Shown here in pieces: positions 1-60,439 of a DNA stretch of 60,439 nucleotides. This DNA comes from Gammaproteobacteria bacterium (GTDB taxonomy: Bacteria > Pseudomonadota > Gammaproteobacteria > SZUA-140). The notes under the pieces were generated by a model, which worked only from the letters and a program-made list of their open reading frames with translations, had not been told where the DNA came from and made no database searches. The stretch's first letter is position 1. Each line of letters starts with the position of its first letter. The position numbers and the translations under genes were made by a program. Where the stretch lies: the NCBI GenBank assembly GCA_021648525.1, contig JAKISP010000022.1, forward strand, positions 1-60,439. The letters run 5' to 3'.

Positions 1-85
1 CTTCATTAACAGGCCGGATATACGACCGCAATCCTGTTCCTGTTATTTATATCACAAAGATTGCAAAACGGGGGGAGACCATATA

Positions 86-162
86 CGGGCTGAGCTTCCA
101 GCGAAACCCGGGAGGGCAGTGCCACATCCCCCGGGTTTCGCTGGAAGCTCAGCCCGGGCTAC
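86..162. repeat. REP-like long palindrome, copy 1
   Basis: Two perfectly complementary 27-base arms (86-112 and 130-156) flank a 17-base centre. The right arm runs on to 162 with the sequence seen at the outer end of the second copy (13670-13752), while the left arm is cut short. It lies downstream of putA in a 240-base stretch with no gene. The transcript would form a very stable GC-rich hairpin. It could be a REP/BIME-type element or a small non-autonomous transposable element; no run of T follows that would make it a standard terminator. Confidence 0.8.
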
Positions 163-240
163 ATTTATTTTTGAAGCTATGAACATTTGCCATCTCCTTT
201 GATGCCTGCACATGCCAGCTACGGGTATCGGTATCTATTT

Positions 241-3200
241 TTACTCTTCACCTAACGAGAGCAACGTGGCATTGCCACCAATAGCCGAAGTATTCACCGT
301 TAAGGTACGCTCAGTGGCAAAACGATGCAGGTAATGCGGGCCACCTGCTTTGGGGCCAGTACCGGACAGCCCTTCTCCGCCAAAAGGCTGCACGCCAACC
401 GTGGCACCAATCATATTGCGATTTATGTAGAGATTACCCACTCGTATTTGTTGTCGAATATATCGAGCGGTTGCTTCAATACGGCTATGAACACCGAGCG
501 TTAACCCATAGCGCGTTGCATTGATCGATTGAATAACATCATCCAGGCCATTCGCAGGAAATCGCACCACATGCAGAACTGGCCCAAATACCTCGCGTTC
601 AAGCAGTTCAATACCCGCAATCTCAAACAGATGTGGTGGAAAATAAAATCCTTCTTTTAGCCCCTCAGGCAATGGGCACTGGTAGAGTAATTTACCTGAC
701 GTTTTCATTTGATCGGCATGCGCCTGCAGCACTTCACGTGAGGCGTGGTCAATCACTGGGCCAACATCCGTTGATAATAACAGTGGGTCACCTATCACTA
801 ACTCAGCCATCGCACCCGATAACTGTTCGATAATTTGATCAGCCACATCATCCTGTAGAAATAGCACGCGAAGCGCTGAGCAACGTTGTCCGGCACTGTT
901 GAATGCCGACTGAATCACATCGATAACCACCTGTTCCGGCAATGCGGAACTATCCACAATCATGCAGTTCTGCCCGCCTGTTTCGGCAATCAACGGTACA
1001 ATAGCGCCCTCTCGGCTGGCTAATGCACGATTAATCGTTTGCGCGGTTTCGGTTGAGCCAGTAAAGGCGATCCCCGAGGTGCGCCGATCATTAACCAGTT
1101 GCATACCAATTGTACGACCGCTGCCAATGAGCAGATGTAACACCTCACCGGGTACCCCTGCCTGGTGTAACAACTGTACTGCACGAGCGGCTATCAACGG
1201 TGTCTGCGCCGCTGGTTTAGCAATAACACAATTACCGGCTGCGAGTGCAGCAGTCACCTGACCAACAAAAATCGCCAGTGGAAAATTCCATGGACTAATA
1301 CAGACAAAAACCCCTCGACCATGCAGCGATATTTCATTATGTTCGCCAGTGGGGCCATGCATTAGTTCAGGGTCAACGAAATTTTCACGTAACATAAAGG
1401 CATAGTAACGACAAAAATCAACCGCCTCGCGCACCTCACCCAGGCTATCAATAACCGTCTTACCCGCTTCACGTACACAGAGTGCAATCAACTCTGCTCG
1501 GTTATCCTCCAGTAACTGCGCTGCGTTATCCAGGATTGTGGCGCGCGCATTGGCTGATGTAGCGGCCCATCCCTGCGCTGCATCCGCTGCACTGGCAAGT
1601 GCCTCAGCGGTAATCAGTTCATCGGCATTAAATGCAACACCCGTGGCGTGATGCTGATTAGCCGGAGAAAAGAGAGCCACCCGTTCACGCGACTTAATCA
1701 TCTCTTTACCATTGATGATGGATGCTGCTTGCCAGCGATCAGAATCATTAACGCGACCATCAGGCGTGATAAAAGCATTTAATTCACGCGCAAATGATTG
1801 AGTGATAGTGTCACTATAGAGGTTGAGACCACTTGAATTACGACGAGCCTCACCATAAATCTCTTTCGGCAGTGGAATATGTGGGTGAGGTTTTTGATCG
1901 CTTGCATCCAGTTCAAGCACTGGGTCACTGACAATCTCTTCGATCGCAGCATCGTGATCAGTGATGCGATTCACAAATGAAGTATTGGCACCATTTTCTA
2001 ACAAACGTCGCACCAGATAAGGTAGTAACGATTGATAATTACCAACCGGCGCATAGACACGGCAGGACAGCTGGCTTTTATTGATCACTTCACTATAAAG
2101 CGCCTCCCCCATTCCATGCAGGCGTTGGAATTCAAACGGTTTATCACCAGCAAATTCGATGATAGCGGCAACGGTATGTGCATTATGGGTGGCAAACTGA
2201 GGATAAAAAGCATCACCTGCCGCGAGTAATTTTTGCGCGCAGGCGAGATAAGCAACATCGCTAGCAATCTTACGAGTATATACAGGATAACCATCAAGGC
2301 CACGCTCCTGTGCGCGTTTAATTTCGGTATCCCAATAAGCCCCTTTCACCAACCTCACTGGAATCTTTCGACCCACCTCATCACTTAGCCCCTGCAACCA
2401 GTCAATCACCATTGGAGCTCTTTTCTGATATGCCTGAACAGCCAGCCCAAAACCATCCCATTGTGCAAGGGAAGAATCTCGATAGACTGCTTCAAAGAGA
2501 TCAAGCGATAGCATCAAGCGGTCGGCCTCTTCGGCATCAATGGTAAGCGTGATACCAGCAGCAGATGCCTGTTGTGCAAGGGTCAGTAGGCGAGGTGTTA
2601 GTTGCGCTAATACTTGAGCACGCTGAAGCGGCTCATAACGCGGATGTAACGCAGAGAGTTTTATTGAGATACTGGCTCGTTCATAAAGTGTTTGAGCGCC
2701 AGAGATCGTATTAGAGACCTCATTTGCGATCATCTGAATTGCATGTTGATAGGCAGCAAAATAACCCTCGGCATCGGCACGTGTTAATGCCGCTTCACCC
2801 AACATGTCATATGAATAGCGGTAGTCAATATTGCCTGACTCACGACTACGCGCAAGTGCCGCATCAATCATCGCCCCCATCACGAACTGTTGGCCCATAA
2901 TGCGCATTGCCTGGCGAATCGCAAGCCGGATAACGGCTTCACCACTCTTGCTTACCAGCCGTTGTAGAAAATGACGACCATCAGAAAGGGTCTCATTTTC
3001 GAGACTGACAATGCGGCCCGTTAACATCAAACCCCAGGTAGAGGCATTAACAAACATCGATGAACTATGCCACAGGTGGCTACCCCAGTCGGCATTACCC
3101 AGTTTATCCTGTATCAGGCGATCAGCGGTTTCATCATCAGGAATACGTAGCAATGCTTCAGCAAGACACATCAACACCACCCCTTCCTGGGATGAAAGGT

Positions 3201-3423
3201 CATACTCCTGGATAAAGGCATCGATGCTACCCTGGGCCTGTGTCTTTTCGCGTACCGCAATTACAAGTTCACGTGCACAGCTGTCGATGCGCTGGCGCGC
3301 ATCATCGGCAAGTTGAGTCTGTTTTAACAGTTGATTAACAACCCGAGTTTCATCAGCAAGCCACACATCATCAATGGCGCAACGTAACGGGTTTTTATCG
3401 CTTGCTAATGGTTCAACAATCAT
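241..3423 (-). CDS. putA: Bifunctional proline dehydrogenase / delta-1-pyrroline-5-carboxylate dehydrogenase PutA
   Basis: Oxidises proline to glutamate in two steps: an FAD proline dehydrogenase followed by an NAD-dependent P5C dehydrogenase, normally at the inner face of the membrane. The N-terminal arm is followed by a PRODH barrel with the motif RLVKGAYWDTEIKRAQ, then an aldehyde dehydrogenase domain with FTGSTETA (NAD binding), IAETGGQN (general base Glu) and NSAGQRCSA (catalytic Cys). About 1060 residues is the length of short bifunctional PutA; the N-terminal ribbon-helix-helix DNA-binding domain of E. coli PutA (about 1320 residues) is absent, so self-repression is not expected. The start is the ATG at 3423 (MIVEPLASD), which matches the usual PutA N-terminus; a GTG at 3501 would add 26 residues of doubtful value. 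It is last in a same-strand run after prfB, lysS and a membrane protein. Confidence 0.95.
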   Translation of the reverse strand: MIVEPLASDKNPLRCAIDDVWLADETRVVNQLLKQTQLADDARQRIDSCARELVIAVREKTQAQGSIDAFIQEYDLSSQEGVVLMCLAEALLRIPDDETADRLIQDKLGNADWGSHLWHSSSMFVNASTWGLMLTGRIVSLENETLSDGRHFLQRLVSKSGEAVIRLAIRQAMRIMGQQFVMGAMIDAALARSRESGNIDYRYSYDMLGEAALTRADAEGYFAAYQHAIQMIANEVSNTISGAQTLYERASISIKLSALHPRYEPLQRAQVLAQLTPRLLTLAQQASAAGITLTIDAEEADRLMLSLDLFEAVYRDSSLAQWDGFGLAVQAYQKRAPMVIDWLQGLSDEVGRKIPVRLVKGAYWDTEIKRAQERGLDGYPVYTRKIASDVAYLACAQKLLAAGDAFYPQFATHNAHTVAAIIEFAGDKPFEFQRLHGMGEALYSEVINKSQLSCRVYAPVGNYQSLLPYLVRRLLENGANTSFVNRITDHDAAIEEIVSDPVLELDASDQKPHPHIPLPKEIYGEARRNSSGLNLYSDTITQSFARELNAFITPDGRVNDSDRWQAASIINGKEMIKSRERVALFSPANQHHATGVAFNADELITAEALASAADAAQGWAATSANARATILDNAAQLLEDNRAELIALCVREAGKTVIDSLGEVREAVDFCRYYAFMLRENFVDPELMHGPTGEHNEISLHGRGVFVCISPWNFPLAIFVGQVTAALAAGNCVIAKPAAQTPLIAARAVQLLHQAGVPGEVLHLLIGSGRTIGMQLVNDRRTSGIAFTGSTETAQTINRALASREGAIVPLIAETGGQNCMIVDSSALPEQVVIDVIQSAFNSAGQRCSALRVLFLQDDVADQIIEQLSGAMAELVIGDPLLLSTDVGPVIDHASREVLQAHADQMKTSGKLLYQCPLPEGLKEGFYFPPHLFEIAGIELLEREVFGPVLHVVRFPANGLDDVIQSINATRYGLTLGVHSRIEATARYIRQQIRVGNLYINRNMIGATVGVQPFGGEGLSGTGPKAGGPHYLHRFATERTLTVNTSAIGGNATLLSLGEE

Positions 3424-3506
3424 CCTGAGGGAAGCCTTTTTAGCCTGAATCGTACCCTGATTGTACTCTCTATTTTTGAATGATTGCCAGACCAGAATCA
3501 CCAGAA

Positions 3507-3884
3507 TTATGGCATCTCATCTAAATCCAGTTTTTCTCTGGCCGCTTTAATCGCCCGGTTTTTGCACTCCTGTTTATCGACAAAATAGAGATAATAGCCA
3601 CAAAGGCCGGGGAACAGCAGTATAAATAACACCCCGCTGACCTTTCGATTCAGTGGTGCCCACTGCCATACAAAGGCGAGCCGCTGGATCGCAAAAAACC
3701 ACATCACCAGGCCACACAGACCCAGGCCAATCCAGAGTGGGGTTTTCGAGATGGAGGCAAACTCATCACTCACCACCCCATCTTTACGCAGCTCTGGTAA
3801 CAAAACTGAAGCAACGATCAGCAACAGGATGAAAATAGTAACGCCCCAGTAAGCACTAGCGTATATTTTTTTACTTAGTTCCAT
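3507..3884 (-). CDS. Small membrane protein of unknown function
   Basis: 125 residues with three strongly hydrophobic segments: about 12-30, 50-68 and 82-100. The C-terminus is charged and probably cytoplasmic. I do not recognise a family. It sits 55 bases after lysS and just before putA on the same strand, so it may be co-transcribed with either. No catalytic motif is visible. Confidence 0.65.
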   Translation of the reverse strand: MELSKKIYASAYWGVTIFILLLIVASVLLPELRKDGVVSDEFASISKTPLWIGLGLCGLVMWFFAIQRLAFVWQWAPLNRKVSGVLFILLFPGLCGYYLYFVDKQECKNRAIKAAREKLDLDEMP

Positions 3885-3939
3885 CAGTATGGCTCATTAA
3901 GTGTACCAATACATGCTCTCAGCACGCTCAATTAGCCAT

Positions 3940-5460
3940 TCATTTTTGTGGCCGCATGTGTGGAAACAACAGTACATCGCGAATAGAAGGTGAATCAGTA
4001 AATAACATCACCAGTCGATCGATCCCGATCCCCTGCCCTGCGGTGGGCGGCATGCCATGCTCCAGTGCACAGATGTAATCTTCATCAAAGTGCATCGCTT
4101 CATCATCACCCGCTGCCTTTTCAGCTAACTGCTGGCGAAAACGTTCAGCCTGATCTTCCGCATCATTCAGCTCGGTAAAACCGTTGGCGATTTCACGCCC
4201 ACCGATAAAGAGTTCAAAGCGATCGGTGATAGAAGGATCATCATCATTACGTCGCGCCAGTGGCGACACTTCGGTTGGGTAGGCAGTGATAAAAGTTGGA
4301 TCCATTAGTCTGGATTCAACCGTCTTTTCAAAGATCTCAATCTGCAATTTACCCATGCCATAGCTCTCTTTAATCGGGATTGATAGACGTTCAGTAATTG
4401 CTCGCAGGCTATCCAGTGATTCAAGTTCTTCAGCTTTGATATCAGCATTGTAGTGCAGGATGGAATCTTTAACGGAGATGCGGGTAAACGGTTTACCAAA
4501 GTCATATTCATCACCCTGGTAGGTAATGGTTGTTTTTCCAATCACTGATTCAGCAATGCCTTTAAATAGTGCTTCACTGAGATCCATCAGATCATGATAG
4601 TCCGCATAGGCCTGATAAAACTCAAGCATGGTGAACTCGGGGTTATGACGTGTTGAAAGCCCTTCGTTACGAAAATTCCGGTTGATCTCGAAGACGCGCT
4701 CAAAGCCACCGACAACCAGACGCTTCAAATAAAGTTCGGGTGCGATACGTAGATAGAGATCAATATCGAGTGCGTTATGATAGGTCTCAAACGGACGTGC
4801 CGTTGCACCACCGGGTATCACTTGCATCATCGGTGTTTCGACTTCCATAAAGTCACGCTCAATCAGAAAATTCCGAATGTAATTCACGATCCTGGTGCGC
4901 ATTTTAAAGGTATCGCGTGTTGGCTCATTCATGATCAGGTCAAGGTAACGCTGACGATAGCGAATCTCCTGATCCGTCACACCGTGGTATTTATCCGGCA
5001 GTGGACGCAGCGCTTTGGTGAGCATGCGAATGGTGTCAGCACGTACTGAGAGTTCACCCTTTCTGGTTTTGAACAGTTTGCCTTCGATGCCGATGATATC
5101 GCCGATGTCCCAGCGTTTAAACGCCTGGTATTGATCAACCCCAACCACATCACGCTGTACATAAATCTGAATCTTGCCTGACATATCCTGAACGTGCATA
5201 AAGCTTGCTTTACCCATCATGCGGCGTGTCATCACGCGACCCGCAATCTGCACAGAAATAGCTGTTTCTTCTAGCGCCTCATTTTCTAGCTCACCATATT
5301 TGGCATGTAGTTCACCCGTTACCACATTGCGCCGAAAGTCACATGGAAAAGGGTTGCCCTGCAATCGCATTTCAGCCAGCTTCGCACGGCGTTGCGCAAT
5401 CTGTTCCTGTTCCTGTTCCTGTTCCTGGGTATCTTCAGGGCTTTGCTGTTCTTCACTCAT
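3940..5460 (-). CDS. lysS: Lysyl-tRNA synthetase (class II)
   Basis: Charges tRNA-Lys with lysine in the cytoplasm. 506 residues, the usual bacterial LysRS length. An N-terminal OB-fold anticodon-binding domain (about 60-170) is followed by the class II catalytic core with motif 2 around [20 protein letters not shown] and a C-terminal motif 3 containing [10 protein letters not shown]. The N-terminus carries a Glu-Gln tract encoded by about four CAGGAA hexamers (5401-5427). It lies 30 bases downstream of prfB, the arrangement seen in many gammaproteobacteria, and is probably one operon with it. Confidence 0.97.
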
Positions 5461-5490
5461 GGCTCTTCACTTATGTTCTGTTAATAGTGG

Positions 5491-6589
5491 TTACAGACCG
5501 CTCTTTAAGCTGGCCTCAATAAACTGGTCGAGATCACCGTCCAGTACGGCCTGGGTATTACCGGTTTCAACAGAGGTACGCAGGTCTTTGATGCGCGATT
5601 GATCCAGTACATAAGATCGAATCTGGCTGCCCCAGCCGATGTCGGACTTGGTCTCTTCTAATGCCTGTTGATCTTCGCTTCGTTTCTGCATTTCGACTTC
5701 ATACAGACGAGATTTCAGTTGCTTCATCGCCGTCGCACGGTTTTTATGCTGTGAACGATCATTTTGACACTGCACCACTACCCCCGATGGTTCATGGGTA
5801 ATACGCACCGCTGAATCGGTTCTGTTGACGTGCTGGCCACCAGCACCACTGGCGCGATAGGTATCAATACGCAGGTCAGCGGGATTGATCTCAATATCAA
5901 CATCATCATCAATTTCGGGCGAAACAAACACGGCCGCAAATGAGGTGTGACGACGGCTGCCAGAATCGAACGGCGATTTACGCACCAGGCGATGCACACC
6001 GCACTCGGTACGCAGCCAACCATAGGCATACTCGCCTTCATATTTAATCGTGGCACTTTTGATACCTGCGACTTCACCTGAAGAACATTCGATCAGCTCT
6101 GTTTTAAAACCACGCCGTTCACCCCAGCGCAGATACATACGCAGTAGCATCTCGGCCCAGTCTTGCGCTTCCGTACCACCGGAACCCGACTGGATATCGA
6201 CAAAGGCGTTGTTTGGGTCCATCTCGCCAGAAAACATGCGGCGAAATTCGAGCGCCGCGAGCTTGTCCTCAAGCACCGCCATATCTGCAATTACAGCGTT
6301 GGCGGTCTCTTCATCATTCTCATCCTCAGCGAGTTGCAATAGCTCCTGTCCTTCGCCCAGGCCATCCAGTAATTCGTCAAAGGTTCCTACCATGTTTGCA
6401 AGCTGGGAGCGCTCTCGGCCGAGTGTCTGCGCGCGCTCAGGGTCATTCCAGATATCCGGATTTTCTAGTTCTCGGATAACCTCGGTTAGCGCTTCACGTC
6501 GATTATCGACGTCAAAGATACCCCCTAAGGGCTTCCAGGCGCCCTTGCATATCTTTGATACGACCGAAAACCAGATTTAACTCCAACAT
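5491..6589 (-). CDS. prfB: Peptide chain release factor 2, expressed by programmed +1 frameshift
   Basis: RF2 recognises UGA and UAA stop codons and releases the nascent peptide. The coding sequence is in two frames. Twenty-five codons from the ATG at 6589 run to CTT TGA (6512-6517); after a +1 shift, 340 codons run from GAC (6511-6513) to the stop at 5491. The total of 365 residues equals E. coli RF2. The second frame contains the GGQ loop ([11 protein letters not shown]), the SPF tripeptide that reads UGA (VRKSPFDSG), and the C-terminus ending ASLKSGL. An annotation limited to the uninterrupted frame would start wrongly at an internal Met (6393) and lose about 65 residues. It is first in the prfB-lysS operon. 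Confidence 0.96.
6511..6526 (-). promoter_or_regulatory. prfB programmed frameshift site
   Basis: On the minus strand the bases read AGG GGG TAT CTT TGA C: an internal Shine-Dalgarno-like AGGGGG three bases before the slippery CTT codon and an in-frame UGA followed by C. This is the textbook autoregulatory signal. When RF2 is scarce the ribosome pauses at UGA and slips +1 into the main frame. Confidence 0.95.
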
Positions 6590-6832
6590 GTGACTTCCCA
6601 ATTAGCGCGTTGAAAATAGATAAGGGCTGGATTCTACAGGAAATAAAGAGTGAGGTCATGTAAGGCATTGCCTGATGAATTAACCATAACGGTAATCCTC
6701 ATCAATAAAATAAAGGAGAATTTGGCCTGCTTATTGCTTTTAGTAGCTTGAGTGCCAATTTCATACTAAGTGGCACATCAATTCATCTGTTTTGTAAGTG
6801 AGTAACGCGAAAACAGGGATGTGTAGAAAACG

Positions 6833-7381
6833 ATGAAAAGTAAATCAATTGAATCGTCATTATTTTGGCAAAACAGTGCGTGTTTAACGATTGCACTGCC
6901 GCTTATCATATTTTTTTTAGCGGCAAGCCAGACTGTGAAAGCGGATGGCTATAGCTTAATTCTCAATGGAAAGTCCATTCATGAACGACAACCTAAAAAA
7001 GGTTCTTTTAATGAAAAAAACTGGGGGCTTGGCCTGCAATATGATTATGAAATATACAAAGGGCATTGGCAGCCTTATCTAACAGCCTCTATTTTCAAAG
7101 ATTCATTTGAACAAAACTCATTTTACGCTGGTGGCGGAGTCATGAGGCGCTTTTCTCTTGATGATCTTTACGAAGACCTCCACTTCAGTGCTGGCGTTGT
7201 GGGATTTGTGATGACGCGCAAAGATTACTATAATCGCCGTCCATTTTTAGGTGCACTTCCTGCTTTCGCACTGGGTACTGATAAAGTCGCGCTTAATATT
7301 AGTTACGTGCCGAAAGTTGAGCCTAAGCTGGTTCCTTTATGGTTTATTCAACTGAAGATTTCTTTTGGAAATTTTGATTAG
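6833..7381 (+). CDS. PagP-like outer-membrane beta-barrel protein (possible lipid A palmitoyltransferase)
   Basis: 182 residues with a signal peptide (hydrophobic about 15-33, likely cleavage after VKA at about residue 37) and a mature part of about 145 residues, rich in alternating aromatic strands and ending with a Phe-rich strand (KISFGNFD). By-eye alignment to E. coli PagP places His50 (SIHER), Asp90 and Ser91 (IFKDSFE) at the catalytic His, Asp and Ser, and several further blocks agree: NEKNWG with NERPWG, AGVVGFVMTRKDYYN with AGVTARDNWNY, and a YVP near the end. PagP moves palmitate from phospholipid to lipid A in the outer leaflet. The call rests on remembered family sequence, so a related barrel of other function remains possible. 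It is a stand-alone gene, divergent from prfB. Confidence 0.55.
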   Translation: MKSKSIESSLFWQNSACLTIALPLIIFFLAASQTVKADGYSLILNGKSIHERQPKKGSFNEKNWGLGLQYDYEIYKGHWQPYLTASIFKDSFEQNSFYAGGGVMRRFSLDDLYEDLHFSAGVVGFVMTRKDYYNRRPFLGALPAFALGTDKVALNISYVPKVEPKLVPLWFIQLKISFGNFD

Positions 7382-7594
7382 GCAATACCGAAAACCCATC
7401 AAGAAACATTAAATGTTTATATTTTAATCATTCTTATTAAATCTATTTTTAGCAAAGTAAACCGGCCAATAACCGTGCTGGATAAGAAGTTCACATTTTG
7501 TAAGGATATAGGTACACTCAATCGATGTTGCTAGTTATGCGTCGTGTAATCTAGCAGTAGATTATGGAAAATTTTTTTGATTAGAGGTAATGAC

Positions 7595-7801
7595 ATGATT
7601 ACAGGTACCGTTAAATGGTTTAACGAATCCAAAGGTTTTGGTTTTATCACCCCGGCTGATGGCAGTGCAGATGTTTTTGTTCACTTCTCAGCCATTGCGG
7701 GAGATGGATTTAAAACTCTAGCAGAAGGACAGGCCGTTAGCTTCAACGTTGAAGATGGCCCCAAGGGTCTACAGGCAACTCAAGTTTCAGCTGATGCATA
7801 A
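7595..7801 (+). CDS. Cold-shock domain protein (CspA family)
   Basis: 68 residues, the full length of a single cold-shock domain, with both nucleic-acid-binding motifs (GFGFIT and DVFVHFSAI). Such proteins bind single-stranded RNA and DNA and melt RNA secondary structure. The ATG at 7595 follows a good ribosome site (AGAGGTAA) and gives the usual MxxGTVKWFN start; a start 18 bases earlier would add six odd residues. The roughly 210-base upstream gap is long, as in csp genes with structured leaders, but no cold box was identified. A terminator follows at 7827-7862. Confidence 0.93.
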
Positions 7802-7826
7802 ATAGAGCAGCAATGCTCTTGCTTTC

Positions 7827-7862
7827 TACCCTTGCGAAGGCGATTCGCAGGGGTATGTTTTT
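7827..7862 (+). terminator. Rho-independent terminator after the cold-shock gene
   Basis: Arms 7827-7838 and 7844-7855 pair over 12 bases with one G-U, around a 5-base loop, and are followed by TGTTTTT. It begins 26 bases after the stop codon. Confidence 0.8.
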
Positions 7863-7959
7863 GGACCCTGGCATCATCGCACCTCAATCGCCAGATAACC
7901 TCAGCGTAATCCCGATGAATCTTTCTTTTCTTACCAAAAAAACCTTAAAAACCAACCAG

Positions 7960-7988
7960 TTGCTTGGCTTTAGTATTTTCTGTATAAT
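7960..7988 (+). promoter_or_regulatory. Sigma-70 promoter of the SulP gene
   Basis: TTGCTT (7960-7965) and a perfect TATAAT (7983-7988) are separated by 17 bases, 42 bases before the SulP start codon. Transcription should begin near 7995. Confidence 0.75.
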
Positions 7989-8030
7989 GCTGCGCTCGAA
8001 TTCGCCCCATACTCGAGAGTACGTCCTTCT

Positions 8031-9629
8031 ATGTTCAGTCTACAATCTCCCCACAATAACCTTAAAGCCGAGGTGCTCTCTGGTATAACCGTATGCCTCG
8101 CCCTGGTACCGGAGGCGGTGGCTTTTGCGTTTGTTGCGGGAGTACATCCGCTGGTGGGCTTGTATGCAGCAATTATTGTTGGCTTAATTACCGCAATGTT
8201 TGGTGGTCGCCCTGGCATGATCAGCGCTGCAGCCGGTTCATTAGCCGTGGTGATGATGCATTTGGTGATGGAGCATGGTGCCTCCTTTCTATTTGCTGCC
8301 GTTATATTGATGGGGGTCTTTCAGATTTTTATCGGCGTGATGAAGTGGGGACGCTTTATTCGCATGGTACCTGCACCGGTGATGCTGGGGTTCGTAAATG
8401 GTTTAGCGCTAATCATTTTATTCGCACAATTTACCCAATTTAAAGATGCCGATGGTAATTGGTTGACGACTGACAGCATGACAATCATGGCAATGATCAT
8501 TGCCGTCACGTTGGCTATTATCTATCTTTTACCGCGCTTGACTAAAGCTGTGCCATCAGCGCTTGCAGCCATTGTGCTGGTGTCATTAGCGGTTGTGATA
8601 TTTGATATTAATGCGGTGACAGTGGGTGATCGCGCATCCGTTTCTGGGACGCTAGAGTCGCTCATTTTTGGTGATGGCAAAGAAGGCGGCTTTCAAGGCT
8701 TAAGCTGGTTTACTGCACTTCCGCTAGACTTTTTCTCACTGGCAACACTATGGATTATTTTACCTTATGCACTCATTCTAACGATTATCGGCTCGGTTGA
8801 GTCGCTTTTGACCATGACATTGATTGATGACATCACTGAAACGCGCGGTAAGGCGAATAAAGAGTGCATCGCATTAGGTGCAGCAAACTGCACCGCGGGT
8901 GCGTTTGGCACCATGGGTGGTTGCGCGTTGATTGGTCAGTCGATGATTAATGTAAACTCTGGTGGAACAGGCAGACTCTCTGGCATTACAGCTGCAGTTG
9001 GCTTGTTAGTGATTGTTTTGGTCGCCTCTTCGTGGATTGAAATGGTGCCCATTGGTGCCCTGGTTGGCTTGATGTTCTTTGTTGTGATAGCCACATTTAA
9101 CTGGTCAAGCTGGAACATTTTACGTGGGATGACGAAAGCCGATGCCTTTATTATGGTGCTGGTGACAGTGCTAACCGTGATGTTCGATTTAGCCGTTGCG
9201 GTGATTGCAGGCGTCATCATCTCTGCCCTGATTTTTGCCTGGCAGCATGCGGAGCGTATCATTCTCGAATCAAACACCACGGACAATGACGGTGAAACCA
9301 TTAAAGAATACAAAGTTCATGGACCGCTCTTTTTTGCTTCAGCCAAGAACTTTATCGACCAGTTTGACGCCCAAAATGACCCTCAAACGGTGAGTATCGA
9401 TTTTATGCACTCACGTGTATACGATCACACCGGGATTGAAGCAATCGACACGCTAACAAAAAAATATCAAGCGGCCGGTAAAAAACTAACCTTGAGACAT
9501 CTAAGTCCTGAATGCCAGGTATTGTTACAGGATGCAAAAAATCTGATTGAGGTGAATGTTTCAGAAGACCCTCACTATCATGTCTCTACGAGCGAGCAGA
9601 AAAAAGCCATAACACCCTCTTCTTCGTAA
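8031..9629 (+). CDS. SulP-family inorganic anion transporter with C-terminal STAS domain
   Basis: 532 residues. An N-terminal membrane domain of about 10-12 segments begins with the SulP hallmark LVPEAVAFAFVAG and a GLYAA motif; a C-terminal STAS domain (about 415-520) contains the usual DFMHSRVYDHTGIEAID region. SulP proteins import sulfate, bicarbonate or related anions, often with sodium or protons; the substrate cannot be told from sequence here. It is transcribed alone from the promoter at 7960-7988. The sulfate-uptake gene cysZ at 40013 is not linked. Confidence 0.9.
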   Translation: MFSLQSPHNNLKAEVLSGITVCLALVPEAVAFAFVAGVHPLVGLYAAIIVGLITAMFGGRPGMISAAAGSLAVVMMHLVMEHGASFLFAAVILMGVFQIFIGVMKWGRFIRMVPAPVMLGFVNGLALIILFAQFTQFKDADGNWLTTDSMTIMAMIIAVTLAIIYLLPRLTKAVPSALAAIVLVSLAVVIFDINAVTVGDRASVSGTLESLIFGDGKEGGFQGLSWFTALPLDFFSLATLWIILPYALILTIIGSVESLLTMTLIDDITETRGKANKECIALGAANCTAGAFGTMGGCALIGQSMINVNSGGTGRLSGITAAVGLLVIVLVASSWIEMVPIGALVGLMFFVVIATFNWSSWNILRGMTKADAFIMVLVTVLTVMFDLAVAVIAGVIISALIFAWQHAERIILESNTTDNDGETIKEYKVHGPLFFASAKNFIDQFDAQNDPQTVSIDFMHSRVYDHTGIEAIDTLTKKYQAAGKKLTLRHLSPECQVLLQDAKNLIEVNVSEDPHYHVSTSEQKKAITPSSS

Positions 9630-9673
9630 TCTGCTTACGGCGATAGCTGAATCTAAATTAGCCATTTTAATCA

Positions 9674-9691
9674 CCCCGGCTTCTGTCGGGG
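9674..9691 (+). terminator. Weak hairpin after the SulP gene
   Basis: CCCCG and CGGGG pair around an 8-base loop 45 bases after the stop codon. There is no strong T run, so termination may be partial or Rho-assisted. Confidence 0.4.
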
Positions 9692-9730
9692 CAATGGTAT
9701 TTAGGTTATCGACTTTTCAATTACACTACT

Positions 9731-9860
9731 TTAAAAGCTTACAAAAGGCTCGATCCTACGCCACTCCTTATCTGGAATTGAAATAGATAGTGCGAGGTAG
9801 TCTCTGAATTTTTGTGTGACAGGCCCGTCTATTTTCCAGGCGGCCTTGCTGAGCAATAAA
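9731..9860 (-). pseudogene. Possible remnant of a Crp/Fnr-type regulator N-terminus
   Basis: In one minus-strand frame the 130 bases between cysS and the SulP gene read as about 40 codons ending in FRDYLALSISIPDKEWRRIE and a short tail before TAA. This resembles the first helix of Crp/Fnr regulators (a YL..F..LSD.EW pattern). No start codon lies in this stretch and no cyclic-nucleotide or HTH part remains. If real, it is a decayed fragment; it may also be chance. Confidence 0.25.
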
Positions 9861-11246
9861 CTATCCGCGACGCCAGCGACTACCATCCGCACCATCTTCA
9901 ACGGCCACCCCCTGTTCCAGAAGCTCATCACGAATACGATCCGCTTCGCCCCACTCTTTTTCCTGTCTGGCATCGATGCGCTGCTGCACCAGGGTTTCGA
10001 TCTGCTCATCGCTGAGGCCATCGGCAGCCTCGTGGCCTTTCAGAAAGGCATCGGCATTGCCCTGTAGCAGGCCAATCACACCCGCGAGGTAACGCAGATT
10101 GCCTGCCAGCAGTGCTGCCAGCTCGGCGTCTTTATCTCTCCTGGCGCGATTCAATGCGGTGGTGATTTCAAATAACACCGCGAGTGCTTCGGGGGTGTTG
10201 AAGTCATCATCCATCGCAGCACGGAAACGCGCCTGGTATTCACCGCCATCAGTTACCGAAGCGGCATCAACACTACGCAGTGCGGTGTAAAAACGTTCTA
10301 GTGCCACTTTTGCACCATCGAGGTTTTGCTCCGCATAGTTCAGCGGGCTACGATAGTGGCTGGCCAGAATAAAATAACGGATCACTTCTGGCGCATATGT
10401 CTTTAACACTTCACGCAGGGTAAAAAAGTTGCCCAGTGATTTGGACATCTTCTCTTCATTAATCTGCACGAAGCCGTTGTGGATCCAGTAATTGACAAAC
10501 TGGCAACCGGTCGCGGCTTCGCTCTGTGCAATCTCATTTTCATGATGTGGGAATTGCAGGTCTTGCCCACCGCCGTGGATATCAAAATGGTTGCCAAGGC
10601 AATCAGTCGCCATCGCAGAACATTCGATATGCCAGCCCGGGCGGCCATTGCCCCACGGTGATTCCCAGTTTGGTTCATCCGGCTTAGCTGATTTCCACAA
10701 TACAAAATCGAGCGGATCATCTTTGGCACTATCCACCCCAACCCGCTCACCGGCGCGCAGGTCTTCAATTCGTTTACCTGAGAGTTGACCATAGCCATCA
10801 AAGCGGCTCACATCATAATAGACATCGCCATTATCACCGGCGTAGGCATACCCCTTTTCAACCAGGGTTTTGATCATGTTGATAATCTGCTCCATCGAGG
10901 TGGTTGCGCATGGCTCTGCATCGGGCGGCAACACCCCAAGCGCGGCGGCATCTTCACGCATCGCATCGATAAAGCGCGAGGTGAGTACCTCAATCGTCTC
11001 GCCATTTTCATTGGCTCGGGCGATGATTTTATCATCAATATCAGTGATGTTACGCACGTATGTTAGCTCGTAGCCGCTTTCACGCAGGTAACGTGCAATC
11101 ACATCAAATACCACCAGCACGCGCGCATGGCCAACATGGCAATAATCATAGACCGTCATGCCACAGACGTACATTTTCACCTTGCCGGGTTCAATCGGTA
11201 CAAAGCGTTCTTTTTGGTTGTTAAGGGTGTTGTAGATCTGCAACAT
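9861..11246 (-). CDS. cysS: Cysteinyl-tRNA synthetase
   Basis: Class I synthetase charging tRNA-Cys. 461 residues, the same as E. coli. It contains the zinc-site Cys in [10 protein letters not shown], the HIGH variant HVGH, zinc ligands around HIECSAM and HHENEIAQ, and the KMSKS loop ([11 protein letters not shown]), and ends WRRG. Two adjacent ATGs exist; the second (11246) matches the MLxIYNT start and is better spaced from AAGAG. Transcribed alone and divergent from the chemoreceptor gene. Confidence 0.97.
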
Positions 11247-11470
11247 CATAAAACTCTTGGTTGTTTATATTAATTCAAAGGGGTCAGCAAACGACAGGTT
11301 GACCATTATACGCGGATCGGCGCACACGGACACTCCCCTCATGATGCATAGGGAACATAACTTGCATTTCTAACCACTCACAGTGCAATTCGCCACTAAT
11401 CTGGCGCGTATATTATCGCCTCAAGAGGCTATAAAAAAGGTTTACTATTAGCTTTAGTTAATTGATTAAA

Positions 11471-13579
11471 ATGAGAAAAATATTAATTATCTACACTGTT
11501 CTACTTGCAGTATCGATCTCAATTGCAGCCGTTGCGACACTGTTTAATGCGGTTGAGCACAACAATCGAATGACGCAGCAGCAAGCCATGCAGAATAGAC
11601 TGCTGCTCATAAGAGACCAACAAAAAAGGCACCTTGAAGATTACTTCACAACCATTCAAAAACAGGTTATCACGCAGGCCAACAACCGTATGATGATCGA
11701 TGCGATGCGTGAATTTATCCCCGCATTTAAATCATATGATAGTCAACTGGACAAAATCAGAGGTTCTTACGCGAAAAAAGTCGTGCAATACTACCAGCAA
11801 TATAATGACCAATATGCACAATTTAATAACGGCAAACGATTAGACATGCCTCAACTGCTCAATACACTCGATAACGAGACGCTCGCGCTGCAATATACAT
11901 TCCTGGCAGCTGATTCAACACAAAATGAAATCCGCCTCTTATTAAAGGATAGTGACTACGGCAAGGCCCACCAGAAATTCCACCCTCATATTGCAGCGTT
12001 CAATGAGAGTTTTAACTTTGAAAACCTCTTTCTGGTTGAGAGTGAAAACGGAAAAATTATCTATTCAGTCAACAAGCAGATTGATTTTGCCACCTCACTC
12101 ATTAGCGGCCCTCATGCACAATCTAAATTGGCACAACTATTTAAGAAAACCAACCGTGCCACCTCGGCTGGCAAAAATACTTTTACTGACTTCAATACGT
12201 ATCAGGCAAACTTTGGACACCCAGCCGCCTTCATTGCCAGCGCAATTTTTGATGGTAAAAATAAAATCGGCGTATTGGTATTTCAGCTTTCACAAAAACA
12301 GATAAACGACATTGTGATGCCTCAAGACCAGCGTATGAGCATCACGCTAAGTAGAAGCGCCAAATCAGAGCCCATCATACCGCCAGCGATTACACGGGAG
12401 ACCTCATCTCCTGTGCGTGCGCTTCTGTCATCATCAACCTCGCTTTCAACTCCCGATGGGCAGTGGCATCTCACCGCCTCCATTAATAACTTTGAATTAG
12501 AACCAACCACCGCAGATCTGAGCTGGCAGATTCTATTCATTTTTCTATTTTCTCTCATGAGTACCGTTTTATTTTCCATATTTATTACAGGAAAATATAA
12601 CAGGCACATATCTAAACCACTAAATTCATTGAAAATTAATATTGAAAAATTCACCAGAAGTCACGATGAAATAAAACAGACATCTGTTTTAAATGACGGA
12701 AGTATCGCAGTTTTATCCGATCAATTAAATCAGATCCAGACACAATCTCGTAAAAAATGGTTCACAATCGAGCAGTCATCAGAGCAGTTAATAAACAAAA
12801 TAAATGAGATGATTAAACAGCATAAACCCAATACTCAGTACCTCTCGAAAAGGAGACCTTCAGCTACCAGCCATCACATGGAAAAATTATCGTGCGTTGT
12901 ACACGTGATAGAAAAGCAGGGTGTCGAATGCAATCTCCTGATTGCACAGACCCACCTCGCCCTGCAAAATGGACAAGCCGCGATTAATCACACAACAGAA
13001 AGCATCGCACAGCTTTTCAACGAGCTTGATACAAGCGCCGAGGCCATTAATAGCCTGAATAGTGAAAGCGATCAGATCCGCTTGATTGTTAACTCAATTA
13101 AGGCAATCGCTGAGCAGACCAATCTGCTAGCCCTTAATGCCTCAATCGAAGCGGCTCGCGCAGGTGAGCATGGTCGTGGTTTTTCGATCGTGGCTGACGA
13201 GGTCAGATCGCTGGCCAAAAGAACCCAGCAATCGACCCATGAGATCAGTGAGATGGTGAACAAGATTCACCATCGATCGACTAGTGCGGCAAGTCTGCTC
13301 AACGATAGTTGCCAACTAGCGAGTGATAGCGCTCAGTATTCCGCTACTACGCAAGAGACATTGAACTTGATTACAGCAGATATCGAAAAATTAAAACTGA
13401 CCAGTCAACTAATCACTACTGCCAATAGCGAACAACGCATCATTGCTGCTGAGATTAGCGAGAGTCTTGATTATGACAACGCAACCACATCACACTTACG
13501 CGCTGAAAATGATTTAGTTGGTAAAAACTATCGAACACTCGAAGCACTCGCCAATGAACTACAGGCACTGACCAGATAG
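11471..13579 (+). CDS. Methyl-accepting chemotaxis protein
   Basis: 702 residues. TM1 lies at about 5-25, a long periplasmic sensing region spans about 26-350, TM2 about 352-372, then a short HAMP-like stretch and the cytoplasmic signalling domain. The hairpin tip is recognisable in [19 protein letters not shown] followed by [19 protein letters not shown], where the receptor docks with CheA and CheW. The ligand is unknown and no known sensor-domain motif was seen. The start is the ATG at 11471; a TTG three codons upstream is less likely. No che genes lie nearby, as is common for scattered receptors. The end lacks a CheR-binding pentapeptide. Confidence 0.9.
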
Positions 13580-13669
13580 AACAGTACAAACAGTTTTAAG
13601 CATGAGGAAAACTCAGCATGAAGATGGGCACCAAAAAATTTCAGACATATTTATGCTGAAAAAATAAAT

Positions 13670-13752
13670 GTAGCCCGGGCTGAGCTTCCAGTGAAACCCG
13701 GGAGGGCAGTGCCACATTCCCCGGGTTTCGCTGGAAGCTCAGCCCGAGCTAC
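13670..13752. repeat. REP-like long palindrome, copy 2
   Basis: Two 33-base arms (13670-13702 and 13720-13752) pair with two mismatches around the same 17-base centre as the copy at 86-162, differing there by one base. Both centres point the same way. It lies between the chemoreceptor and pstB, so it may protect or separate transcripts. The AT-rich run next to its left end resembles, in reverse complement, the run next to the right end of copy 1. Confidence 0.85.
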
Positions 13753-13759
13753 TTGCTTG

Positions 13760-13918
13760 TTATATCAGTTTGTTTAAATCAATTTGAATGCCAGCTTGCT
13801 TTAGTTTCGGTGCCAGGAGTCTGTCGGACTTAGGATGAATAAAACACAAACATTTGAGCGGCCCTCTGCCCCGCAAAAGTACCCAGGTTCCAGGATGATA
13901 TTTTGTCGGGCATTTCAC
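13760..13918 (-). CDS. Possible 52-residue ORF or gene fragment downstream of pstB
   Basis: A minus-strand frame with no stop from 13954 to 13760 could start at GTG 13918. It would encode a basic, Cys-containing peptide (VKCPTKYHPGTW at the start, FIHPKSDRLLAPKL in the middle). It has no ATG and no strong ribosome site, and it contains the 26-bp dispersed repeat. It could be the tail of a lost gene or chance. This is the only coding-like signal in the 371-base gap 13580-13950. Confidence 0.25.
   Translation of the reverse strand: MKCPTKYHPGTWVLLRGRGPLKCLCFIHPKSDRLLAPKLKQAGIQIDLNKLI
13815..13840. repeat. 26-bp dispersed repeat, copy A
   Basis: Identical over 26 bases to the reverse complement of 29257-29282. 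It contains the short dyad AGTC-N5-GACT. Both copies sit at the 3' ends of genes (after pstB here, overlapping the speA stop there). Confidence 0.8.
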
Positions 13919-13950
13919 ACAGATCTGCGAAGAACTGTTTTTAAAGCTTA

Positions 13951-14769
13951 TTAATCACAGTCACACACACTCCAGCGCAAAAATTCGCGTGTTTCAATCT
14001 GCTGCGGCTGATTAAAAAACTGATGGCTTGCTGCCTGTTCAATCACCCGTCCATCACACATAAAAATAACCTGCCCCTTAAGGCGCTGCGCCTGCTCCAG
14101 GTCGTGTGTGACACAGATCAGCGGGATCTCCTGCGCAAGTTGTAACATCGACTGCTCAACCAACTGCTTTGAGCGTGGATCTAATGATGCGGTCGGTTCA
14201 TCAAGCAGTAGAATCCTGGGTTTAATCGCAATCGCGCGCGCAATGCAGAGGCGCTGTTGCTGCCCCACGGAGAGTGTCGTCGCTAACGCATCGAGTCGAT
14301 CTGCCACTTCATCCCACAGTGCTGCCTGCTGCAATGATGTTTTAACCAGTGCCTCTGCACGCCGACGCTGACGCCAGCCGTGAAGTCCAAAACAGACATT
14401 GGCACGAATCGAGGTATTAAAGACCACCGGTTTTTGTGCGATCATACCCACATGGCGGCGTAATTGATCCCAGCCACCAGGCCACTGACGAATATCATTG
14501 CCATCAATTTTAACGACACCCGACCAGCCGTTTTCCAGCCCATTCAGGCAGCGCAATAGAGAACTTTTACCGGCACCCGAAGGCCCGATAACAGAGGTCA
14601 CACCAATCGCTGGTAATGAAAAATCGACCTGTTGTAAAATTTCTTTTCCAGCGAGGTTCAGCGCCAGTTTTTCCACCGTTAACACGGCTGACGGCTGCTT
14701 TTGAGATGACTCAATCGGCGCAGTTGATTCTTCTTGAGGGAACACTTCATGTGTGATATTTGCGACCAC
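13951..14769 (-). CDS. pstB: Phosphate ABC transporter ATP-binding protein
   Basis: ATPase that powers phosphate import with PstSCA. 272 residues with Walker A (GPSGAGKSS), signature LSVGQQQRLCIARA and Walker B ILLLDEPTASLD, followed by the switch His in VTHD. The Q-loop region contains MIAQKP. About 30 extra residues precede the ABC fold. It starts with GTG, its first G shared with the last base of the pstA stop, so translation is probably coupled. Some features are unlike classical PstB: LSVGQQQR instead of LSGGQQQR, and a C-terminus ending CDCD. Last gene of pstSCAB; no phoU follows. Confidence 0.88.
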   Translation of the reverse strand: MVANITHEVFPQEESTAPIESSQKQPSAVLTVEKLALNLAGKEILQQVDFSLPAIGVTSVIGPSGAGKSSLLRCLNGLENGWSGVVKIDGNDIRQWPGGWDQLRRHVGMIAQKPVVFNTSIRANVCFGLHGWRQRRRAEALVKTSLQQAALWDEVADRLDALATTLSVGQQQRLCIARAIAIKPRILLLDEPTASLDPRSKQLVEQSMLQLAQEIPLICVTHDLEQAQRLKGQVIFMCDGRVIEQAASHQFFNQPQQIETREFLRWSVCDCD

Positions 14770-15632
14770 TAATTGCCTCCTAATTTTTGTAATAATCTTG
14801 CAAGAAGACCAAAGAATGCGACCAGTAAAACCAGCACGGCGGCACTTCCCCAGGCAATGCTAATCAACAGCGGGTCATTCCCCTCCTGCGCAAGATAGAA
14901 TATATGAGTCTGCAACGTGGTGACCGGTGAAAAAATCGAATCCGGCCAGACCACACCAGAAAAAACCGTTGCAGTAAACATAATCGGCGCAGTTTCACTC
15001 AGCGCACGCGCCATCGCCAGCAGCAGGCCAGTCAACAACTGGAGCCAACTACGCGGCAACCACAGGCGTAAAATAATCGCCCCTTTTGTTAAACCAAGCG
15101 CACTACCCGCTTCACTATATTCATTCGGTATGCGTTCTAACGTGACCAACGTATTGAGCACCAATAGTGGTAACACGACCACCGCCAACACCACCGCACC
15201 ACTCAACAGTGAAACACCCCATGCAAACAGATTAACCAACACTACCAGACCACACAGACCAAAAACAATCGGTGGTATACCCTGCAACATATTAAACATG
15301 GCGTTCATCAATCGTTGCTGCCCAGGTGTTGCGAAGGTGCGATAATAAAGTGCCGTGCCAAGTGCAAAAGGGATCGCGATAAGGCAGGCCATCGTTGCCA
15401 GTAATAATGAACCCACTAACTGAGAAAAAATCCCCTCAGTCACCCCAAAACCGACACCATCTGCCGTACCAGACAAAAACCCCCAGTTGAGTACCGGTAC
15501 TGCCTGCCAGAAGATGTAGCAGAGCACCATAGTCGGAATTAACAATGCAGGCAGCGCCAGTAACAGCACCAGTATTTTTCCTGGTGTATATTGATTAAGC
15601 GTATATCGATATTGCTGCCAGAATCTGCTCAT
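14769..15632 (-). CDS. pstA: Phosphate ABC transporter permease PstA
   Basis: 287 residues with about six membrane segments and a conserved cytoplasmic EAA-type loop (SEAGSALGLTKGAIILRLWLP), the contact site for PstB. The later ALSETAPI motif is typical of PstA. It overlaps pstC by four bases (ATGA) and pstB by one, so the operon is tightly coupled. Confidence 0.92.
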   Translation of the reverse strand: MSRFWQQYRYTLNQYTPGKILVLLLALPALLIPTMVLCYIFWQAVPVLNWGFLSGTADGVGFGVTEGIFSQLVGSLLLATMACLIAIPFALGTALYYRTFATPGQQRLMNAMFNMLQGIPPIVFGLCGLVVLVNLFAWGVSLLSGAVVLAVVVLPLLVLNTLVTLERIPNEYSEAGSALGLTKGAIILRLWLPRSWLQLLTGLLLAMARALSETAPIMFTATVFSGVVWPDSIFSPVTTLQTHIFYLAQEGNDPLLISIAWGSAAVLVLLVAFFGLLARLLQKLGGN

Positions 15633-16471
15633 GCAGCGGCACCTTTACGCTGAGTCAGCAGCGATAACCCCATGGCGATTGCAGCCAGCAGCAGACCACA
15701 AAACAACAATGCAGCCCAGTGAAGGGAGCCAATACTCGCTTCCGCCATCTCACGCCCAATGCGCGATGTCAGCGTTTGCGCCGGTTGCAGAAAATTATAG
15801 AAAGGATCAGGGATGCGGTCGATAGAACCCACCACCAGCATCACCGCAACGGTTTCACCCATCGCCCGTCCAGTGGCAAGCAGGGTAGCCACTCGAATAC
15901 CGGGCCACGCCTGTGGCAACAGTACACGCCATAGTGTCGCATCCCAGCCAATCCCGAGGTTCTTTGCTGCTTCGCGCTGTGACTGGCGCACCGCACGTAT
16001 TGCGTCTTCAGAGAGCACCATAATAGTGGGAAGAATCATTAACGCGAGTAACAGACCAGCAGCTAATAGTGTGCGCCCAGTCAACAGCTCTAGCTGAGAT
16101 TCTAATAGCGGTAGCAACACCCACATACCGAGCAGACCATAAACAACAGAAGGTACCCCTGCCATCAGCTCCATGCTAAAGCGCATTGAGCCACGCCAGT
16201 GAGCCGGTAACAACTCAGCACAGAATATGGCTGCCGCAACGCCACAGGGCAACGCGATTAACAGCGCCAGCACCACTGCCCACACGGTACCCACCAGCGC
16301 AGGTAACATGCCATACAGTGACTCAAAGGGGTACCACTCATCACCGATAATAAAGGCGATACCCTGCTGTTGTATCAACGGCCAGCTACTGTACAGCAGA
16401 AATCCCAGCACTAACACAATTGTCATTGAAGACAACAGTGCCGACGTCGATAACCACCAGCGCAATATCAC
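15629..16471 (-). CDS. pstC: Phosphate ABC transporter permease PstC
   Basis: 280 residues, about six membrane segments. The EAA loop is REAAKNLGIGWDATLWRVLLP and GRAMGETVAV is the PstC family mark. It starts with GTG four bases after the pstS stop. It forms the membrane channel with PstA. Confidence 0.92.
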   Translation of the reverse strand: MILRWWLSTSALLSSMTIVLVLGFLLYSSWPLIQQQGIAFIIGDEWYPFESLYGMLPALVGTVWAVVLALLIALPCGVAAAIFCAELLPAHWRGSMRFSMELMAGVPSVVYGLLGMWVLLPLLESQLELLTGRTLLAAGLLLALMILPTIMVLSEDAIRAVRQSQREAAKNLGIGWDATLWRVLLPQAWPGIRVATLLATGRAMGETVAVMLVVGSIDRIPDPFYNFLQPAQTLTSRIGREMAEASIGSLHWAALLFCGLLLAAIAMGLSLLTQRKGAAA

Positions 16472-16475
16472 GGCG

Positions 16476-17321
16476 CTATCTCACTGAATGAAAGCCAACC
16501 GTCTCGACAATCGCCTGTCCCTGCTCTGAACGCAAAAAAGCAACAAATCCTTTTACCTCATCGCCACTGCCCTTTGGCACCAGAATATTAAGATCACGCT
16601 TGATCATATAGCGCCCCAGTGCAACATTTTCAATCGTGGGTAAAACGGCCATATCGCCCTCACCCACTGCGATCGCACGTACTCTATCATTCAACCATGC
16701 ATTCGAGATCATCCCTATCGCCTGATCACTGCGTGAGATCACCGATTGCTCTTCATTGTTAGAGCCGGTGATAATCGTCGCACCCGGCGCACGTGCACGT
16801 GCACTCCCCAATACCACTGTGGCAAAGACATGGCGTGTGCCGCGAGAAGCCTCTTTATCGATCACCAGAATCTTTGCATCCAGCCCACCCAGCTCGCGCC
16901 AGTTGCGTATTTCACCACGATAAATTGCCGCGATCTGTGCCAATGATAGCTGTGTGACACCACTCTTATAGACCGCCTTTGAAACCGCAATCGCGACTGC
17001 ATCACGTGCCACCGGAATCACATCAATAGAAGCACCGAGGCGCTCTGCTTCACGCTCACTAAGTGGGCGTGAAGCCATTCCAATATCAATCGTGCCGCGC
17101 TCAATATTAGCAACGCCCATACCAGAGCCGCCACCAGAGACAGTCAAACTCAAATCAGGATGGGTAACACGATACTGCTTTGCCGCTTCAGATAGAATCG
17201 GTAAGAGAGTGGTGGACCCTGCAATTTTAATCGTAGTAGTCGCCGCATAGAGAGGCCCCAACAACAAAAAACCAGCCCCCAAAAATCCAATCCAAAGACC
17301 CACGTTGCAACGATCAAACAT
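16476..17321 (-). CDS. pstS: Periplasmic phosphate-binding protein PstS
   Basis: 281 residues with a signal peptide (hydrophobic 8-25, cleavage likely after LYA). The mature part begins TTIKIAGSTTLLPIL, and the phosphate-binding loop is in SGGGSGMGVANIERG and KEASRGTRHVF. It captures phosphate and hands it to PstCA. First gene of pstSCAB. No clear Pho box was recognised in the roughly 120 bases upstream. Confidence 0.93.
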   Translation of the reverse strand: MFDRCNVGLWIGFLGAGFLLLGPLYAATTTIKIAGSTTLLPILSEAAKQYRVTHPDLSLTVSGGGSGMGVANIERGTIDIGMASRPLSEREAERLGASIDVIPVARDAVAIAVSKAVYKSGVTQLSLAQIAAIYRGEIRNWRELGGLDAKILVIDKEASRGTRHVFATVVLGSARARAPGATIITGSNNEEQSVISRSDQAIGMISNAWLNDRVRAIAVGEGDMAVLPTIENVALGRYMIKRDLNILVPKGSGDEVKGFVAFLRSEQGQAIVETVGFHSVR

Positions 17322-17439
17322 ACCCCTCCCCTTTCAGCCATTTTATTACGACACATTCAATGCCAGCTGAGTAGTAGTCGTATCGACTATCAAAACCCTA
17401 CAATGCGGCACTGAGCATAAACTATTAAGCGGCCTCTTA

Positions 17440-17826
17440 TCAGTTCAGGTCTGCAGCATATTTCTTCAGTGTTGCCATCGGCACCACATCCAGTGCTTTT
17501 TTATGGGTACGTCTCAAAAACACCCTGGGTGCCATCCCCTCTTCATGCGCCTCTAACCAGCGCGGTGCGCACAGGCACCAGCTATCACCCTGTTTTAACC
17601 CTTTAAAGCCATGTTCTGGCATCGGTGTTGAAAGGTCATTCCCCTTAAAACGGGAGTATTCAAGAAATTCCGTTGACATCTGCACACAAACGGTATGAGA
17701 ACCAAAGTCCTGGTCATTAGTATTACAGCAACCATCACGAAAGAAGCCAGTTAGCGGGTCTGAGCCACAGGCAATCAACGGCTCATCAAAGACATTCATC
17801 GACGGTTCAATTTCTACTTCATTCAT
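17440..17826 (-). CDS. DUF2237 family protein
   Basis: 128 residues, full length for DUF2237, with the family core DPLTGFFRDGCCNT, GSHTVCVQMSTEFLEY, and GDSWCLCAPRWLEA. The paired cysteines suggest metal binding or redox but the function is unknown. It lies between pst and the PsiE-like gene and is divergent from the latter. Confidence 0.85.
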   Translation of the reverse strand: MNEVEIEPSMNVFDEPLIACGSDPLTGFFRDGCCNTNDQDFGSHTVCVQMSTEFLEYSRFKGNDLSTPMPEHGFKGLKQGDSWCLCAPRWLEAHEEGMAPRVFLRRTHKKALDVVPMATLKKYAADLN

Positions 17827-17944
17827 TTCATTATCCTAAAATCACGTCACAAACGGAACATCATAACGGAGTTAAACCATAAGGTTAAGGTTAAGATGGC
17901 CCCAGCATTTGCAAGGGAGTAGTATCTGAATCATAGATCACTGC

Positions 17945-17974
17945 ATCAGGCCGTTACTAAAGTAACTGACTGAT
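17945..17974. promoter_or_regulatory. 30-bp dyad, candidate operator upstream of the PsiE-like gene
   Basis: Half-sites ATCAG/CTGAT and GTTAC/GTAAC are arranged symmetrically, with three-base gaps and a central TAAA, ending 20 bases before the start codon. It lies in the divergent region shared with the DUF2237 gene. The regulator is unknown and the site does not match the Pho box I know. Confidence 0.45.
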
Positions 17975-17994
17975 AGAAAACACAGGGCATCGCA

Positions 17995-18471
17995 ATGGAT
18001 AAAAATAAACTCGCGCACTCTAATAGCAAAGGTCTGCAACGGCTCAAAGAGTTGTGGCCAGAGCTAACCGTATTTGAACGTTTCGAATATGTCGTCACCC
18101 TGATTGTCAGCCTGGTACTGGCGCTGATTATTGTCGTCGCACTGCTCAGCCTGCTAGAAAATATCTATGAGATGCTTGTTGCTCAGGTCACTGGCGGCGT
18201 AGATTACAAGATGTTTCAGATCACCTTTGGCATCCTGCTGACACTATTGATTGCACTTGAATTTCGCAATTCAATCGATGCCATCCTGGAAGGCAAAGGG
18301 TTACTGGTACAAGTTAAGATTGTGGTGCTGATCGCCATTATTGCCCTCGCCAGAAAATTTCTGGTGATGGACCCCAAAGAGTTTGAGCCAATGATGATCG
18401 CCGCATTTGCACTCGTCACCCTGTCACTCGGCATTGTTTACTGGCTACTATCAAAAAGCCATAAACTATAG
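17995..18471 (+). CDS. PsiE-family (phosphate-starvation-inducible) membrane protein
   Basis: 158 residues with four hydrophobic segments at about 33-52, 68-86, 103-121 and 131-150, and the conserved ALEFRNSI motif of PsiE-like proteins. The molecular role of PsiE is not known; in E. coli it is controlled by PhoB. Position next to pst fits a phosphate theme. Its last six bases overlap the convergent pseudouridine synthase gene. Confidence 0.8.
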   Translation: MDKNKLAHSNSKGLQRLKELWPELTVFERFEYVVTLIVSLVLALIIVVALLSLLENIYEMLVAQVTGGVDYKMFQITFGILLTLLIALEFRNSIDAILEGKGLLVQVKIVVLIAIIALARKFLVMDPKEFEPMMIAAFALVTLSLGIVYWLLSKSHKL

Positions 18472-19311
18472 TGCAGGCAGTAACTCATCAGCCAGCGTGT
18501 AGCGGCGAAGCTTTCCACTGAGTGGACATTTAAAGGCGAGATAACAGGCGCTCAATTGCAGGTCTTCTTTATCAGCGCCAGTGCCGTAAAGGCGATCCCC
18601 CACGACTGCATAACCACTTTCAGATAGATGACGCCTGATTTGATGTTTACGCCCCGTCTCAATATGCACTGACAATAACGAGCGTTGCTGTGGTTGATCA
18701 AATTCAATCCGTGTCACATGTGACGTAGAGGCTTTACCGTCAATCTCAATATTGATAGTAGTCGGGCTGGGCGTTTCAGGGAACTCACCATGCACAATCA
18801 CTCGGTAACGCTTTTCAATTTCGCGCAACTGAAAAAGACTGGAGAGTGCCGCAGCCGCCTTTTTGCTATGCCCTACTAAAATAAAGCCAGTCGCGGCGCG
18901 GTCCAGGCGGTGAATAATAAAGCTCGGGCGCTGCGGGCTAAGATGCTGCTCTGCCCAGCGACTGACTGTACAGTGATCCCCCCACTTACTACCCTGTGAC
19001 AATAGACCACAAGGCTTAAACCACAGACTATAATCACCCTCATCAGCGATCAACGTAGGCGCAACAGGATCGCTTAACAATACTTTTTCATCATAATAAA
19101 AATCTAATTCATCACCCGTACGTAACGCCTTTTTTGCACGACGAATACGACGACAGGAATCGCCACTGGTCAGCCACACCGCGCCACGCTGCATCGCCAT
19201 TTTTACCCGTTGCTTAGAGAGACCCGAGATCTTAGCCAGTGCATCGACGGCATTGGTATCACTCTCTTTAAAATCAACATGGAACTCGCTGCGCGCAGGC
19301 ACTACCATCAT
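18466..19311 (-). CDS. RluA-family pseudouridine synthase
   Basis: 281 residues. An S4-like N-terminal part (LSKQRVKMAMQRGAVWL) is followed by the catalytic domain with HRLDRAATGFILV, whose Asp is the nucleophile that isomerises uridine in rRNA or tRNA, and the ETGRKHQIRRHL motif typical of the family. Which RNA site it modifies cannot be told; it is not a clear RluC or RluD match. Two ATGs are adjacent at the start; no strong ribosome site helps to choose. Confidence 0.88.
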   Translation of the reverse strand: MMVVPARSEFHVDFKESDTNAVDALAKISGLSKQRVKMAMQRGAVWLTSGDSCRRIRRAKKALRTGDELDFYYDEKVLLSDPVAPTLIADEGDYSLWFKPCGLLSQGSKWGDHCTVSRWAEQHLSPQRPSFIIHRLDRAATGFILVGHSKKAAAALSSLFQLREIEKRYRVIVHGEFPETPSPTTINIEIDGKASTSHVTRIEFDQPQQRSLLSVHIETGRKHQIRRHLSESGYAVVGDRLYGTGADKEDLQLSACYLAFKCPLSGKLRRYTLADELLPAL

Positions 19312-19339
19312 CTATTAACCTTCATAATAAGGGACGTGC

Positions 19340-20545
19340 CTAATCACGGTATTTCAAAAAGAGCTGCGCATCAGATTGATCAATCCTGAACTCAAAGTGT
19401 TTCAGAAAATTCATCCCCAACAAGCCAGAGGCACCATTGACCTCAAGATGTTCCACCACGGCAATATCAATCGATGAAACAGCAAAGACCCCCAGCGCCA
19501 TCGAATCGATTCGATACAGTAACGCTTCCGTCATGCCATTCGCGGTATTCATCTGCATTCGTTGTAAAATATCAGATTCATGCAATCCTAATAGCTGTGC
19601 CGCTGCACTGTCCAGTACCGTTAGTGATGCACCGGTATCGATCAATAGACGTATGTCATTGTGATTCAATGAGGCATCGACCATAAAGTGGCTACCTCTG
19701 CGCACTAATGCTACCGGTGTTTCAAGTAGTTTTAAACGAAGACGTTCAATCTCTGCCAGCATCTGCTGTGCAACATCACCAACAAAGGGGTCGTACTGCA
19801 CGATATTAAGCTGCTCAATGGCTGCATCAAGATGCATACCTTTCACCTGCCATTTCGCTAACTCAATATAGTATTGAGTATCTGAAGCACGATGTTGAAT
19901 CAAAAACTGATACAGCTTAATTTTCGCACCAATATCATCAGGAGGGATATCTCTATCAGCCGCTTTAACCGTTTTTAGAATCAACTGATCAAGCTGTGTG
20001 AGTTCAACCGTGGTTGAGGCGACTGGTATGGTCTCAAACAGTATTCTTAATGCTGGATAAAATTGCGCCTGTCGCTGATAGATTACTGCCAGCGCAATAC
20101 GCTCATCAAAGCCATGAGGTAATTGCTCAATGAATAATGACAGTAATCGAGCAGCGCCCGGCAGGTCATTACGCTGCTCACGTCTATTCACCTGTTGATT
20201 GATCAAATGGCGTGCGCTGTCGATATCCTCATTTTCGCGCTCAAATGATACGTACCATTCAATAGCCTCTGCATCTTGCCCCGTATTTAATAGTGCAGCG
20301 AGTGGCTCCAGCCGTTGCTTTGCAGGCCGATTAATCTCATCAACCGGGTTCACACTCAAGTGAGAAGAGGAAATGATAACGGGGTTATCAACCGATCCAT
20401 CTGTCGCACTCACTGCTGCATCAGAATTCTCATGTAATGGCGGCGCTTGCGAAATCACCACCGGTACCGATACAACAGCGTCGCGTAACCACCAGCCAAT
20501 ACCAATGCCAGCAATCAAAATCATCAGGATTATTAGCTTATTCAT
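19340..20545 (-). CDS. Membrane-anchored retropepsin-like aspartic protease with helical repeat region
   Basis: 401 residues. One N-terminal membrane anchor (about 4-22) is followed by a helical TPR-like region (about 75-270) and a C-terminal retropepsin-like domain with the catalytic LLIDTGASLTVL (Asp303) and the later GLLGMNFLKHF that packs against the active site. Single-domain retropepsins act as dimers. Substrate unknown. The stop lies six bases before... the same-strand hydrolase-OsmC gene upstream (20551), so the two may be co-transcribed. Confidence 0.85.
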   Translation of the reverse strand: MNKLIILMILIAGIGIGWWLRDAVVSVPVVISQAPPLHENSDAAVSATDGSVDNPVIISSSHLSVNPVDEINRPAKQRLEPLAALLNTGQDAEAIEWYVSFERENEDIDSARHLINQQVNRREQRNDLPGAARLLSLFIEQLPHGFDERIALAVIYQRQAQFYPALRILFETIPVASTTVELTQLDQLILKTVKAADRDIPPDDIGAKIKLYQFLIQHRASDTQYYIELAKWQVKGMHLDAAIEQLNIVQYDPFVGDVAQQMLAEIERLRLKLLETPVALVRRGSHFMVDASLNHNDIRLLIDTGASLTVLDSAAAQLLGLHESDILQRMQMNTANGMTEALLYRIDSMALGVFAVSSIDIAVVEHLEVNGASGLLGMNFLKHFEFRIDQSDAQLFLKYRD

Positions 20546-20550
20546 GATCG

Positions 20551-21768
20551 CTAAATTAGCCGTGAAGTCACCTTGACTTCAGCATGCAATGTTTTGTGTA
20601 CCGGACATTTATCTGCAATTGCTAACAATCGTTGGCGCTGTTCGTCCGATAGTTCACCTACCAGTTCAATTTCACGTTCAATCAGATCGATCTTACCTGT
20701 TTTATCTTCACACTCGGCACAGTCCTTACCGTGAATTTTGCGGTGCCTGATCTGTACATCCACCTCGTCAAGCGGCCACTTTTTGCGATCGGCGTACATC
20801 CGCAACGTGATTGCAGTACAGGCACCCAGTGCAGCCGTTAATAATTCGTAAGGCGTTGGGCCAAGCGCGCCACCACCCACCGATTCAGGTTCATCCGCCA
20901 CCAGTCCATGCCCGTGGGCGTCGATCTCGGTGTAATAACGTTCGCGGCCAATACTAGCGCTAACCACTGCCTCATCACTGAGTGAGGCTGAATTCAATGA
21001 CTGTTCAGTCGCGAGATATTTCTCAGCCCAGGAAGCGATCAAACCACCGGCATAACAGGCATCTTTTTTATTCGCTAGCAGGTGCCCGGCATCATCGAGT
21101 GATACAAAACTTTTGGGATGCAGTGCCGCTTCAAAGATCTTTCCCGCGTTATCCATCGTCACCGTATCGTCGTTTGATGCATGTAACACCAGCAGTGCAC
21201 AGCCCAGCTGCTTAATCGGCTTGCGCATCTTAATGCCCAGTACATCATCAAGGAACTGCTGCTTCATACGGTAACGCTGGCCACCAACAACCACCTCTGC
21301 TTCACCGTTCGCCTCGATTTCGGCCTGCTCCTTTTTAAAGTGATGCAACACATGGTGTGGCTCGTACGGTGAGCCAATCGTCACCACTCCCTTTACAGAA
21401 TGAATCTGGCTTGCAGCCACCAATGCAGCCGTGCCACCCAGTGAATGACCAATCAAGATACCTGGCGCCTGGTGCTCATCGTCCAGATAGCGCGCAGCAC
21501 AGAGCAGATCCTCAACATTAGAGCTAAAGTTACTCTCGGCAAAATCCCCTTCACTCTCGCCCAGACCGGTAAAGTCAAAACGTAACACGGCAATGTGGCG
21601 CTGTGTCAGGGCGCGGCTGATATAATGAATCGCCTTAATATTTTTAGTGCAGGTAAAACAGTGGGCAATAATTGCATAGCTGCTCGGGCGGTTATCAACC
21701 GGCATATCCAGTAGTGCCGCAATGCGTTCACCAGCACGGTTATTGAAAGAAACTTTTTTTGAACGCAT
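20551..21768 (-). CDS. Alpha/beta hydrolase fused to OsmC-like domain
   Basis: 405 residues. Residues 1-250 form an alpha/beta hydrolase with GHSLGG (nucleophile Ser109). Residues about 265-405 form an OsmC/Ohr-type domain with cysteines in GACTAIT and KCPVHKT, the positions used for peroxide reduction in OsmC proteins. The fusion is a known, widespread architecture of unclear substrate, possibly acting on acylated or peroxidised lipids. The HGKDCAECED stretch adds two more cysteines. It is followed after five bases by the retropepsin-like gene. Confidence 0.92.
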   Translation of the reverse strand: MRSKKVSFNNRAGERIAALLDMPVDNRPSSYAIIAHCFTCTKNIKAIHYISRALTQRHIAVLRFDFTGLGESEGDFAESNFSSNVEDLLCAARYLDDEHQAPGILIGHSLGGTAALVAASQIHSVKGVVTIGSPYEPHHVLHHFKKEQAEIEANGEAEVVVGGQRYRMKQQFLDDVLGIKMRKPIKQLGCALLVLHASNDDTVTMDNAGKIFEAALHPKSFVSLDDAGHLLANKKDACYAGGLIASWAEKYLATEQSLNSASLSDEAVVSASIGRERYYTEIDAHGHGLVADEPESVGGGALGPTPYELLTAALGACTAITLRMYADRKKWPLDEVDVQIRHRKIHGKDCAECEDKTGKIDLIEREIELVGELSDEQRQRLLAIADKCPVHKTLHAEVKVTSRLI

Positions 21769-21800
21769 CTAGTTTAATATCTGTATTTTTGAATATGAGA

Positions 21801-23483
21801 CTATCGATCTGAAATCTGGCTTTCGTCCAGCCTGTTTTTTAATTTAGAAAACTGCCGAATCCAGGGTTTGTTTTTTCTCAGCTCAGGCGGAAAAAACTCA
21901 ATAATACGCTTCGCTTCTGCCCTTGATTCAAAACTGCCATGCAACACCACATACCAGCTACTGCGATTGTTGCGTTCAAGTAGCACATAGGCAAGTTCAC
22001 CATCCAGTGAACTCCGGGTAATGTAGCGAATAATACTCTTTTCGTCCGGCGAACCTGCCAGCTGAATGGTGTAATAATCTTCAGGCTGCGCCGTTAACCA
22101 GGCGACGCCGGGAATCGCCCCGTCACTCGACGCCTTAACCACTTTCGCTGGCGTTGCTACCACAGGCCTGGCAGACTCGCGTTTTTCAACAACAGGTGCC
22201 GGTTTTTCAGCAGACACAGGCTTCACCACTTCTGTTAACGGTGGCGCTGGTTTATCCACAATGACCGGTATTAGTACTGGTTCCGACACAACCTTTGTTA
22301 CCACATCAGGTAGTGGCTCTGGAGCTGGTTTAGGTTTAGATTTAGATTTAGGTTCAGGCTTTGCTACAGGTTTTATCTCAGGTTTTTCTTCAGTCTTCAC
22401 AACAACAGGTGCTTTAACCTCGCGCTTCGTAACCGGCGGTTGTTCAACGACGTTAGCGACGGCCACCGTTTGTTTAGCAGAAACAGGAAAATCAGTAGAC
22501 GTGGGCAATGTGGCAATAGCCATGTGACCAACTAACGGTTCCGACTCTGAATTAGCGAGCATAAAAATAGAGGTCACAAGCAACAACAGAGCCGCCACAC
22601 CGCCGCCGATAAAATATGGCATCTTCTTCTGCCGCTTTAACATCTGTTGATGCGCCAGCCGCAGGCGCTCATCGGATACCTGTCGCCCAAGCGCCAACTC
22701 TGCATGGTAATTAATACAGGCAGGCACACCGTAACCGCGTCGATTAATGATCTGCAACTGAGATGGGGTAAACTCAGTCTCCGCCGAATTCTCAAAGCGT
22801 TCATTAAGATAGGCGAGCGTATCCTCTTCGGTAAAGCGAGGCAGCGGGTGCACTTCAAACCATCTGTCTTTAAAAGCAGACATACCATACGAGGCAATAT
22901 TTTTACGCAGTGCTGGGCTAGCACAGAGAAGGATATCGATATTGCCCCCCTGCTCCGTCACTGTTCGCTTAATTGTCGCCAGCGTCTCCAGCCCATACGA
23001 CGAGATATTTTGCGCGTCATCAACGATCACCAGCGGAGATGGCTGATTAGCGTCATACCGAATCAAACCATTCACCAGGGACTCAAAATCGCCTCTCTCC
23101 TGGTCAGAGAACACCTGCCCAAGCGCATCGATAATATGATCAACACCCAACTGGTAGTCCGCATGGATATAACAGAGCTGCCAACGACCAGCAGCAGCTT
23201 CGCTAATCAGCTGGCGAATAAATGCACTCTTACCTCGCCCATGTTCTGCAATAATCACCTGCATCGGCCCGTGATCAGAGAACGCGTTTTGCACATGGGC
23301 CATCAGCGACGCCAGCGCATCGGTTTTCAGGTAATAAACGGGAGGTGCGTCCTGAAACAGGGAGGGATCGTGTAAAAAAGGGGCCGGTTTTTTCTGGCCG
23401 TTAAAGAGATTAGCCTCGGCATCAGGGCTAGCAACCACTGAAACCTCAGGTTTATCGATCTTTTGCACTACATTATTGGGCAT
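21801..23483 (-). CDS. DamX-like protein: AAA ATPase domain, membrane anchor, SPOR domain
   Basis: 560 residues. Residues 50-290 form an ExeA/DamX-type AAA domain with a Walker A-like AEHGRGKSA (79-87) and Walker B LVIVDDAQ (151-158). One membrane segment follows (about 292-312), then a Pro/Lys/Val-rich linker (about 330-450) and a C-terminal SPOR domain (about 475-550), which binds denuded peptidoglycan at the septum. In other gammaproteobacteria such proteins take part in cell division. The linker is coded by imperfect hexamer repeats (around 22310-22390). Here the usual aroKB neighbours are missing. Confidence 0.82.
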   Translation of the reverse strand: MPNNVVQKIDKPEVSVVASPDAEANLFNGQKKPAPFLHDPSLFQDAPPVYYLKTDALASLMAHVQNAFSDHGPMQVIIAEHGRGKSAFIRQLISEAAAGRWQLCYIHADYQLGVDHIIDALGQVFSDQERGDFESLVNGLIRYDANQPSPLVIVDDAQNISSYGLETLATIKRTVTEQGGNIDILLCASPALRKNIASYGMSAFKDRWFEVHPLPRFTEEDTLAYLNERFENSAETEFTPSQLQIINRRGYGVPACINYHAELALGRQVSDERLRLAHQQMLKRQKKMPYFIGGGVAALLLLVTSIFMLANSESEPLVGHMAIATLPTSTDFPVSAKQTVAVANVVEQPPVTKREVKAPVVVKTEEKPEIKPVAKPEPKSKSKPKPAPEPLPDVVTKVVSEPVLIPVIVDKPAPPLTEVVKPVSAEKPAPVVEKRESARPVVATPAKVVKASSDGAIPGVAWLTAQPEDYYTIQLAGSPDEKSIIRYITRSSLDGELAYVLLERNNRSSWYVVLHGSFESRAEAKRIIEFFPPELRKNKPWIRQFSKLKNRLDESQISDR

Positions 23484-23740
23484 ATATTCACTACAGTCTG
23501 AAGGGCAATATCATCATAATTATGAGCAGGATCAATATGATACCTACTCCGACATATTAATAAAGTAAGCCACTTCCTGTTGCCTCACCGAAAGGCAATA
23601 TCATACGTGATGACATCACTCGGTGCTATTACTGTAGCGAATAAAAAACTTGGGAAGGTATGAGAGGACGAGCACCCAAAATTAATCTAGAACTAACCTG
23701 GTTATTGCTAGTCTCAGTAAACCACTGCACTTCTTAACTT

Positions 23741-24310
23741 TCAAACCAGCTTAAGCGCTTCAAAATATATATCGGTATACCCTTTACCAACGAGGTGCGA
23801 GTACACTTTTTCGCTGATGACAATGCAATCAGTATCTTCATGGACAAGAAACAGGTCTAAATTGTGAACTTTACTGGAATCTAGCACCAATTGATCAATG
23901 ATATTCATATCATCACCCAATGTTTCATACTCCGAACTAGACATGTTCGCACACGATACCCTACCGATAATATTTAATAACAGGTAATCATCAAATATTC
24001 GAGAATTAACCTCATCACGTATTATGACAGGATGTACCTCAATATTTTCAATTCCGATTTCGAGCAGATCATTATAAAATTGTTTAGTGCCGATTATTGC
24101 TGGCGACATAAAGAAGGTAGACATCTTTCCATCAACATGTTCATCATCAATCTTACAAATTAACGGGCCAACAAAAGGCTCACCTTTCTCATCGTCGTTC
24201 TCATAATCGACAAGAAAGCTTCCTGTCTTTAATGCGGTCATACTATGGCTGTTTTTATAAATAATAGTGCCATCAGCCTCTGCTTTTTCCGCCATCACAT
24301 AATATTTCAT
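23741..24310 (-). CDS. Probable immunity protein, Imm11/DUF1629-like
   Basis: 189 residues, acidic, cytoplasmic. It follows the AHH nuclease gene by 18 bases and resembles Imm11-like (DUF1629) immunity proteins: an N-terminal MKYYVM strand, a central DDYLLLNIIGRVSC block and a C-terminal VISEKVYSHLVGKGYTDIYF. It would neutralise the upstream nuclease. The AT-rich base composition, shared with the next two genes, differs from the flanks. Assignment is by context plus pattern memory. Confidence 0.65.
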   Translation of the reverse strand: MKYYVMAEKAEADGTIIYKNSHSMTALKTGSFLVDYENDDEKGEPFVGPLICKIDDEHVDGKMSTFFMSPAIIGTKQFYNDLLEIGIENIEVHPVIIRDEVNSRIFDDYLLLNIIGRVSCANMSSSEYETLGDDMNIIDQLVLDSSKVHNLDLFLVHEDTDCIVISEKVYSHLVGKGYTDIYFEALKLV

Positions 24311-24328
24311 TTTTCTTATCCAGGCTAT

Positions 24329-25075
24329 TTATGAGTTTGTAATACCACCAGCTTCTATAAACTCAGCTGCGATCCTTGAGACAAATATCTTGCAGTCCTT
24401 TATATCTTTTTCAATCAATTTCGAAGCCTTATCAACATAACGTACTGAATTATCTCGTGGCGGGTATTTACCATCCAGTTTTTTTCCTTTGCAATCTTCG
24501 CATGCGCGTTTTCCTGAAAAATGAGATGCAGCATTATTCTCTATTTTATCAAGATATTGTGACACCCTCTTTTTGTAGGGGACTTCACCGATACCATATT
24601 TATTTGATGCACTATGCCTTCCCTGGTGCATCTGAATTTTGGCCAGTTGCATAACCTTAAACATCAGCACCTTATTGCTCGCTCTATCGGCCTTTTTTGT
24701 TGCACCTGTTTTCCACTCAGGTAAACTGGAAGCATATGGCATCCACTTACCATTATTTCTATGGTCAACATTATACTTTGTATCTGCAAATAACTTAGAA
24801 CCTTTCTTGCTCTCATTTAGCCAGTCCGATACCTTATGCTCATTCAACATCACATGCGGTATTAAGTGATGAGCCTGCGACGGCCAATGAGAAGATGACA
24901 GCTGGCTTTCTTTATCGGCAACAGGTTTAGCCTGCTTTATTGATAATTGCAAAGCTAGCTTAGTTCCCGATCCTGATATATTGGCGCGCCACTTTTCCTT
25001 TTCAGGCTTGTATTCACACTTCTTGTCATTTTCCATCAATGCGACAAGAGCAGTCGATAATGTCATTTGTGGCAT
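24329..25075 (-). CDS. AHH-type nuclease toxin, putative type VI secretion cargo
   Basis: 248 residues. The AHH signature is present as QAHHLIPH (68-70), followed by YNVDHRNNGKWMP (101-113) and MHQGRHSASNKY (149-160), the three blocks that mark AHH nucleases of the HNH/Endo VII superfamily. A CEDCKGKK element near 192-199 may bind a metal. Such nucleases attack DNA or RNA of rival cells. It starts four bases after the PAAR-like gene and is followed by the immunity gene, so order is spike tip, toxin, antidote. No signal peptide is present, consistent with delivery by a contact system rather than Sec. Confidence 0.8.
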   Translation of the reverse strand: MPQMTLSTALVALMENDKKCEYKPEKEKWRANISGSGTKLALQLSIKQAKPVADKESQLSSSHWPSQAHHLIPHVMLNEHKVSDWLNESKKGSKLFADTKYNVDHRNNGKWMPYASSLPEWKTGATKKADRASNKVLMFKVMQLAKIQMHQGRHSASNKYGIGEVPYKKRVSQYLDKIENNAASHFSGKRACEDCKGKKLDGKYPPRDNSVRYVDKASKLIEKDIKDCKIFVSRIAAEFIEAGGITNS

Positions 25076-25079
25076 AGCA

Positions 25080-25460
25080 TCATCCCATTATATTTTTCTT
25101 ATTATGAAACAACGGATCACCCAGGCGACAAACATTTTTTCCTTCAAATTTCACATCAAAAGAATACATCATGTATTCACACTCACCTGTGTTAGTACTG
25201 CTGACAATACCTTTTAACGCACCCGCCTCATCACCCGTGCTTTTGCTGTATTTAGCACCTTTTACCATGGCCATCTCTTTATCGACCTTTACAGATTTGG
25301 TGCCTTTACTAGTATCACCTGCCTTACCGATATTGGGGTAAGGAATTGGCACAACAGGCGGGCCACATTGTGTTTTACACACATCAGGAAAAACCATGCT
25401 CATCCCACCACTGCCTTTATGATCAACGCCTCGACTATTTGCAAATACTGTTTGTGCCAT
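25080..25460 (-). CDS. PAAR-like (DUF4150) spike-tip protein
   Basis: 126 residues beginning MAQTVFANSRGVDHKGSGGM and containing QCGPPVVPIPYPN, the typical start of DUF4150/Tox-PAAR-like proteins, with GKNVCRLGDPLFHN near the end. These cap the VgrG spike of type VI secretion systems and carry effectors. Here it is a separate short protein upstream of the nuclease rather than fused to it. No VgrG, Hcp or sheath gene lies in the window. Confidence 0.85.
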   Translation of the reverse strand: MAQTVFANSRGVDHKGSGGMSMVFPDVCKTQCGPPVVPIPYPNIGKAGDTSKGTKSVKVDKEMAMVKGAKYSKSTGDEAGALKGIVSSTNTGECEYMMYSFDVKFEGKNVCRLGDPLFHNKKNIMG

Positions 25461-25509
25461 TACACCTCTCCTTCCGTAATTAATGTAAACACCCAGTTAA
25501 TTTCCATTC

Positions 25510-26592
25510 CTAAGCAATGCAAACCGCACCACGCGGTGCAAACTCTGATGAACTCCAGGCCATTACAGGCCCTTTGTAGTAGCCTTTTTCCACGCCAATA
25601 ATACCCAGTTGAACAAGGATTAAACCAAGCGCAGCACCCGCATCGCCCAAAGAGTCTGCCGGATGAAACATACCGTGCTCACTGGCAATGCCCTGGCTAT
25701 TGCGTATTGCTGATACACCCCACTCTTTGGCATTGAAATGTTCGCCATTAAAACCTGCCAACACCGTTTTAACCTGCTCTCCTGCTAGCGGTAAAAGCGC
25801 TTCCGAGACCGCTTCTGCGAGGCCATCACCTTTGTAGACTTCACTCGAATACCGGTGCCCCACCTCTTCTGCAATACCGGGTGGATACAGCTTAATCTTA
25901 CTTTCATCTGTCGTCGCCTGCAGCACTATAAAAGCAGCGCCTTCACCAGGCGCAAAGCCATCCATAACCCCTTCTGCCAGTACCCGATCCTCACGATCTA
26001 ACATGTTTAGCAGGAAAAGATCAAAATAACTGTCTACCGCACCGACAATCACAGAGCGCGAAACACCCTGTTCAATTAACTGTATGGCTGCTTCAATCGC
26101 GTGAAATCCTGCCGCGCGACCATAAGGAAAAAGATAGCTGTTTTTCAGGTCAATTGCTGCTCCAGTCTGCTGCTTAAGCTGCGTCAGGAATTGATCACTT
26201 ACCACTGAGCGACGTCCCGGTAATTTTTCAGGGACAGCCAGCATCAAAGGCACAGGGGCCTGTAGTGGGTGCAGCTCTAATAGTTGCTGTAATGGATGCG
26301 TCGCCAATTGCAACATCCGTTTTTGCCGAGACGTCAGCCTCGATAGTTTGGTAACTTCATCATCTAGCGGCGGCAAAGCCCCATCAGGTACCAAAGCCAG
26401 CGTCATTGGGTTAAGCTGTTTGTTATAAACACTCGATGCCTGGTAGCCATTGATACCCGCTCGTACGGCGGCAGCGGTTTGCACCGCATTGCCACCAACG
26501 GCAGTGATCATCTCCATTGCGACCACCTCCACTACCTGAGTCGGCTTTGAAAAATCGGATGCCTGCTGTGAACGCTTCTCGCTACTTATCAT
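25510..26592 (-). CDS. Thiolase-fold (ketosynthase-like) protein of a T6SS cassette, probably non-catalytic
   Basis: 360 residues. The fold resembles beta-ketoacyl-ACP synthase: EMITAVGGNAVQTAAAVRAG at the start, GFAPGEGAAFIVL (213-224) and DSLGDAGAALGLILVQ (313-328). Aligned by eye to FabF, the active-site Cys position is Arg159 (YGRAAGFHAI), the first His is Asn282 (FNGEH) and the second His is Asp313 (PADSLGDAG). If that alignment holds, the protein cannot condense acyl chains and would serve as an adaptor or chaperone. It precedes the PAAR-like gene by 49 bases. As I recall, thiolase-like genes also occur in some known T6SS effector clusters (for example near vgrG1b of Pseudomonas aeruginosa). 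Confidence 0.7.
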   Translation of the reverse strand: MISSEKRSQQASDFSKPTQVVEVVAMEMITAVGGNAVQTAAAVRAGINGYQASSVYNKQLNPMTLALVPDGALPPLDDEVTKLSRLTSRQKRMLQLATHPLQQLLELHPLQAPVPLMLAVPEKLPGRRSVVSDQFLTQLKQQTGAAIDLKNSYLFPYGRAAGFHAIEAAIQLIEQGVSRSVIVGAVDSYFDLFLLNMLDREDRVLAEGVMDGFAPGEGAAFIVLQATTDESKIKLYPPGIAEEVGHRYSSEVYKGDGLAEAVSEALLPLAGEQVKTVLAGFNGEHFNAKEWGVSAIRNSQGIASEHGMFHPADSLGDAGAALGLILVQLGIIGVEKGYYKGPVMAWSSSEFAPRGAVCIA

Positions 26593-26865
26593 GCCGCCAG
26601 CTGACCTGGTTGTGGAAAACTCAATACCACCTCACTTGCCATCACGTAATAAAACAGATAACGAATTAGAAAATAGCAAAAAAACACTAATTTGAATAAT
26701 ATAACATATGTTGGCTTTCACCTGATGGTTAGCGAGCAAAGCCATCTGTAAGATGATTTATACCCCCTCAAAGAGATAAAAATAGATGACATACCCACAG
26801 TCAACAGACTAAAATCGCGGCACAATTTCCCGGAAACTATTTCCAGATTTATTTAGGTTGTAGCT

Positions 26866-28086
26866 ATGAGTAGAGTGTTAATCATCGGTGCAGGCGGTGT
26901 GGGCCGGGTTGTGACCCACAAATGTGCGCAACTGCCTGATGTCTTTAGTGATATCTGGCTAGCGAGCCGTACGGTTTCAAAATGCGAGCAGATCGCCAGT
27001 GAAATCGCCAGTAAAGTCAGTGATAATCGTATTAAAACCGCCCAGGTGGATGCCGACAATGTACCAGAACTGGTAGCGCTGATCCGCAAGATCAAACCGA
27101 AGATGATCATCAATGTAGCACTACCCTATCAGGATTTGACCATCATGGATGCCTGCCTGGAGAGCGGCATCCACTACCTTGATACTGCCAACTATGAGCC
27201 ACTGGATGAGGCGAAGTTCGAATATAGCTGGCAGTGGGCCTATCAGGAACGTTTCAAGGCTGCGGGCATCACTGCGCTGCTCGGCTCTGGTTTTGACCCC
27301 GGCGTGACCAATGTCTTTACTGCCTACGCACTCAAGCACCATTTTGATCAAATCGACACCATTGATATTCTCGATTGCAATGCAGGCGACCACGGCTACG
27401 CCTTTGCCACTAATTTTAATCCTGAGATCAATATCCGCGAAGTAACCGCCAACGGGCGCTATTTTGAAAACGGCCAGTGGATTGAGACCCAGCCGATGGC
27501 GGTTTCACGCCTGTTTGATTTCCCGCAGATCGGCCCGCGCAAGATGTTTCTGCTCTACCACGAAGAGATGGAATCGCTCGCCAGACACATCCCTGGCGTG
27601 AAGCGGATGCGCTTCTGGATGACCTTTAGTGAGAGCTATCTGAAACATCTTGAGGTGTTCCAGAACATCGGCCTTGATAGCATCGAACCGATCGAGTTTC
27701 AGGGGCAACAGATCGTACCGCTGCAGTTCCTTAAGGCACTGCTGCCAGACCCGGCAACGCTTGGCCCGCGTACTAAAGGCAAGACCAACATCGGTTGCAT
27801 CATCAAAGGAACCAAAGATAACAAGCCGGTATCGCGTTATATCTATAACGTGAGTGATCACGAGGTGTGTTTCAAAGAGACCAATGCGCAGGGGGTCTCA
27901 TATACCACTGGTGTACCGGCGATGATCGGCGCCAAGATGATGCTTGAAGAAAAATGGTCTGGCGCAGGTGTGTGGAATATGGAGCAGTTTGACCCAGACC
28001 CTTTTATGGCAGACCTGAAACAATATGGCCTGCCGTGGAACGATGTTGAATGCGACATCGATATCGATGGCCTGCCAACTGAATAG
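26866..28086 (+). CDS. Carboxy(nor)spermidine dehydrogenase
   Basis: 406 residues with an N-terminal Rossmann motif (VLIIGAGGVGRVV) and a saccharopine-dehydrogenase-like fold. It condenses putrescine (or diaminopropane) with aspartate semialdehyde, using NADPH, to carboxyspermidine (or carboxynorspermidine). The GSGFDPGVTNVF and TTGVPAMIGAKMM blocks are typical. It is followed 19 bases later by the decarboxylase that completes the route. Because SpeA and SpeB next door make putrescine, spermidine is the likely product. Confidence 0.9.
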   Translation: MSRVLIIGAGGVGRVVTHKCAQLPDVFSDIWLASRTVSKCEQIASEIASKVSDNRIKTAQVDADNVPELVALIRKIKPKMIINVALPYQDLTIMDACLESGIHYLDTANYEPLDEAKFEYSWQWAYQERFKAAGITALLGSGFDPGVTNVFTAYALKHHFDQIDTIDILDCNAGDHGYAFATNFNPEINIREVTANGRYFENGQWIETQPMAVSRLFDFPQIGPRKMFLLYHEEMESLARHIPGVKRMRFWMTFSESYLKHLEVFQNIGLDSIEPIEFQGQQIVPLQFLKALLPDPATLGPRTKGKTNIGCIIKGTKDNKPVSRYIYNVSDHEVCFKETNAQGVSYTTGVPAMIGAKMMLEEKWSGAGVWNMEQFDPDPFMADLKQYGLPWNDVECDIDIDGLPTE

Positions 28087-28105
28087 TTGCGGCTTCACTT
28101 AACCG

Positions 28106-29233
28106 ATGACAAATCTAACTCAACTCCCCTCACCCTGCTTTCTATTAGAAGAGGCAAAGCTCAGCGTAAATCTTGAGCTGATTAAGCGTGTGCAACAGGC
28201 GTCAGGCTGTACCATTATCCTCGCCCTGAAGGGGTTTGCGATGTGGTCTGCCTTTCCACTGGTGCGCGACTATCTTTCCGGCTGCGCTGCCAGCTCATAC
28301 CATGAGGCTCGCCTCGCGCATGACCATTTTGGTGGGCATATCCACCTCTATGCACCCGCCTATAGCGATGCTGAATTTCCTGAACTGGTGAAACTATCTG
28401 ACCGTATCTCTTTTAACTCACTGCACCAGTGGCAGCGTTTTAAAGATCAGACCAAAGGTGTTTCATGCGGGCTGCGGGTTAACCCCGCCGTGAATGAAGT
28501 CGAGACTGATCGCTATAACCCCTGTAGCGATCAGTCACGCCTCGGCATTCCTGCCGATGAACTAACAGATGGATTACCTGCTGGCATCGAGGGGCTACAT
28601 GTACATGCGCTGTGTGAATGTGATGCCGATGCCACCGAACGCCTGATTGAAGCGGTTGAACAGCGCTTCGGCCATCTGCTACCATCATTAAAATGGCTCA
28701 ATCTTGGTGGTGGCCACCTGATGACAAGGCAAGGTTATGATATTGAGCGTTTGATCCGCGCATTAAAGGCATTTCGCCACCGCCATCCGTCATTAGAGGT
28801 AGTACTGGAACCGGGTTCCGCCATTGCATGGGATGCCGGTATCTTAATCGCCACGGTGCTTGACGTAATAGAACGTGGCGGAATCAACATTGCACTGCTA
28901 GACACCTCTGCCACCGCCCATATGCCTGATCTGCTGGAGATGCCTTATCGTGCAGCCGTGCGCGATGCTGCACTGCCGGGTGAAAAGGCATTCACCTACC
29001 AACTTGGTGGCATCACCTGCCTGGCGGGCGATGTGATGGGTGATTATTCGTTTGACCAGCCGCTAAAGATTGGTGACCAGCTGATCTTTGAAGATATGAT
29101 CCACTACACCATGGTCAAGACCACAATGTTTAATGGTGTTAACCACCCAGCGATTGCGATTCAACATGAAGATGGACGTTTAGAAGTGGTACGCCGTTTT
29201 GATTATCACGATTACGAAAATCGCCTCTCATAG
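28106..29233 (+). CDS. nspC: Carboxynorspermidine/carboxyspermidine decarboxylase
   Basis: 375 residues, PLP enzyme of the alanine racemase/ornithine decarboxylase fold III. The PLP lysine is in ILALKGFAMW; the HALCECDADAT, NLGGGHL and LEPGSA motifs and the C-terminal LGGITCLAGDVMGDY fit CASDC. It removes the carboxyl group from carboxyspermidine to give spermidine. It forms a two-gene operon with the dehydrogenase and converges on speA. Confidence 0.92.
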   Translation: MTNLTQLPSPCFLLEEAKLSVNLELIKRVQQASGCTIILALKGFAMWSAFPLVRDYLSGCAASSYHEARLAHDHFGGHIHLYAPAYSDAEFPELVKLSDRISFNSLHQWQRFKDQTKGVSCGLRVNPAVNEVETDRYNPCSDQSRLGIPADELTDGLPAGIEGLHVHALCECDADATERLIEAVEQRFGHLLPSLKWLNLGGGHLMTRQGYDIERLIRALKAFRHRHPSLEVVLEPGSAIAWDAGILIATVLDVIERGGINIALLDTSATAHMPDLLEMPYRAAVRDAALPGEKAFTYQLGGITCLAGDVMGDYSFDQPLKIGDQLIFEDMIHYTMVKTTMFNGVNHPAIAIQHEDGRLEVVRRFDYHDYENRLS

Positions 29234-29256
29234 AAACGTTTATCAACAATTCGTAG

Positions 29257-29282
29257 ATTCATCCTAAGTCCGACAGACTCCT
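29257..29282. repeat. 26-bp dispersed repeat, copy B (inverted relative to copy A)
   Basis: Exact reverse complement of 13815-13840. It lies in the 47-base convergent gap between nspC and speA and overlaps the first two bases of the speA stop codon (read on the plus strand). The internal AGTC-N5-GACT dyad could form a small hairpin in both transcripts. Confidence 0.8.
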
Positions 29283-31191
29283 AGTCAGGACTAAACGGAA
29301 TCGTCGGCCTGTCCTCTTCAAGATAGGTATACCCCTTTAATCCCTCCTGGTAGAAACGCAAAAAGGCATTGGCTTCACGTGCAGTCAGGCGCCCCTCTCT
29401 ACGCGCCTCCTGCACCTGGCGTCGCATGCGGTCGATCAATACGGTTTCATGAAACTGTACGTAATCGAGCACATCTGCCACTGTTTCACCTTTGACCACC
29501 TGTTCCAGTTCGTACTTGTCACCATCCATACGAATATGAACCGCATGGGTATCACCGAAAAGGTTATGCAGGTCACCTAGAATCTCCTGGTAAGCACCGG
29601 TCAAAAACATCCCGAGTAGATAACGCTCACCCTGTTTTTCAGCATGTAGTGGCAACGTCTTTGAATGGCCACTCTCTAATGGAAAATTAAGCAGGGTACC
29701 ATCAGAATCACAGGTCACATCAACCAGTATGCCATCCTGTGTGGGCGCTTCATCCAGGCGGTGAATGGGCATCACCGGAAAGATCTGTTTAATCGCCCAC
29801 GCATCTGGCAAGGATTGAAAGACTGAAAAATTACAGAAGTAACGATCTGCCGCCTGCGTCTTTAACTCCGGCATCAACTGTTCAATCTCACTCTCATTGA
29901 GACGCTGCATAATGATGTTCACCAGATGCCAGTAAATATCATCCATCCGCGCGCGATCGGCTAACGTGGCATGCCCCAGGCTAAACAGTTTATTCATATC
30001 TTCACGCAATGAAATAGCGATATGTAACGCTTCACGCGGCGACATTTCGTCCAGTTCATTAAGCGTCTCCCACAACTGGCGAAGTTGTAAAGGGCTATGC
30101 GCAGCTGGCGCTTGCGGCGGCTGATCACTGGTACGCTTTGTGATGCCGAGTACGTCAACAATCAATACTGAGTGGTGTGCCACCAGCGCTCGGCCAGACT
30201 CTGAAATGATGTGCGGATGAGTCAGGTTTTCTTCATTACAGACCTGCTGCATCGTCCAGACAATTTCATTGGCATACTCCTGCAGGCTATAATTAATTGA
30301 GGTGATGTTGCCATCATAGTTGACCCCAAGGCCGCCACCGACATCGATAAAATTGATCGGTGCACCGAGCCTGCGCGCCTCAACAAAGTAACGCGCCGCT
30401 TCCTGCATCGCATCTTTGATACTGCTGATCTCGGGTACCTGACTGCCAATATGAAAATGCAGTAGATTTAAACAGTCTAATCGATCGGCCTCTTTGAGTT
30501 TATTAATCGCATCCAGTAACTCCGATGGCGAAAGCCCAAACTTCGACATATCACCACCCGAGCTATCCCACTTTCCCCGGCTGGTTGCCGCGAGGCGACA
30601 ACGCAGGCCAATCAACGGCTTTACCTTCAGCCGCTGTGCGGTGTTTAATATCAGTTCAAGTTCATTCGGTTTTTCAATCACGATGAAGACACGCTTACCC
30701 ATCTTCAACCCCATCAAGGCAAGTTCAATAAACTCCTGGTCTTTATAACCGTTACAGATAATCAATCCTTCGACATCTTCCAGCATCGCCAGCGTCGCAT
30801 GCAGCTCCGGTTTAGAGCCTGCTTCCAGGCCCCAGTTAAAGGCCGCACCATACTCAACAATCTCTTCCACTACCTGTCGTTGCTGGTTCACTTTAATCGG
30901 ATAGACACCGTAATATTTTCCCTGATATGCAGCCTCTTCACGCGCAATTGTAAAACGCTTATGAATCTGCTTCATGCGCTTATTAAGCAGATCAGAAAAA
31001 CGTAGTAACAACGGTGGATGCAGATTCTGCGCTGCTAATTCGTCACATAGCTCCTTAAGGTCTACACTGCTTCCATTCGAAATCGCCTCAATATTACCGG
31101 CCTCATTAACGTTAAAAAAACCATCCCCCCAACCTTTCACCTGATAGAGGTTGGCGGCATCACTCACAGACCATTGTTTATCACTCATCAT
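29281..31191 (-). CDS. speA: Biosynthetic arginine decarboxylase
   Basis: About 636 residues, usual SpeA length. PLP enzyme converting arginine to agmatine. The PLP lysine is in YYGVYPIKVNQQRQVV; HFHIGSQVPE, FIDVGGGLGVNYDG and the C-terminal ALxxxLVDVTCDSDG-like segment are conserved. The start is one of two ATGs at 31191/31188, overlapping the end of speB by about ten bases; an upstream TTG is unlikely. Downstream gene of speB-speA. Confidence 0.95.
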   Translation of the reverse strand: MMSDKQWSVSDAANLYQVKGWGDGFFNVNEAGNIEAISNGSSVDLKELCDELAAQNLHPPLLLRFSDLLNKRMKQIHKRFTIAREEAAYQGKYYGVYPIKVNQQRQVVEEIVEYGAAFNWGLEAGSKPELHATLAMLEDVEGLIICNGYKDQEFIELALMGLKMGKRVFIVIEKPNELELILNTAQRLKVKPLIGLRCRLAATSRGKWDSSGGDMSKFGLSPSELLDAINKLKEADRLDCLNLLHFHIGSQVPEISSIKDAMQEAARYFVEARRLGAPINFIDVGGGLGVNYDGNITSINYSLQEYANEIVWTMQQVCNEENLTHPHIISESGRALVAHHSVLIVDVLGITKRTSDQPPQAPAAHSPLQLRQLWETLNELDEMSPREALHIAISLREDMNKLFSLGHATLADRARMDDIYWHLVNIIMQRLNESEIEQLMPELKTQAADRYFCNFSVFQSLPDAWAIKQIFPVMPIHRLDEAPTQDGILVDVTCDSDGTLLNFPLESGHSKTLPLHAEKQGERYLLGMFLTGAYQEILGDLHNLFGDTHAVHIRMDGDKYELEQVVKGETVADVLDYVQFHETVLIDRMRRQVQEARREGRLTAREANAFLRFYQEGLKGYTYLEEDRPTIPFSPD

Positions 31192-32122
31192 CCGCCCCAA
31201 TCTGAGAACCCTGTGTTAGACGCTGGTCAAAGCCCTGAGACTTGCCCCAGTAAGAGATGCACTTCTGCACTAGCTTCGCCGCCATCATCTCAGAGACCCG
31301 GCCAGGCTCAGGCACAAGTTCTACAATATCGATATTTCGCAAATCAACCGCACGGTTAGCGGTCAGTGCCTGCAACAGATCAAGCCCCTGATGCCACGAA
31401 AGGCCACCCGGCTGTGGTGTGCCAACGCCTGTAATCAACGCGGGGTCAAAACCGTCCATATCGATACTCAACCACACCGGGCCACTCAGGGAAGCCAATT
31501 GATCAAGCAACTGCTGCCATACGCCAGGACGCTGTAGTGCGCGATCAAACCACACCGTGATGCCATCATCAGATTCAATCTGCGCCGCCTCATTCGCATG
31601 CAGTGAGCGGATACCAATCTGAATCAGCCGGTAGCCTCGCGCTCTAATACGGTACATCGGACAGGCGTGGTTATAGATCGAACCGTGGTAACGGGGGCGC
31701 AGGTCTGCGTGGGCATCGATATGCACCACCGTGCCACCCGCTGGCAGCCGTGCAAACAACATCTCGGGGGTGATGGAATGCTCACCACCCAATGCAATCA
31801 ATAGTGGTTTGGCCGGTAGTTGTTCAGCCGTCTCAAATAGACGGCGGTGAAACGCTTCTTCCGCTTCATGTTCAATCGCTTCAACCGTAGGCAGTACCGT
31901 CAGCTTCATGTGTTGCAGCGGGCACCAGGCCATGTCTTCTTCAAAAAACTCCAGCTGCTCGCTAGCCGCTAAAATCGCCTCTGGGCCATTGGCAGTACCC
32001 GCTTTATAGGTCACGGTCTGCTCGTGCGGCACCGGCAGGATCAGCACATCGGCGTCAGCAGGCGCAGCATTGGGCAGGGAGAGGAATTGCATCGGTCTTT
32101 TCATGGGGGCGAATTTTGCCAT
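31181..32122 (-). CDS. speB: Agmatinase (ureohydrolase)
   Basis: 313 residues with the manganese ligands of ureohydrolases in GGEHS, DAHADLR and SIDMDGFDP. Converts agmatine to putrescine and urea, the step after SpeA. It overlaps speA, so the two are translated together. Start at 32122 is the longest ATG; MKRPMQF seven codons later is possible. There is no clear ribosome site for either. Confidence 0.9.
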   Translation of the reverse strand: MAKFAPMKRPMQFLSLPNAAPADADVLILPVPHEQTVTYKAGTANGPEAILAASEQLEFFEEDMAWCPLQHMKLTVLPTVEAIEHEAEEAFHRRLFETAEQLPAKPLLIALGGEHSITPEMLFARLPAGGTVVHIDAHADLRPRYHGSIYNHACPMYRIRARGYRLIQIGIRSLHANEAAQIESDDGITVWFDRALQRPGVWQQLLDQLASLSGPVWLSIDMDGFDPALITGVGTPQPGGLSWHQGLDLLQALTANRAVDLRNIDIVELVPEPGRVSEMMAAKLVQKCISYWGKSQGFDQRLTQGSQIGADDE

Positions 32123-32139
32123 TATTTTACTGTTTTGGC

Positions 32140-32157
32140 ACTAAAATCGAATTTAGT
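32140..32157. promoter_or_regulatory. Short inverted repeat before speB
   Basis: ACTAAA and TTTAGT around six bases, 18-35 bases upstream of the speB start. Position suits an operator or leader hairpin, but size is small. Confidence 0.25.
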
Positions 32158-32205
32158 ACTGGCCGCATATCATTCACACCGTTTTTCACTGTACTCTATT
32201 ATGAT

Positions 32206-32943
32206 TTATCGGTTTTGAAACTCAGCATGCGTGAACACAATTCGTTCTTGCTTAGATTTAGCGTGAGCTCGACGGCAATTGACCTCCGTTTTATCAAGGT
32301 ACAGAAACCATGTTTGCAGGGCCGTAGGCGCTTTTGATTTGAATGCCGAGGGATCCAGTATGGCGTGATTAACACCCGACTGGTTATCTCGGCATGACTG
32401 GTAGGTAATCAACTTTACATCTGCCTTCCTGGCATTCAAGGCGAGTTCATGAGTCGATGCATAATCATTCGATAGCCAATCTGCTTCATCACGGTTTAGC
32501 TTCGGCTCCATTAGATTAAGGCCATTGTCGGTACTGAATACAATGGTAAATACCGTTAAGGTTTCTTCGTTCTCAGGAAAGGTGGTGCCAGGGGAATTAA
32601 GAAAAAACTGAAGACGGTGATAGGTGTATTCGGCAAGAGCAGTTCGAATATTGTCCGCGCAATAAAACACCCCTGTTTTTTCCATTGAACGTCGAAATCG
32701 AGAGCCATGCTTTTTAGGTGGTTTGTAGCGAAATGGCGTTTTGAGAAGGTAGTGAAGCCCTTCAGTGCCCTGCAAATATCCAGGTTTGTTCTCTTCAAGG
32801 ATTTCTTCAAGCAGATCATGCTCATCGATGTTATCGACCAGTTTGCGTGATGATGAGATGTGCTGATTCTCGACAACCCGCCAGGCAATGCCTGAAACTG
32901 GACGAACTTCAGATGCAAGCGCGGTTGGCGTCCACATAATCAA
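32206..32943 (-). CDS. RES-domain toxin of a type II toxin-antitoxin pair
   Basis: 245 residues. The RES fold is recognised from AWRVVE (the Arg), an E in RTALAEYTYHR and a Ser/Asp in TYQSCRDNQSG. RES toxins use or degrade NAD+, halting growth. The N-terminus overlaps the antitoxin gene by 35 bases; MWTPTAL at 32937 is an alternative start. It ends 83 bases before speB. Confidence 0.75.
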   Translation of the reverse strand: MIMWTPTALASEVRPVSGIAWRVVENQHISSSRKLVDNIDEHDLLEEILEENKPGYLQGTEGLHYLLKTPFRYKPPKKHGSRFRRSMEKTGVFYCADNIRTALAEYTYHRLQFFLNSPGTTFPENEETLTVFTIVFSTDNGLNLMEPKLNRDEADWLSNDYASTHELALNARKADVKLITYQSCRDNQSGVNHAILDPSAFKSKAPTALQTWFLYLDKTEVNCRRAHAKSKQERIVFTHAEFQNR

Positions 32944-33286
32944 CTGTCTCTACCAGACCAGTGACTGACTTGATATGTTCTCGTGGCGTGGCTTCTAGCT
33001 CGTTATTGTAAGATGACATCCAGCAACGGAGGGAGTTCTGATCACCCGCGACAATAGCGTCTAAACTCCGATATAGCCGAACGACAAGCGCGCTAAGCTC
33101 CCACTCCTTGGTCTTATCAGACAGCGTGCGATTGCCACTCTGCATTCGAGAAATAGAGGAAGGGCTTGTCCCAATTGTTTGAGCCAGATCCGCATCGCTA
33201 ATGCCGATTAATTCCGCCGCCCTGAGCAATGCCCTGGTGAGCACTGTTTCTCTATCGGGTCTGGTATCTCGCGGTGAGTCACTCAT
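32909..33286 (-). CDS. Xre/DUF2384-type antitoxin paired with the RES toxin
   Basis: About 125 residues. An N-terminal Xre-like HTH (ADLAQTIGTSPSSISRMQSG) is followed by a C-terminal DUF2384 (MbcA/ParS) region with SLDAIVAGD near the middle. It should bind the RES toxin and repress the operon. The ATG at 33286 has a good ribosome site (GAGGTGG); the longer form from 33298 is less likely. Confidence 0.8.
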   Translation of the reverse strand: MSDSPRDTRPDRETVLTRALLRAAELIGISDADLAQTIGTSPSSISRMQSGNRTLSDKTKEWELSALVVRLYRSLDAIVAGDQNSLRCWMSSYNNELEATPREHIKSVTGLVETVDYVDANRACI

Positions 33287-33379
33287 AAACCACCTCAATC
33301 CGTCAATTTCATATGAAATTATATAAGGCTATCGACTCATATGCAATTTTTCATCAGGAGTGATAAATGACACCTCAAT

Positions 33380-33435
33380 AATCTCGTTCCCACGTGACCG
33401 TAGGAAATGCCCCTGGTGCTCTGCGTGGGAATGCA
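33380..33435. repeat. 56-bp direct repeat, left copy, beside the OLD/helicase pair
   Basis: Matches 38176-38231 in 51 of 56 positions, same direction. Ends carry the short inverted repeat TTCCCACG/CGTGGGAA, so it could fold as a hairpin. It lies between the antitoxin gene and the helicase gene in a 214-base gap. Confidence 0.8.
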
Positions 33436-33500
33436 AAGTAAGCTATGTTTTGCCATGAACCGTATATTGACATTCTACCATGTGAATAACCACCGACCGG

Positions 33501-35432
33501 CTAAAGCCGGCGGCGTAGAATAACTTCATAATCGTCAAACCACCCCTTTGCTATGACCTTCTCTTTCAATACTTGAGGATCCTGAGAATAGGCTACCAAA
33601 GCAAGACTTTTTTCTGCGCGTGTGCAGGTGACATAGAAAAGCCTTCTTGTTTTATCTACTCCAGTTTCTTCTCCTTTAGATAGTTTATCTAGATCTGTTT
33701 TTGTCAGAGGCTTTACATCAAACAACTTTTCATATGAGAAAAGCCACCCCCCAGCCGCCTCATCATCCATGACCACCATAACGCGGTCAAATTCATGTCC
33801 TTTGACTCCCTGGTGTGTGTCAAACGCGCCTTTACCTGACACATATACTTTATAAGCGTCGATCTGACTAAAGGGGCTTTCTAAGAATCCCTGGATAGCG
33901 TCCAAGCTTGAATCGATTTCTTCATCGTTGCTTACTCCGCCCTTATCAAAATCAATACCTTCAAATAAAGGTGAAATTTCATCAACGATTTCAGATTTTA
34001 TTATGAAGGGAGTAAGGCTTTGGGGGATTAAAAATAAATCATGCTCAGCAACACATTGTAGAACATCGGAAAAACTAACATCAGGTTTTTCATCAATAAT
34101 ATCAATAACGGCCTGAATTGCACTCTTAAGTGAACCGAGAGGGTTATCTTTCGTTGTTAGGGATTTCAAAAAATCGGAATCAAGTAGCGGAGATTTTGCG
34201 CGGCGAAGATGTGTCATGACACCATGACTCGCACCCGATTTTTCGAGTTGGTAGAGTGGTAGCACATATTCTGAGAACAACCTCACGGCTGGCAAATCTC
34301 CACTACGTAATGCAGTACTCAGGCGCTTCGAGGCTGCCAAAGCACCAAACATTTCCGAAAAGCCCATTCTCACGGCTGCCATCATGTGTTCTAGCATGAG
34401 GTGCTTTACTTCATCACGATTATTCCAAAGAGCATCACCAGTGAGTTTTGCCATTTCCTCCCTGACTACGTGTTCAAATCCAGGCTTATCAGGCATGTTT
34501 GCTGGAGCAATAAAAAGACGAACATGTCCTTCCGGCTTCCCTTCAAGAACTTTCTGTTTTTGCTGATCGGATTCGGATCGAATGTCGTTGGCCAGCGTCA
34601 CGATGCGGCTCGGACTTCTGCGGTTCATTTTTTTGATTGGCTGCGCCCAGCGATCTGGAAGGTTCTTACCAAGATCAGCTTTCCCGTCGCCATAAATCCG
34701 TTGCATCATGTCACCAATGAGGCCAAGAGCAAAATGGCCTTGACGTTGCTCCTCGACTACAAAAAAAGCTTCAATAAGATGTTTGTTAGTATCCTGACTC
34801 TCATCGATCAGTAGAAATGGATATCGATTCACAACGATCTGCTGAAAAGAAGGCTTTGAAACTAAGAAATCAGTACAAATTTTTAAAACATCGGAATGCG
34901 ATAAAGAAGCTTTCCCAATGTTGTCGCCATTGGGATTGTATGTAAACTCTCGTCGTTTCGTGAGCCAGTGTAGGCGCTCCTTTTTGCTGGCAATGCTTCG
35001 TTGTCGGGTAATTGATGCCTGCGTACCAGAGCGTCCCTTTGCTTCTTGTTGTTCAAACTTTGCTATTTCATCAGGAATTGATCCTAGCAGCGAACTCCGG
35101 ATATCATCGTGAAAAGTTTTTATCTGAAGCCAACAGAAGCTATGAATGGTACTGATATGAAAAAGTGGATCACCCTTCACTCGATCGATGATCTCCTCGC
35201 AGGCCGCGTTGGTGTAGGTGATTACCGCAATTTTCCTACCAGTCCTTCTGAATTTCGTTCCATAAGACTTTTCAAAATCTTCAAGTCCCTTCACAAGTGA
35301 GTATGTTTTTCCTGAACCTGCGCCTGCATACAAGAAAAAAGATTTTGGTGAATCAGGGTTTAGGCACTCTTCAATCACTACATCCACTGGGTTATCAGTG
35401 CCTGGGACTCCCGTCGTAACCGAACTTACCAT
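33501..35432 (-). CDS. UvrD/Rep-type helicase, GajB-like, of a putative Gabija-type defence pair
   Basis: 643 residues, superfamily 1 helicase. Motifs are Walker A AGAGSGKT (36-43), motif II IDESQDT (209-215), motif III area GLIGDMMQRIYG (237-248), motif V THQGVKGHEFDRV (539-551) and motif VI FYVTCTRAEKS. It starts four bases after the OLD gene, so they are one operon. In Gabija, GajB helps the GajA nuclease respond to phage. At 643 residues it is longer than the GajB I recall (about 500), with an extra helical region at about 330-470 between motifs. A DNA-repair role is an alternative. Confidence 0.75.
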   Translation of the reverse strand: MVSSVTTGVPGTDNPVDVVIEECLNPDSPKSFFLYAGAGSGKTYSLVKGLEDFEKSYGTKFRRTGRKIAVITYTNAACEEIIDRVKGDPLFHISTIHSFCWLQIKTFHDDIRSSLLGSIPDEIAKFEQQEAKGRSGTQASITRQRSIASKKERLHWLTKRREFTYNPNGDNIGKASLSHSDVLKICTDFLVSKPSFQQIVVNRYPFLLIDESQDTNKHLIEAFFVVEEQRQGHFALGLIGDMMQRIYGDGKADLGKNLPDRWAQPIKKMNRRSPSRIVTLANDIRSESDQQKQKVLEGKPEGHVRLFIAPANMPDKPGFEHVVREEMAKLTGDALWNNRDEVKHLMLEHMMAAVRMGFSEMFGALAASKRLSTALRSGDLPAVRLFSEYVLPLYQLEKSGASHGVMTHLRRAKSPLLDSDFLKSLTTKDNPLGSLKSAIQAVIDIIDEKPDVSFSDVLQCVAEHDLFLIPQSLTPFIIKSEIVDEISPLFEGIDFDKGGVSNDEEIDSSLDAIQGFLESPFSQIDAYKVYVSGKGAFDTHQGVKGHEFDRVMVVMDDEAAGGWLFSYEKLFDVKPLTKTDLDKLSKGEETGVDKTRRLFYVTCTRAEKSLALVAYSQDPQVLKEKVIAKGWFDDYEVILRRRL

Positions 35433-35436
35433 CCAC

Positions 35437-37692
35437 TTACGCTCCAGAGTCAGTTAGTATTAAAGCAGGTTCTTTCAGTTTTTCCTGAAGCCATTTCAAT
35501 CCAGCCTCTATGTACGGAGGCGGGGAAAGTTCAGAACCGTCTTCAATTTCAACTAGGCAATCGATAGCGAAGGCAGCTTTTTTAGCCTTGTCGACGATTT
35601 CAAATAGTTCGATTTCAAGTCCATCAGCAGACGGTTCATTGTTAATCAACTTGGCAATTTTATTTGTTGTAGAAGAACCAGATATAACCTTGAGTGCATC
35701 AATATTTGCGTAAACCAAAGCGTCCTCAAAGGTTCTAGGTATTAATTTATCTCCGTCTTTATTTGTCGGATCAGCAACCACTTTTTGATAGGCCACATAT
35801 AGGTCATATTCATCGTTAACACATATGTAATGCTCAGGTTCATTCACGGAAAGCAAATCATCGATACTAATAAGTTTGGGATGCCATGACTTTAGCGTAG
35901 TATTGCACGTCACCTGGCCAGCATTAAGTTTTGGTTTTGCTTTCTTGTTACGGATTGTGGTTCCACCTTTCGCAGTTTGAACTTTCGTTGGCAAACATGC
36001 ATCCAGATCAGTAATGACAAGAGAGGTTAAGCCTAGCGCCTTTATTAATGGCTTGAATCTAGGGGCGTTAGAGCCGCCAAGATCAATCAGGCTAATATAA
36101 CGTCGCCACAAATCACCAAAGTGGTGACGAATGAAGTGAGGGACCAAGATACGCTCCGTTTGCCCTTCTACAAATATAGCGGCATCAGCAAAGAAAAGAT
36201 CGCAATCTGTAGCTTTGATATATCTTTTTACAAAACGCAAAGTTTTTATGTCTTCGCCAAAGACGTTAGACAAGTTAATGATAGTTGAAGTGGGCGATTG
36301 ACCTTGATTCTTAGCAGGAAGACGTCGAAAGTAGCGAAGATTTGCAAAATCCACCTCATGCGCGACATGGCTTGAATGCGTACTTACCAGCAATTGAGTC
36401 GCATAAGTATCCGAGTCTTCGAGATCTGTATGGTTGCGCAGAACACTGTAGGCCTTTTTAATAAACACCTGCTGTACTTGCGCGTGCAGATGAGCTTCTG
36501 GTTCTTCAATCATAATTAGTTGAAGTGGGGCAATGCTAACCTCTGCGGTGCTACTTGTTTTTGGCTCGACCCAATCTTGCCTAAAACGCATCAGTAGAAA
36601 AACCATTGCGATCAAATTTTGATACCCCAGCCCTGCGTAAGACTCTGGCAGATATCGCTCCTCTTGGTCGTCCTCAGGTTCAGATACTCTGTATTGAACG
36701 GCAGAACCATGGCTAAGTCCATCCAAAGATTTAAACTTTGTGTTTATAACGATACTAGGGTTGTTTATCCCAGGAATCCCAATTTCAGTTAGCTCATCAA
36801 ATACTGAGGAAAAACCAGTCTTTAAGCGTTGATCAAACGCCTTTTCAGCTTGCTGCAACGCACTAAAGGCACCAATATCATCGGCACTCACGTCATCCTT
36901 TTGATCAACATGTTGATCGTAATAGCTGCGAACATGATCTGAAAGGGTTCTGATCAACCGACCTGATTTTGCATCCTCGCTATCGGGTGATGAAGTGCCA
37001 CCAGCCGAGAAATCACGCATAGCCGGTATTTCACGTATATTTATCAACCCCTGAAAAGGACTTCCCTCTAGTTCTAGAGCATCCTCAGGCAAGGGCTGCA
37101 CGCAAGCACGACCTTTGTTATCGGGGGCTGCCAACTGTTCAGGATCTAATGAGTATGCCTTTAGCGCCAAATAGTCTGAGAGTGGCTTTTCTAGAAACTC
37201 GATCAGATTCCTGGGCGCAATAGATAATTTTTGTTCCTTTGGCGCTTCAGTCTCGATTTTTTTTGCAGCCAATCGTTCCTTAATATAATCAGCCTTAAGT
37301 AGGCCAATATCTTTAAATTCAAAACGCAATCGCACCCCAACTACACCGCCCATCCAATCGACATTTGGTATGATATGAATAATATGATGAATCTGAGTGA
37401 TTGGAACGTCAAGCCAAACATCAAGCAGGGGAAGAAGCTCATTTAAGGTATGTTGAAATTCTCCCTCACTTTCCCAATCGAGTCCCACTTGATCAATCGC
37501 CGACCAATTTCCAATAGAGATATCACGAAGTTCAATGCTTTTGGGTGAAATAAGAAATTTCCTCAATGCAATCATAGCAGATGTTTTTCCGCTATTATTC
37601 GCACCAACAAGCAGTGTTTTTTCTTTGTCAAAATCAATCCGACAGCTTTTCAGCTTTCGGAAATTTTGAATTTCAATAAAATCTACCTTCAT
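35437..37692 (-). CDS. OLD-family ATPase-TOPRIM nuclease, GajA-like
   Basis: 751 residues. An ABC-type ATPase has Walker A GANNSGKT (30-37), a signature region AGLGYQNLI (353-361), Walker B MIEEPEAHLH (394-403) and H-loop STHSSH. A C-terminal TOPRIM nuclease has the Glu in VEGQTE (508-513) and DLD (562-564). ATPase plus TOPRIM followed by a UvrD-type gene is class 2 OLD, the Gabija arrangement. It is larger than canonical GajA (about 580), with an insert at about 70-290 in the ATPase lobe and a longer C-terminal tail. Expected role: sequence-directed nicking of phage DNA when nucleotides fall. Confidence 0.75.
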   Translation of the reverse strand: MKVDFIEIQNFRKLKSCRIDFDKEKTLLVGANNSGKTSAMIALRKFLISPKSIELRDISIGNWSAIDQVGLDWESEGEFQHTLNELLPLLDVWLDVPITQIHHIIHIIPNVDWMGGVVGVRLRFEFKDIGLLKADYIKERLAAKKIETEAPKEQKLSIAPRNLIEFLEKPLSDYLALKAYSLDPEQLAAPDNKGRACVQPLPEDALELEGSPFQGLINIREIPAMRDFSAGGTSSPDSEDAKSGRLIRTLSDHVRSYYDQHVDQKDDVSADDIGAFSALQQAEKAFDQRLKTGFSSVFDELTEIGIPGINNPSIVINTKFKSLDGLSHGSAVQYRVSEPEDDQEERYLPESYAGLGYQNLIAMVFLLMRFRQDWVEPKTSSTAEVSIAPLQLIMIEEPEAHLHAQVQQVFIKKAYSVLRNHTDLEDSDTYATQLLVSTHSSHVAHEVDFANLRYFRRLPAKNQGQSPTSTIINLSNVFGEDIKTLRFVKRYIKATDCDLFFADAAIFVEGQTERILVPHFIRHHFGDLWRRYISLIDLGGSNAPRFKPLIKALGLTSLVITDLDACLPTKVQTAKGGTTIRNKKAKPKLNAGQVTCNTTLKSWHPKLISIDDLLSVNEPEHYICVNDEYDLYVAYQKVVADPTNKDGDKLIPRTFEDALVYANIDALKVISGSSTTNKIAKLINNEPSADGLEIELFEIVDKAKKAAFAIDCLVEIEDGSELSPPPYIEAGLKWLQEKLKEPALILTDSGA

Positions 37693-38308
37693 GGAATTGT
37701 GCTGCCGTTATGTTTTCGATCAATTATCGGATTATTTCGAATGTCATATTTAGGTAGAACCCAATCATTAACATCAATTCATAAAGAATCGTAAAGAAAG
37801 AGATACCCCTCCTGCCCGCTATTAAACGCTATCAAGAAATTAACGCCTCACCTCAAACATGCCATAAACAAGCATCAAGTAATAGCCAATTACTTACATA
37901 TTTATAAATGAATTAGTATGTTACCACAAGAGTGAAGAAAAAAGATGAGCCGGAGTTTTTTAGACTGGATTCCGTTTAAAAACATAACGGAATGACGGTG
38001 TGGACGCTACCTTTTTATTCAAAAAAGTGTGGTTGTATCGCTACTTCACATAAGACCAACTTTAAACCTCGCAATATCAAAGACCCGCGGACACAATACT
38101 TAATTCACCACCCGACCCAACGGCCTTCTACATCACCTCAAATCCAATAACCCATTAGAAATGAGAAAGCTCCCCAATCTCATCCCCACGTGACCGTAGA
38201 AAATGCGCCTGGTGCTCTGCCTGGGAATGCATAGACCGGTTAAAGTAAAGTGAAGTGCGAGTTACCCGGGCGGAGGATCATGAAGACCCGTACAGTCTAT
38301 TTTCAAGT
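37693..38308. other. 616-base gene-poor gap upstream of the OLD gene
   Basis: AT-rich and without a convincing ORF. It holds the right 56-bp repeat (38176-38231) and presumably the promoter of the OLD/helicase operon near 37700-37760, though no clear -35/-10 pair stood out. A short ATG frame with a good ribosome site near 38270 codes only about ten residues. Confidence 0.6.
38176..38231. repeat. 56-bp direct repeat, right copy
   Basis: Five mismatches to 33380-33435. Between the two copies lie exactly the helicase and OLD genes (about 4.7 kb). Recombination between copies would remove both and leave the neighbours intact. Confidence 0.8.
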
Positions 38309-38650
38309 CTAATCAAATTCTCCAGCGAAATAACGCTCCATCGTCATACACTGCCAGTCGGCCTGTCCCTCGCCGTCGGCCATCGACTTAATCAGCGCAA
38401 AGCGTTTAATCCGGTCGGCTGTCATTATGTTGACATAATCCGACTCGAAAAAAACAGGCATTTTACTCTCGATTGTATCCGCTAGCTTCCCCTCTTTAAT
38501 ATCAAGGGCCATGGCCTGAGGCGCGATCTCTGAATAGATCTGGCAAAGTGGGTCATACGATGAGACGGTAGTGGTACTACACGCACTAAGCAGCGAGGCC
38601 AATGTTAATAGCCAGACAGTCGAAATCCTCTTTTTAGTCGCAAAGTTCAT
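38309..38650 (-). CDS. Small lipoprotein of unknown function
   Basis: 113 residues with a lipoprotein signal: a hydrophobic stretch then LLSAC, Cys24 being the lipidated residue. The mature part contains two more cysteines. No family recognised. It follows the cytochrome c gene by 35 bases on the same strand and may be its operon partner. Confidence 0.7.
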   Translation of the reverse strand: MNFATKKRISTVWLLTLASLLSACSTTTVSSYDPLCQIYSEIAPQAMALDIKEGKLADTIESKMPVFFESDYVNIMTADRIKRFALIKSMADGEGQADWQCMTMERYFAGEFD

Positions 38651-38685
38651 ACCGAAATTTATCTGTTAATGGTTCGGAAATGTAA

Positions 38686-39465
38686 CTACTTTGCAGGCAG
38701 GCTCATCAGATAAGCGAGCAGATCTACCTGCGCTATAAGCGGAACCACCCCGAGCATGGCAGGCATGTTCATACGCGGCCGCCCTTCTACATCATACTTG
38801 TTAGTGTAGAATTTTCCAGGATGGCCAAAACGAATTTTATGCATCGCCTTCCACGGATTTTGATTGGCTACACCGCCGAGATAAAGTTTTTGGCCTCTCT
38901 TTTTCGATAGATTACGCGTCTTACCCGAACTGCCATGGCAAAGCGTGCATTGCTCCTGATACGTCAGCCGCCCTTTACTCGCGTCACCAGCAATCTTTTT
39001 GGTCCTCGGGTTGATAAAGGCTCGCATATTGATTACCCCCTGACTGACAAAAGCAGCAACCTTTGTTAGTTGATCTTCCGTGAAAATGCGATCAAAATCA
39101 TGATTGTCATTGCGCAGTACCATCACGACTTCGTCAACCGAGGCACCCTGGTAGGCGGAAATCCCCTTTGTTCCGGTGTAATGCTCTCCTTTTCCATATC
39201 GGCCCATTGCACCTTCATAATCCCAGCCATGGCACTCTTTACAGCGCCAGGTTGCTGCGCCTCTTTTTTTACCTTTATAGTCGTTATAACCGGGATGTGT
39301 GGTTTTTGGTGCCTCTTTGCCCAGTTCCATAGTCCAGTTATCATAGAGTCGCCCACCTTCAGCCAGCGCGTAGCTGTCATAGCTCTCAGCCATGAGTGAT
39401 GTGCTGAATAATAGCGCCAACGGGAAATACAGACATTTTAGTGCAGATTTCGTCATCCCTAACAT
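38686..39465 (-). CDS. Periplasmic dihaem cytochrome c
   Basis: 259 residues with a signal peptide (cleavage after LMA, about 26) and two haem-binding motifs, CKECH (about 75) and CTLCH (about 173). Likely axial methionines lie in MGRYG and PRMNMPAM. It carries electrons in the periplasm; partner and substrate are unknown. A start at MTKSALK (39456) is possible. Confidence 0.85.
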   Translation of the reverse strand: MLGMTKSALKCLYFPLALLFSTSLMAESYDSYALAEGGRLYDNWTMELGKEAPKTTHPGYNDYKGKKRGAATWRCKECHGWDYEGAMGRYGKGEHYTGTKGISAYQGASVDEVVMVLRNDNHDFDRIFTEDQLTKVAAFVSQGVINMRAFINPRTKKIAGDASKGRLTYQEQCTLCHGSSGKTRNLSKKRGQKLYLGGVANQNPWKAMHKIRFGHPGKFYTNKYDVEGRPRMNMPAMLGVVPLIAQVDLLAYLMSLPAK

Positions 39466-39684
39466 CAGAAGACTCCAGTAACGGTTGTTTTAGTTTAAAA
39501 ATTCCCATTCTGGAACCGTAGGTTAGTAGGTACCGACTAGAAATAACCACAAAAGTTATCGACCAACCGCATCTGTTTTTTGAGGGGAAAAATGATAAGT
39601 TAGTCACAACCAACCGCTAAAAAGCATGCATTTAGACGAGAGATGTTTGAGATAATAGACAATTTGCTGCTCTTGCCCTGCGAG

Positions 39685-39778
39685 AAGCCACTCAAGCCAC
39701 GATTACAGCGTTGCGGCGAGAGAAAGGGATCGGCCATTCCCGGCGGGTGGTGCCTTGCACTGACGGCTTGAGTGGCTT
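39685..39778. repeat. GC-rich element bounded by 14-bp perfect inverted repeats
   Basis: Arms 39685-39698 and 39765-39778 are perfect complements (AAGCCACTCAAGCC and its complement) around a 66-base GC-rich centre. It looks like a folded RNA or a small mobile-element end. It lies in the 547-base gap 39466-40012 between the cytochrome c and cysZ genes. I do not recognise it. Confidence 0.6.
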
Positions 39779-39789
39779 TTCAGGTGCTT

Positions 39790-39930
39790 TCAGGCCAGTC
39801 GTTTTTTGATTCGACTCAGTGCTATCGGGGTGATCCCCATTGGGTCACGTCGTTCCGTTTCTAGAACAAAGATAACCTCTTGCTGCCATCTGGCGATCAA
39901 GCGGACTTTGCCTTCCTGACAAAAAACCAA
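39790..39930 (-). CDS. Short ORF of unknown function beside the inverted-repeat element
   Basis: An open minus-strand frame from 39966 to the TGA at 39790, usable from TTG 39930, giving about 46 residues with a protein-like composition (CQEGKVRLIARWQQEV then LETERRDPMGITPIALSRI). No ATG near the start. Probably the tail of a decayed gene whose body was lost. Confidence 0.35.
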   Translation of the reverse strand: MVFCQEGKVRLIARWQQEVIFVLETERRDPMGITPIALSRIKKRLA

Positions 39931-40012
39931 TAAAATCGACTGTACCAGGTGGATAAGCTGATTGTTTTAGCACGCCTGGCTTACTTTCATCTCCCCCAGG
40001 ATTAACAAAACA

Positions 40013-40786
40013 GTGATCGCCCAACCCTTTATCGGTGCCTCATACCTGCTTCGCGGCTACTTTATGCTCTTCAAACCCGGCATTAGAGGATTCGTCATCG
40101 CCCCGATGCTGATCAACCTGATTATCTTTAGCCTGCTCATCTGGCTCGGTATCAGTAAGATAGAGATCCTGCTCGACTATGTTATAGGCAGTCTGCCAGA
40201 ATGGCTACAGTGGCTTGACTGGCTACTATGGCCCGTGTTTTTAATCGCCTTTTTACTGGTTAGCTTCACCTTTTGCCTGCATCTGGCACTGCTGATTGCC
40301 GCCCCATTTAATGGCGTGCTATCTGAAGCCGTCGAAAAACAGCTCGACCCCAGCTCTACATTACCAGAGAGCAGCTGGAGTGATGTAGCCAAAGGAGTCG
40401 TCCCTGCGATTATCAGTGAAGCGGGGAAATTCGGCTATTTTATTTCACGCGCAATTCCACTCACCGTGCTGTTTTTTATCCCCTTCATCAATATCTTCGC
40501 CCCCGCCATCTGGTTTATCTTTGGCGCATGGATGTTAGCGCTTGAATACAGCGATTACCCGCTTTCAAATCACGGCGTGCTATTTAAGGATTCAAAGGCG
40601 ATCGTTAAAGAGAAACGCTTTGTCGCCTTTGGTTTTGGCAGTGCCTCACTCTTTTGCACCCTGGTCCCGCTGGTTAACTTTTTCGTCATGCCAGCCGCCG
40701 TTGCGGGTGCCACTATTATGTACATTGAGCAATTTAAAGGTTCGGTTCCGCCGCCCGTTATCACTCATTCAGATGACCACAGCTAA
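40013..40786 (+). CDS. cysZ: CysZ-type sulfate permease
   Basis: 257 residues, the usual CysZ length, with the GIRGFVIAP start, SLPEWLQWLDWLLWP, LLIAAPFNGVLSEAVE and WMLALEYSDYPLSNH segments that match E. coli CysZ closely. It imports sulfate for cysteine synthesis. It starts with GTG. It is followed 20 bases later by uppP, so the two may be co-transcribed. Confidence 0.88.
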   Translation: MIAQPFIGASYLLRGYFMLFKPGIRGFVIAPMLINLIIFSLLIWLGISKIEILLDYVIGSLPEWLQWLDWLLWPVFLIAFLLVSFTFCLHLALLIAAPFNGVLSEAVEKQLDPSSTLPESSWSDVAKGVVPAIISEAGKFGYFISRAIPLTVLFFIPFINIFAPAIWFIFGAWMLALEYSDYPLSNHGVLFKDSKAIVKEKRFVAFGFGSASLFCTLVPLVNFFVMPAAVAGATIMYIEQFKGSVPPPVITHSDDHS

Positions 40787-40806
40787 ACCTTAGGCGACTC
40801 ACTTAG

Positions 40807-41604
40807 ATGGATTTTTTCCAACAGTTCATATTGGCACTGATTCAGGGACTGACCGAGTTCCTGCCGATCTCAAGCTCTGCACACCTGATCCTGGTACCCA
40901 GACTCTTTGGCTGGGTTGACCAGGGGCTGGCGTTTGATGTCGCCGTTCACGTCGGTACGCTCGCCGCTGTTGTCATCTATTTTAGAAAAGAACTCAAGAT
41001 AATGACTCGTGACTGGGTACGCTCACTCACCACCCGCAAACAGACCCCCGAGAGCCGCCTCGCATGGGGCGTACTGATTGGCACCATTCCGGTTGGTCTT
41101 TGTGGCCTGTTATTCAAAGGGGTGATTGAGACCTCACTGCGCTCAGAGCTGGTGATTGCTACCACCACCATCCTCTTCGGCCTACTGCTCTTATGGGCAG
41201 ACAAAACCGGAAAACGCGAACGTGATGAACATAGTCTTAGCATGCGCGATATCATCATCGTCGGCGTTGCCCAGGCGATTGCGCTGATCCCTGGCACCTC
41301 GCGCTCCGGCATCACCATCACCGCCTGCCTGATGCTCGGCCTTACCCGCTCTGCTGCCGCCCGCTTCTCATTTTTACTGTCGATCCCAGTCATTGTACTA
41401 TCAGGAATGTTCGTCACGCTTGACCTGGTACAGGCACAGACCGCGGTTGACTGGCAGGCACTCATCACCGGCTCTATTATCTCCGGTCTCAGTGCTTACG
41501 CCTGCATCCACTTCTTCCTCAAGCTATTAGATAAGATCGGCATGGTGCCGTTTGTGGTTTACCGTATGCTGCTTGGCGGGATACTGTTTTTTGTTTTTGT
41601 GTGA
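40807..41604 (+). CDS. uppP: Undecaprenyl-diphosphatase
   Basis: 265 residues, membrane protein with QGLTEFLPISSSAHLIL near the start and the later PGTSRSGITITA, the two BacA/UppP active-site motifs. It recycles the lipid carrier of peptidoglycan synthesis by removing a phosphate. Confidence 0.95.
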   Translation: MDFFQQFILALIQGLTEFLPISSSAHLILVPRLFGWVDQGLAFDVAVHVGTLAAVVIYFRKELKIMTRDWVRSLTTRKQTPESRLAWGVLIGTIPVGLCGLLFKGVIETSLRSELVIATTTILFGLLLLWADKTGKRERDEHSLSMRDIIIVGVAQAIALIPGTSRSGITITACLMLGLTRSAAARFSFLLSIPVIVLSGMFVTLDLVQAQTAVDWQALITGSIISGLSAYACIHFFLKLLDKIGMVPFVVYRMLLGGILFFVFV

Positions 41605-41637
41605 AAAAACAGTACCCAGGATTAAGCTTCCAGAAAA

Positions 41638-42105
41638 CTAAGGCCGACGCAAGCCAGCGGCAACTAACGTTAACCCTGACAATGACATCAACAGATAAAG
41701 ACCGGAAGAGATGCCGTGCAGACGTCCAAATTCAGCAGCAAGTTCAGACCCTTTTATCACTGGCCCCTGCAACTTCAAATCGGCCATCATAGGCTGAATC
41801 ACAAACAGCATCAGCACCACAACGATCAACATCGAAACAAGCAGCCAGCAACGCCACTGGCGTAACCATTGAGTACCGGCACCCACGACAGAAGCTGTAA
41901 ATAACAACGTTCCAATCACCAGCCCTGTCCAGCTAATGGCAGAGAACATTTTACCGGCAAGCATACCAGCCAACTGGCGTTCATCAGTCAGCGTCGCAAA
42001 GAGGATTGGTGTCACCAGGTAACCAATGACGCAGATGCCTCCCACCCATAGTGCCAATAACAGGCGTTCAACAGCTAACAAATGTGTGGGGGTTAAAATT
42101 GCCAT
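41638..42105 (-). CDS. DUF4149 membrane protein
   Basis: 155 residues with four hydrophobic segments and the conserved ALWVGGICVIGYLVTPILF start and FGRLHGISSGLYLL end of DUF4149. Function unknown. It follows greA by 23 bases, a common neighbour arrangement in gammaproteobacteria. Confidence 0.8.
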   Translation of the reverse strand: MAILTPTHLLAVERLLLALWVGGICVIGYLVTPILFATLTDERQLAGMLAGKMFSAISWTGLVIGTLLFTASVVGAGTQWLRQWRCWLLVSMLIVVVLMLFVIQPMMADLKLQGPVIKGSELAAEFGRLHGISSGLYLLMSLSGLTLVAAGLRRP

Positions 42106-42128
42106 GCTAATTCCTCTAAAAAACCGAG

Positions 42129-42605
42129 TTAGACATACTTGATTGAGAGGATCTCATACTCTATAACACCACCCGGTGCCTGTACGGTAGCAATATCCTC
42201 TATCTCTTTGCCGATCATCGCGCGTGCGATTGGTGAGCTAACAGAGATTTTATTGACCTTGATATCCGCTTCATCAACACCGACGATTTGATAAGTCACT
42301 TCTTCACCTGTCTCTTCATTACACAGACCAACCGTTGCACCAAAAACAACCTTACCACCCGCATTGAGTCTGGTCACATCGATGATCTCTGCATTACTCA
42401 ACTTGCCATCAATATCGTTAATCCGCCCTTCAATAAAACTCTGCTGCTCTTTTGCAGCATGGTATTCGGCATTTTCTTTTAAATCACCATGAGCACGTGC
42501 CTCAGCAATCGCTGCGACCACACGAGGTCGCGCCACTGTTTTCAGCTCTTCCAGCTCTTTACGCAGGCTTTCAGCACCCGCCAATGTTAAAGGGACCTTG
42601 TTCAT
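42129..42605 (-). CDS. greA: Transcription elongation factor GreA
   Basis: 158 residues, exact family length. An N-terminal coiled coil ([17 protein letters not shown]) carries the acidic tip Asp/Glu that stimulates RNA polymerase cleavage of backtracked transcripts; the C-terminal FKBP-like domain contains [15 protein letters not shown]. Overlaps carB by four bases (ATGA). Confidence 0.97.
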
Positions 42606-45600
42606 GCATTTAACTCCTTATGCAGGTCTTGTAGACTGTTGACATCATTTTGATCAATTTTTTGCAGTGCCAACGCAGTTACGTGAGCCCCTGCAATCGT
42701 TGTGGTATACGTTATTTTCTGTTGCAATGCTGCACGTCGAATCTGACTCGAATCAGAAATCGCACGTTTTCCTGAGGTGGTGTTAATGATGAAATTAATG
42801 CCATCATTTTTAATCATATCCACAATATGCGGACGACCCTGAGCCACTTTATTAACCAGTTCACAGGTGATACCGGCCTGCTCAATTGCATCTCTGGTAC
42901 CACTGGTCGCGACAAGCTCAAACCCCATTTCGCTTAATATTCTGGCAACTTCAACAGCCTTAGGCTTGTCTCCATCACGCACACTGATAAAAACACGGCC
43001 ACTACGTGGTAATATGACACTAGCCCCTAGCTGCGCTTTGGCAAAAGCCTCTGCGAAGGTACGGCCAATTCCCATCACTTCACCGGTTGATTTCATTTCT
43101 GGCCCAAGCAAAATATCAACACCAGGGAATTTGGCAAATGGGAATACCGCCTCTTTTACCGAATAGTAATCTGGAATGATCTCTTTAGTAACACCCTGAT
43201 CAGCCAACGTAGTGCCCGCCATACAACGTGCACCAATCTGTGCCAGTGAAATACCACACGCCTTTGAAACAAACGGAACGGTACGTGATGCGCGAGGGTT
43301 CACTTCGATCACATAAATATCATCGCCTTTAACCGCGAACTGAATATTCATTAACCCTTTTACCTTAAGGCCCAGAGCAAGCTGCTTTGTCTGTTGGCGC
43401 ACACGGTCAACAACCGCAGGATCAAGACTATAAGTTGGCAGTGAACAGGCTGAATCACCCGAGTGAATACCGGCCTGCTCAATATGTTCCATGATGCCGC
43501 CAATCACAACCTCACTACCATCACAAACCGCATCGACATCAAGTTCAATCGCATCGCTCAGGAAATGATCTAACAGAACAGGTGAGTCGTTTGATACCTG
43601 CACCGCTTCGGTCATGTAACGTTTCAGGTCACCTTCATTGTGCACGATCTCCATCGCGCGCCCACCCAATACATAAGACGGACGAACCACTAATGGAAAA
43701 CCAATCCCCTGGGCTAACTCAACCGCCTGCGCTTCCGTACGTGCAGTGGCATTGGGGGGCTGTTTCAAATTCAGTTTCTGAATCAACTGCTGAAAACGCT
43801 CACGATCTTCGGCAAGGTCAATCGCATCCGGCGAGGTTCCAATAATCGGTGTACCTGCCGCTTCCAACGCACGCGCCAGTTTTAATGGTGTCTGCCCACC
43901 ATACTGCACAATCACACCCTTCGGTTTTTCAAGCGCTATAATTTCCAGCACATCTTCCAGTGTCAGCGGCTCGAAATAGAGGCGGTCTGATGTATCATAA
44001 TCAGTCGAAACTGTTTCAGGGTTACAGTTAACCATAATGGTTTCATAACCATCTTCACGCATCGCAAAGGCGGCCTGCACACAGCAATAATCAAATTCGA
44101 TTCCCTGGCCAATGCGGTTAGGGCCACCGCCGAGCACCATGATTTTATCGCGCGTCGAGGGTGCAGCCTCGCACTCCTCTTCATAGGTCGAATAGAGATA
44201 GGCGGTGCTCGACGCAAATTCAGCGGCACATGAATCAACCCGTTTATAGACCGGATGAACGTCAAGCTCATGACGCAGTGCACGCAGCTTGTTTTCGTCG
44301 GAACCAAGCAATGTGGCCATGCGACGATCAGAAAAACCTTTACGCTTAAGCACGTAGAGTTCATCACGCCCAAAGCTTTCCAGTGTACGTCCTTTCATCC
44401 CCTTTTCGAGTTCAACCAGATGTTGAATCTGCACCAGGAACCAGGGGTCAACCATACACAGGTTAAAAATTTCATCGACAGACAAGCCATAACGAAAGGC
44501 ATCGGCGATGTACCAGATACGATCTGGTCCCGGCGAACCAAGCTCCTGCTGAATAATTTCAAGCGCATCTTCAGATGTGATGTCGATCATCTCATTGAGG
44601 CCATCCATGCCGGTCTCAAGGCTGCGCAGTGCTTTCTGCAGCGACTCCTGAAAAGTGCGCCCTATCGCCATCACTTCACCCACCGACTTCATCTGTGTGG
44701 TCAGGCGTGAATCTGCCTTCGGAAACTTCTCAAAGGTAAAGCGTGGCACCTTGGTCACAATGTAATCAATGGTTGGTTCAAACGATGCGGGGGTTGCACC
44801 GCCGGTAATCTCATTACTCAATTCATCAAGGGTGTAGCCAATCGCAAGCTTTGCCGCCACCCGCGCAATGGGAAAACCAGTCGCTTTAGAGGCCAGTGCC
44901 GATGAACGCGATACACGTGGATTCATCTCAATAATAATCAGACGACCATCTTCTGGGTTAATACCAAACTGCACATTAGAACCGCCAGTCTCAACACCAA
45001 TTTTGCGCAGGACAGCCAGCGAAGCATCACGTAATTTCTGGTACTCTTTATCGGTTAACGTTAATGCTGGTGCAATCGTAATTGAATCACCGGTATGAAC
45101 ACCCATCGGATCAAAGTTTTCAATCGAACAGATGATAATGCAGTTATCGTTACAATCACGCACCACTTCCATCTCATACTCTTTCCAGCCGACCAGAGAC
45201 TCTTCAATCAATAGTTCATTGGTAGGCGAAAGATCCAGTCCACGTTCGCAGATCTCAACAAACTCTTCTCGGTTATAGGCGATGCCGCCACCACTGCCAC
45301 CCAGCGTAAACGACGGACGAATAACCGTTGGAAAACCCACCTTTTTCTGTACCTGAAACGCCTCTTCCAGGCTGTGAGCAATGCTTGAGCGTGGTGACTC
45401 AAGGCCAATATCATCCATTGCCTTGCGGAAGCGATCACGATCTTCAGCCATATCGATCGCATCGCATGAGGCGCCGATCATCTGTACCCCAAACTTTTCC
45501 AGCACCCCTTCACGCGCAAGATCAAGCGCACAGTTCAATGCCGTCTGTCCACCCATCGTTGGCAGCAGCGCATCGGGGCGCTCTTTCTCAATAACCTTCG

Positions 45601-45823
45601 CCACCGTCTGCCAGCAAACCGGTTCAATATAGGTGGCATCGGCCATCTCGGGGTCAGTCATGATGGTTGCTGGATTTGAATTCACCAGCACAACACGGAA
45701 ACCCTCTTCACGTAGTGCCTTACACGCCTGTGCGCCGGAGTAGTCAAATTCACACGCCTGGCCGATGATAATCGGGCCCGCGCCAATCACTAGAACACTT
45801 TTAATATCTGTACGTTTTGGCAT
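42602..45823 (-). CDS. carB: Carbamoyl-phosphate synthase large subunit
   Basis: 1073 residues, usual length. Two ATP-grasp halves: [10 protein letters not shown] near the first ATP site and the second carboxyphosphate/carbamate half, then an allosteric MGS-like C-terminal domain ([18 protein letters not shown]). Makes carbamoyl phosphate for arginine and pyrimidines from ammonia supplied by CarA. Downstream of carA by 59 bases. Confidence 0.98.
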
Positions 45824-45882
45824 TTTTTATTTCTGTAAAAAGTCGCAATAAAGGTTCAGGTAATAGTTCATCACTGATTCGA

Positions 45883-47016
45883 TTAACGCTGTCGCATCAG
45901 ATCGATAAAGTGGTCAAACAGGAGGCCAGCATCCTGTGGCCCCGGACTCGCTTCAGGGTGTCCCTGAAAACCAAAGGCAGGTTTCTCAGTATGATGAATC
46001 CCTTGCAGCGACTGGTCAAACAGCGAACGATGCGTTGCGCGCAATGTCGCCGGTAGCGTCGCCTCTGCTACTGCGAAGCCATGATTTTGACTGGTAATCA
46101 TCACCGTGCCGCTATCGAGATCCTGCACGGGGTGGTTGGCCCCATGGTGGCCAAACTTCATCTTCTCCGTCTCAGCACCACAGGCAAGTGCCAGTAGTTG
46201 ATGCCCAAGGCAGATGCCAAACATTGGCATATCCGTGGTTTCCAGAATTTCTTTGATCGCAGCGATCGCATAATCACACGGCGCAGGGTCACCCGGGCCA
46301 TTCGATAAAAACACTCCATCAGGCTGCATTGCCAGCACTTCATTCGCAGGTGTCTGCGCTGGAACGACGGACACATCACAACCACGCTCAACCAGCATAC
46401 GCAAGATATTTCTTTTTACACCGAAATCATAAGCCACCACTTTAAACCGATAGCCGTCTTCAGCATGCTGAATGGGTGACGTTGACCAACGACTAACCCC
46501 CTGCTCCCACGGATAGGTTTTATCAGTGGTGACTTCTTTCGCAAGGTCCATCCCCTTCAGGCCAGCAAAACCACGAGCTGTTGCTATCGCAGCCGCTTCA
46601 TCGATTTTGTCACCGCTCACAATACATCCATTTTGAGCGCCCTTTTCACGCAGAATTCGTGTCAGGCGACGAGTGTCGATATCAGCAATGCCAACCACGT
46701 TGTGCCGTTTGAGATAACTAGCCAGTGACTCTTCGGCGCGCCAGTTGCTATGAGTCAAGGGCAGGTCACGAATCACGAGGCCACTCGCCACAATCCCACC
46801 CGACTCTTCATCGTCGGCGTTAACACCCACGTTACCGATGTGCGGCTGAGTCAGCGTGATGATCTGTTTTGCATAAGAAGGGTCAGTGAGGATTTCCTGG
46901 TAACCTGTGATCGAAGTATTAAACACCACTTCACCTGTTGTTTCACCTGTTGCACCAATGGCGATTCCCCAGAATAAATTTCCATCTTCAAGGGCTAACA
47001 AGGCAGGTTGCGACAC
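45883..47016 (-). CDS. carA: Carbamoyl-phosphate synthase small subunit (glutaminase)
   Basis: 377 residues from the GTG at 47016, which has GGAG six bases upstream and gives the usual [12 protein letters not shown]-terminus; a GTG at 47058 would add 14 atypical residues. The glutaminase triad is visible in [13 protein letters not shown] (Cys) and [11 protein letters not shown] (His, Glu). Supplies ammonia to CarB. In the conserved dapB-carA-carB-greA order. Confidence 0.96.
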
Positions 47017-47040
47017 ATTCTTCTCCGGCAGATAGACAAA

Positions 47041-47067
47041 GCGGGAAGAGCTATTCACTCATCCCGC
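47041..47067 (-). promoter_or_regulatory. Hairpin in the carA leader
   Basis: GCGGGA (47041-47046) pairs with TCCCGC (47062-47067) 25 bases before the carA start; on the minus strand it is followed by TTTGTCT. It might act as an attenuator or simply shape the leader. Stem is only six base pairs. Confidence 0.25.
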
Positions 47068-47228
47068 CTTAAGAAACTTGGTATGTTTTTGATGTCTAGC
47101 CAGCTAATATCATACTGTTCAGACGACAGGATTCTACCCTATCCAGACCCTGGCTGTCCATCCAACATCGCCGCTGACAATAGAAAATAATGGTGAATTT
47201 ATCGATTATTTCAGGTGAAACATCAGAA

Positions 47229-48053
<825 letters not shown>

Positions 48054-48151
48054 TTATTCTTTGCTCATTAGCCTCTGAAACCAGCAATTACACCACAATA
48101 TAGCTGAGAATTTCAGAGGGGAAAGGGTTGCCTCCCCTTAATTAGGTGACA

Positions 48152-49303
48152 TTAAATTTTCAAGTCTTCAAAAAATTTCTTCACCCCACCAAACCATGTG
48201 TGAGATTTAGGACTATGTTTGCCACTCGCATCAGTCAATGTGCCTTCAAATTTTTCCAGGATCTCTTTCTGCTCAGCACTGAGATTAACCGGTGTTTCAA
48301 CAATCACTTTACACAACAGATCACCAGTCGCACCACCATGTACCGACTTAACCCCTTTTTCACGCAGGCGAAAGACACGGCCCGTTTGCGTCTCACCCGG
48401 CACCTTTAATTTCACCCGCCCAGAGAGTGTCGGTACATCCAGCTCACCACCTAGCGCAGCGCTGACAAAACTAATCGGCATTTCACAATAGAGATTACTA
48501 CCGTCACGCGAAAAGATTGAATGCGAACGCACACGAACCTGTACGTAAAGATCACCCGCTGGCCCGCCATTTTCACCTACCTCTCCTTCACCCGAGAGGC
48601 GAATACGATCGCCACTATCAACACCCGCCGGGATCTTCACCGAGAGGGTCTTCTGTTCCTGCTTACGCCCTTCCCCATGGCAATCGCCACAGGGTGACGC
48701 AATCACTTTACCCTTACCCTTACACTTCGGGCACGCCTGCTGGATTGAGAAAAACCCTTGCTGCATGCGCACCTGCCCCTGGCCATGACAGGTACCACAG
48801 GTTTTTGCTGAGCTCCCTTTTTTCGCCCCAGAACCATGACAGGTACCGCATTTAATCTTAGTCGGCAAACGAACTTTAACCGTTGTACCCTGCACTGCAT
48901 CTTCAAGACTTAGCTCAAGGTCATAACGCAGGTCAGCGCCACGATAAGCCTGATTCTGACCGGCACCACCGGCACCGCGCGCACCACCAAAAATGTCACC
49001 AAAGACATCATCAAAAATATCGCTAAAATTACCATTTCCGCCACGCGCACCACCACCGCCAAAACCGCCTGCCGAAGGATCCACCCCCGCATGACCAAAC
49101 TGATCATAAGCCGCTCGTTTCTGTGCATCGGTCAACGTCTCGTAAGCCTCTTTGGCTTCCTTAAACTTCTCCTCCGCATCCTTATTATCAGGATTACGAT
49201 CGGGGTGATGCTTCATCGCCAGGCGCCGGTAAGCCTTTTTTAACTCAGCATCAGAGGCATTTTTCGCCACCCCAAGTACCTCGTAGTAATCCCTTTTCGC
49301 CAT
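48152..49303 (-). CDS. dnaJ: Chaperone DnaJ (Hsp40)
   Basis: 383 residues, type I DnaJ. The J domain has HPDRN (HPD at about 33-35), a Gly/Phe-rich region follows, and then four CxxCxGxG zinc motifs ([32 protein letters not shown]). It delivers clients to DnaK and stimulates its ATPase. Separated from dnaK by a terminator hairpin. Confidence 0.98.
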
Positions 49304-49357
49304 ATTTTTTACCTAAATCTCTAAATTCTGAATAAATATTTTCAACGTACCAAACAT

Positions 49358-49387
49358 AAAGACGCGGGGCACAAACCCCGCGTCTTT
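49358..49387 (-). terminator. Strong hairpin between dnaK and dnaJ
   Basis: Perfect 12-base arms around six bases; the stem ends in CTTT on either strand, then few Ts. It probably lowers dnaJ expression relative to dnaK or stabilises the dnaK 3' end. Confidence 0.75.
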
Positions 49388-49487
49388 AATAACCTGCTTA
49401 ATCAAGTGAATGGATCATACATCACTCCGCATGCACCATGTGCTAAACGGAATGTCACATCTTCACCACTCCTCATTAATTTAGCGG

Positions 49488-51437
49488 CTACTGTTTTTTG
49501 TCATCCTTAACTTCTTCAAATTCAGCATCAACCACATTGTCATTGTTGTTAGCATTGCTGTCACCACTATCACCAGCAGCACTCTCCTGTCCCGCTTCAG
49601 CTGCGCCTTCAGCCGCGCCCTTATCGGCATAGGCCTTTTCTGCAATTTTAGCTGAAGCTTCAGTCAGCGCCTTAGTCTTCGCTTCAATCTGTTCAAGGTC
49701 ATCCCCTTGCAATACACCTTTAAGGTCTTCGATTGCCGCTTCAACCTTCACTTTCTCTTCGGCTTCAACCTGATCACCCAGATCTTCAATTGATTTGTTA
49801 ACGGCGTGGATCATGTTATCACCCTGGTTACGCGCCGCCACCAGTTCATGAAATTTACGATCTTCATCCGCATGCACCTCAGCGTCTTTCACCATCTTTT
49901 CAACTTCATCATCCGACAAACCACTAGAGGCCTTAATGATAATCGACTGCTCTTTACCGGTCGCCTTATCTTTAGCCGACACATTCAGGATACCGTTAGC
50001 ATCAATGTCAAAGCTGACTTCAATCTGTGGTGTGCCACGCTGTGCGGGTGGAATGTCACTCAGGTCAAATCGACCCAGTGATTTATTCGCCGTTGCCACT
50101 TCGCGTTCACCCTGCAGTACATGCACGGTTACCGCAGTCTGATTATCATCCGCCGTTGAAAACACCTGGCTCGCCTTGGTTGGGATGGTGGTGTTTTTCT
50201 CAATCAGCTTGGTCATTACGCCACCCATGGTTTCGATACCCAGCGACAGCGGTGTGACATCAAGCAGCAGCACGTCTGTCACCTCACCACCGAGGACACC
50301 ACCCTGAATCGCAGCACCAACAGCAACCGCTTCATCAGGATTGACATCTTTACGTGGCTCGCGACCAAAGAACTCTTCAACCGCTTTTTGCACCATCGGC
50401 ATACGAATTTGACCGCCAACAAGAATCACATCATCAATTTCGGAGGCACTCAGACCGGCATCTTTAAGAGCGATTTTGCATGGTTCAATGGAACGTGTTA
50501 CCAGGTCTTCTACCAGAGACTCCAGCTTGGCGCGGGTCATTTTGATATTTAGATGTTTTGGCCCACTTGCATCCGCGGTGATGTACGGCAGGTTTACGTC
50601 GGTCTGCTGGCTGGAAGAGAGTTCAATCTTCGCCTTTTCTGCCGCTTCTTTCAGACGCTGTAGTGCGAGTGGATCGTTGTGCAGGTCAACTCCATTATCT
50701 TTCTTAAATTCATCTGAAAGGTAATCAATCAGGCGAGTATCGAAATCTTCGCCGCCGAGAAATGTATCACCATTGGTCGACAGGACTTCGAACTGATGCT
50801 CACCTTCAATTTCAGCGATCTCGATGATAGAGATATCAAAGGTACCACCACCCAGATCATAAACCGCAATGGTAGAATCACCACGGTTTTTGTCCATACC
50901 ATAAGCCAGTGCCGCCGCGGTTGGCTCATTGATAATACGTTTAACATCCAGACCCGCAATCTTACCGGCATCTTTGGTTGCCTGACGCTGTGAATCATTA
51001 AAGTAAGCCGGTACGGTCACAACCGCTTCCGTCACTTCTTCGCCCAGAAAGTCTTCAGCGGTCTTTTTCATCTTCATCAGGACGCGCGCTGAGATCTCAG
51101 GTGCTGCCATTTTGTTGCCATTCGCTTCAACCCATGCATCACCATTATCGGCTTTAACAATGTTGTATGGTACTAGTTTGATATCGCGCTGAACCACTTC
51201 TTCATCAAAACGACGGCCAATCAGACGTTTGATCGCGTACAGGGTGTTGGTCGGGTTAGTGACGGCCTGACGTTTGGCAGACATGCCCACCAGAATCTCG
51301 TTATCATCGGTGTAGGCAACAACAGATGGCGTGGTACGGTTGCCCTCACTATTTTCGAGTACGCGTGGCTTATCACCATCCATCACGGCTACACACGAGT
51401 TGGTGGTACCCAAATCAATGCCAATAATTTTTCCCAT
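49488..51437 (-). CDS. dnaK: Chaperone DnaK (Hsp70)
   Basis: 649 residues. Nucleotide-binding domain starts [26 protein letters not shown], and [10 protein letters not shown] are the phosphate-binding and adenosine motifs. The substrate-binding domain follows the [14 protein letters not shown] linker, and the C-terminal EEVKD-type tail ends KDDKKQ. Central folding ATPase working with DnaJ and GrpE. Confidence 0.98.
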
Positions 51438-51509
51438 ATCCTAAATCTCCGGTAGTTAAATCTGTTATTACTATCTATTTTCTAAAAATCTGATTACGCT
51501 TGTCTCTCT

Positions 51510-51538
51510 ATCTAGAGGCGTTGATTCGATTTTTCAAG
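51510..51538 (-). promoter_or_regulatory. Possible heat-shock sigma-32 promoter before dnaK
   Basis: On the minus strand, CTTGAA (51538-51533) matches the sigma-32 -35 box, and CCTCTAGAT lies 14 bases later as a poor match to CCCCATNTA. It is in the 142-base grpE-dnaK gap. Confidence 0.4.
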
Positions 51539-51579
51539 CCGCCTGCTCAAGTTTTTACGGCTTGTCTGTCCTGCATCCG

Positions 51580-52185
51580 CTATTCAGCAACCGCCTTTGA
51601 GACCACTACCATCGCAGGGCGAATCAGGCGTTCATTCAGCACATAACCTTTCTGAAAGACGTTAATCACTGTATTTGGGGCAACATCTGCTGTTTCCTGC
51701 ATCGACATTGCCTGATGAAAATCTGGGTTAAACTTATCACCTTGAGGATTGACCTCCTTAACGCCAAATTTATCCAGCACGCCGCTGAACATCTGCAGCG
51801 TCAGTTCCATTCCTTCAATGACTTTGGTCCGGCCTTCATCCTGCTCATCGCCCTCTGCCACTGCCGCTAATCCCATCTCCATACTGTCTTTAATCGGAAT
51901 CAGTTCCAGTGCCAGCTTCTCAACACCAAATTTATGGGCATTTGCCAGATCACGTTCAGCGCGACGCTGCGCATTAGAAAGGTCTGCGCGAGCCATCAAC
52001 AGTTGATTCCAGTGCTCGTCCGCCTTTGCCTGCGCATCTTGCAGTGTCAACAATAATTCTTCATGCGACTGCTCCGGCGCTTCGCCATCTGCTGCGTCAT
52101 TCACTTCTACTTCCACCTCTACCGGTGTCTCTACCGGCGCCTCATCCACACTGTTTTCTACAGCGGTTTCCTTTTCGTTACTCAT
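51580..52185 (-). CDS. grpE: Nucleotide exchange factor GrpE
   Basis: 201 residues: an acidic disordered N-terminus, a long coiled coil (about 45-120) with DLSNAQRRAERDL, and the C-terminal beta domain with NVFQKGYVLNERLIRPAMV. It opens DnaK to release ADP. Follows hrcA by 51 bases. Confidence 0.97.
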   Translation of the reverse strand: MSNEKETAVENSVDEAPVETPVEVEVEVNDAADGEAPEQSHEELLLTLQDAQAKADEHWNQLLMARADLSNAQRRAERDLANAHKFGVEKLALELIPIKDSMEMGLAAVAEGDEQDEGRTKVIEGMELTLQMFSGVLDKFGVKEVNPQGDKFNPDFHQAMSMQETADVAPNTVINVFQKGYVLNERLIRPAMVVVSKAVAE

Positions 52186-52236
52186 GTTCCCGTATTCTCC
52201 AGCAATGTCGTAAAATTAATTTAATATAAAGTAGGG

Positions 52237-53286
52237 CTATTTTGACTGAGCCAGCGCTGCGCTCACCATTTTTGCCGTCACATCAACAATAGGGATCACT
52301 CGCTCATACGCCATCCGTGTCGGGCCAATCACGCCCAGAATTCCCAGCACTTCACCATCAACCTGATAACTGGAAGTCACCATGCTACATTCGTCCAGCA
52401 CACCGTACCCCGACTCGTCACCGATAAAGATCTGCACCCCATCACCATCCAGACACCTGTCCAGCAGCTGCAAAATCTCCTGTTTCTCATTAAAGGCCTC
52501 AAAAAGCCCTCTTAATTTTTCCATGTTAGAAAGTTCTTCAAACCCCATCAAACGGGTCTGACCACTCAATATAAAATCATCGGCGTTAGATTTTGATGCT
52601 GGCTGCTCGAACACCTGCTCTGCCATTGAGATCGCCTGATGCATCATCTGCTCCATGCCATCCTTCGTTTCCCGCAACTCTTTTAGAATACGGTGGCGCA
52701 CATCAAATAGCTCACGTCCGGCCAGCTCACTGTTCAGAAAGTTGGCTGCCTGTTGCAACTCGGCTGTCGTGTACTGGCGATCAACCCTGATCACCGTATT
52801 CTGCACATCTTTCTCGTTAATCACCAGAATCGCCAGGATACGGTGGTCAGAGAGCGGCATAAATTCAATATGGCGCAGTGACGAACGCTTCGCAGTACGC
52901 GGAATCATCACCATCCCCGCCATCTCGGTCATTCCCGCAAGATAATCCGACACCGATGCCGCCAGCTCCTGATTCGACCCATCTACCCCTAACTGGCCAT
53001 TCAGCGTCATAATCTCACGATCAGTCAGCGGCTTGACCGTCAACAGCGAATCAACAAACATGCGGTAACCTTTGTTGGTCGGAATTCGCCCGGCAGAGGT
53101 GTGCGGTGAACTCACCATACCAAGCTCTTCGAGGTCCGCCATTGCATTACGCACGGTAGCAGCACTCACATCCAGCCCGGAATCACGTGCCAACAGACGC
53201 GAACCGACCGGCTGGCCATTGCGTATATAGCTTTCCACTAACACCTTGAGCAGATGCTGGGCGCGCTCTCCAATTTCTTCTGCCAC
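52237..53286 (-). CDS. hrcA: Heat-inducible transcription repressor HrcA
   Basis: 349 residues. The N-terminal winged helix reads ATVRNAMADLEELGMVSSPH and is followed by TSAGRIPTNKGYR, both typical. It represses chaperone genes by binding CIRCE, with GroEL helping it fold. Its own CIRCE site lies 82 bases upstream, so it is autoregulated. Confidence 0.96.
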   Translation of the reverse strand: MAEEIGERAQHLLKVLVESYIRNGQPVGSRLLARDSGLDVSAATVRNAMADLEELGMVSSPHTSAGRIPTNKGYRMFVDSLLTVKPLTDREIMTLNGQLGVDGSNQELAASVSDYLAGMTEMAGMVMIPRTAKRSSLRHIEFMPLSDHRILAILVINEKDVQNTVIRVDRQYTTAELQQAANFLNSELAGRELFDVRHRILKELRETKDGMEQMMHQAISMAEQVFEQPASKSNADDFILSGQTRLMGFEELSNMEKLRGLFEAFNEKQEILQLLDRCLDGDGVQIFIGDESGYGVLDECSMVTSSYQVDGEVLGILGVIGPTRMAYERVIPIVDVTAKMVSAALAQSK

Positions 53287-53367
53287 GTTGTATCTCAGGT
53301 CTTAATGAACGATTTAGATAAAGATGACTACACCAGGAGAGCACGATCAAAGAGACCACCACCCCAG

Positions 53368-53394
53368 TTAGCACTCGCAATATTAGAGTGCTAA
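53368..53394. promoter_or_regulatory. CIRCE operator for HrcA
   Basis: TTAGCACTC-N9-GAGTGCTAA, a perfect 9-9-9 match, in the hrcA-nadK divergent region. It should control the hrcA-grpE-dnaK transcript; it may also affect nadK. Confidence 0.95.
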
Positions 53395-53512
53395 ACTGAA
53401 TATTGCAAGTCATTGATAAAATGAAGTTATTGGCGATTTGTAAGGTCCGTGTTACTTTCGCAACAAGCAACGCATCAGGCATGCTGAAAATTTGCAATAA
53501 ATTGAAAAAACA

Positions 53513-54394
53513 ATGACACAACAGACATTTAATACCATTGGGCTGATTGGCAAACAGAACGATCCGCGCGTTGGCGAAGCGCTTGATACGCTCAGCCACT
53601 ATCTATTAGAACAGAGCCTTTCCGTCCACCTTGACGAGGTAAATGCGGACACCGTCACCAATAGCGCTTTAGAGGTGTGCACCCGCAATGAGATTGGCAA
53701 ACGCTGCGACCTGGCAATTGTTGTCGGTGGCGACGGTACCCTGCTCAACGCCGCACGCGCACTCGCCGACCATAATGTGCCGCTAGCTGGCGTCAATCTC
53801 GGACGCCTCGGTTTTCTCACTGACATCTCACACGACAACATGCTTGCCTATCTTGGCGAGATCCTGCAGGGCCAGTACACCACTGAAGAACGCTTTCTAC
53901 TCGACAGCGCGGTGATCCGCCAGGGTGAAAAACTCAATGAAGCAACTGCCTTTAATGACGTCGTCATCCATAAATGGAATGCCGCACGCATGATTGAGCT
54001 GGAGACCTATGTCAATGGAAAACTGGTTAATCAACTACGTTCGGATGGCCTGATCATCGCCACCCCAACAGGTTCTACTGCTTATGCCCTGTCCGCAGGC
54101 GGTCCGATCATTGACCCAACGCTTAACGCCCTGTTGCTGGTACCCGTCTGCCCACACACGATGAGCAACCGTCCGATCGTGATCAGCGGTGATAATGAAA
54201 TTGAAGTGGTTATCTGTGATCGCAACCATGACAACGCACAGGTGACCTGCGATGGCCAGATCAGCTTTGGCCTCTCTGCTGGTGACCGTATCAAAATCAG
54301 AAAAAAAGAACAGTCGATCCATTTGATCCACCCACTACAACACGACCATTACGAGATTCTCAGGGCCAAACTTCACTGGGCAGAGATCTCATAG
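53513..54394 (+). CDS. nadK: NAD kinase
   Basis: 293 residues. VVGGDGTLLNAAR is the conserved GGDG and SDGLIIATPTGSTAYALSAGG the substrate and active-site region. Phosphorylates NAD+ to NADP+. No strong ribosome site. Divergent from hrcA and 14 bases before recN, the usual gammaproteobacterial order. Confidence 0.97.
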   Translation: MTQQTFNTIGLIGKQNDPRVGEALDTLSHYLLEQSLSVHLDEVNADTVTNSALEVCTRNEIGKRCDLAIVVGGDGTLLNAARALADHNVPLAGVNLGRLGFLTDISHDNMLAYLGEILQGQYTTEERFLLDSAVIRQGEKLNEATAFNDVVIHKWNAARMIELETYVNGKLVNQLRSDGLIIATPTGSTAYALSAGGPIIDPTLNALLLVPVCPHTMSNRPIVISGDNEIEVVICDRNHDNAQVTCDGQISFGLSAGDRIKIRKKEQSIHLIHPLQHDHYEILRAKLHWAEIS

Positions 54395-54408
54395 GCCATT
54401 ACTGAACC

Positions 54409-56094
54409 ATGCTTAGCCAACTCCACATTCGTAATTTTGCCATCGTCACCCAGCTTGATCTCGATTTCAGGGCTGGCCTGTCGGTGCTCACCGGCGAGAC
54501 TGGCACCGGTAAATCGATTTTAATCGATGCACTCGGCCTGGTGCTGGGTGATCGTGCCGATAGCGATATGGTACGACACGGCAGTGCACGCACTGAAATC
54601 TGTGCCACCTTCGAACTCCACGACGCCGAACAGGCCGCTGCGTGGTTACACACCCATGAACTAGATGACGACAATCATAATGGCGAGTGCCAATTGCGTC
54701 GTACGATTACCAGAGAGGGTCGTTCCAGGGCTTACATCAATGGACGCCCTACTACACTGCAGATGATGCGTGAGCTGGGTGAGCAACTGGTGGATATCCA
54801 CGGCCAGCACGAACATCAGTCGCTGGTAAAACGTGATGAGCAGCGTCGCCTGCTCGACCACTACGCCGAACACAAGCGACTGATTCATGAAGTCGCGGCT
54901 ACCTTTCACCAGTGGCAAAAGATCAGCCGTGAATTTAAAACACTCAATGAGGCCGCTCGTTCACGCGATCAGCAGATGACTCTGCTGCGCCATCAGAGCG
55001 AAGAGCTGCAGGCACTTAACCTCACCACCAGTAGCCTGCAGAAACTGGAAAATGAACATAAGCGCCTTGCCAATGCCGGACAGCTGATCAGTACCTACCA
55101 AAGTGCACTCACAACACTAGACAATGATGACCACGCCATTGCAGCGAAATTGCAACAGATTAGCACGCAGCTACAACCCCTGCTGGATAGCGACAAACAG
55201 CTCACCACCGTGATTGAGATGATTGATGGCGCCGCCATTCAGATCGGCGAAGCGACACACGAACTACGCCAGCAGCTCGACACGATAGCGCTTGATCCAC
55301 AACGCCTTAATGAAGTGGATCAACAGCTCAGTGATATCCATGACGCTGCGCGTAAACACCGCGTTCGCCCTGCAGAGCTGCCAGACCATTATCAGGCACT
55401 CTGCGATAAACTCGCCTCACTTGATAATGCCGATGCGACACTCGAGCAGCTTGAAAAAGAGATAGAAGTCAAAGCAGCGCAATACCAGAAGCTCGCCAGC
55501 AAGCTCCGCAAAGGACGACGCAGTGCCGCAAAAAAACTCAACAAACTCGTCAGTGAAAACATGCATAAACTCGGCATGCCGGGGGGGGAACTTGAGATTA
55601 CCGTCATTCCCCGAGAAGACAACAAGTTCACCGTGCACGGTACCGAGCAGATTGAATTTCTGGTTAAGACTAATCCAAACCAGATGGCTAAAGCGCTTAG
55701 CAAAGTCGCCTCTGGTGGTGAATTATCGCGTATCAGCCTTGCAATACAGGTGATCACCTCGCAACAGGGTGGTATTCCAACGTTGATCTTTGATGAGGTC
55801 GATGTCGGCATTGGTGGGCGCGTGGCTGAAATCGTTGGCCAGAAGCTGCGTGAACTCGGCACTTCACGACAAGTGTTATGCGTCACCCATTTGCCGCAGG
55901 TCGCGGCTCTCGGCCACCACCATCTGCAAGTTCAAAAACAGCTCTCAGCCAAACATGTCGAGACACAAGTACAGGCGCTAGATGAAACGGCACGTAATGA
56001 AGAGATAGCGCGTATGCTCGGCGGCATTGAACTAACCGAACAGACCCGTGCGCATGCAAACGAAATGATCATGAAAGCACAGCAGCGGCCGTAA
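54409..56094 (+). CDS. recN: DNA repair protein RecN
   Basis: 561 residues, SMC-like. Walker A GETGTGKSI (about 30-38), a long coiled-coil middle (about 150-380), signature VASGGELSRISLA and Walker B PTLIFDEVDVGIGG. Acts in double-strand-break repair. No LexA box was seen in the short gap after nadK. Confidence 0.96.
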   Translation: MLSQLHIRNFAIVTQLDLDFRAGLSVLTGETGTGKSILIDALGLVLGDRADSDMVRHGSARTEICATFELHDAEQAAAWLHTHELDDDNHNGECQLRRTITREGRSRAYINGRPTTLQMMRELGEQLVDIHGQHEHQSLVKRDEQRRLLDHYAEHKRLIHEVAATFHQWQKISREFKTLNEAARSRDQQMTLLRHQSEELQALNLTTSSLQKLENEHKRLANAGQLISTYQSALTTLDNDDHAIAAKLQQISTQLQPLLDSDKQLTTVIEMIDGAAIQIGEATHELRQQLDTIALDPQRLNEVDQQLSDIHDAARKHRVRPAELPDHYQALCDKLASLDNADATLEQLEKEIEVKAAQYQKLASKLRKGRRSAAKKLNKLVSENMHKLGMPGGELEITVIPREDNKFTVHGTEQIEFLVKTNPNQMAKALSKVASGGELSRISLAIQVITSQQGGIPTLIFDEVDVGIGGRVAEIVGQKLRELGTSRQVLCVTHLPQVAALGHHHLQVQKQLSAKHVETQVQALDETARNEEIARMLGGIELTEQTRAHANEMIMKAQQRP

Positions 56095-56141
56095 TAAAAA
56101 ACAAGCGCCGTTAAATTCAACACCAGGGAGAGAAAATAGAG

Positions 56142-56435
56142 ATGAGCCAGGAACAACGCCGTTTTCCACGCACTGCACTTAACGAAGAGACCATCTATTT
56201 TCTTCACCTTGATAAAAGAGATAGCAATGAACGCATTTACTCTCCTGCCACTATTGTAGATGTTAGTCAGGGCGGGCTTGGAATGCAGGTTGGCATCCCT
56301 CACGAAATTGATGATGAACTTTGGCTAGAAGGAATTGAAGGCATCACGGGTGCGCAATCAGCGCGAGTCAAATGGGTAAAGGCAATGCAAAATGAAGAGC
56401 TATATTCAATCGGCGTGGCATTCGAGGGAGTATAA
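56142..56435 (+). CDS. PilZ-domain protein (putative c-di-GMP receptor)
   Basis: 97 residues, one PilZ domain. The cyclic-di-GMP motifs RRFPR (6-10) and DVSQGGLGM (about 44-52) are both present. Single-domain PilZ proteins link c-di-GMP to motility or surface behaviour through a partner not visible here. Good ribosome site (AGGGAGA). It follows recN by 47 bases. Confidence 0.85.
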   Translation: MSQEQRRFPRTALNEETIYFLHLDKRDSNERIYSPATIVDVSQGGLGMQVGIPHEIDDELWLEGIEGITGAQSARVKWVKAMQNEELYSIGVAFEGV

Positions 56436-56757
56436 AACGAACACCCCGCTGGCTGTGTAACATTAGATACAATACGTTATTAAAAAATGCAATAAAATCG
56501 CCATTTCTATCCACCCGCTGAGCAAGCAATACTCACATGCGATAGAATCATGATATTATAGAAAAAATATAAATAACAATATTCATTGAGACCTTTGTAT
56601 CAGCAGGTTTTTTGTTATCTGGCAAGGAAAAAGCGCAAAGAATGAGGAAGTTTATCGCTATAAATGACCGATTGAGACTGCTTTTTAACACCGTCAGAAG
56701 ACAAAAGAATAATTGTGCAAAGGACTCTCAATTCATATCCCAGGTGATGACAGGCCA
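56436..56757 (+). other. 322-base gap before the DUF3581 gene
   Basis: AT-rich, no credible ORF. It probably contains the promoter of the DUF3581 gene, but no clear box pair or terminator was identified. Confidence 0.5.
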
Positions 56758-57468
56758 ATGCAGCTAGAAAACTTTTACGGTAAAGCCTCCGATAAAATCC
56801 ACTTCACGCGCAAACAGGCAAGCGATTTTGCCAAACAGGTGGCCGGGGACTTCAATCCTATTCATAATGAAGATGCTAAACGTTTTTGTGTGCCTGGCGA
56901 CCTGTTATTTGCGCTACTGCTCAAAAAGTTTGGCATCAGCCAACAGATGCGTGTCACCTTTGCAGGCATGGTTTCTGATGGTGTCGCCCTTCATTTCAAT
57001 GAATCAAGCGGCGATAACATCACGATCAAGGATGATAGAGATAAAGAGTACCTCAACCTGGCTCACAGTGGCGAGACCTCGCACAATGCCACACTAATTC
57101 ACAATCTTATCTGTCGTTATGTCGAATTTTCAGGGCAAACCTTTCCTCACATCCTGGTGCCACTAATGAAAGCGCATCATGTGATGATCAACCCTGATCG
57201 CCCGCTGGTCATTTATGAAAGTATGGTCATTGACATTGATGACCTTAATATTGAACAGCCTGAACTGGCGCTAAGCAACTCAACACTCAAAGTAAATGGT
57301 AAGCGCGGCTCTGTCTGCCTGATGTTCAACCTGCTATCGAACGGCAATATAATCGGTAAAGGAGAAAAAAACATGGTGCTGAGCGGGCTTCGTGAATACG
57401 ACGAAGCCAGAGTTCAACAGCTAATCAATGATTATGATGCTCAAAAATCAGCCGCCACCGCATCATAA
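56758..57468 (+). CDS. DUF3581 family protein
   Basis: 236 residues from ATG 56758, which gives the family-typical MQLENFYGKASDKIHFTRKQ start; upstream in-frame extension to 56713 is unlikely. KQASDFAKQVAGDFNPIHNED resembles hot-dog MaoC-like dehydratases (N-P-I-H), as known for DUF3581. Function unknown. No signal peptide. Confidence 0.8.
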   Translation: MQLENFYGKASDKIHFTRKQASDFAKQVAGDFNPIHNEDAKRFCVPGDLLFALLLKKFGISQQMRVTFAGMVSDGVALHFNESSGDNITIKDDRDKEYLNLAHSGETSHNATLIHNLICRYVEFSGQTFPHILVPLMKAHHVMINPDRPLVIYESMVIDIDDLNIEQPELALSNSTLKVNGKRGSVCLMFNLLSNGNIIGKGEKNMVLSGLREYDEARVQQLINDYDAQKSAATAS

Positions 57469-57589
57469 TGAAGCGACGCCGCAACGTATACCTGATGTTT
57501 TTGCCCCTGACCATTTAATCCATTTTCAGCACGTCAGGATTACTCAGGCTATTGATAAGCCGTTGTAGCGCTTTAACCCTATAATATTA

Positions 57590-57715
57590 ATCGGGATAGG
57601 GGGATGCCTCACGACATCCCTCCTCCCACACCACCTGGCATACGGATCACGTACCAAGGCGGTTCACTCTCTTGTCGGTTATCATCATGCTACCAAGGTG
57701 GGTAGCCCCCCCCCC
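57590..57715 (-). ncRNA. 3' end of a group II intron, truncated (domains V and VI)
   Basis: On the minus strand the segment starting GAACCGCC at 57666 and ending CTATCCCGAT at 57590 matches the domain V plus domain VI pattern of bacterial group II introns (GTGGTGTGGGAGG joins the two). The 5' part of the intron and any maturase are missing; the fragment breaks off at a run of ten C (57706-57715), directly before the IS element. Confidence 0.75.
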
Positions 57716-57793
57716 TGTGTGTCAACCTGCGCCCATACAGTCATTGAATGGGACAACATATATTTCAGGGCCGTGGAAACAGGAAGAGTTGAG

Positions 57794-58198
57794 ATGCCAA
57801 CACCGACACCAGACTTACCGGAAAACCAGGTAATACCCGCGCCAGCACTGGAGAAACGGTCTCGGCGCCAGTATACCGCTGAACACAAGCTACGCATTAT
57901 TACAGAGGCTAGCGCGTGCAAGCATGGCCAGCTTGGTGCGATGCTAAGACGCGAGAAACGCTACAGCAATCAACTCTCTGCCTCGCGGCGTGAATACGCT
58001 GAGCGGGGTGTTGATGGTTTAAGTAAAAGCAGCCCTGGCCCCGCCGCTTCAAAAACAGCAGAACAACGCCAAAACGAGCAGCTTATTAAAGAAAACGACC
58101 GCTTGAAACGTAAGTTAGAGGTCGCGAATGATTGTCTGGATCTCCAAAAAAAAGCGTTGTCGATGCTCGATCATTTGCGCAGTGGGAGCGATGCATGA
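57794..58198 (+). CDS. IS3-family transposase OrfA
   Basis: 134 residues. An HTH region RRQYTAEHKLRIITEA and a C-terminal leucine-zipper-like helix (RLKRKLEVANDCLDLQKKA). Start ATG 57794 follows GGAAGAG; the frame is open back to 57698 but that part overlaps the IS left end. Its TGA overlaps the ATG of orfB (ATGA at 58195). Confidence 0.85.
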   Translation: MPTPTPDLPENQVIPAPALEKRSRRQYTAEHKLRIITEASACKHGQLGAMLRREKRYSNQLSASRREYAERGVDGLSKSSPGPAASKTAEQRQNEQLIKENDRLKRKLEVANDCLDLQKKALSMLDHLRSGSDA

Positions 58199-59290
58199 AC
58201 ACCGTTATTGAAGAACGGCCTGATCGACTGCCGATGAGCATCGCTTGCAAAGCGCTAGGGCTCAATCGCAGTAGCGTATATAAGTGGCGTCAACGCGCGG
58301 CGGGCGGTCAGCCGCCACAACGATCACGCAAAGCGTCCATACAACCCAGTGCGCTGAGGGAACAGGAACGTGCGCACGTGATCACGACACTGCACAGCGA
58401 ACCTTACCGAGATCAACCGCCCGCTGAAGTCTATCACCGGTTGCTCGAAAAGGGGCAGCACCTGTGCTCAGTCAGCACCATGCATCGCCTACTACGCGCA
58501 CGAGGTGAGAATGGCGAACGGCGTGCCCAGCGCCCGGCTCAGCACCACGCTATCCCCCGGCTATTGGCGTTTGCCCCGAATGAAGTCTGGAGCTGGGATA
58601 TCACCAAACTGCCGCTCGTACGTCGGGGCATTTATCTGTCCCTGTACGTTGTGCTCGACCTGTTCAGCCGCTTGGTTGTCGCCTGGATGATCTCAAAAAA
58701 AGAGAACAGCGCGCTATCCCGCCAACTCATGAATGAGGCAGTTGCTCGCTATCACATAGCCCCCGGCCAACTGACATGACACCAGGATCGTGGCTCACCG
58801 ATGATTGCGCATGGTTACCTGGATTGCATGAAGGAGCTGGATGTTACCTGCAGCCACAGTCGCCCCAGAGTGAGCAACGACAATCCATTCAGCGAAAGCC
58901 AGTTCAAGACACAAAAATACCAGCCTGATTATCCAGGGTGCTTTGATAGCATTGCGCATGCAAGGCGCTGGTGTGAAGACTATTTTCGTTGGTATAACGT
59001 TGATCACCACCACAGCGGGCTATCAGGCTTTACACCCGAGCAGGTGTTCACGGGGCTACACAGCGGTTGCTGAACAAAAACAGCATGCGTTGAATGCACG
59101 CTATGAAAAAAGCCCGGAACGATTCGTTAAAGGTCGTCCTGAGGTCAAATTACCGCCAGAATTCGTTGCTATTAATCCTATTTCTACTGATGAGAGTGAC
59201 GAGATGCTTGCTGATTGCGTGAATTTCCCAACACTCACCGCTGCCGGCTATGTAAGAGACAGAGGCAAAGAGATGTTATCTAAAAATTAA
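58195..59290 (+). pseudogene. IS3-family transposase OrfB, broken by a stop and a frameshift
   Basis: Integrase-core transposase. The first catalytic Asp is in VWSWDITKLP. A TGA at 58777-58779 interrupts the reading just before HQDRGSP (second Asp); the same frame then runs through NPFSESQFKTQ (the Glu) to about 59060, where the reading must shift to another frame to reach the normal C-terminal part ending at 59290. Two independent lesions mean it is not functional. Confidence 0.85.
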
Positions 59291-59310
59291 CTGTCCATTT
59301 GAGGTTAACA

Positions 59311-59511
59311 CGTTCCGGGTGCGAGCTGAAGTACGATGATGCGGTTGAGCTTGATGGCTGGATCAGAAGACGACTTAGAATGAGTTACTGGCGACTGTCG
59401 AAGACCTTAGCCACAAACAGGGGATTAAGTAAGGCACATTTTGAAAAGATAGGACTCATTTCTGTGCGCACGCGATGGTGCAAGATTCATCATCCGGCTA
59501 CGGCCCGATAG
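59311..59511 (+). pseudogene. C-terminal fragment of a group II intron maturase/reverse transcriptase
   Basis: About 66 codons with ELDGWIRRRLRMSYWR and LSKAHFEKIGLIS, typical of the maturase and end region of group II intron proteins. The reverse-transcriptase domain is lost. It is joined directly to the right IS end and followed by its intron 3' RNA end. Confidence 0.7.
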
Positions 59512-59630
59512 ACACTTGATGTGGATTTGATTTGCCCAATGAAGCATCACTACGAATAGCAGGCTAGGCGCCGTATACGGACCCGTACGTACGGTGCTGT
59601 GGAAGGGGGCGAGTAGCTCGCTATCCCGAT
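59512..59630 (+). ncRNA. 3' end of a second group II intron
   Basis: From about 59566 the sequence reads as domain V (GCCGTATACGGACCCGTACG and its pairing ACGGTGCTGTG) and domain VI ending CTATCCCGAT at 59630. It faces the other way from the minus-strand copy at 57590-57715. It lies just before the antitoxin stop codon. Confidence 0.75.
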
Positions 59631-59643
59631 TAGGCCATGGACA

Positions 59644-59928
59644 TCAATGGACAAACTTAATTACCAGATGACACCCAACTGCCTCGGCATACTTTTTTAA
59701 AGTGGAAATTGAGGGTGAATGGCGGCCGCTCGCTAACGAAGATTCAAGCCTAGTAACTGCGGGTGGTTTAGTTCCCATACGTTCAGCCACATCTGCTTGG
59801 CTCAAACCCGCATCATTGCGTGCTTTTAACATCTCTCGCAACAAATTAAACTCTGGCTTCAATGCCTCATATTCTTTTCGGACGGCCCGTTTCTTTAATG
59901 CTTTCTTTTTAAATTGACTATGATTCAT
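59644..59928 (-). CDS. Xre-type antitoxin (HigA-like)
   Basis: 94 residues with a clear helix-turn-helix (GLSQADVAERMGTKPPAVTRLES). It is downstream of, and overlaps by 11 bases, the toxin gene: the toxin-first order of HigBA. It likely binds the toxin and represses the operon. Confidence 0.82.
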   Translation of the reverse strand: MNHSQFKKKALKKRAVRKEYEALKPEFNLLREMLKARNDAGLSQADVAERMGTKPPAVTRLESSLASGRHSPSISTLKKYAEAVGCHLVIKFVH

Positions 59929-60250
59929 CGCTCAGTACCTCTTTCATTCTTTGAATTGCCAGCTTCAATTCCTTTTTAGGTGTTTTCTGTGTCTTTTTAA
60001 CAAACACATGCAGCATGACAATACGCTTTCCAATTCTTGTACAATAGAAAACTCGCGCTATCCCTTCCTTACCTTTTACTCTTAACTCAAACAGACCGTC
60101 ATCAATAGCTTTCGTATGAGGCATACCAAGATTGGAACCAAACTCCAGCATTAGATCTGTTAAATGAATATATCGTGCTAGAAGACTATCAGGAAGTTTC
60201 AGTACCTCTTTTTCCAGTTTCGCACTGTAATATCCTATTCTCCACTTCAC
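59918..60250 (-). CDS. RelE/HigB-type mRNA interferase toxin
   Basis: 110 residues with the Gp49/HigB-like core: a GLFELRVKGKEGIARVFYC strand pair and VMLHVFVKKTQKTPKKEL, with the Lys-rich segments used to bind ribosome and mRNA. Upstream sequence to 60439 should hold its promoter. The pair may stabilise the nearby mobile region. Confidence 0.82.
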   Translation of the reverse strand: MKWRIGYYSAKLEKEVLKLPDSLLARYIHLTDLMLEFGSNLGMPHTKAIDDGLFELRVKGKEGIARVFYCTRIGKRIVMLHVFVKKTQKTPKKELKLAIQRMKEVLSDES

Positions 60251-60439
60251 TACCGAAACATAACATATTTGTTATTGTCCTTCAAGCCGGAAACTTGAGA
60301 TTTATTAAGGCATAACGAGGCTGTAGGAAAACCCATTTTAAGCACAACGATTTTCCTCAGCGTTTAATATATTAAACACTCATTATCACTCAATATATTT
60401 ATATTTCAATATTTAATTGTCGCTTGCTGCCTCTATATT

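Follow-up and report, generated by a model that had tools for sequence, protein, structure and literature searches.

The gene at positions 6833-7381 of the window, the whole analysed stretch of 60,439 nucleotides, is assigned the following role with a probability of roughly three in four. It would encode a secreted, eight-stranded outer-membrane acyltransferase of the PagP superfamily, which moves an acyl chain from a stray outer-leaflet phospholipid to lipid A through His50, Asp90 and Ser91, lies outside the canonical PagP clade, and in part of two other families has a c-di-GMP-I riboswitch ahead of its gene. The barrel and the triad had already been proposed in the initial annotation. Two findings go beyond it: the protein belongs to a group without the N-terminal helix and scores under the cut-off for canonical PagP, and, as the surprise of the analysis, c-di-GMP riboswitches stand ahead of the PagP-like gene in relatives. 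A broad group in Gammaproteobacteria and Zetaproteobacteria that lacks this helix and has changed gate residues would show which parts of the enzyme are needed for the reaction. The riboswitch of the relatives would couple c-di-GMP, the signal of biofilm growth, directly to the acylation of lipid A at the molecular level.

The PagP-like gene and its sequence

The open reading frame 6833-7381 on the forward strand begins with ATG, codes for 182 amino acids and has exactly the stated boundaries. Its features, together with the evidence for each, are as follows:

6833..7381, forward strand: predicted gene of a PagP-superfamily outer-membrane acyltransferase, 182 amino acids with signal peptide (PF07017, 58.2 bits; AlphaFold2 eight-strand barrel; best PDB match PagP)
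6833..6943, forward strand: signal peptide, about residues 1-37, a hydrophobic core and then VKA/D (sequence; AlphaFold2 helix 10-32; cleavage site judged by eye)
6980..6982, forward strand: codon of His50, aligned with E. coli His33 (alignments)
7100..7105, forward strand: codons of Asp90-Ser91, aligned with E. coli Asp76-Ser77 (alignments)
7136..7138, forward strand: codon of Gly102, aligned with E. coli Gly88 (glycine in 65 of 66 rows of the group described below)

In E. coli PagP, His33, Asp76 and Ser77 are the catalytic residues and Gly88 is the residue of the hydrocarbon ruler, while the gates of the barrel, named the crenel and the embrasure, carry the gate prolines 28, 50, 127 and 144. 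Residues 32-163 of the window protein match the PagP model PF07017 with 58.2 bits and an E-value of 8e-16, which is above the superfamily cut-off of 24. The only credible solved relatives found by phmmer among the PDB sequences are two entries of E. coli PagP (E about 3e-5); two other matches, with E-values of 0.26 and 1.5, are discounted. The match to PagP is well beyond chance.

In an alignment of 14 rows, the window protein shares 25% identity with E. coli PagP. The proposed agreement of His50, Asp90 and Ser91 with the PagP triad is confirmed: the three residues stand on the E. coli triad columns, are invariant in 14 of 14 rows and belong to the 19 invariant columns of the alignment. The annotation had also stressed the occurrence outside the enterics, which is true and not unique, as a sample of 369 genomes from the class contains 15 with a PF07017 match, the own genome included. 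Lipid A is expected in this organism because its genome carries LpxC (366 bits).

Predicted fold and position of the triad

The AlphaFold model was built on a shallow alignment of 24 rows and reaches a mean pLDDT of 81.9 and a pTM of 0.71. It contains a helix at residues 10-32, read here as the predicted signal peptide, followed by eight strands (37-50, 65-72, 79-89, 95-108, 117-128, 138-148, 152-159 and 169-178), and the mature barrel begins near residue 38. A Foldseek search with the model places PagP structures at ranks 1-3, with E-values of 2.6e-9 (3gp6), 1.6e-8 and 8.9e-7. By VIA-align, the model is aligned to the crystal structures of PagP with Z 18.0 (rmsd 4.9, 152 aligned) and Z 16.9 (rmsd 2.7, 139 aligned), followed by OmpA (Z 13.6) and PagL (Z 13.2). 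In the alignment with Z 18.0, whose first residue is 17, the signal helix may be paired with the helix of PagP. The NMR structure of PagP reaches only Z 10.8, under several unrelated barrels. The fold had been set as a test of the PagP-like eight-strand barrel; with eight predicted strands and PagP closest in the PDB, that claim holds, and a different fold is ruled out to the extent that a prediction permits.

His50 is the final residue of strand 1, and Asp90 and Ser91 come just after strand 3. With a periplasmic N-terminus, strands 1 and 3 would each lead towards the cell surface, and the three residues would lie at the extracellular side, at the ends of these two strands.

A group without the N-terminal helix

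From 123 hits, 87 distinct matching reading frames were obtained and sorted by hand into 12 canonical rows, 9 rows of a sister group and the remaining 66 rows, which form the group of the window protein. Rows stand for distinct reading frames rather than genomes, and contig ends truncate some of them. Within these 66 rows, the catalytic histidine is present in 64 (two gaps), and the aspartate and the serine in all 66. The glycine of the ruler (Gly102 in the window) is kept in 65, and the same count, with one gap each, is found for Arg129, Pro143 and Pro160, the equivalents of E. coli Arg114, Pro127 and Pro144. G102, P143 and P160 of the window protein retain the ruler and two of the gate prolines. 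The positions of Pro28 and Pro50 are occupied by N45 and N63, and asparagine is found there in 61 and 63 of the 66 group rows, respectively; in the canonical rows, proline is present in 8 of 12 at either position.

The second difference concerns the N-terminus. Passages of PMC2887491 describe a 19-residue amphipathic helix ahead of strand 1 of canonical PagP, and also state that E. coli PagP deprived of this helix folds and assembles with a lower stability. The room for such a helix was measured as the number of residues that separate the catalytic histidine from the 12-mer of highest hydrophobicity, taken as the core of the signal peptide and counted from its end. This distance has a median of 46 in the canonical proteins (range 38-67, 12 rows) and of 18 in the group of the window (range 12-38, 64 rows), where it is at most 24 in 63 rows. 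With so short a stretch, nearly all group rows cannot accommodate a helix of 19 residues. In the model of the window protein, strand 1 starts already at residue 37 and the helix of canonical PagP is missing.

The window protein is therefore a member of the PagP superfamily and not a canonical PagP, since three features of the latter fail together: the score against the PagP equivalog model NF008271 of NCBIfam (49 bits, under the cut-off of 155), the N-terminal helix, and the gate prolines 28 and 50.

The nine rows of the sister group (loci L044, L045, L097, L098 and L101-L104 for those with asparagine or serine) differ at the position of the catalytic aspartate, which is asparagine in seven, serine in one and aspartate in one. 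The PagP fold can therefore exist with an altered triad.

Phylogeny and distribution

The tree comprises 77 rows. Rows that lacked the search motif or were shorter than 110 residues were dropped, and two more are absent because two reading frames of one locus shared a name. E. coli, the other enteric-like rows, family f42 and L003, an odd member of the family of the window, form one canonical clade, set off by a branch of length 2.98 (support 100/100). Outside it are the genus of the window, families f82 and f124, and the Zetaproteobacteria. The canonical clade joins the other rows at an open fork. Because the forks between the groups are in part open too and the tree is rooted at its midpoint, it does not establish that the rows outside the canonical clade form a clade of their own.

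PF07017 is found in seven of nine other genomes of the genus and in 13 of 55 relatives, the own genome counted. The profile of the group matches 21 of 398 genomes in a sample of the phylum; for family f82 the count is 12 of 20, and for family f124 it is 25 of 40. The relatives that bear names, 28 in all, are assemblies from metagenomes and are labelled Gammaproteobacteria, Chromatiaceae, Thiotrichaceae, Muproteobacteria, Sulfuricaulis, Ghiorsea and others, with a few Beta- and Alphaproteobacteria among them; Sulfuricaulis and Ghiorsea have a lithotrophic lifestyle.

Additional copies were observed in several genomes. On contig C45 of the own genome, a short remnant (L002:1501-1602) resembles positions 94-136 of the PagP profile with an E-value of 6e-5, and is apparently a decayed second PagP copy. 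The relative G009 (L016) also has a second PagP match, under the cut-off and with one stop codon. Two PagP-like genes stand in tandem on contig C55 of G806 (L124/L148), and G782, G783 and G784 each have two copies on separate contigs.

A c-di-GMP-I riboswitch ahead of the gene in relatives

The aptamer of the c-di-GMP-I riboswitch (Rfam RF01051) was found just 5' of the PagP-like gene in five of 17 loci and then in three of 20 further sources. When whole-genome aptamer searches were compared with gene positions, together with cmscan of the loci, 14 of 37 PagP-bearing genomes had an aptamer on the same strand and directly upstream, seven of 12 in family f82 and seven of 25 in family f124. Judged by contig positions, four of the first five aptamer loci and all three later ones are within these 14, while L031 belongs to none of the 37 genomes. 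The aptamers ahead of PagP-like genes score 57-73 bits with the covariance model, where the gathering score is 35. The aptamer loci are L026-L029, L031, L052-L054, L108-L111, L116, L118, L119, L126, L135, L139 and L141-L144, several of which are the same places fetched twice.

Altogether, 54 aptamers are listed in the 37 genomes at an E-value of at most 0.001, five of them under the gathering score. If they were placed uniformly, 0.0035 would be expected within 350 nt upstream of the gene on the same strand, against the 14 genomes observed; these are not 14 independent events, because related genomes share ancestry. In the tree, the riboswitch label falls on one clade of f124 (7/7 rows) and one group of f82 (8/12 rows). 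This requires a minimum of two changes, as counted against the csp rows only, and the starred branches allow one origin. In five of the 14 genomes (G100, G777, G327, G794 and G795), the aptamer beside the PagP-like gene is the only c-di-GMP-I aptamer found, a count that could fall because some candidates in these genomes went unscored. The riboswitch-preceded gene of G794 (L141) has a stop codon within the matched stretch and may be broken.

The distribution of the aptamer is partial. At gathering score, none was found in the other 23 PagP-bearing genomes (27 loci), nor in five loci assigned by contig positions to f207 (Ghiorsea-type) and eight loci of other families. RF01051 gave no match in the window, including none in 6394-6900 at E-values up to 10, and none in the own genome among the 150 of 217 candidates scored.

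Possible action of the switch

A start codon was found by script in 14 of 15 leaders, some of them unsure, with a spacer of 66-151 nt between the aptamer and the start. A Shine-Dalgarno-like match is present in 12 of these 14 leaders. In all seven leaders of f124, L142 included, the motif GTACTCC lies upstream of GGAGTAC or GGAGTAT, which holds the Shine-Dalgarno site. The hairpin of this repeat in G351 (f124) has a folding energy of -24.5 kcal/mol and a z-score of -3.26. This suggests that the repeat of f124 is able to hide the Shine-Dalgarno site and so to control translation; covariation adds almost nothing here because the repeat varies little. The one f82 leader that was folded, from G778, was no better than shuffled sequences (z 0.35). 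An intrinsic terminator was considered as the expression platform and is unsupported, with runs of at least four T between aptamer and start in only four of 14 leaders. While the aptamers themselves are detected by the covariance model, their effect would be exerted on translation, and a switch to ON or to OFF is possible alike.

A broader reading regards the helix-less PagP group as an output of c-di-GMP, and the case for it is evenly balanced. The riboswitch, present in part of at least two families, would release or hide the ribosome-binding site, so that the acylation of lipid A would follow the biofilm signal directly, and the genus of the window would have kept the enzyme and either lost the switch or never had it.

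Genomic neighbourhood

The PagP-like gene stands between the divergent prfB gene and a cold-shock (csp) gene, with the following feature downstream:

7533..7858, forward strand: leader of the cspA-type thermoregulator and cold-shock gene, csp coding from 7595 (Rfam RF01766, 80.2 bits, gathering 78; csp reading frame)

A separate promoter-like site for the csp gene lies at 7490-7518. On the reverse strand, upstream of the prfB reading frame, the sequence AGGGGGTATCTTTGAC at 6511-6526 resembles the known programmed frameshift site of prfB. Elsewhere in the window, positions 59566-59630 match a group II intron model with 41.5 bits (gathering 40).

The csp gene lies about 210 nt after the PagP-like gene, and in E. 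coli pagP is followed by cspE. Within the genus of the window, a csp gene follows in six of eight loci (the window, L018, L019, L021, L022 and L024); L020 is a locus without it, and the flank of L023 covers just 189 nt. A csp gene with a cspA-type leader also follows the PagP-like gene at L017:3108-3550, as in the window. A motif search did not detect the arrangement in 21 and 10 other loci, nor in 65 of 66 loci of a third set, including the five rows nearest to E. coli (L092-L095 and L100), the exception being the window itself.

Because E. coli pagP also precedes cspE, a shared and ancient arrangement was considered. It was rejected; as E. coli and the genus of the window are far apart in the tree, the adjacency is read as having two origins. 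On the tree, the csp label needs two changes when set against the riboswitch rows only, and the starred branches by themselves force only one.

Proposed function and its alternatives

With homology, predicted fold, residue conservation and LpxC observed, the product is most likely an outer-membrane lipid A acyltransferase, for which catalysis, donor, acceptor and chain length may be proposed as follows. The gene product would be secreted and would form an eight-strand beta-barrel in the outer membrane. The acyl donor would be a phospholipid misplaced in the outer leaflet, and His50, Asp90 and Ser91 at the outer face would move its acyl chain onto lipid A. The chain is probably palmitate, because the glycine of the ruler is kept.

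The conservation of the triad leaves the acceptor lipid unfixed. A PagP-fold acyltransferase acting mainly on another outer-leaflet lipid, such as phosphatidylglycerol, would read the changed gate and the missing helix as a different substrate path, in keeping with the asparagines at two gate prolines in 61 and 63 of the 66 group rows. PagP-mediated palmitoylation of glycerophosphoglycerol is reported for Klebsiella (PMC9403492). This alternative is nevertheless unlikely, given that the group retains the triad, the glycine of the ruler and the remaining two gate prolines, and that LpxC is present.

Considerably less probable is an outer-membrane phospholipase or esterase, in which the same fold and triad would pass the acyl chain to water. 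The conserved serine, histidine and aspartate would suit such a reaction, and PagP is assayed through its cleavage of a palmitate ester (PMC7617971); yet the barrel is nearest to PagP (Z 18.0 and 16.9), and the lipase PagL follows with Z 13.2. Least credible of all is a non-catalytic barrel with the triad residues kept for structure, for although barrels of this size are often structural, aspartate and serine are present in 66 of 66 group rows while the loops vary. Several points weigh against the proposed lipid A acyltransferase as well: the score under the PagP equivalog cut-off, the missing helix and the changed gate residues 28 and 50, the shallow alignment behind the model, the low Z of the NMR structure of PagP, and the sister group with its altered triad.

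Comparison with known systems

The PagP of E. coli type (CrcA; PF07017; PDB 1thq, 3gp6 and 1mm4) shares with the window protein the eight-strand barrel, the His/Asp/Ser residues and the equivalents of Gly88, Arg114, Pro127 and Pro144. In contrast, the window protein is only 25% identical to it, has no room for the helix, carries asparagine at the sites of Pro28 and Pro50 and scores below the equivalog cut-off. Another divergent PagP-like enzyme, with a low similarity to the enteric one, is PA1343 of Pseudomonas aeruginosa.

The aptamers of the relatives agree with the c-di-GMP-I (GEMM) riboswitch RF01051 at gathering level and differ from it in the PagP-type target, which has no counterpart among the literature matches listed. 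These matches, in one search the best 15 of 385, include no work linking a PagP-type gene with a c-di-GMP riboswitch. Among the papers searched, the words pagP, c-di-GMP and riboswitch occur together in one, PMC9228545. Variants of the c-di-GMP-I riboswitch with c-AMP-GMP as the ligand also exist (PMC7266159).

The closest physiological parallel is the biofilm-induced palmitoylation of lipid A in E. coli, described in PMC6106083. In that system the route runs through RcsB and GadE, and the main text of the paper uses neither the term c-di-GMP nor cyclic di-GMP; the likeness to the riboswitch-bearing relatives lies in palmitoylation that is raised in the biofilm.

Follow-up and report, generated by a model that had tools for sequence, protein, structure and literature searches.

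On balance, it appears that a Gabija operon was gained in the lineage studied here at a variable, repeat-rich stretch, that the duplication of a flank and its repeat accompanied this arrival, and that the two repeats that frame the operon are no working excision device. The operon would have been gained between speB with its neighboring Xre-RES pair on one side and a lipoprotein/cytochrome c gene pair on the other, and a piece of about 100 bp from upstream of xre was duplicated together with the repeat, leaving two repeat copies at this site. The locus lies within a window of 60,439 nt, the whole stretch of gammaproteobacterial DNA that was analyzed. Its features are listed below with reference to the Gabija-free site of a genome of the same genus, G012 (contig C20, locus L037).

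32206..32943, minus strand: RES-domain toxin of an Xre-RES toxin-antitoxin pair (Pfam RES PF08808, 6.5e-27)
32909..33298, minus strand: Xre-type antitoxin (Pfam PF20432, 5.4e-13; PF09722, 2.7e-6)
33331..33367, plus strand: xre upstream flank, left copy (homology to L037 ends at 33367; 25/37 against the right copy)
33368..37955, no strand: block missing from the G012 site (in blastn, window positions 33367 and 37956 meet at L037 4676/4683)
33380..33435, plus strand: left copy of the 56-bp repeat, hairpin-forming (51/56; DNA fold -10.1 kcal/mol, z -2.3)
33501..35432, minus strand: gajB, UvrD-like SF1 helicase, 643 aa (PADLOC PDLC00111, Pfam PF00580)
35437..37692, minus strand: gajA, OLD-family ATPase-TOPRIM nuclease, 751 aa (PADLOC PDLC00095, AAA_15, OLD-like_TOPRIM)
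37853..37998, plus strand: dispersed intergenic repeat Y (about 6 near-full copies in the genomes G011 and G013, plus X-only copies)
38132..38168, plus strand: second copy of the xre upstream flank, left of the right repeat (29/37 against the G012 xre flank)
38176..38231, plus strand: right copy of the 56-bp repeat, with a mutated hairpin arm (51/56; fold stability not in excess)
38309..38650, minus strand: small lipoprotein-like gene (89% DNA identity to L037 4835-5183)

A standard two-gene Gabija operon

Two minus-strand genes lie between the repeats, gajB directly downstream of gajA with its ATG 4 nt past the gajA stop codon, and the GC content of the operon is about 0.42-0.44 compared to 0.47-0.53 in its surroundings. 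An earlier note on this DNA, which had called the pair a Gabija-like OLD/helicase operon, is borne out by both PADLOC (E<1e-229) and Pfam: GajA matches PADLOC PDLC00095 (1.4e-261), PF13175 (AAA_15, 7.1e-50) and PF20469 (OLD-like_TOPRIM, 8.9e-19), and GajB matches PDLC00111 (1.6e-230) and Pfam PF00580 (2.1e-20). GajA carries a Walker A motif (GANNSGKT), a TOPRIM glutamate (FVEG) and a DLD motif, while GajB carries its own Walker A motif (AGAGSGKT) and DESQD. Residues G30-T37, E509 and D562/D564 of GajA are invariant across six homologues, and its TOPRIM block was aligned to an OLD nuclease chain. Cleavage by B. cereus GajA requires the TOPRIM residues E379, D511 and K541, as shown by mutation (PMC8136825); in the window protein, the match by motif covers the glutamate and the DxD. 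Judged by its profiles and motifs, 33501-37692 is a genuine, standard two-gene Gabija operon.

The reference system for Gabija consists of GajA and GajB from Bacillus cereus VD045 (PMC8136825, PMC10681800, PMC10781630), with which the window shares a two-gene operon organization, an AAA_15 plus OLD TOPRIM GajA and a UvrD-like GajB. The two differ in length, with 751 aa for GajA here and 578 residues in the solved B. cereus chains, the subfamilies here being longer, and the match of the window protein to solved GajA is weak by direct sequence comparison (2e-5) but firm by profile (6e-11). By analogy with the reference system, the operon probably works as described for Gabija and is anti-phage: GajA, an OLD ATPase/TOPRIM DNA endonuclease, would act against phage DNA together with its partner, the SF1 helicase GajB.

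The nearest plasmid relatives, with the same gene order, are found on the alphaproteobacterial plasmids p213 of Sphingomonas sp. AAP5 and pR132503 of Rhizobium leguminosarum WSM1325, whose GajA and GajB are 52-53% and 51-52% identical to those of the window, respectively. These plasmid loci lie near tyrosine or site-specific integrase genes, whereas the window block contains neither an integrase nor a transposase; gajA and gajB are its sole substantial genes, and both lack a recombinase domain. Among the nine genus-mates searched, none has a close match to GajA, the closest being a 34% identical protein in G011, and this absence points to gain of the operon rather than its loss. The Gabija genes themselves are ordinary, and the locus means little beyond one more, apparently horizontally gained, defence module at a variable site.

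A pair of direct repeats that is not coincidental

The earlier note had drawn attention to two copies of a 56-bp sequence, 51/56 identical and in the same direction, around the two-gene unit, and this pair is confirmed (33380-33435 and 38176-38231). Elsewhere in the window, the 56-mer matches at best 30/56 without gaps; of 400 random 56-mers from the window, the best attained 43/56 and none 51/56. When the 36-nt center was searched with up to 3 mismatches, exactly two sites were found in the 3.36-Mb genome, far from the hundreds that would have made the flanking positions a coincidence, and it was absent from all 19 family members searched; an exact 22-nt core had no match in the genome_contigs collection. 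The two copies share a longest identical run of 15 bp, and the left copy folds as a hairpin, whereas the mutated right copy does not.

Two details of the original description needed adjusting. The repeats were said to lie immediately outside the unit, which holds on the left, where the repeat is 66 bp past the gajB stop, and not on the right, where 484 bp separate it from the start of gajA and the interior of the repeat pair is non-coding for about 480 bp (37693-38175). Likewise, the 56-bp unit is real but the duplicated unit is longer: the ungapped match extends to 33369-33438/38165-38234 (84%), and both repeats are preceded by a copy of the xre upstream flank (33331-33367/38132-38168). The segment at 38132-38168 matches the xre flank of G012 at 29 of 37 positions, a score that none of 5000 shuffles reached; with the left flank of the window it agrees at 25 of 37 (12 and 29 of 5000 shuffles). 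Since flank and repeat are both doubled, the duplicated unit is a site of about 100 bp upstream of xre plus the repeat. This duplicated flank favors past recombination or duplication at the site, and is better evidence for it than the 56 bp alone. Divergence of the right flank copy is 22-32% compared to 11% between the window and G012 in the same flank, which implies that the duplication is old or that it derives from a more distant relative.

A Gabija-free site without the 56-bp repeat

The informative relative is G012 alone, whose assembly is 66% complete. At its site, speB, the RES gene and xre follow the window collinearly as far as 33367, homology restarts at window position 37956 with six bases between (L037 4676/4683), and the lipoprotein-like and cytochrome c genes come next, the former adjoining Xre-RES. 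A Pfam search of the lipoprotein-like gene at 38309..38650 returned no match. The missing block (33368..37955) takes in the left repeat, gajB, gajA and the 5' portion of Y, and a second length difference, 251 bp in the window (38050-38300) versus 56 bp in G012, holds the right repeat; the G012 site therefore contains no Gabija genes and neither repeat copy. Because G012 provides a Gabija-free site, the operon is lineage-variable. In G014 and G015, speB and the cytochrome c gene are direct neighbors, about 93 bp apart, indicating that the interval is variable within the genus, and a further sign of this variability is an extra small reading frame in G012 (L037 5235-5699) that lies between the lipoprotein-like and cytochrome c genes and that the window lacks. 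Among the genus-mate regions compared, G012 is the only one with an Xre-RES pair (32206-33298 in the window) at the speB site.

This empty site provides a test of the proposal that homologous recombination at the pair of direct repeats brought about gain or loss of the module, and it shows that flanking repeats need not be island borders. In support of such an exchange, direct repeats that are rare in the genome stand on both sides of a variable block with a collinear counterpart, and part of the duplicated unit is chromosomal flank, which integration by homology would be expected to leave. The borders, however, are not those of the repeats: the empty site joins at 33367/37956, so that the left border of the island lies 12 bp from its repeat and the right border, at 37955, falls 220 bp inside the right one. 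The earlier note had suggested looking for strains with one repeat and no genes between, and the G012 site has zero copies. Exchange between the repeats leaves one copy and removes 37956-38049, which G012 keeps, and these two genomes consequently do not differ by such an exchange. In addition, the repeat is found elsewhere without Gabija, and its copies, which diverge by 9% over 56 bp and by 32% in the flank, are not clearly recent. In E. coli, RecA-dependent exchange calls for identity over some 25 bp or more; the longest perfect run here, 15 bp, falls short of this and makes ongoing excision unlikely. We thus regard gain or loss of the cassette through repeat exchange as unlikely.

The 56-bp element is a dispersed, low-copy repeat

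The arms of the repeat form a palindrome, GTTCCCACG...CGTGGGAAT, that is multi-copy in other Gammaproteobacteria, and the arm palindrome is present without an insert in G011 (L006). Whole-repeat relatives with the same arms occur as solitary copies in G012 (contig C17), between genes read from their translations as bioC and bioD, and in G011 (contig C61), near a gene named from its translation as cytochrome c peroxidase-like. Since these loci are unrelated and Gabija-free, the 56-bp element is an intergenic hairpin repeat that is dispersed at low copy number in the genus and untied to Gabija, and not a Gabija attachment site. It resembles REP elements, the short intergenic palindromes with GTAG or CGTC tags (PMC3733652), in being an intergenic hairpin, but REP and BIME sequences are high copy and the 56-bp repeat occurs only twice in the genome. 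Other identities were tried and rejected: there is no Rfam hit of note in 33290-33510, the repeat has no T-run and the terminator scan is negative there, and no tRNA is present in the window to suggest a tRNA or attachment site. A second small palindrome, CCGACCGGCTAAAGCCGGCGG, at 33495-33515 overlaps the gajB stop codon.

Given this dispersal, the two repeats could be independent insertions of a REP-like hairpin into 3' intergenic spaces, unrelated to the arrival of Gabija. Both copies are indeed just downstream of minus-strand genes (gajB and the lipoprotein-like gene), solitary copies sit in other intergenic spaces such as that between bioC and bioD in G012, and the dispersed repeats X and Y crowd the same spot. 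Yet the xre upstream flank precedes both window copies and is missing around the solitary repeats in G011 (C61) and G012 (C17), and two copies in 3.36 Mb that lie 4.8 kb from each other and point the same way are unlikely to arise by chance. We consider independent insertion very unlikely.

X and Y repeats at the right border

Y (37853-37998) has an AT-rich body and an end that is like CGTC-tagged REP sequences. Its last 40 nt (37959-37998) constitute X, many copies of which occur alone, whereas near-full copies of Y were counted at about six, at least, in G011 and G013. On the minus strand, X reads CGTCATTCCG...CGGAATCCAG, like a CGTC-tagged REP (PMC3733652). In G012, whose site has only the 3' part of Y, the junction lies where X begins and is compatible either with an insertion beside X or with a deletion of the remaining Y in G012.

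The second of these options would make G012 the derived genome, its ancestor having possessed Gabija along with the repeats and an entire Y, with two deletions following in the G012 lineage. Truncation of Y at its X part in G012, when the window has Y whole, agrees with deletion there too, and the right flank, diverged by 22-32% as against 11% between the window and G012, may reflect a duplication that predates their split. On the other hand, seven other genomes of the genus lack a close GajA, G011 has only the 34% homologue, and X, 40 bp long, is also found as a repeat on its own. Derivation of G012 by deletion is therefore a reading that we hold as possible but doubtful.

The reading that we prefer, gain in the window's lineage, would have Gabija-bearing DNA integrate by homology at the intergenic segment and then rearrange, the duplication taking place alongside; a link between duplication and integration seems most likely. 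Integration by homology at the repeat in one step is opposed by a Gabija-free site without the repeat and by the position of X/Y, which separates the right repeat from the island, and at least two events are thus needed.

Contig C22 of G011 has a HigBA-like toxin-antitoxin pair bounded by two Y copies that point the same way, and next to it a HipBA-like pair (L075 6685-7860). This arrangement raised the idea of Y as an integron-like cassette site, which was rejected as Y is also found downstream of unrelated housekeeping genes.

A 24-nt core within the repeat

A gammaproteobacterial palindrome, GTTCCCACGCTCTGCGTGGGAATGC, that is multi-copy on Salinivibrio and Thiodictyon replicons corresponds to the arms of the 56-bp repeat, but the window copies hold 24 extra nt between CCCAC and GCTC. 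This core, GTGACCGNAGGRAATGCCNNTGGT, stands directly before GCTC or a near variant in both window copies (33394-33421 and 38190-38217). Beyond the window, core loci (L078, L080-L089, L092-L119) lie in palindromic repeats of unrelated phyla. Allowing up to 3 mismatches, there are 10 copies in Oscillospiraceae SIG498; elsewhere we found 8 in Poribacteria, six of them a variant, 1 in Mariprofundaceae, and others in genus-mates, with differing repeat contexts. A control pattern gave zero matches in this search. Of 369 genomes in the class, only that of the window contains the core, none of the viruses and phages searched does, and plasmids yielded just an 18-nt partial match; a literature search by sequence found no paper naming it.

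Very tentatively, and at low confidence, we suggest that the core might itself be a tiny mobile sequence that enters palindromic repeats already in place, at the position directly 5' of GCTC or a near variant. If it does target palindromes in this way across phyla, it would be mobile DNA of unusually small size and would bear on the spread of hairpin repeats. The core interrupts the gammaproteobacterial palindrome between CTCGTTCCCAC and GCTCTGCGTGGGAATGC, and in Oscillospiraceae it stands between ...GCCA and GCTCCCTC(N)GAGGGAGCC. The SIG498 palindrome, GCTCCCTC...GAGGGAGCC, exists both with and without exactly these 24 nt in front, and the gammaproteobacterial palindrome likewise occurs with and without the 24-nt core.
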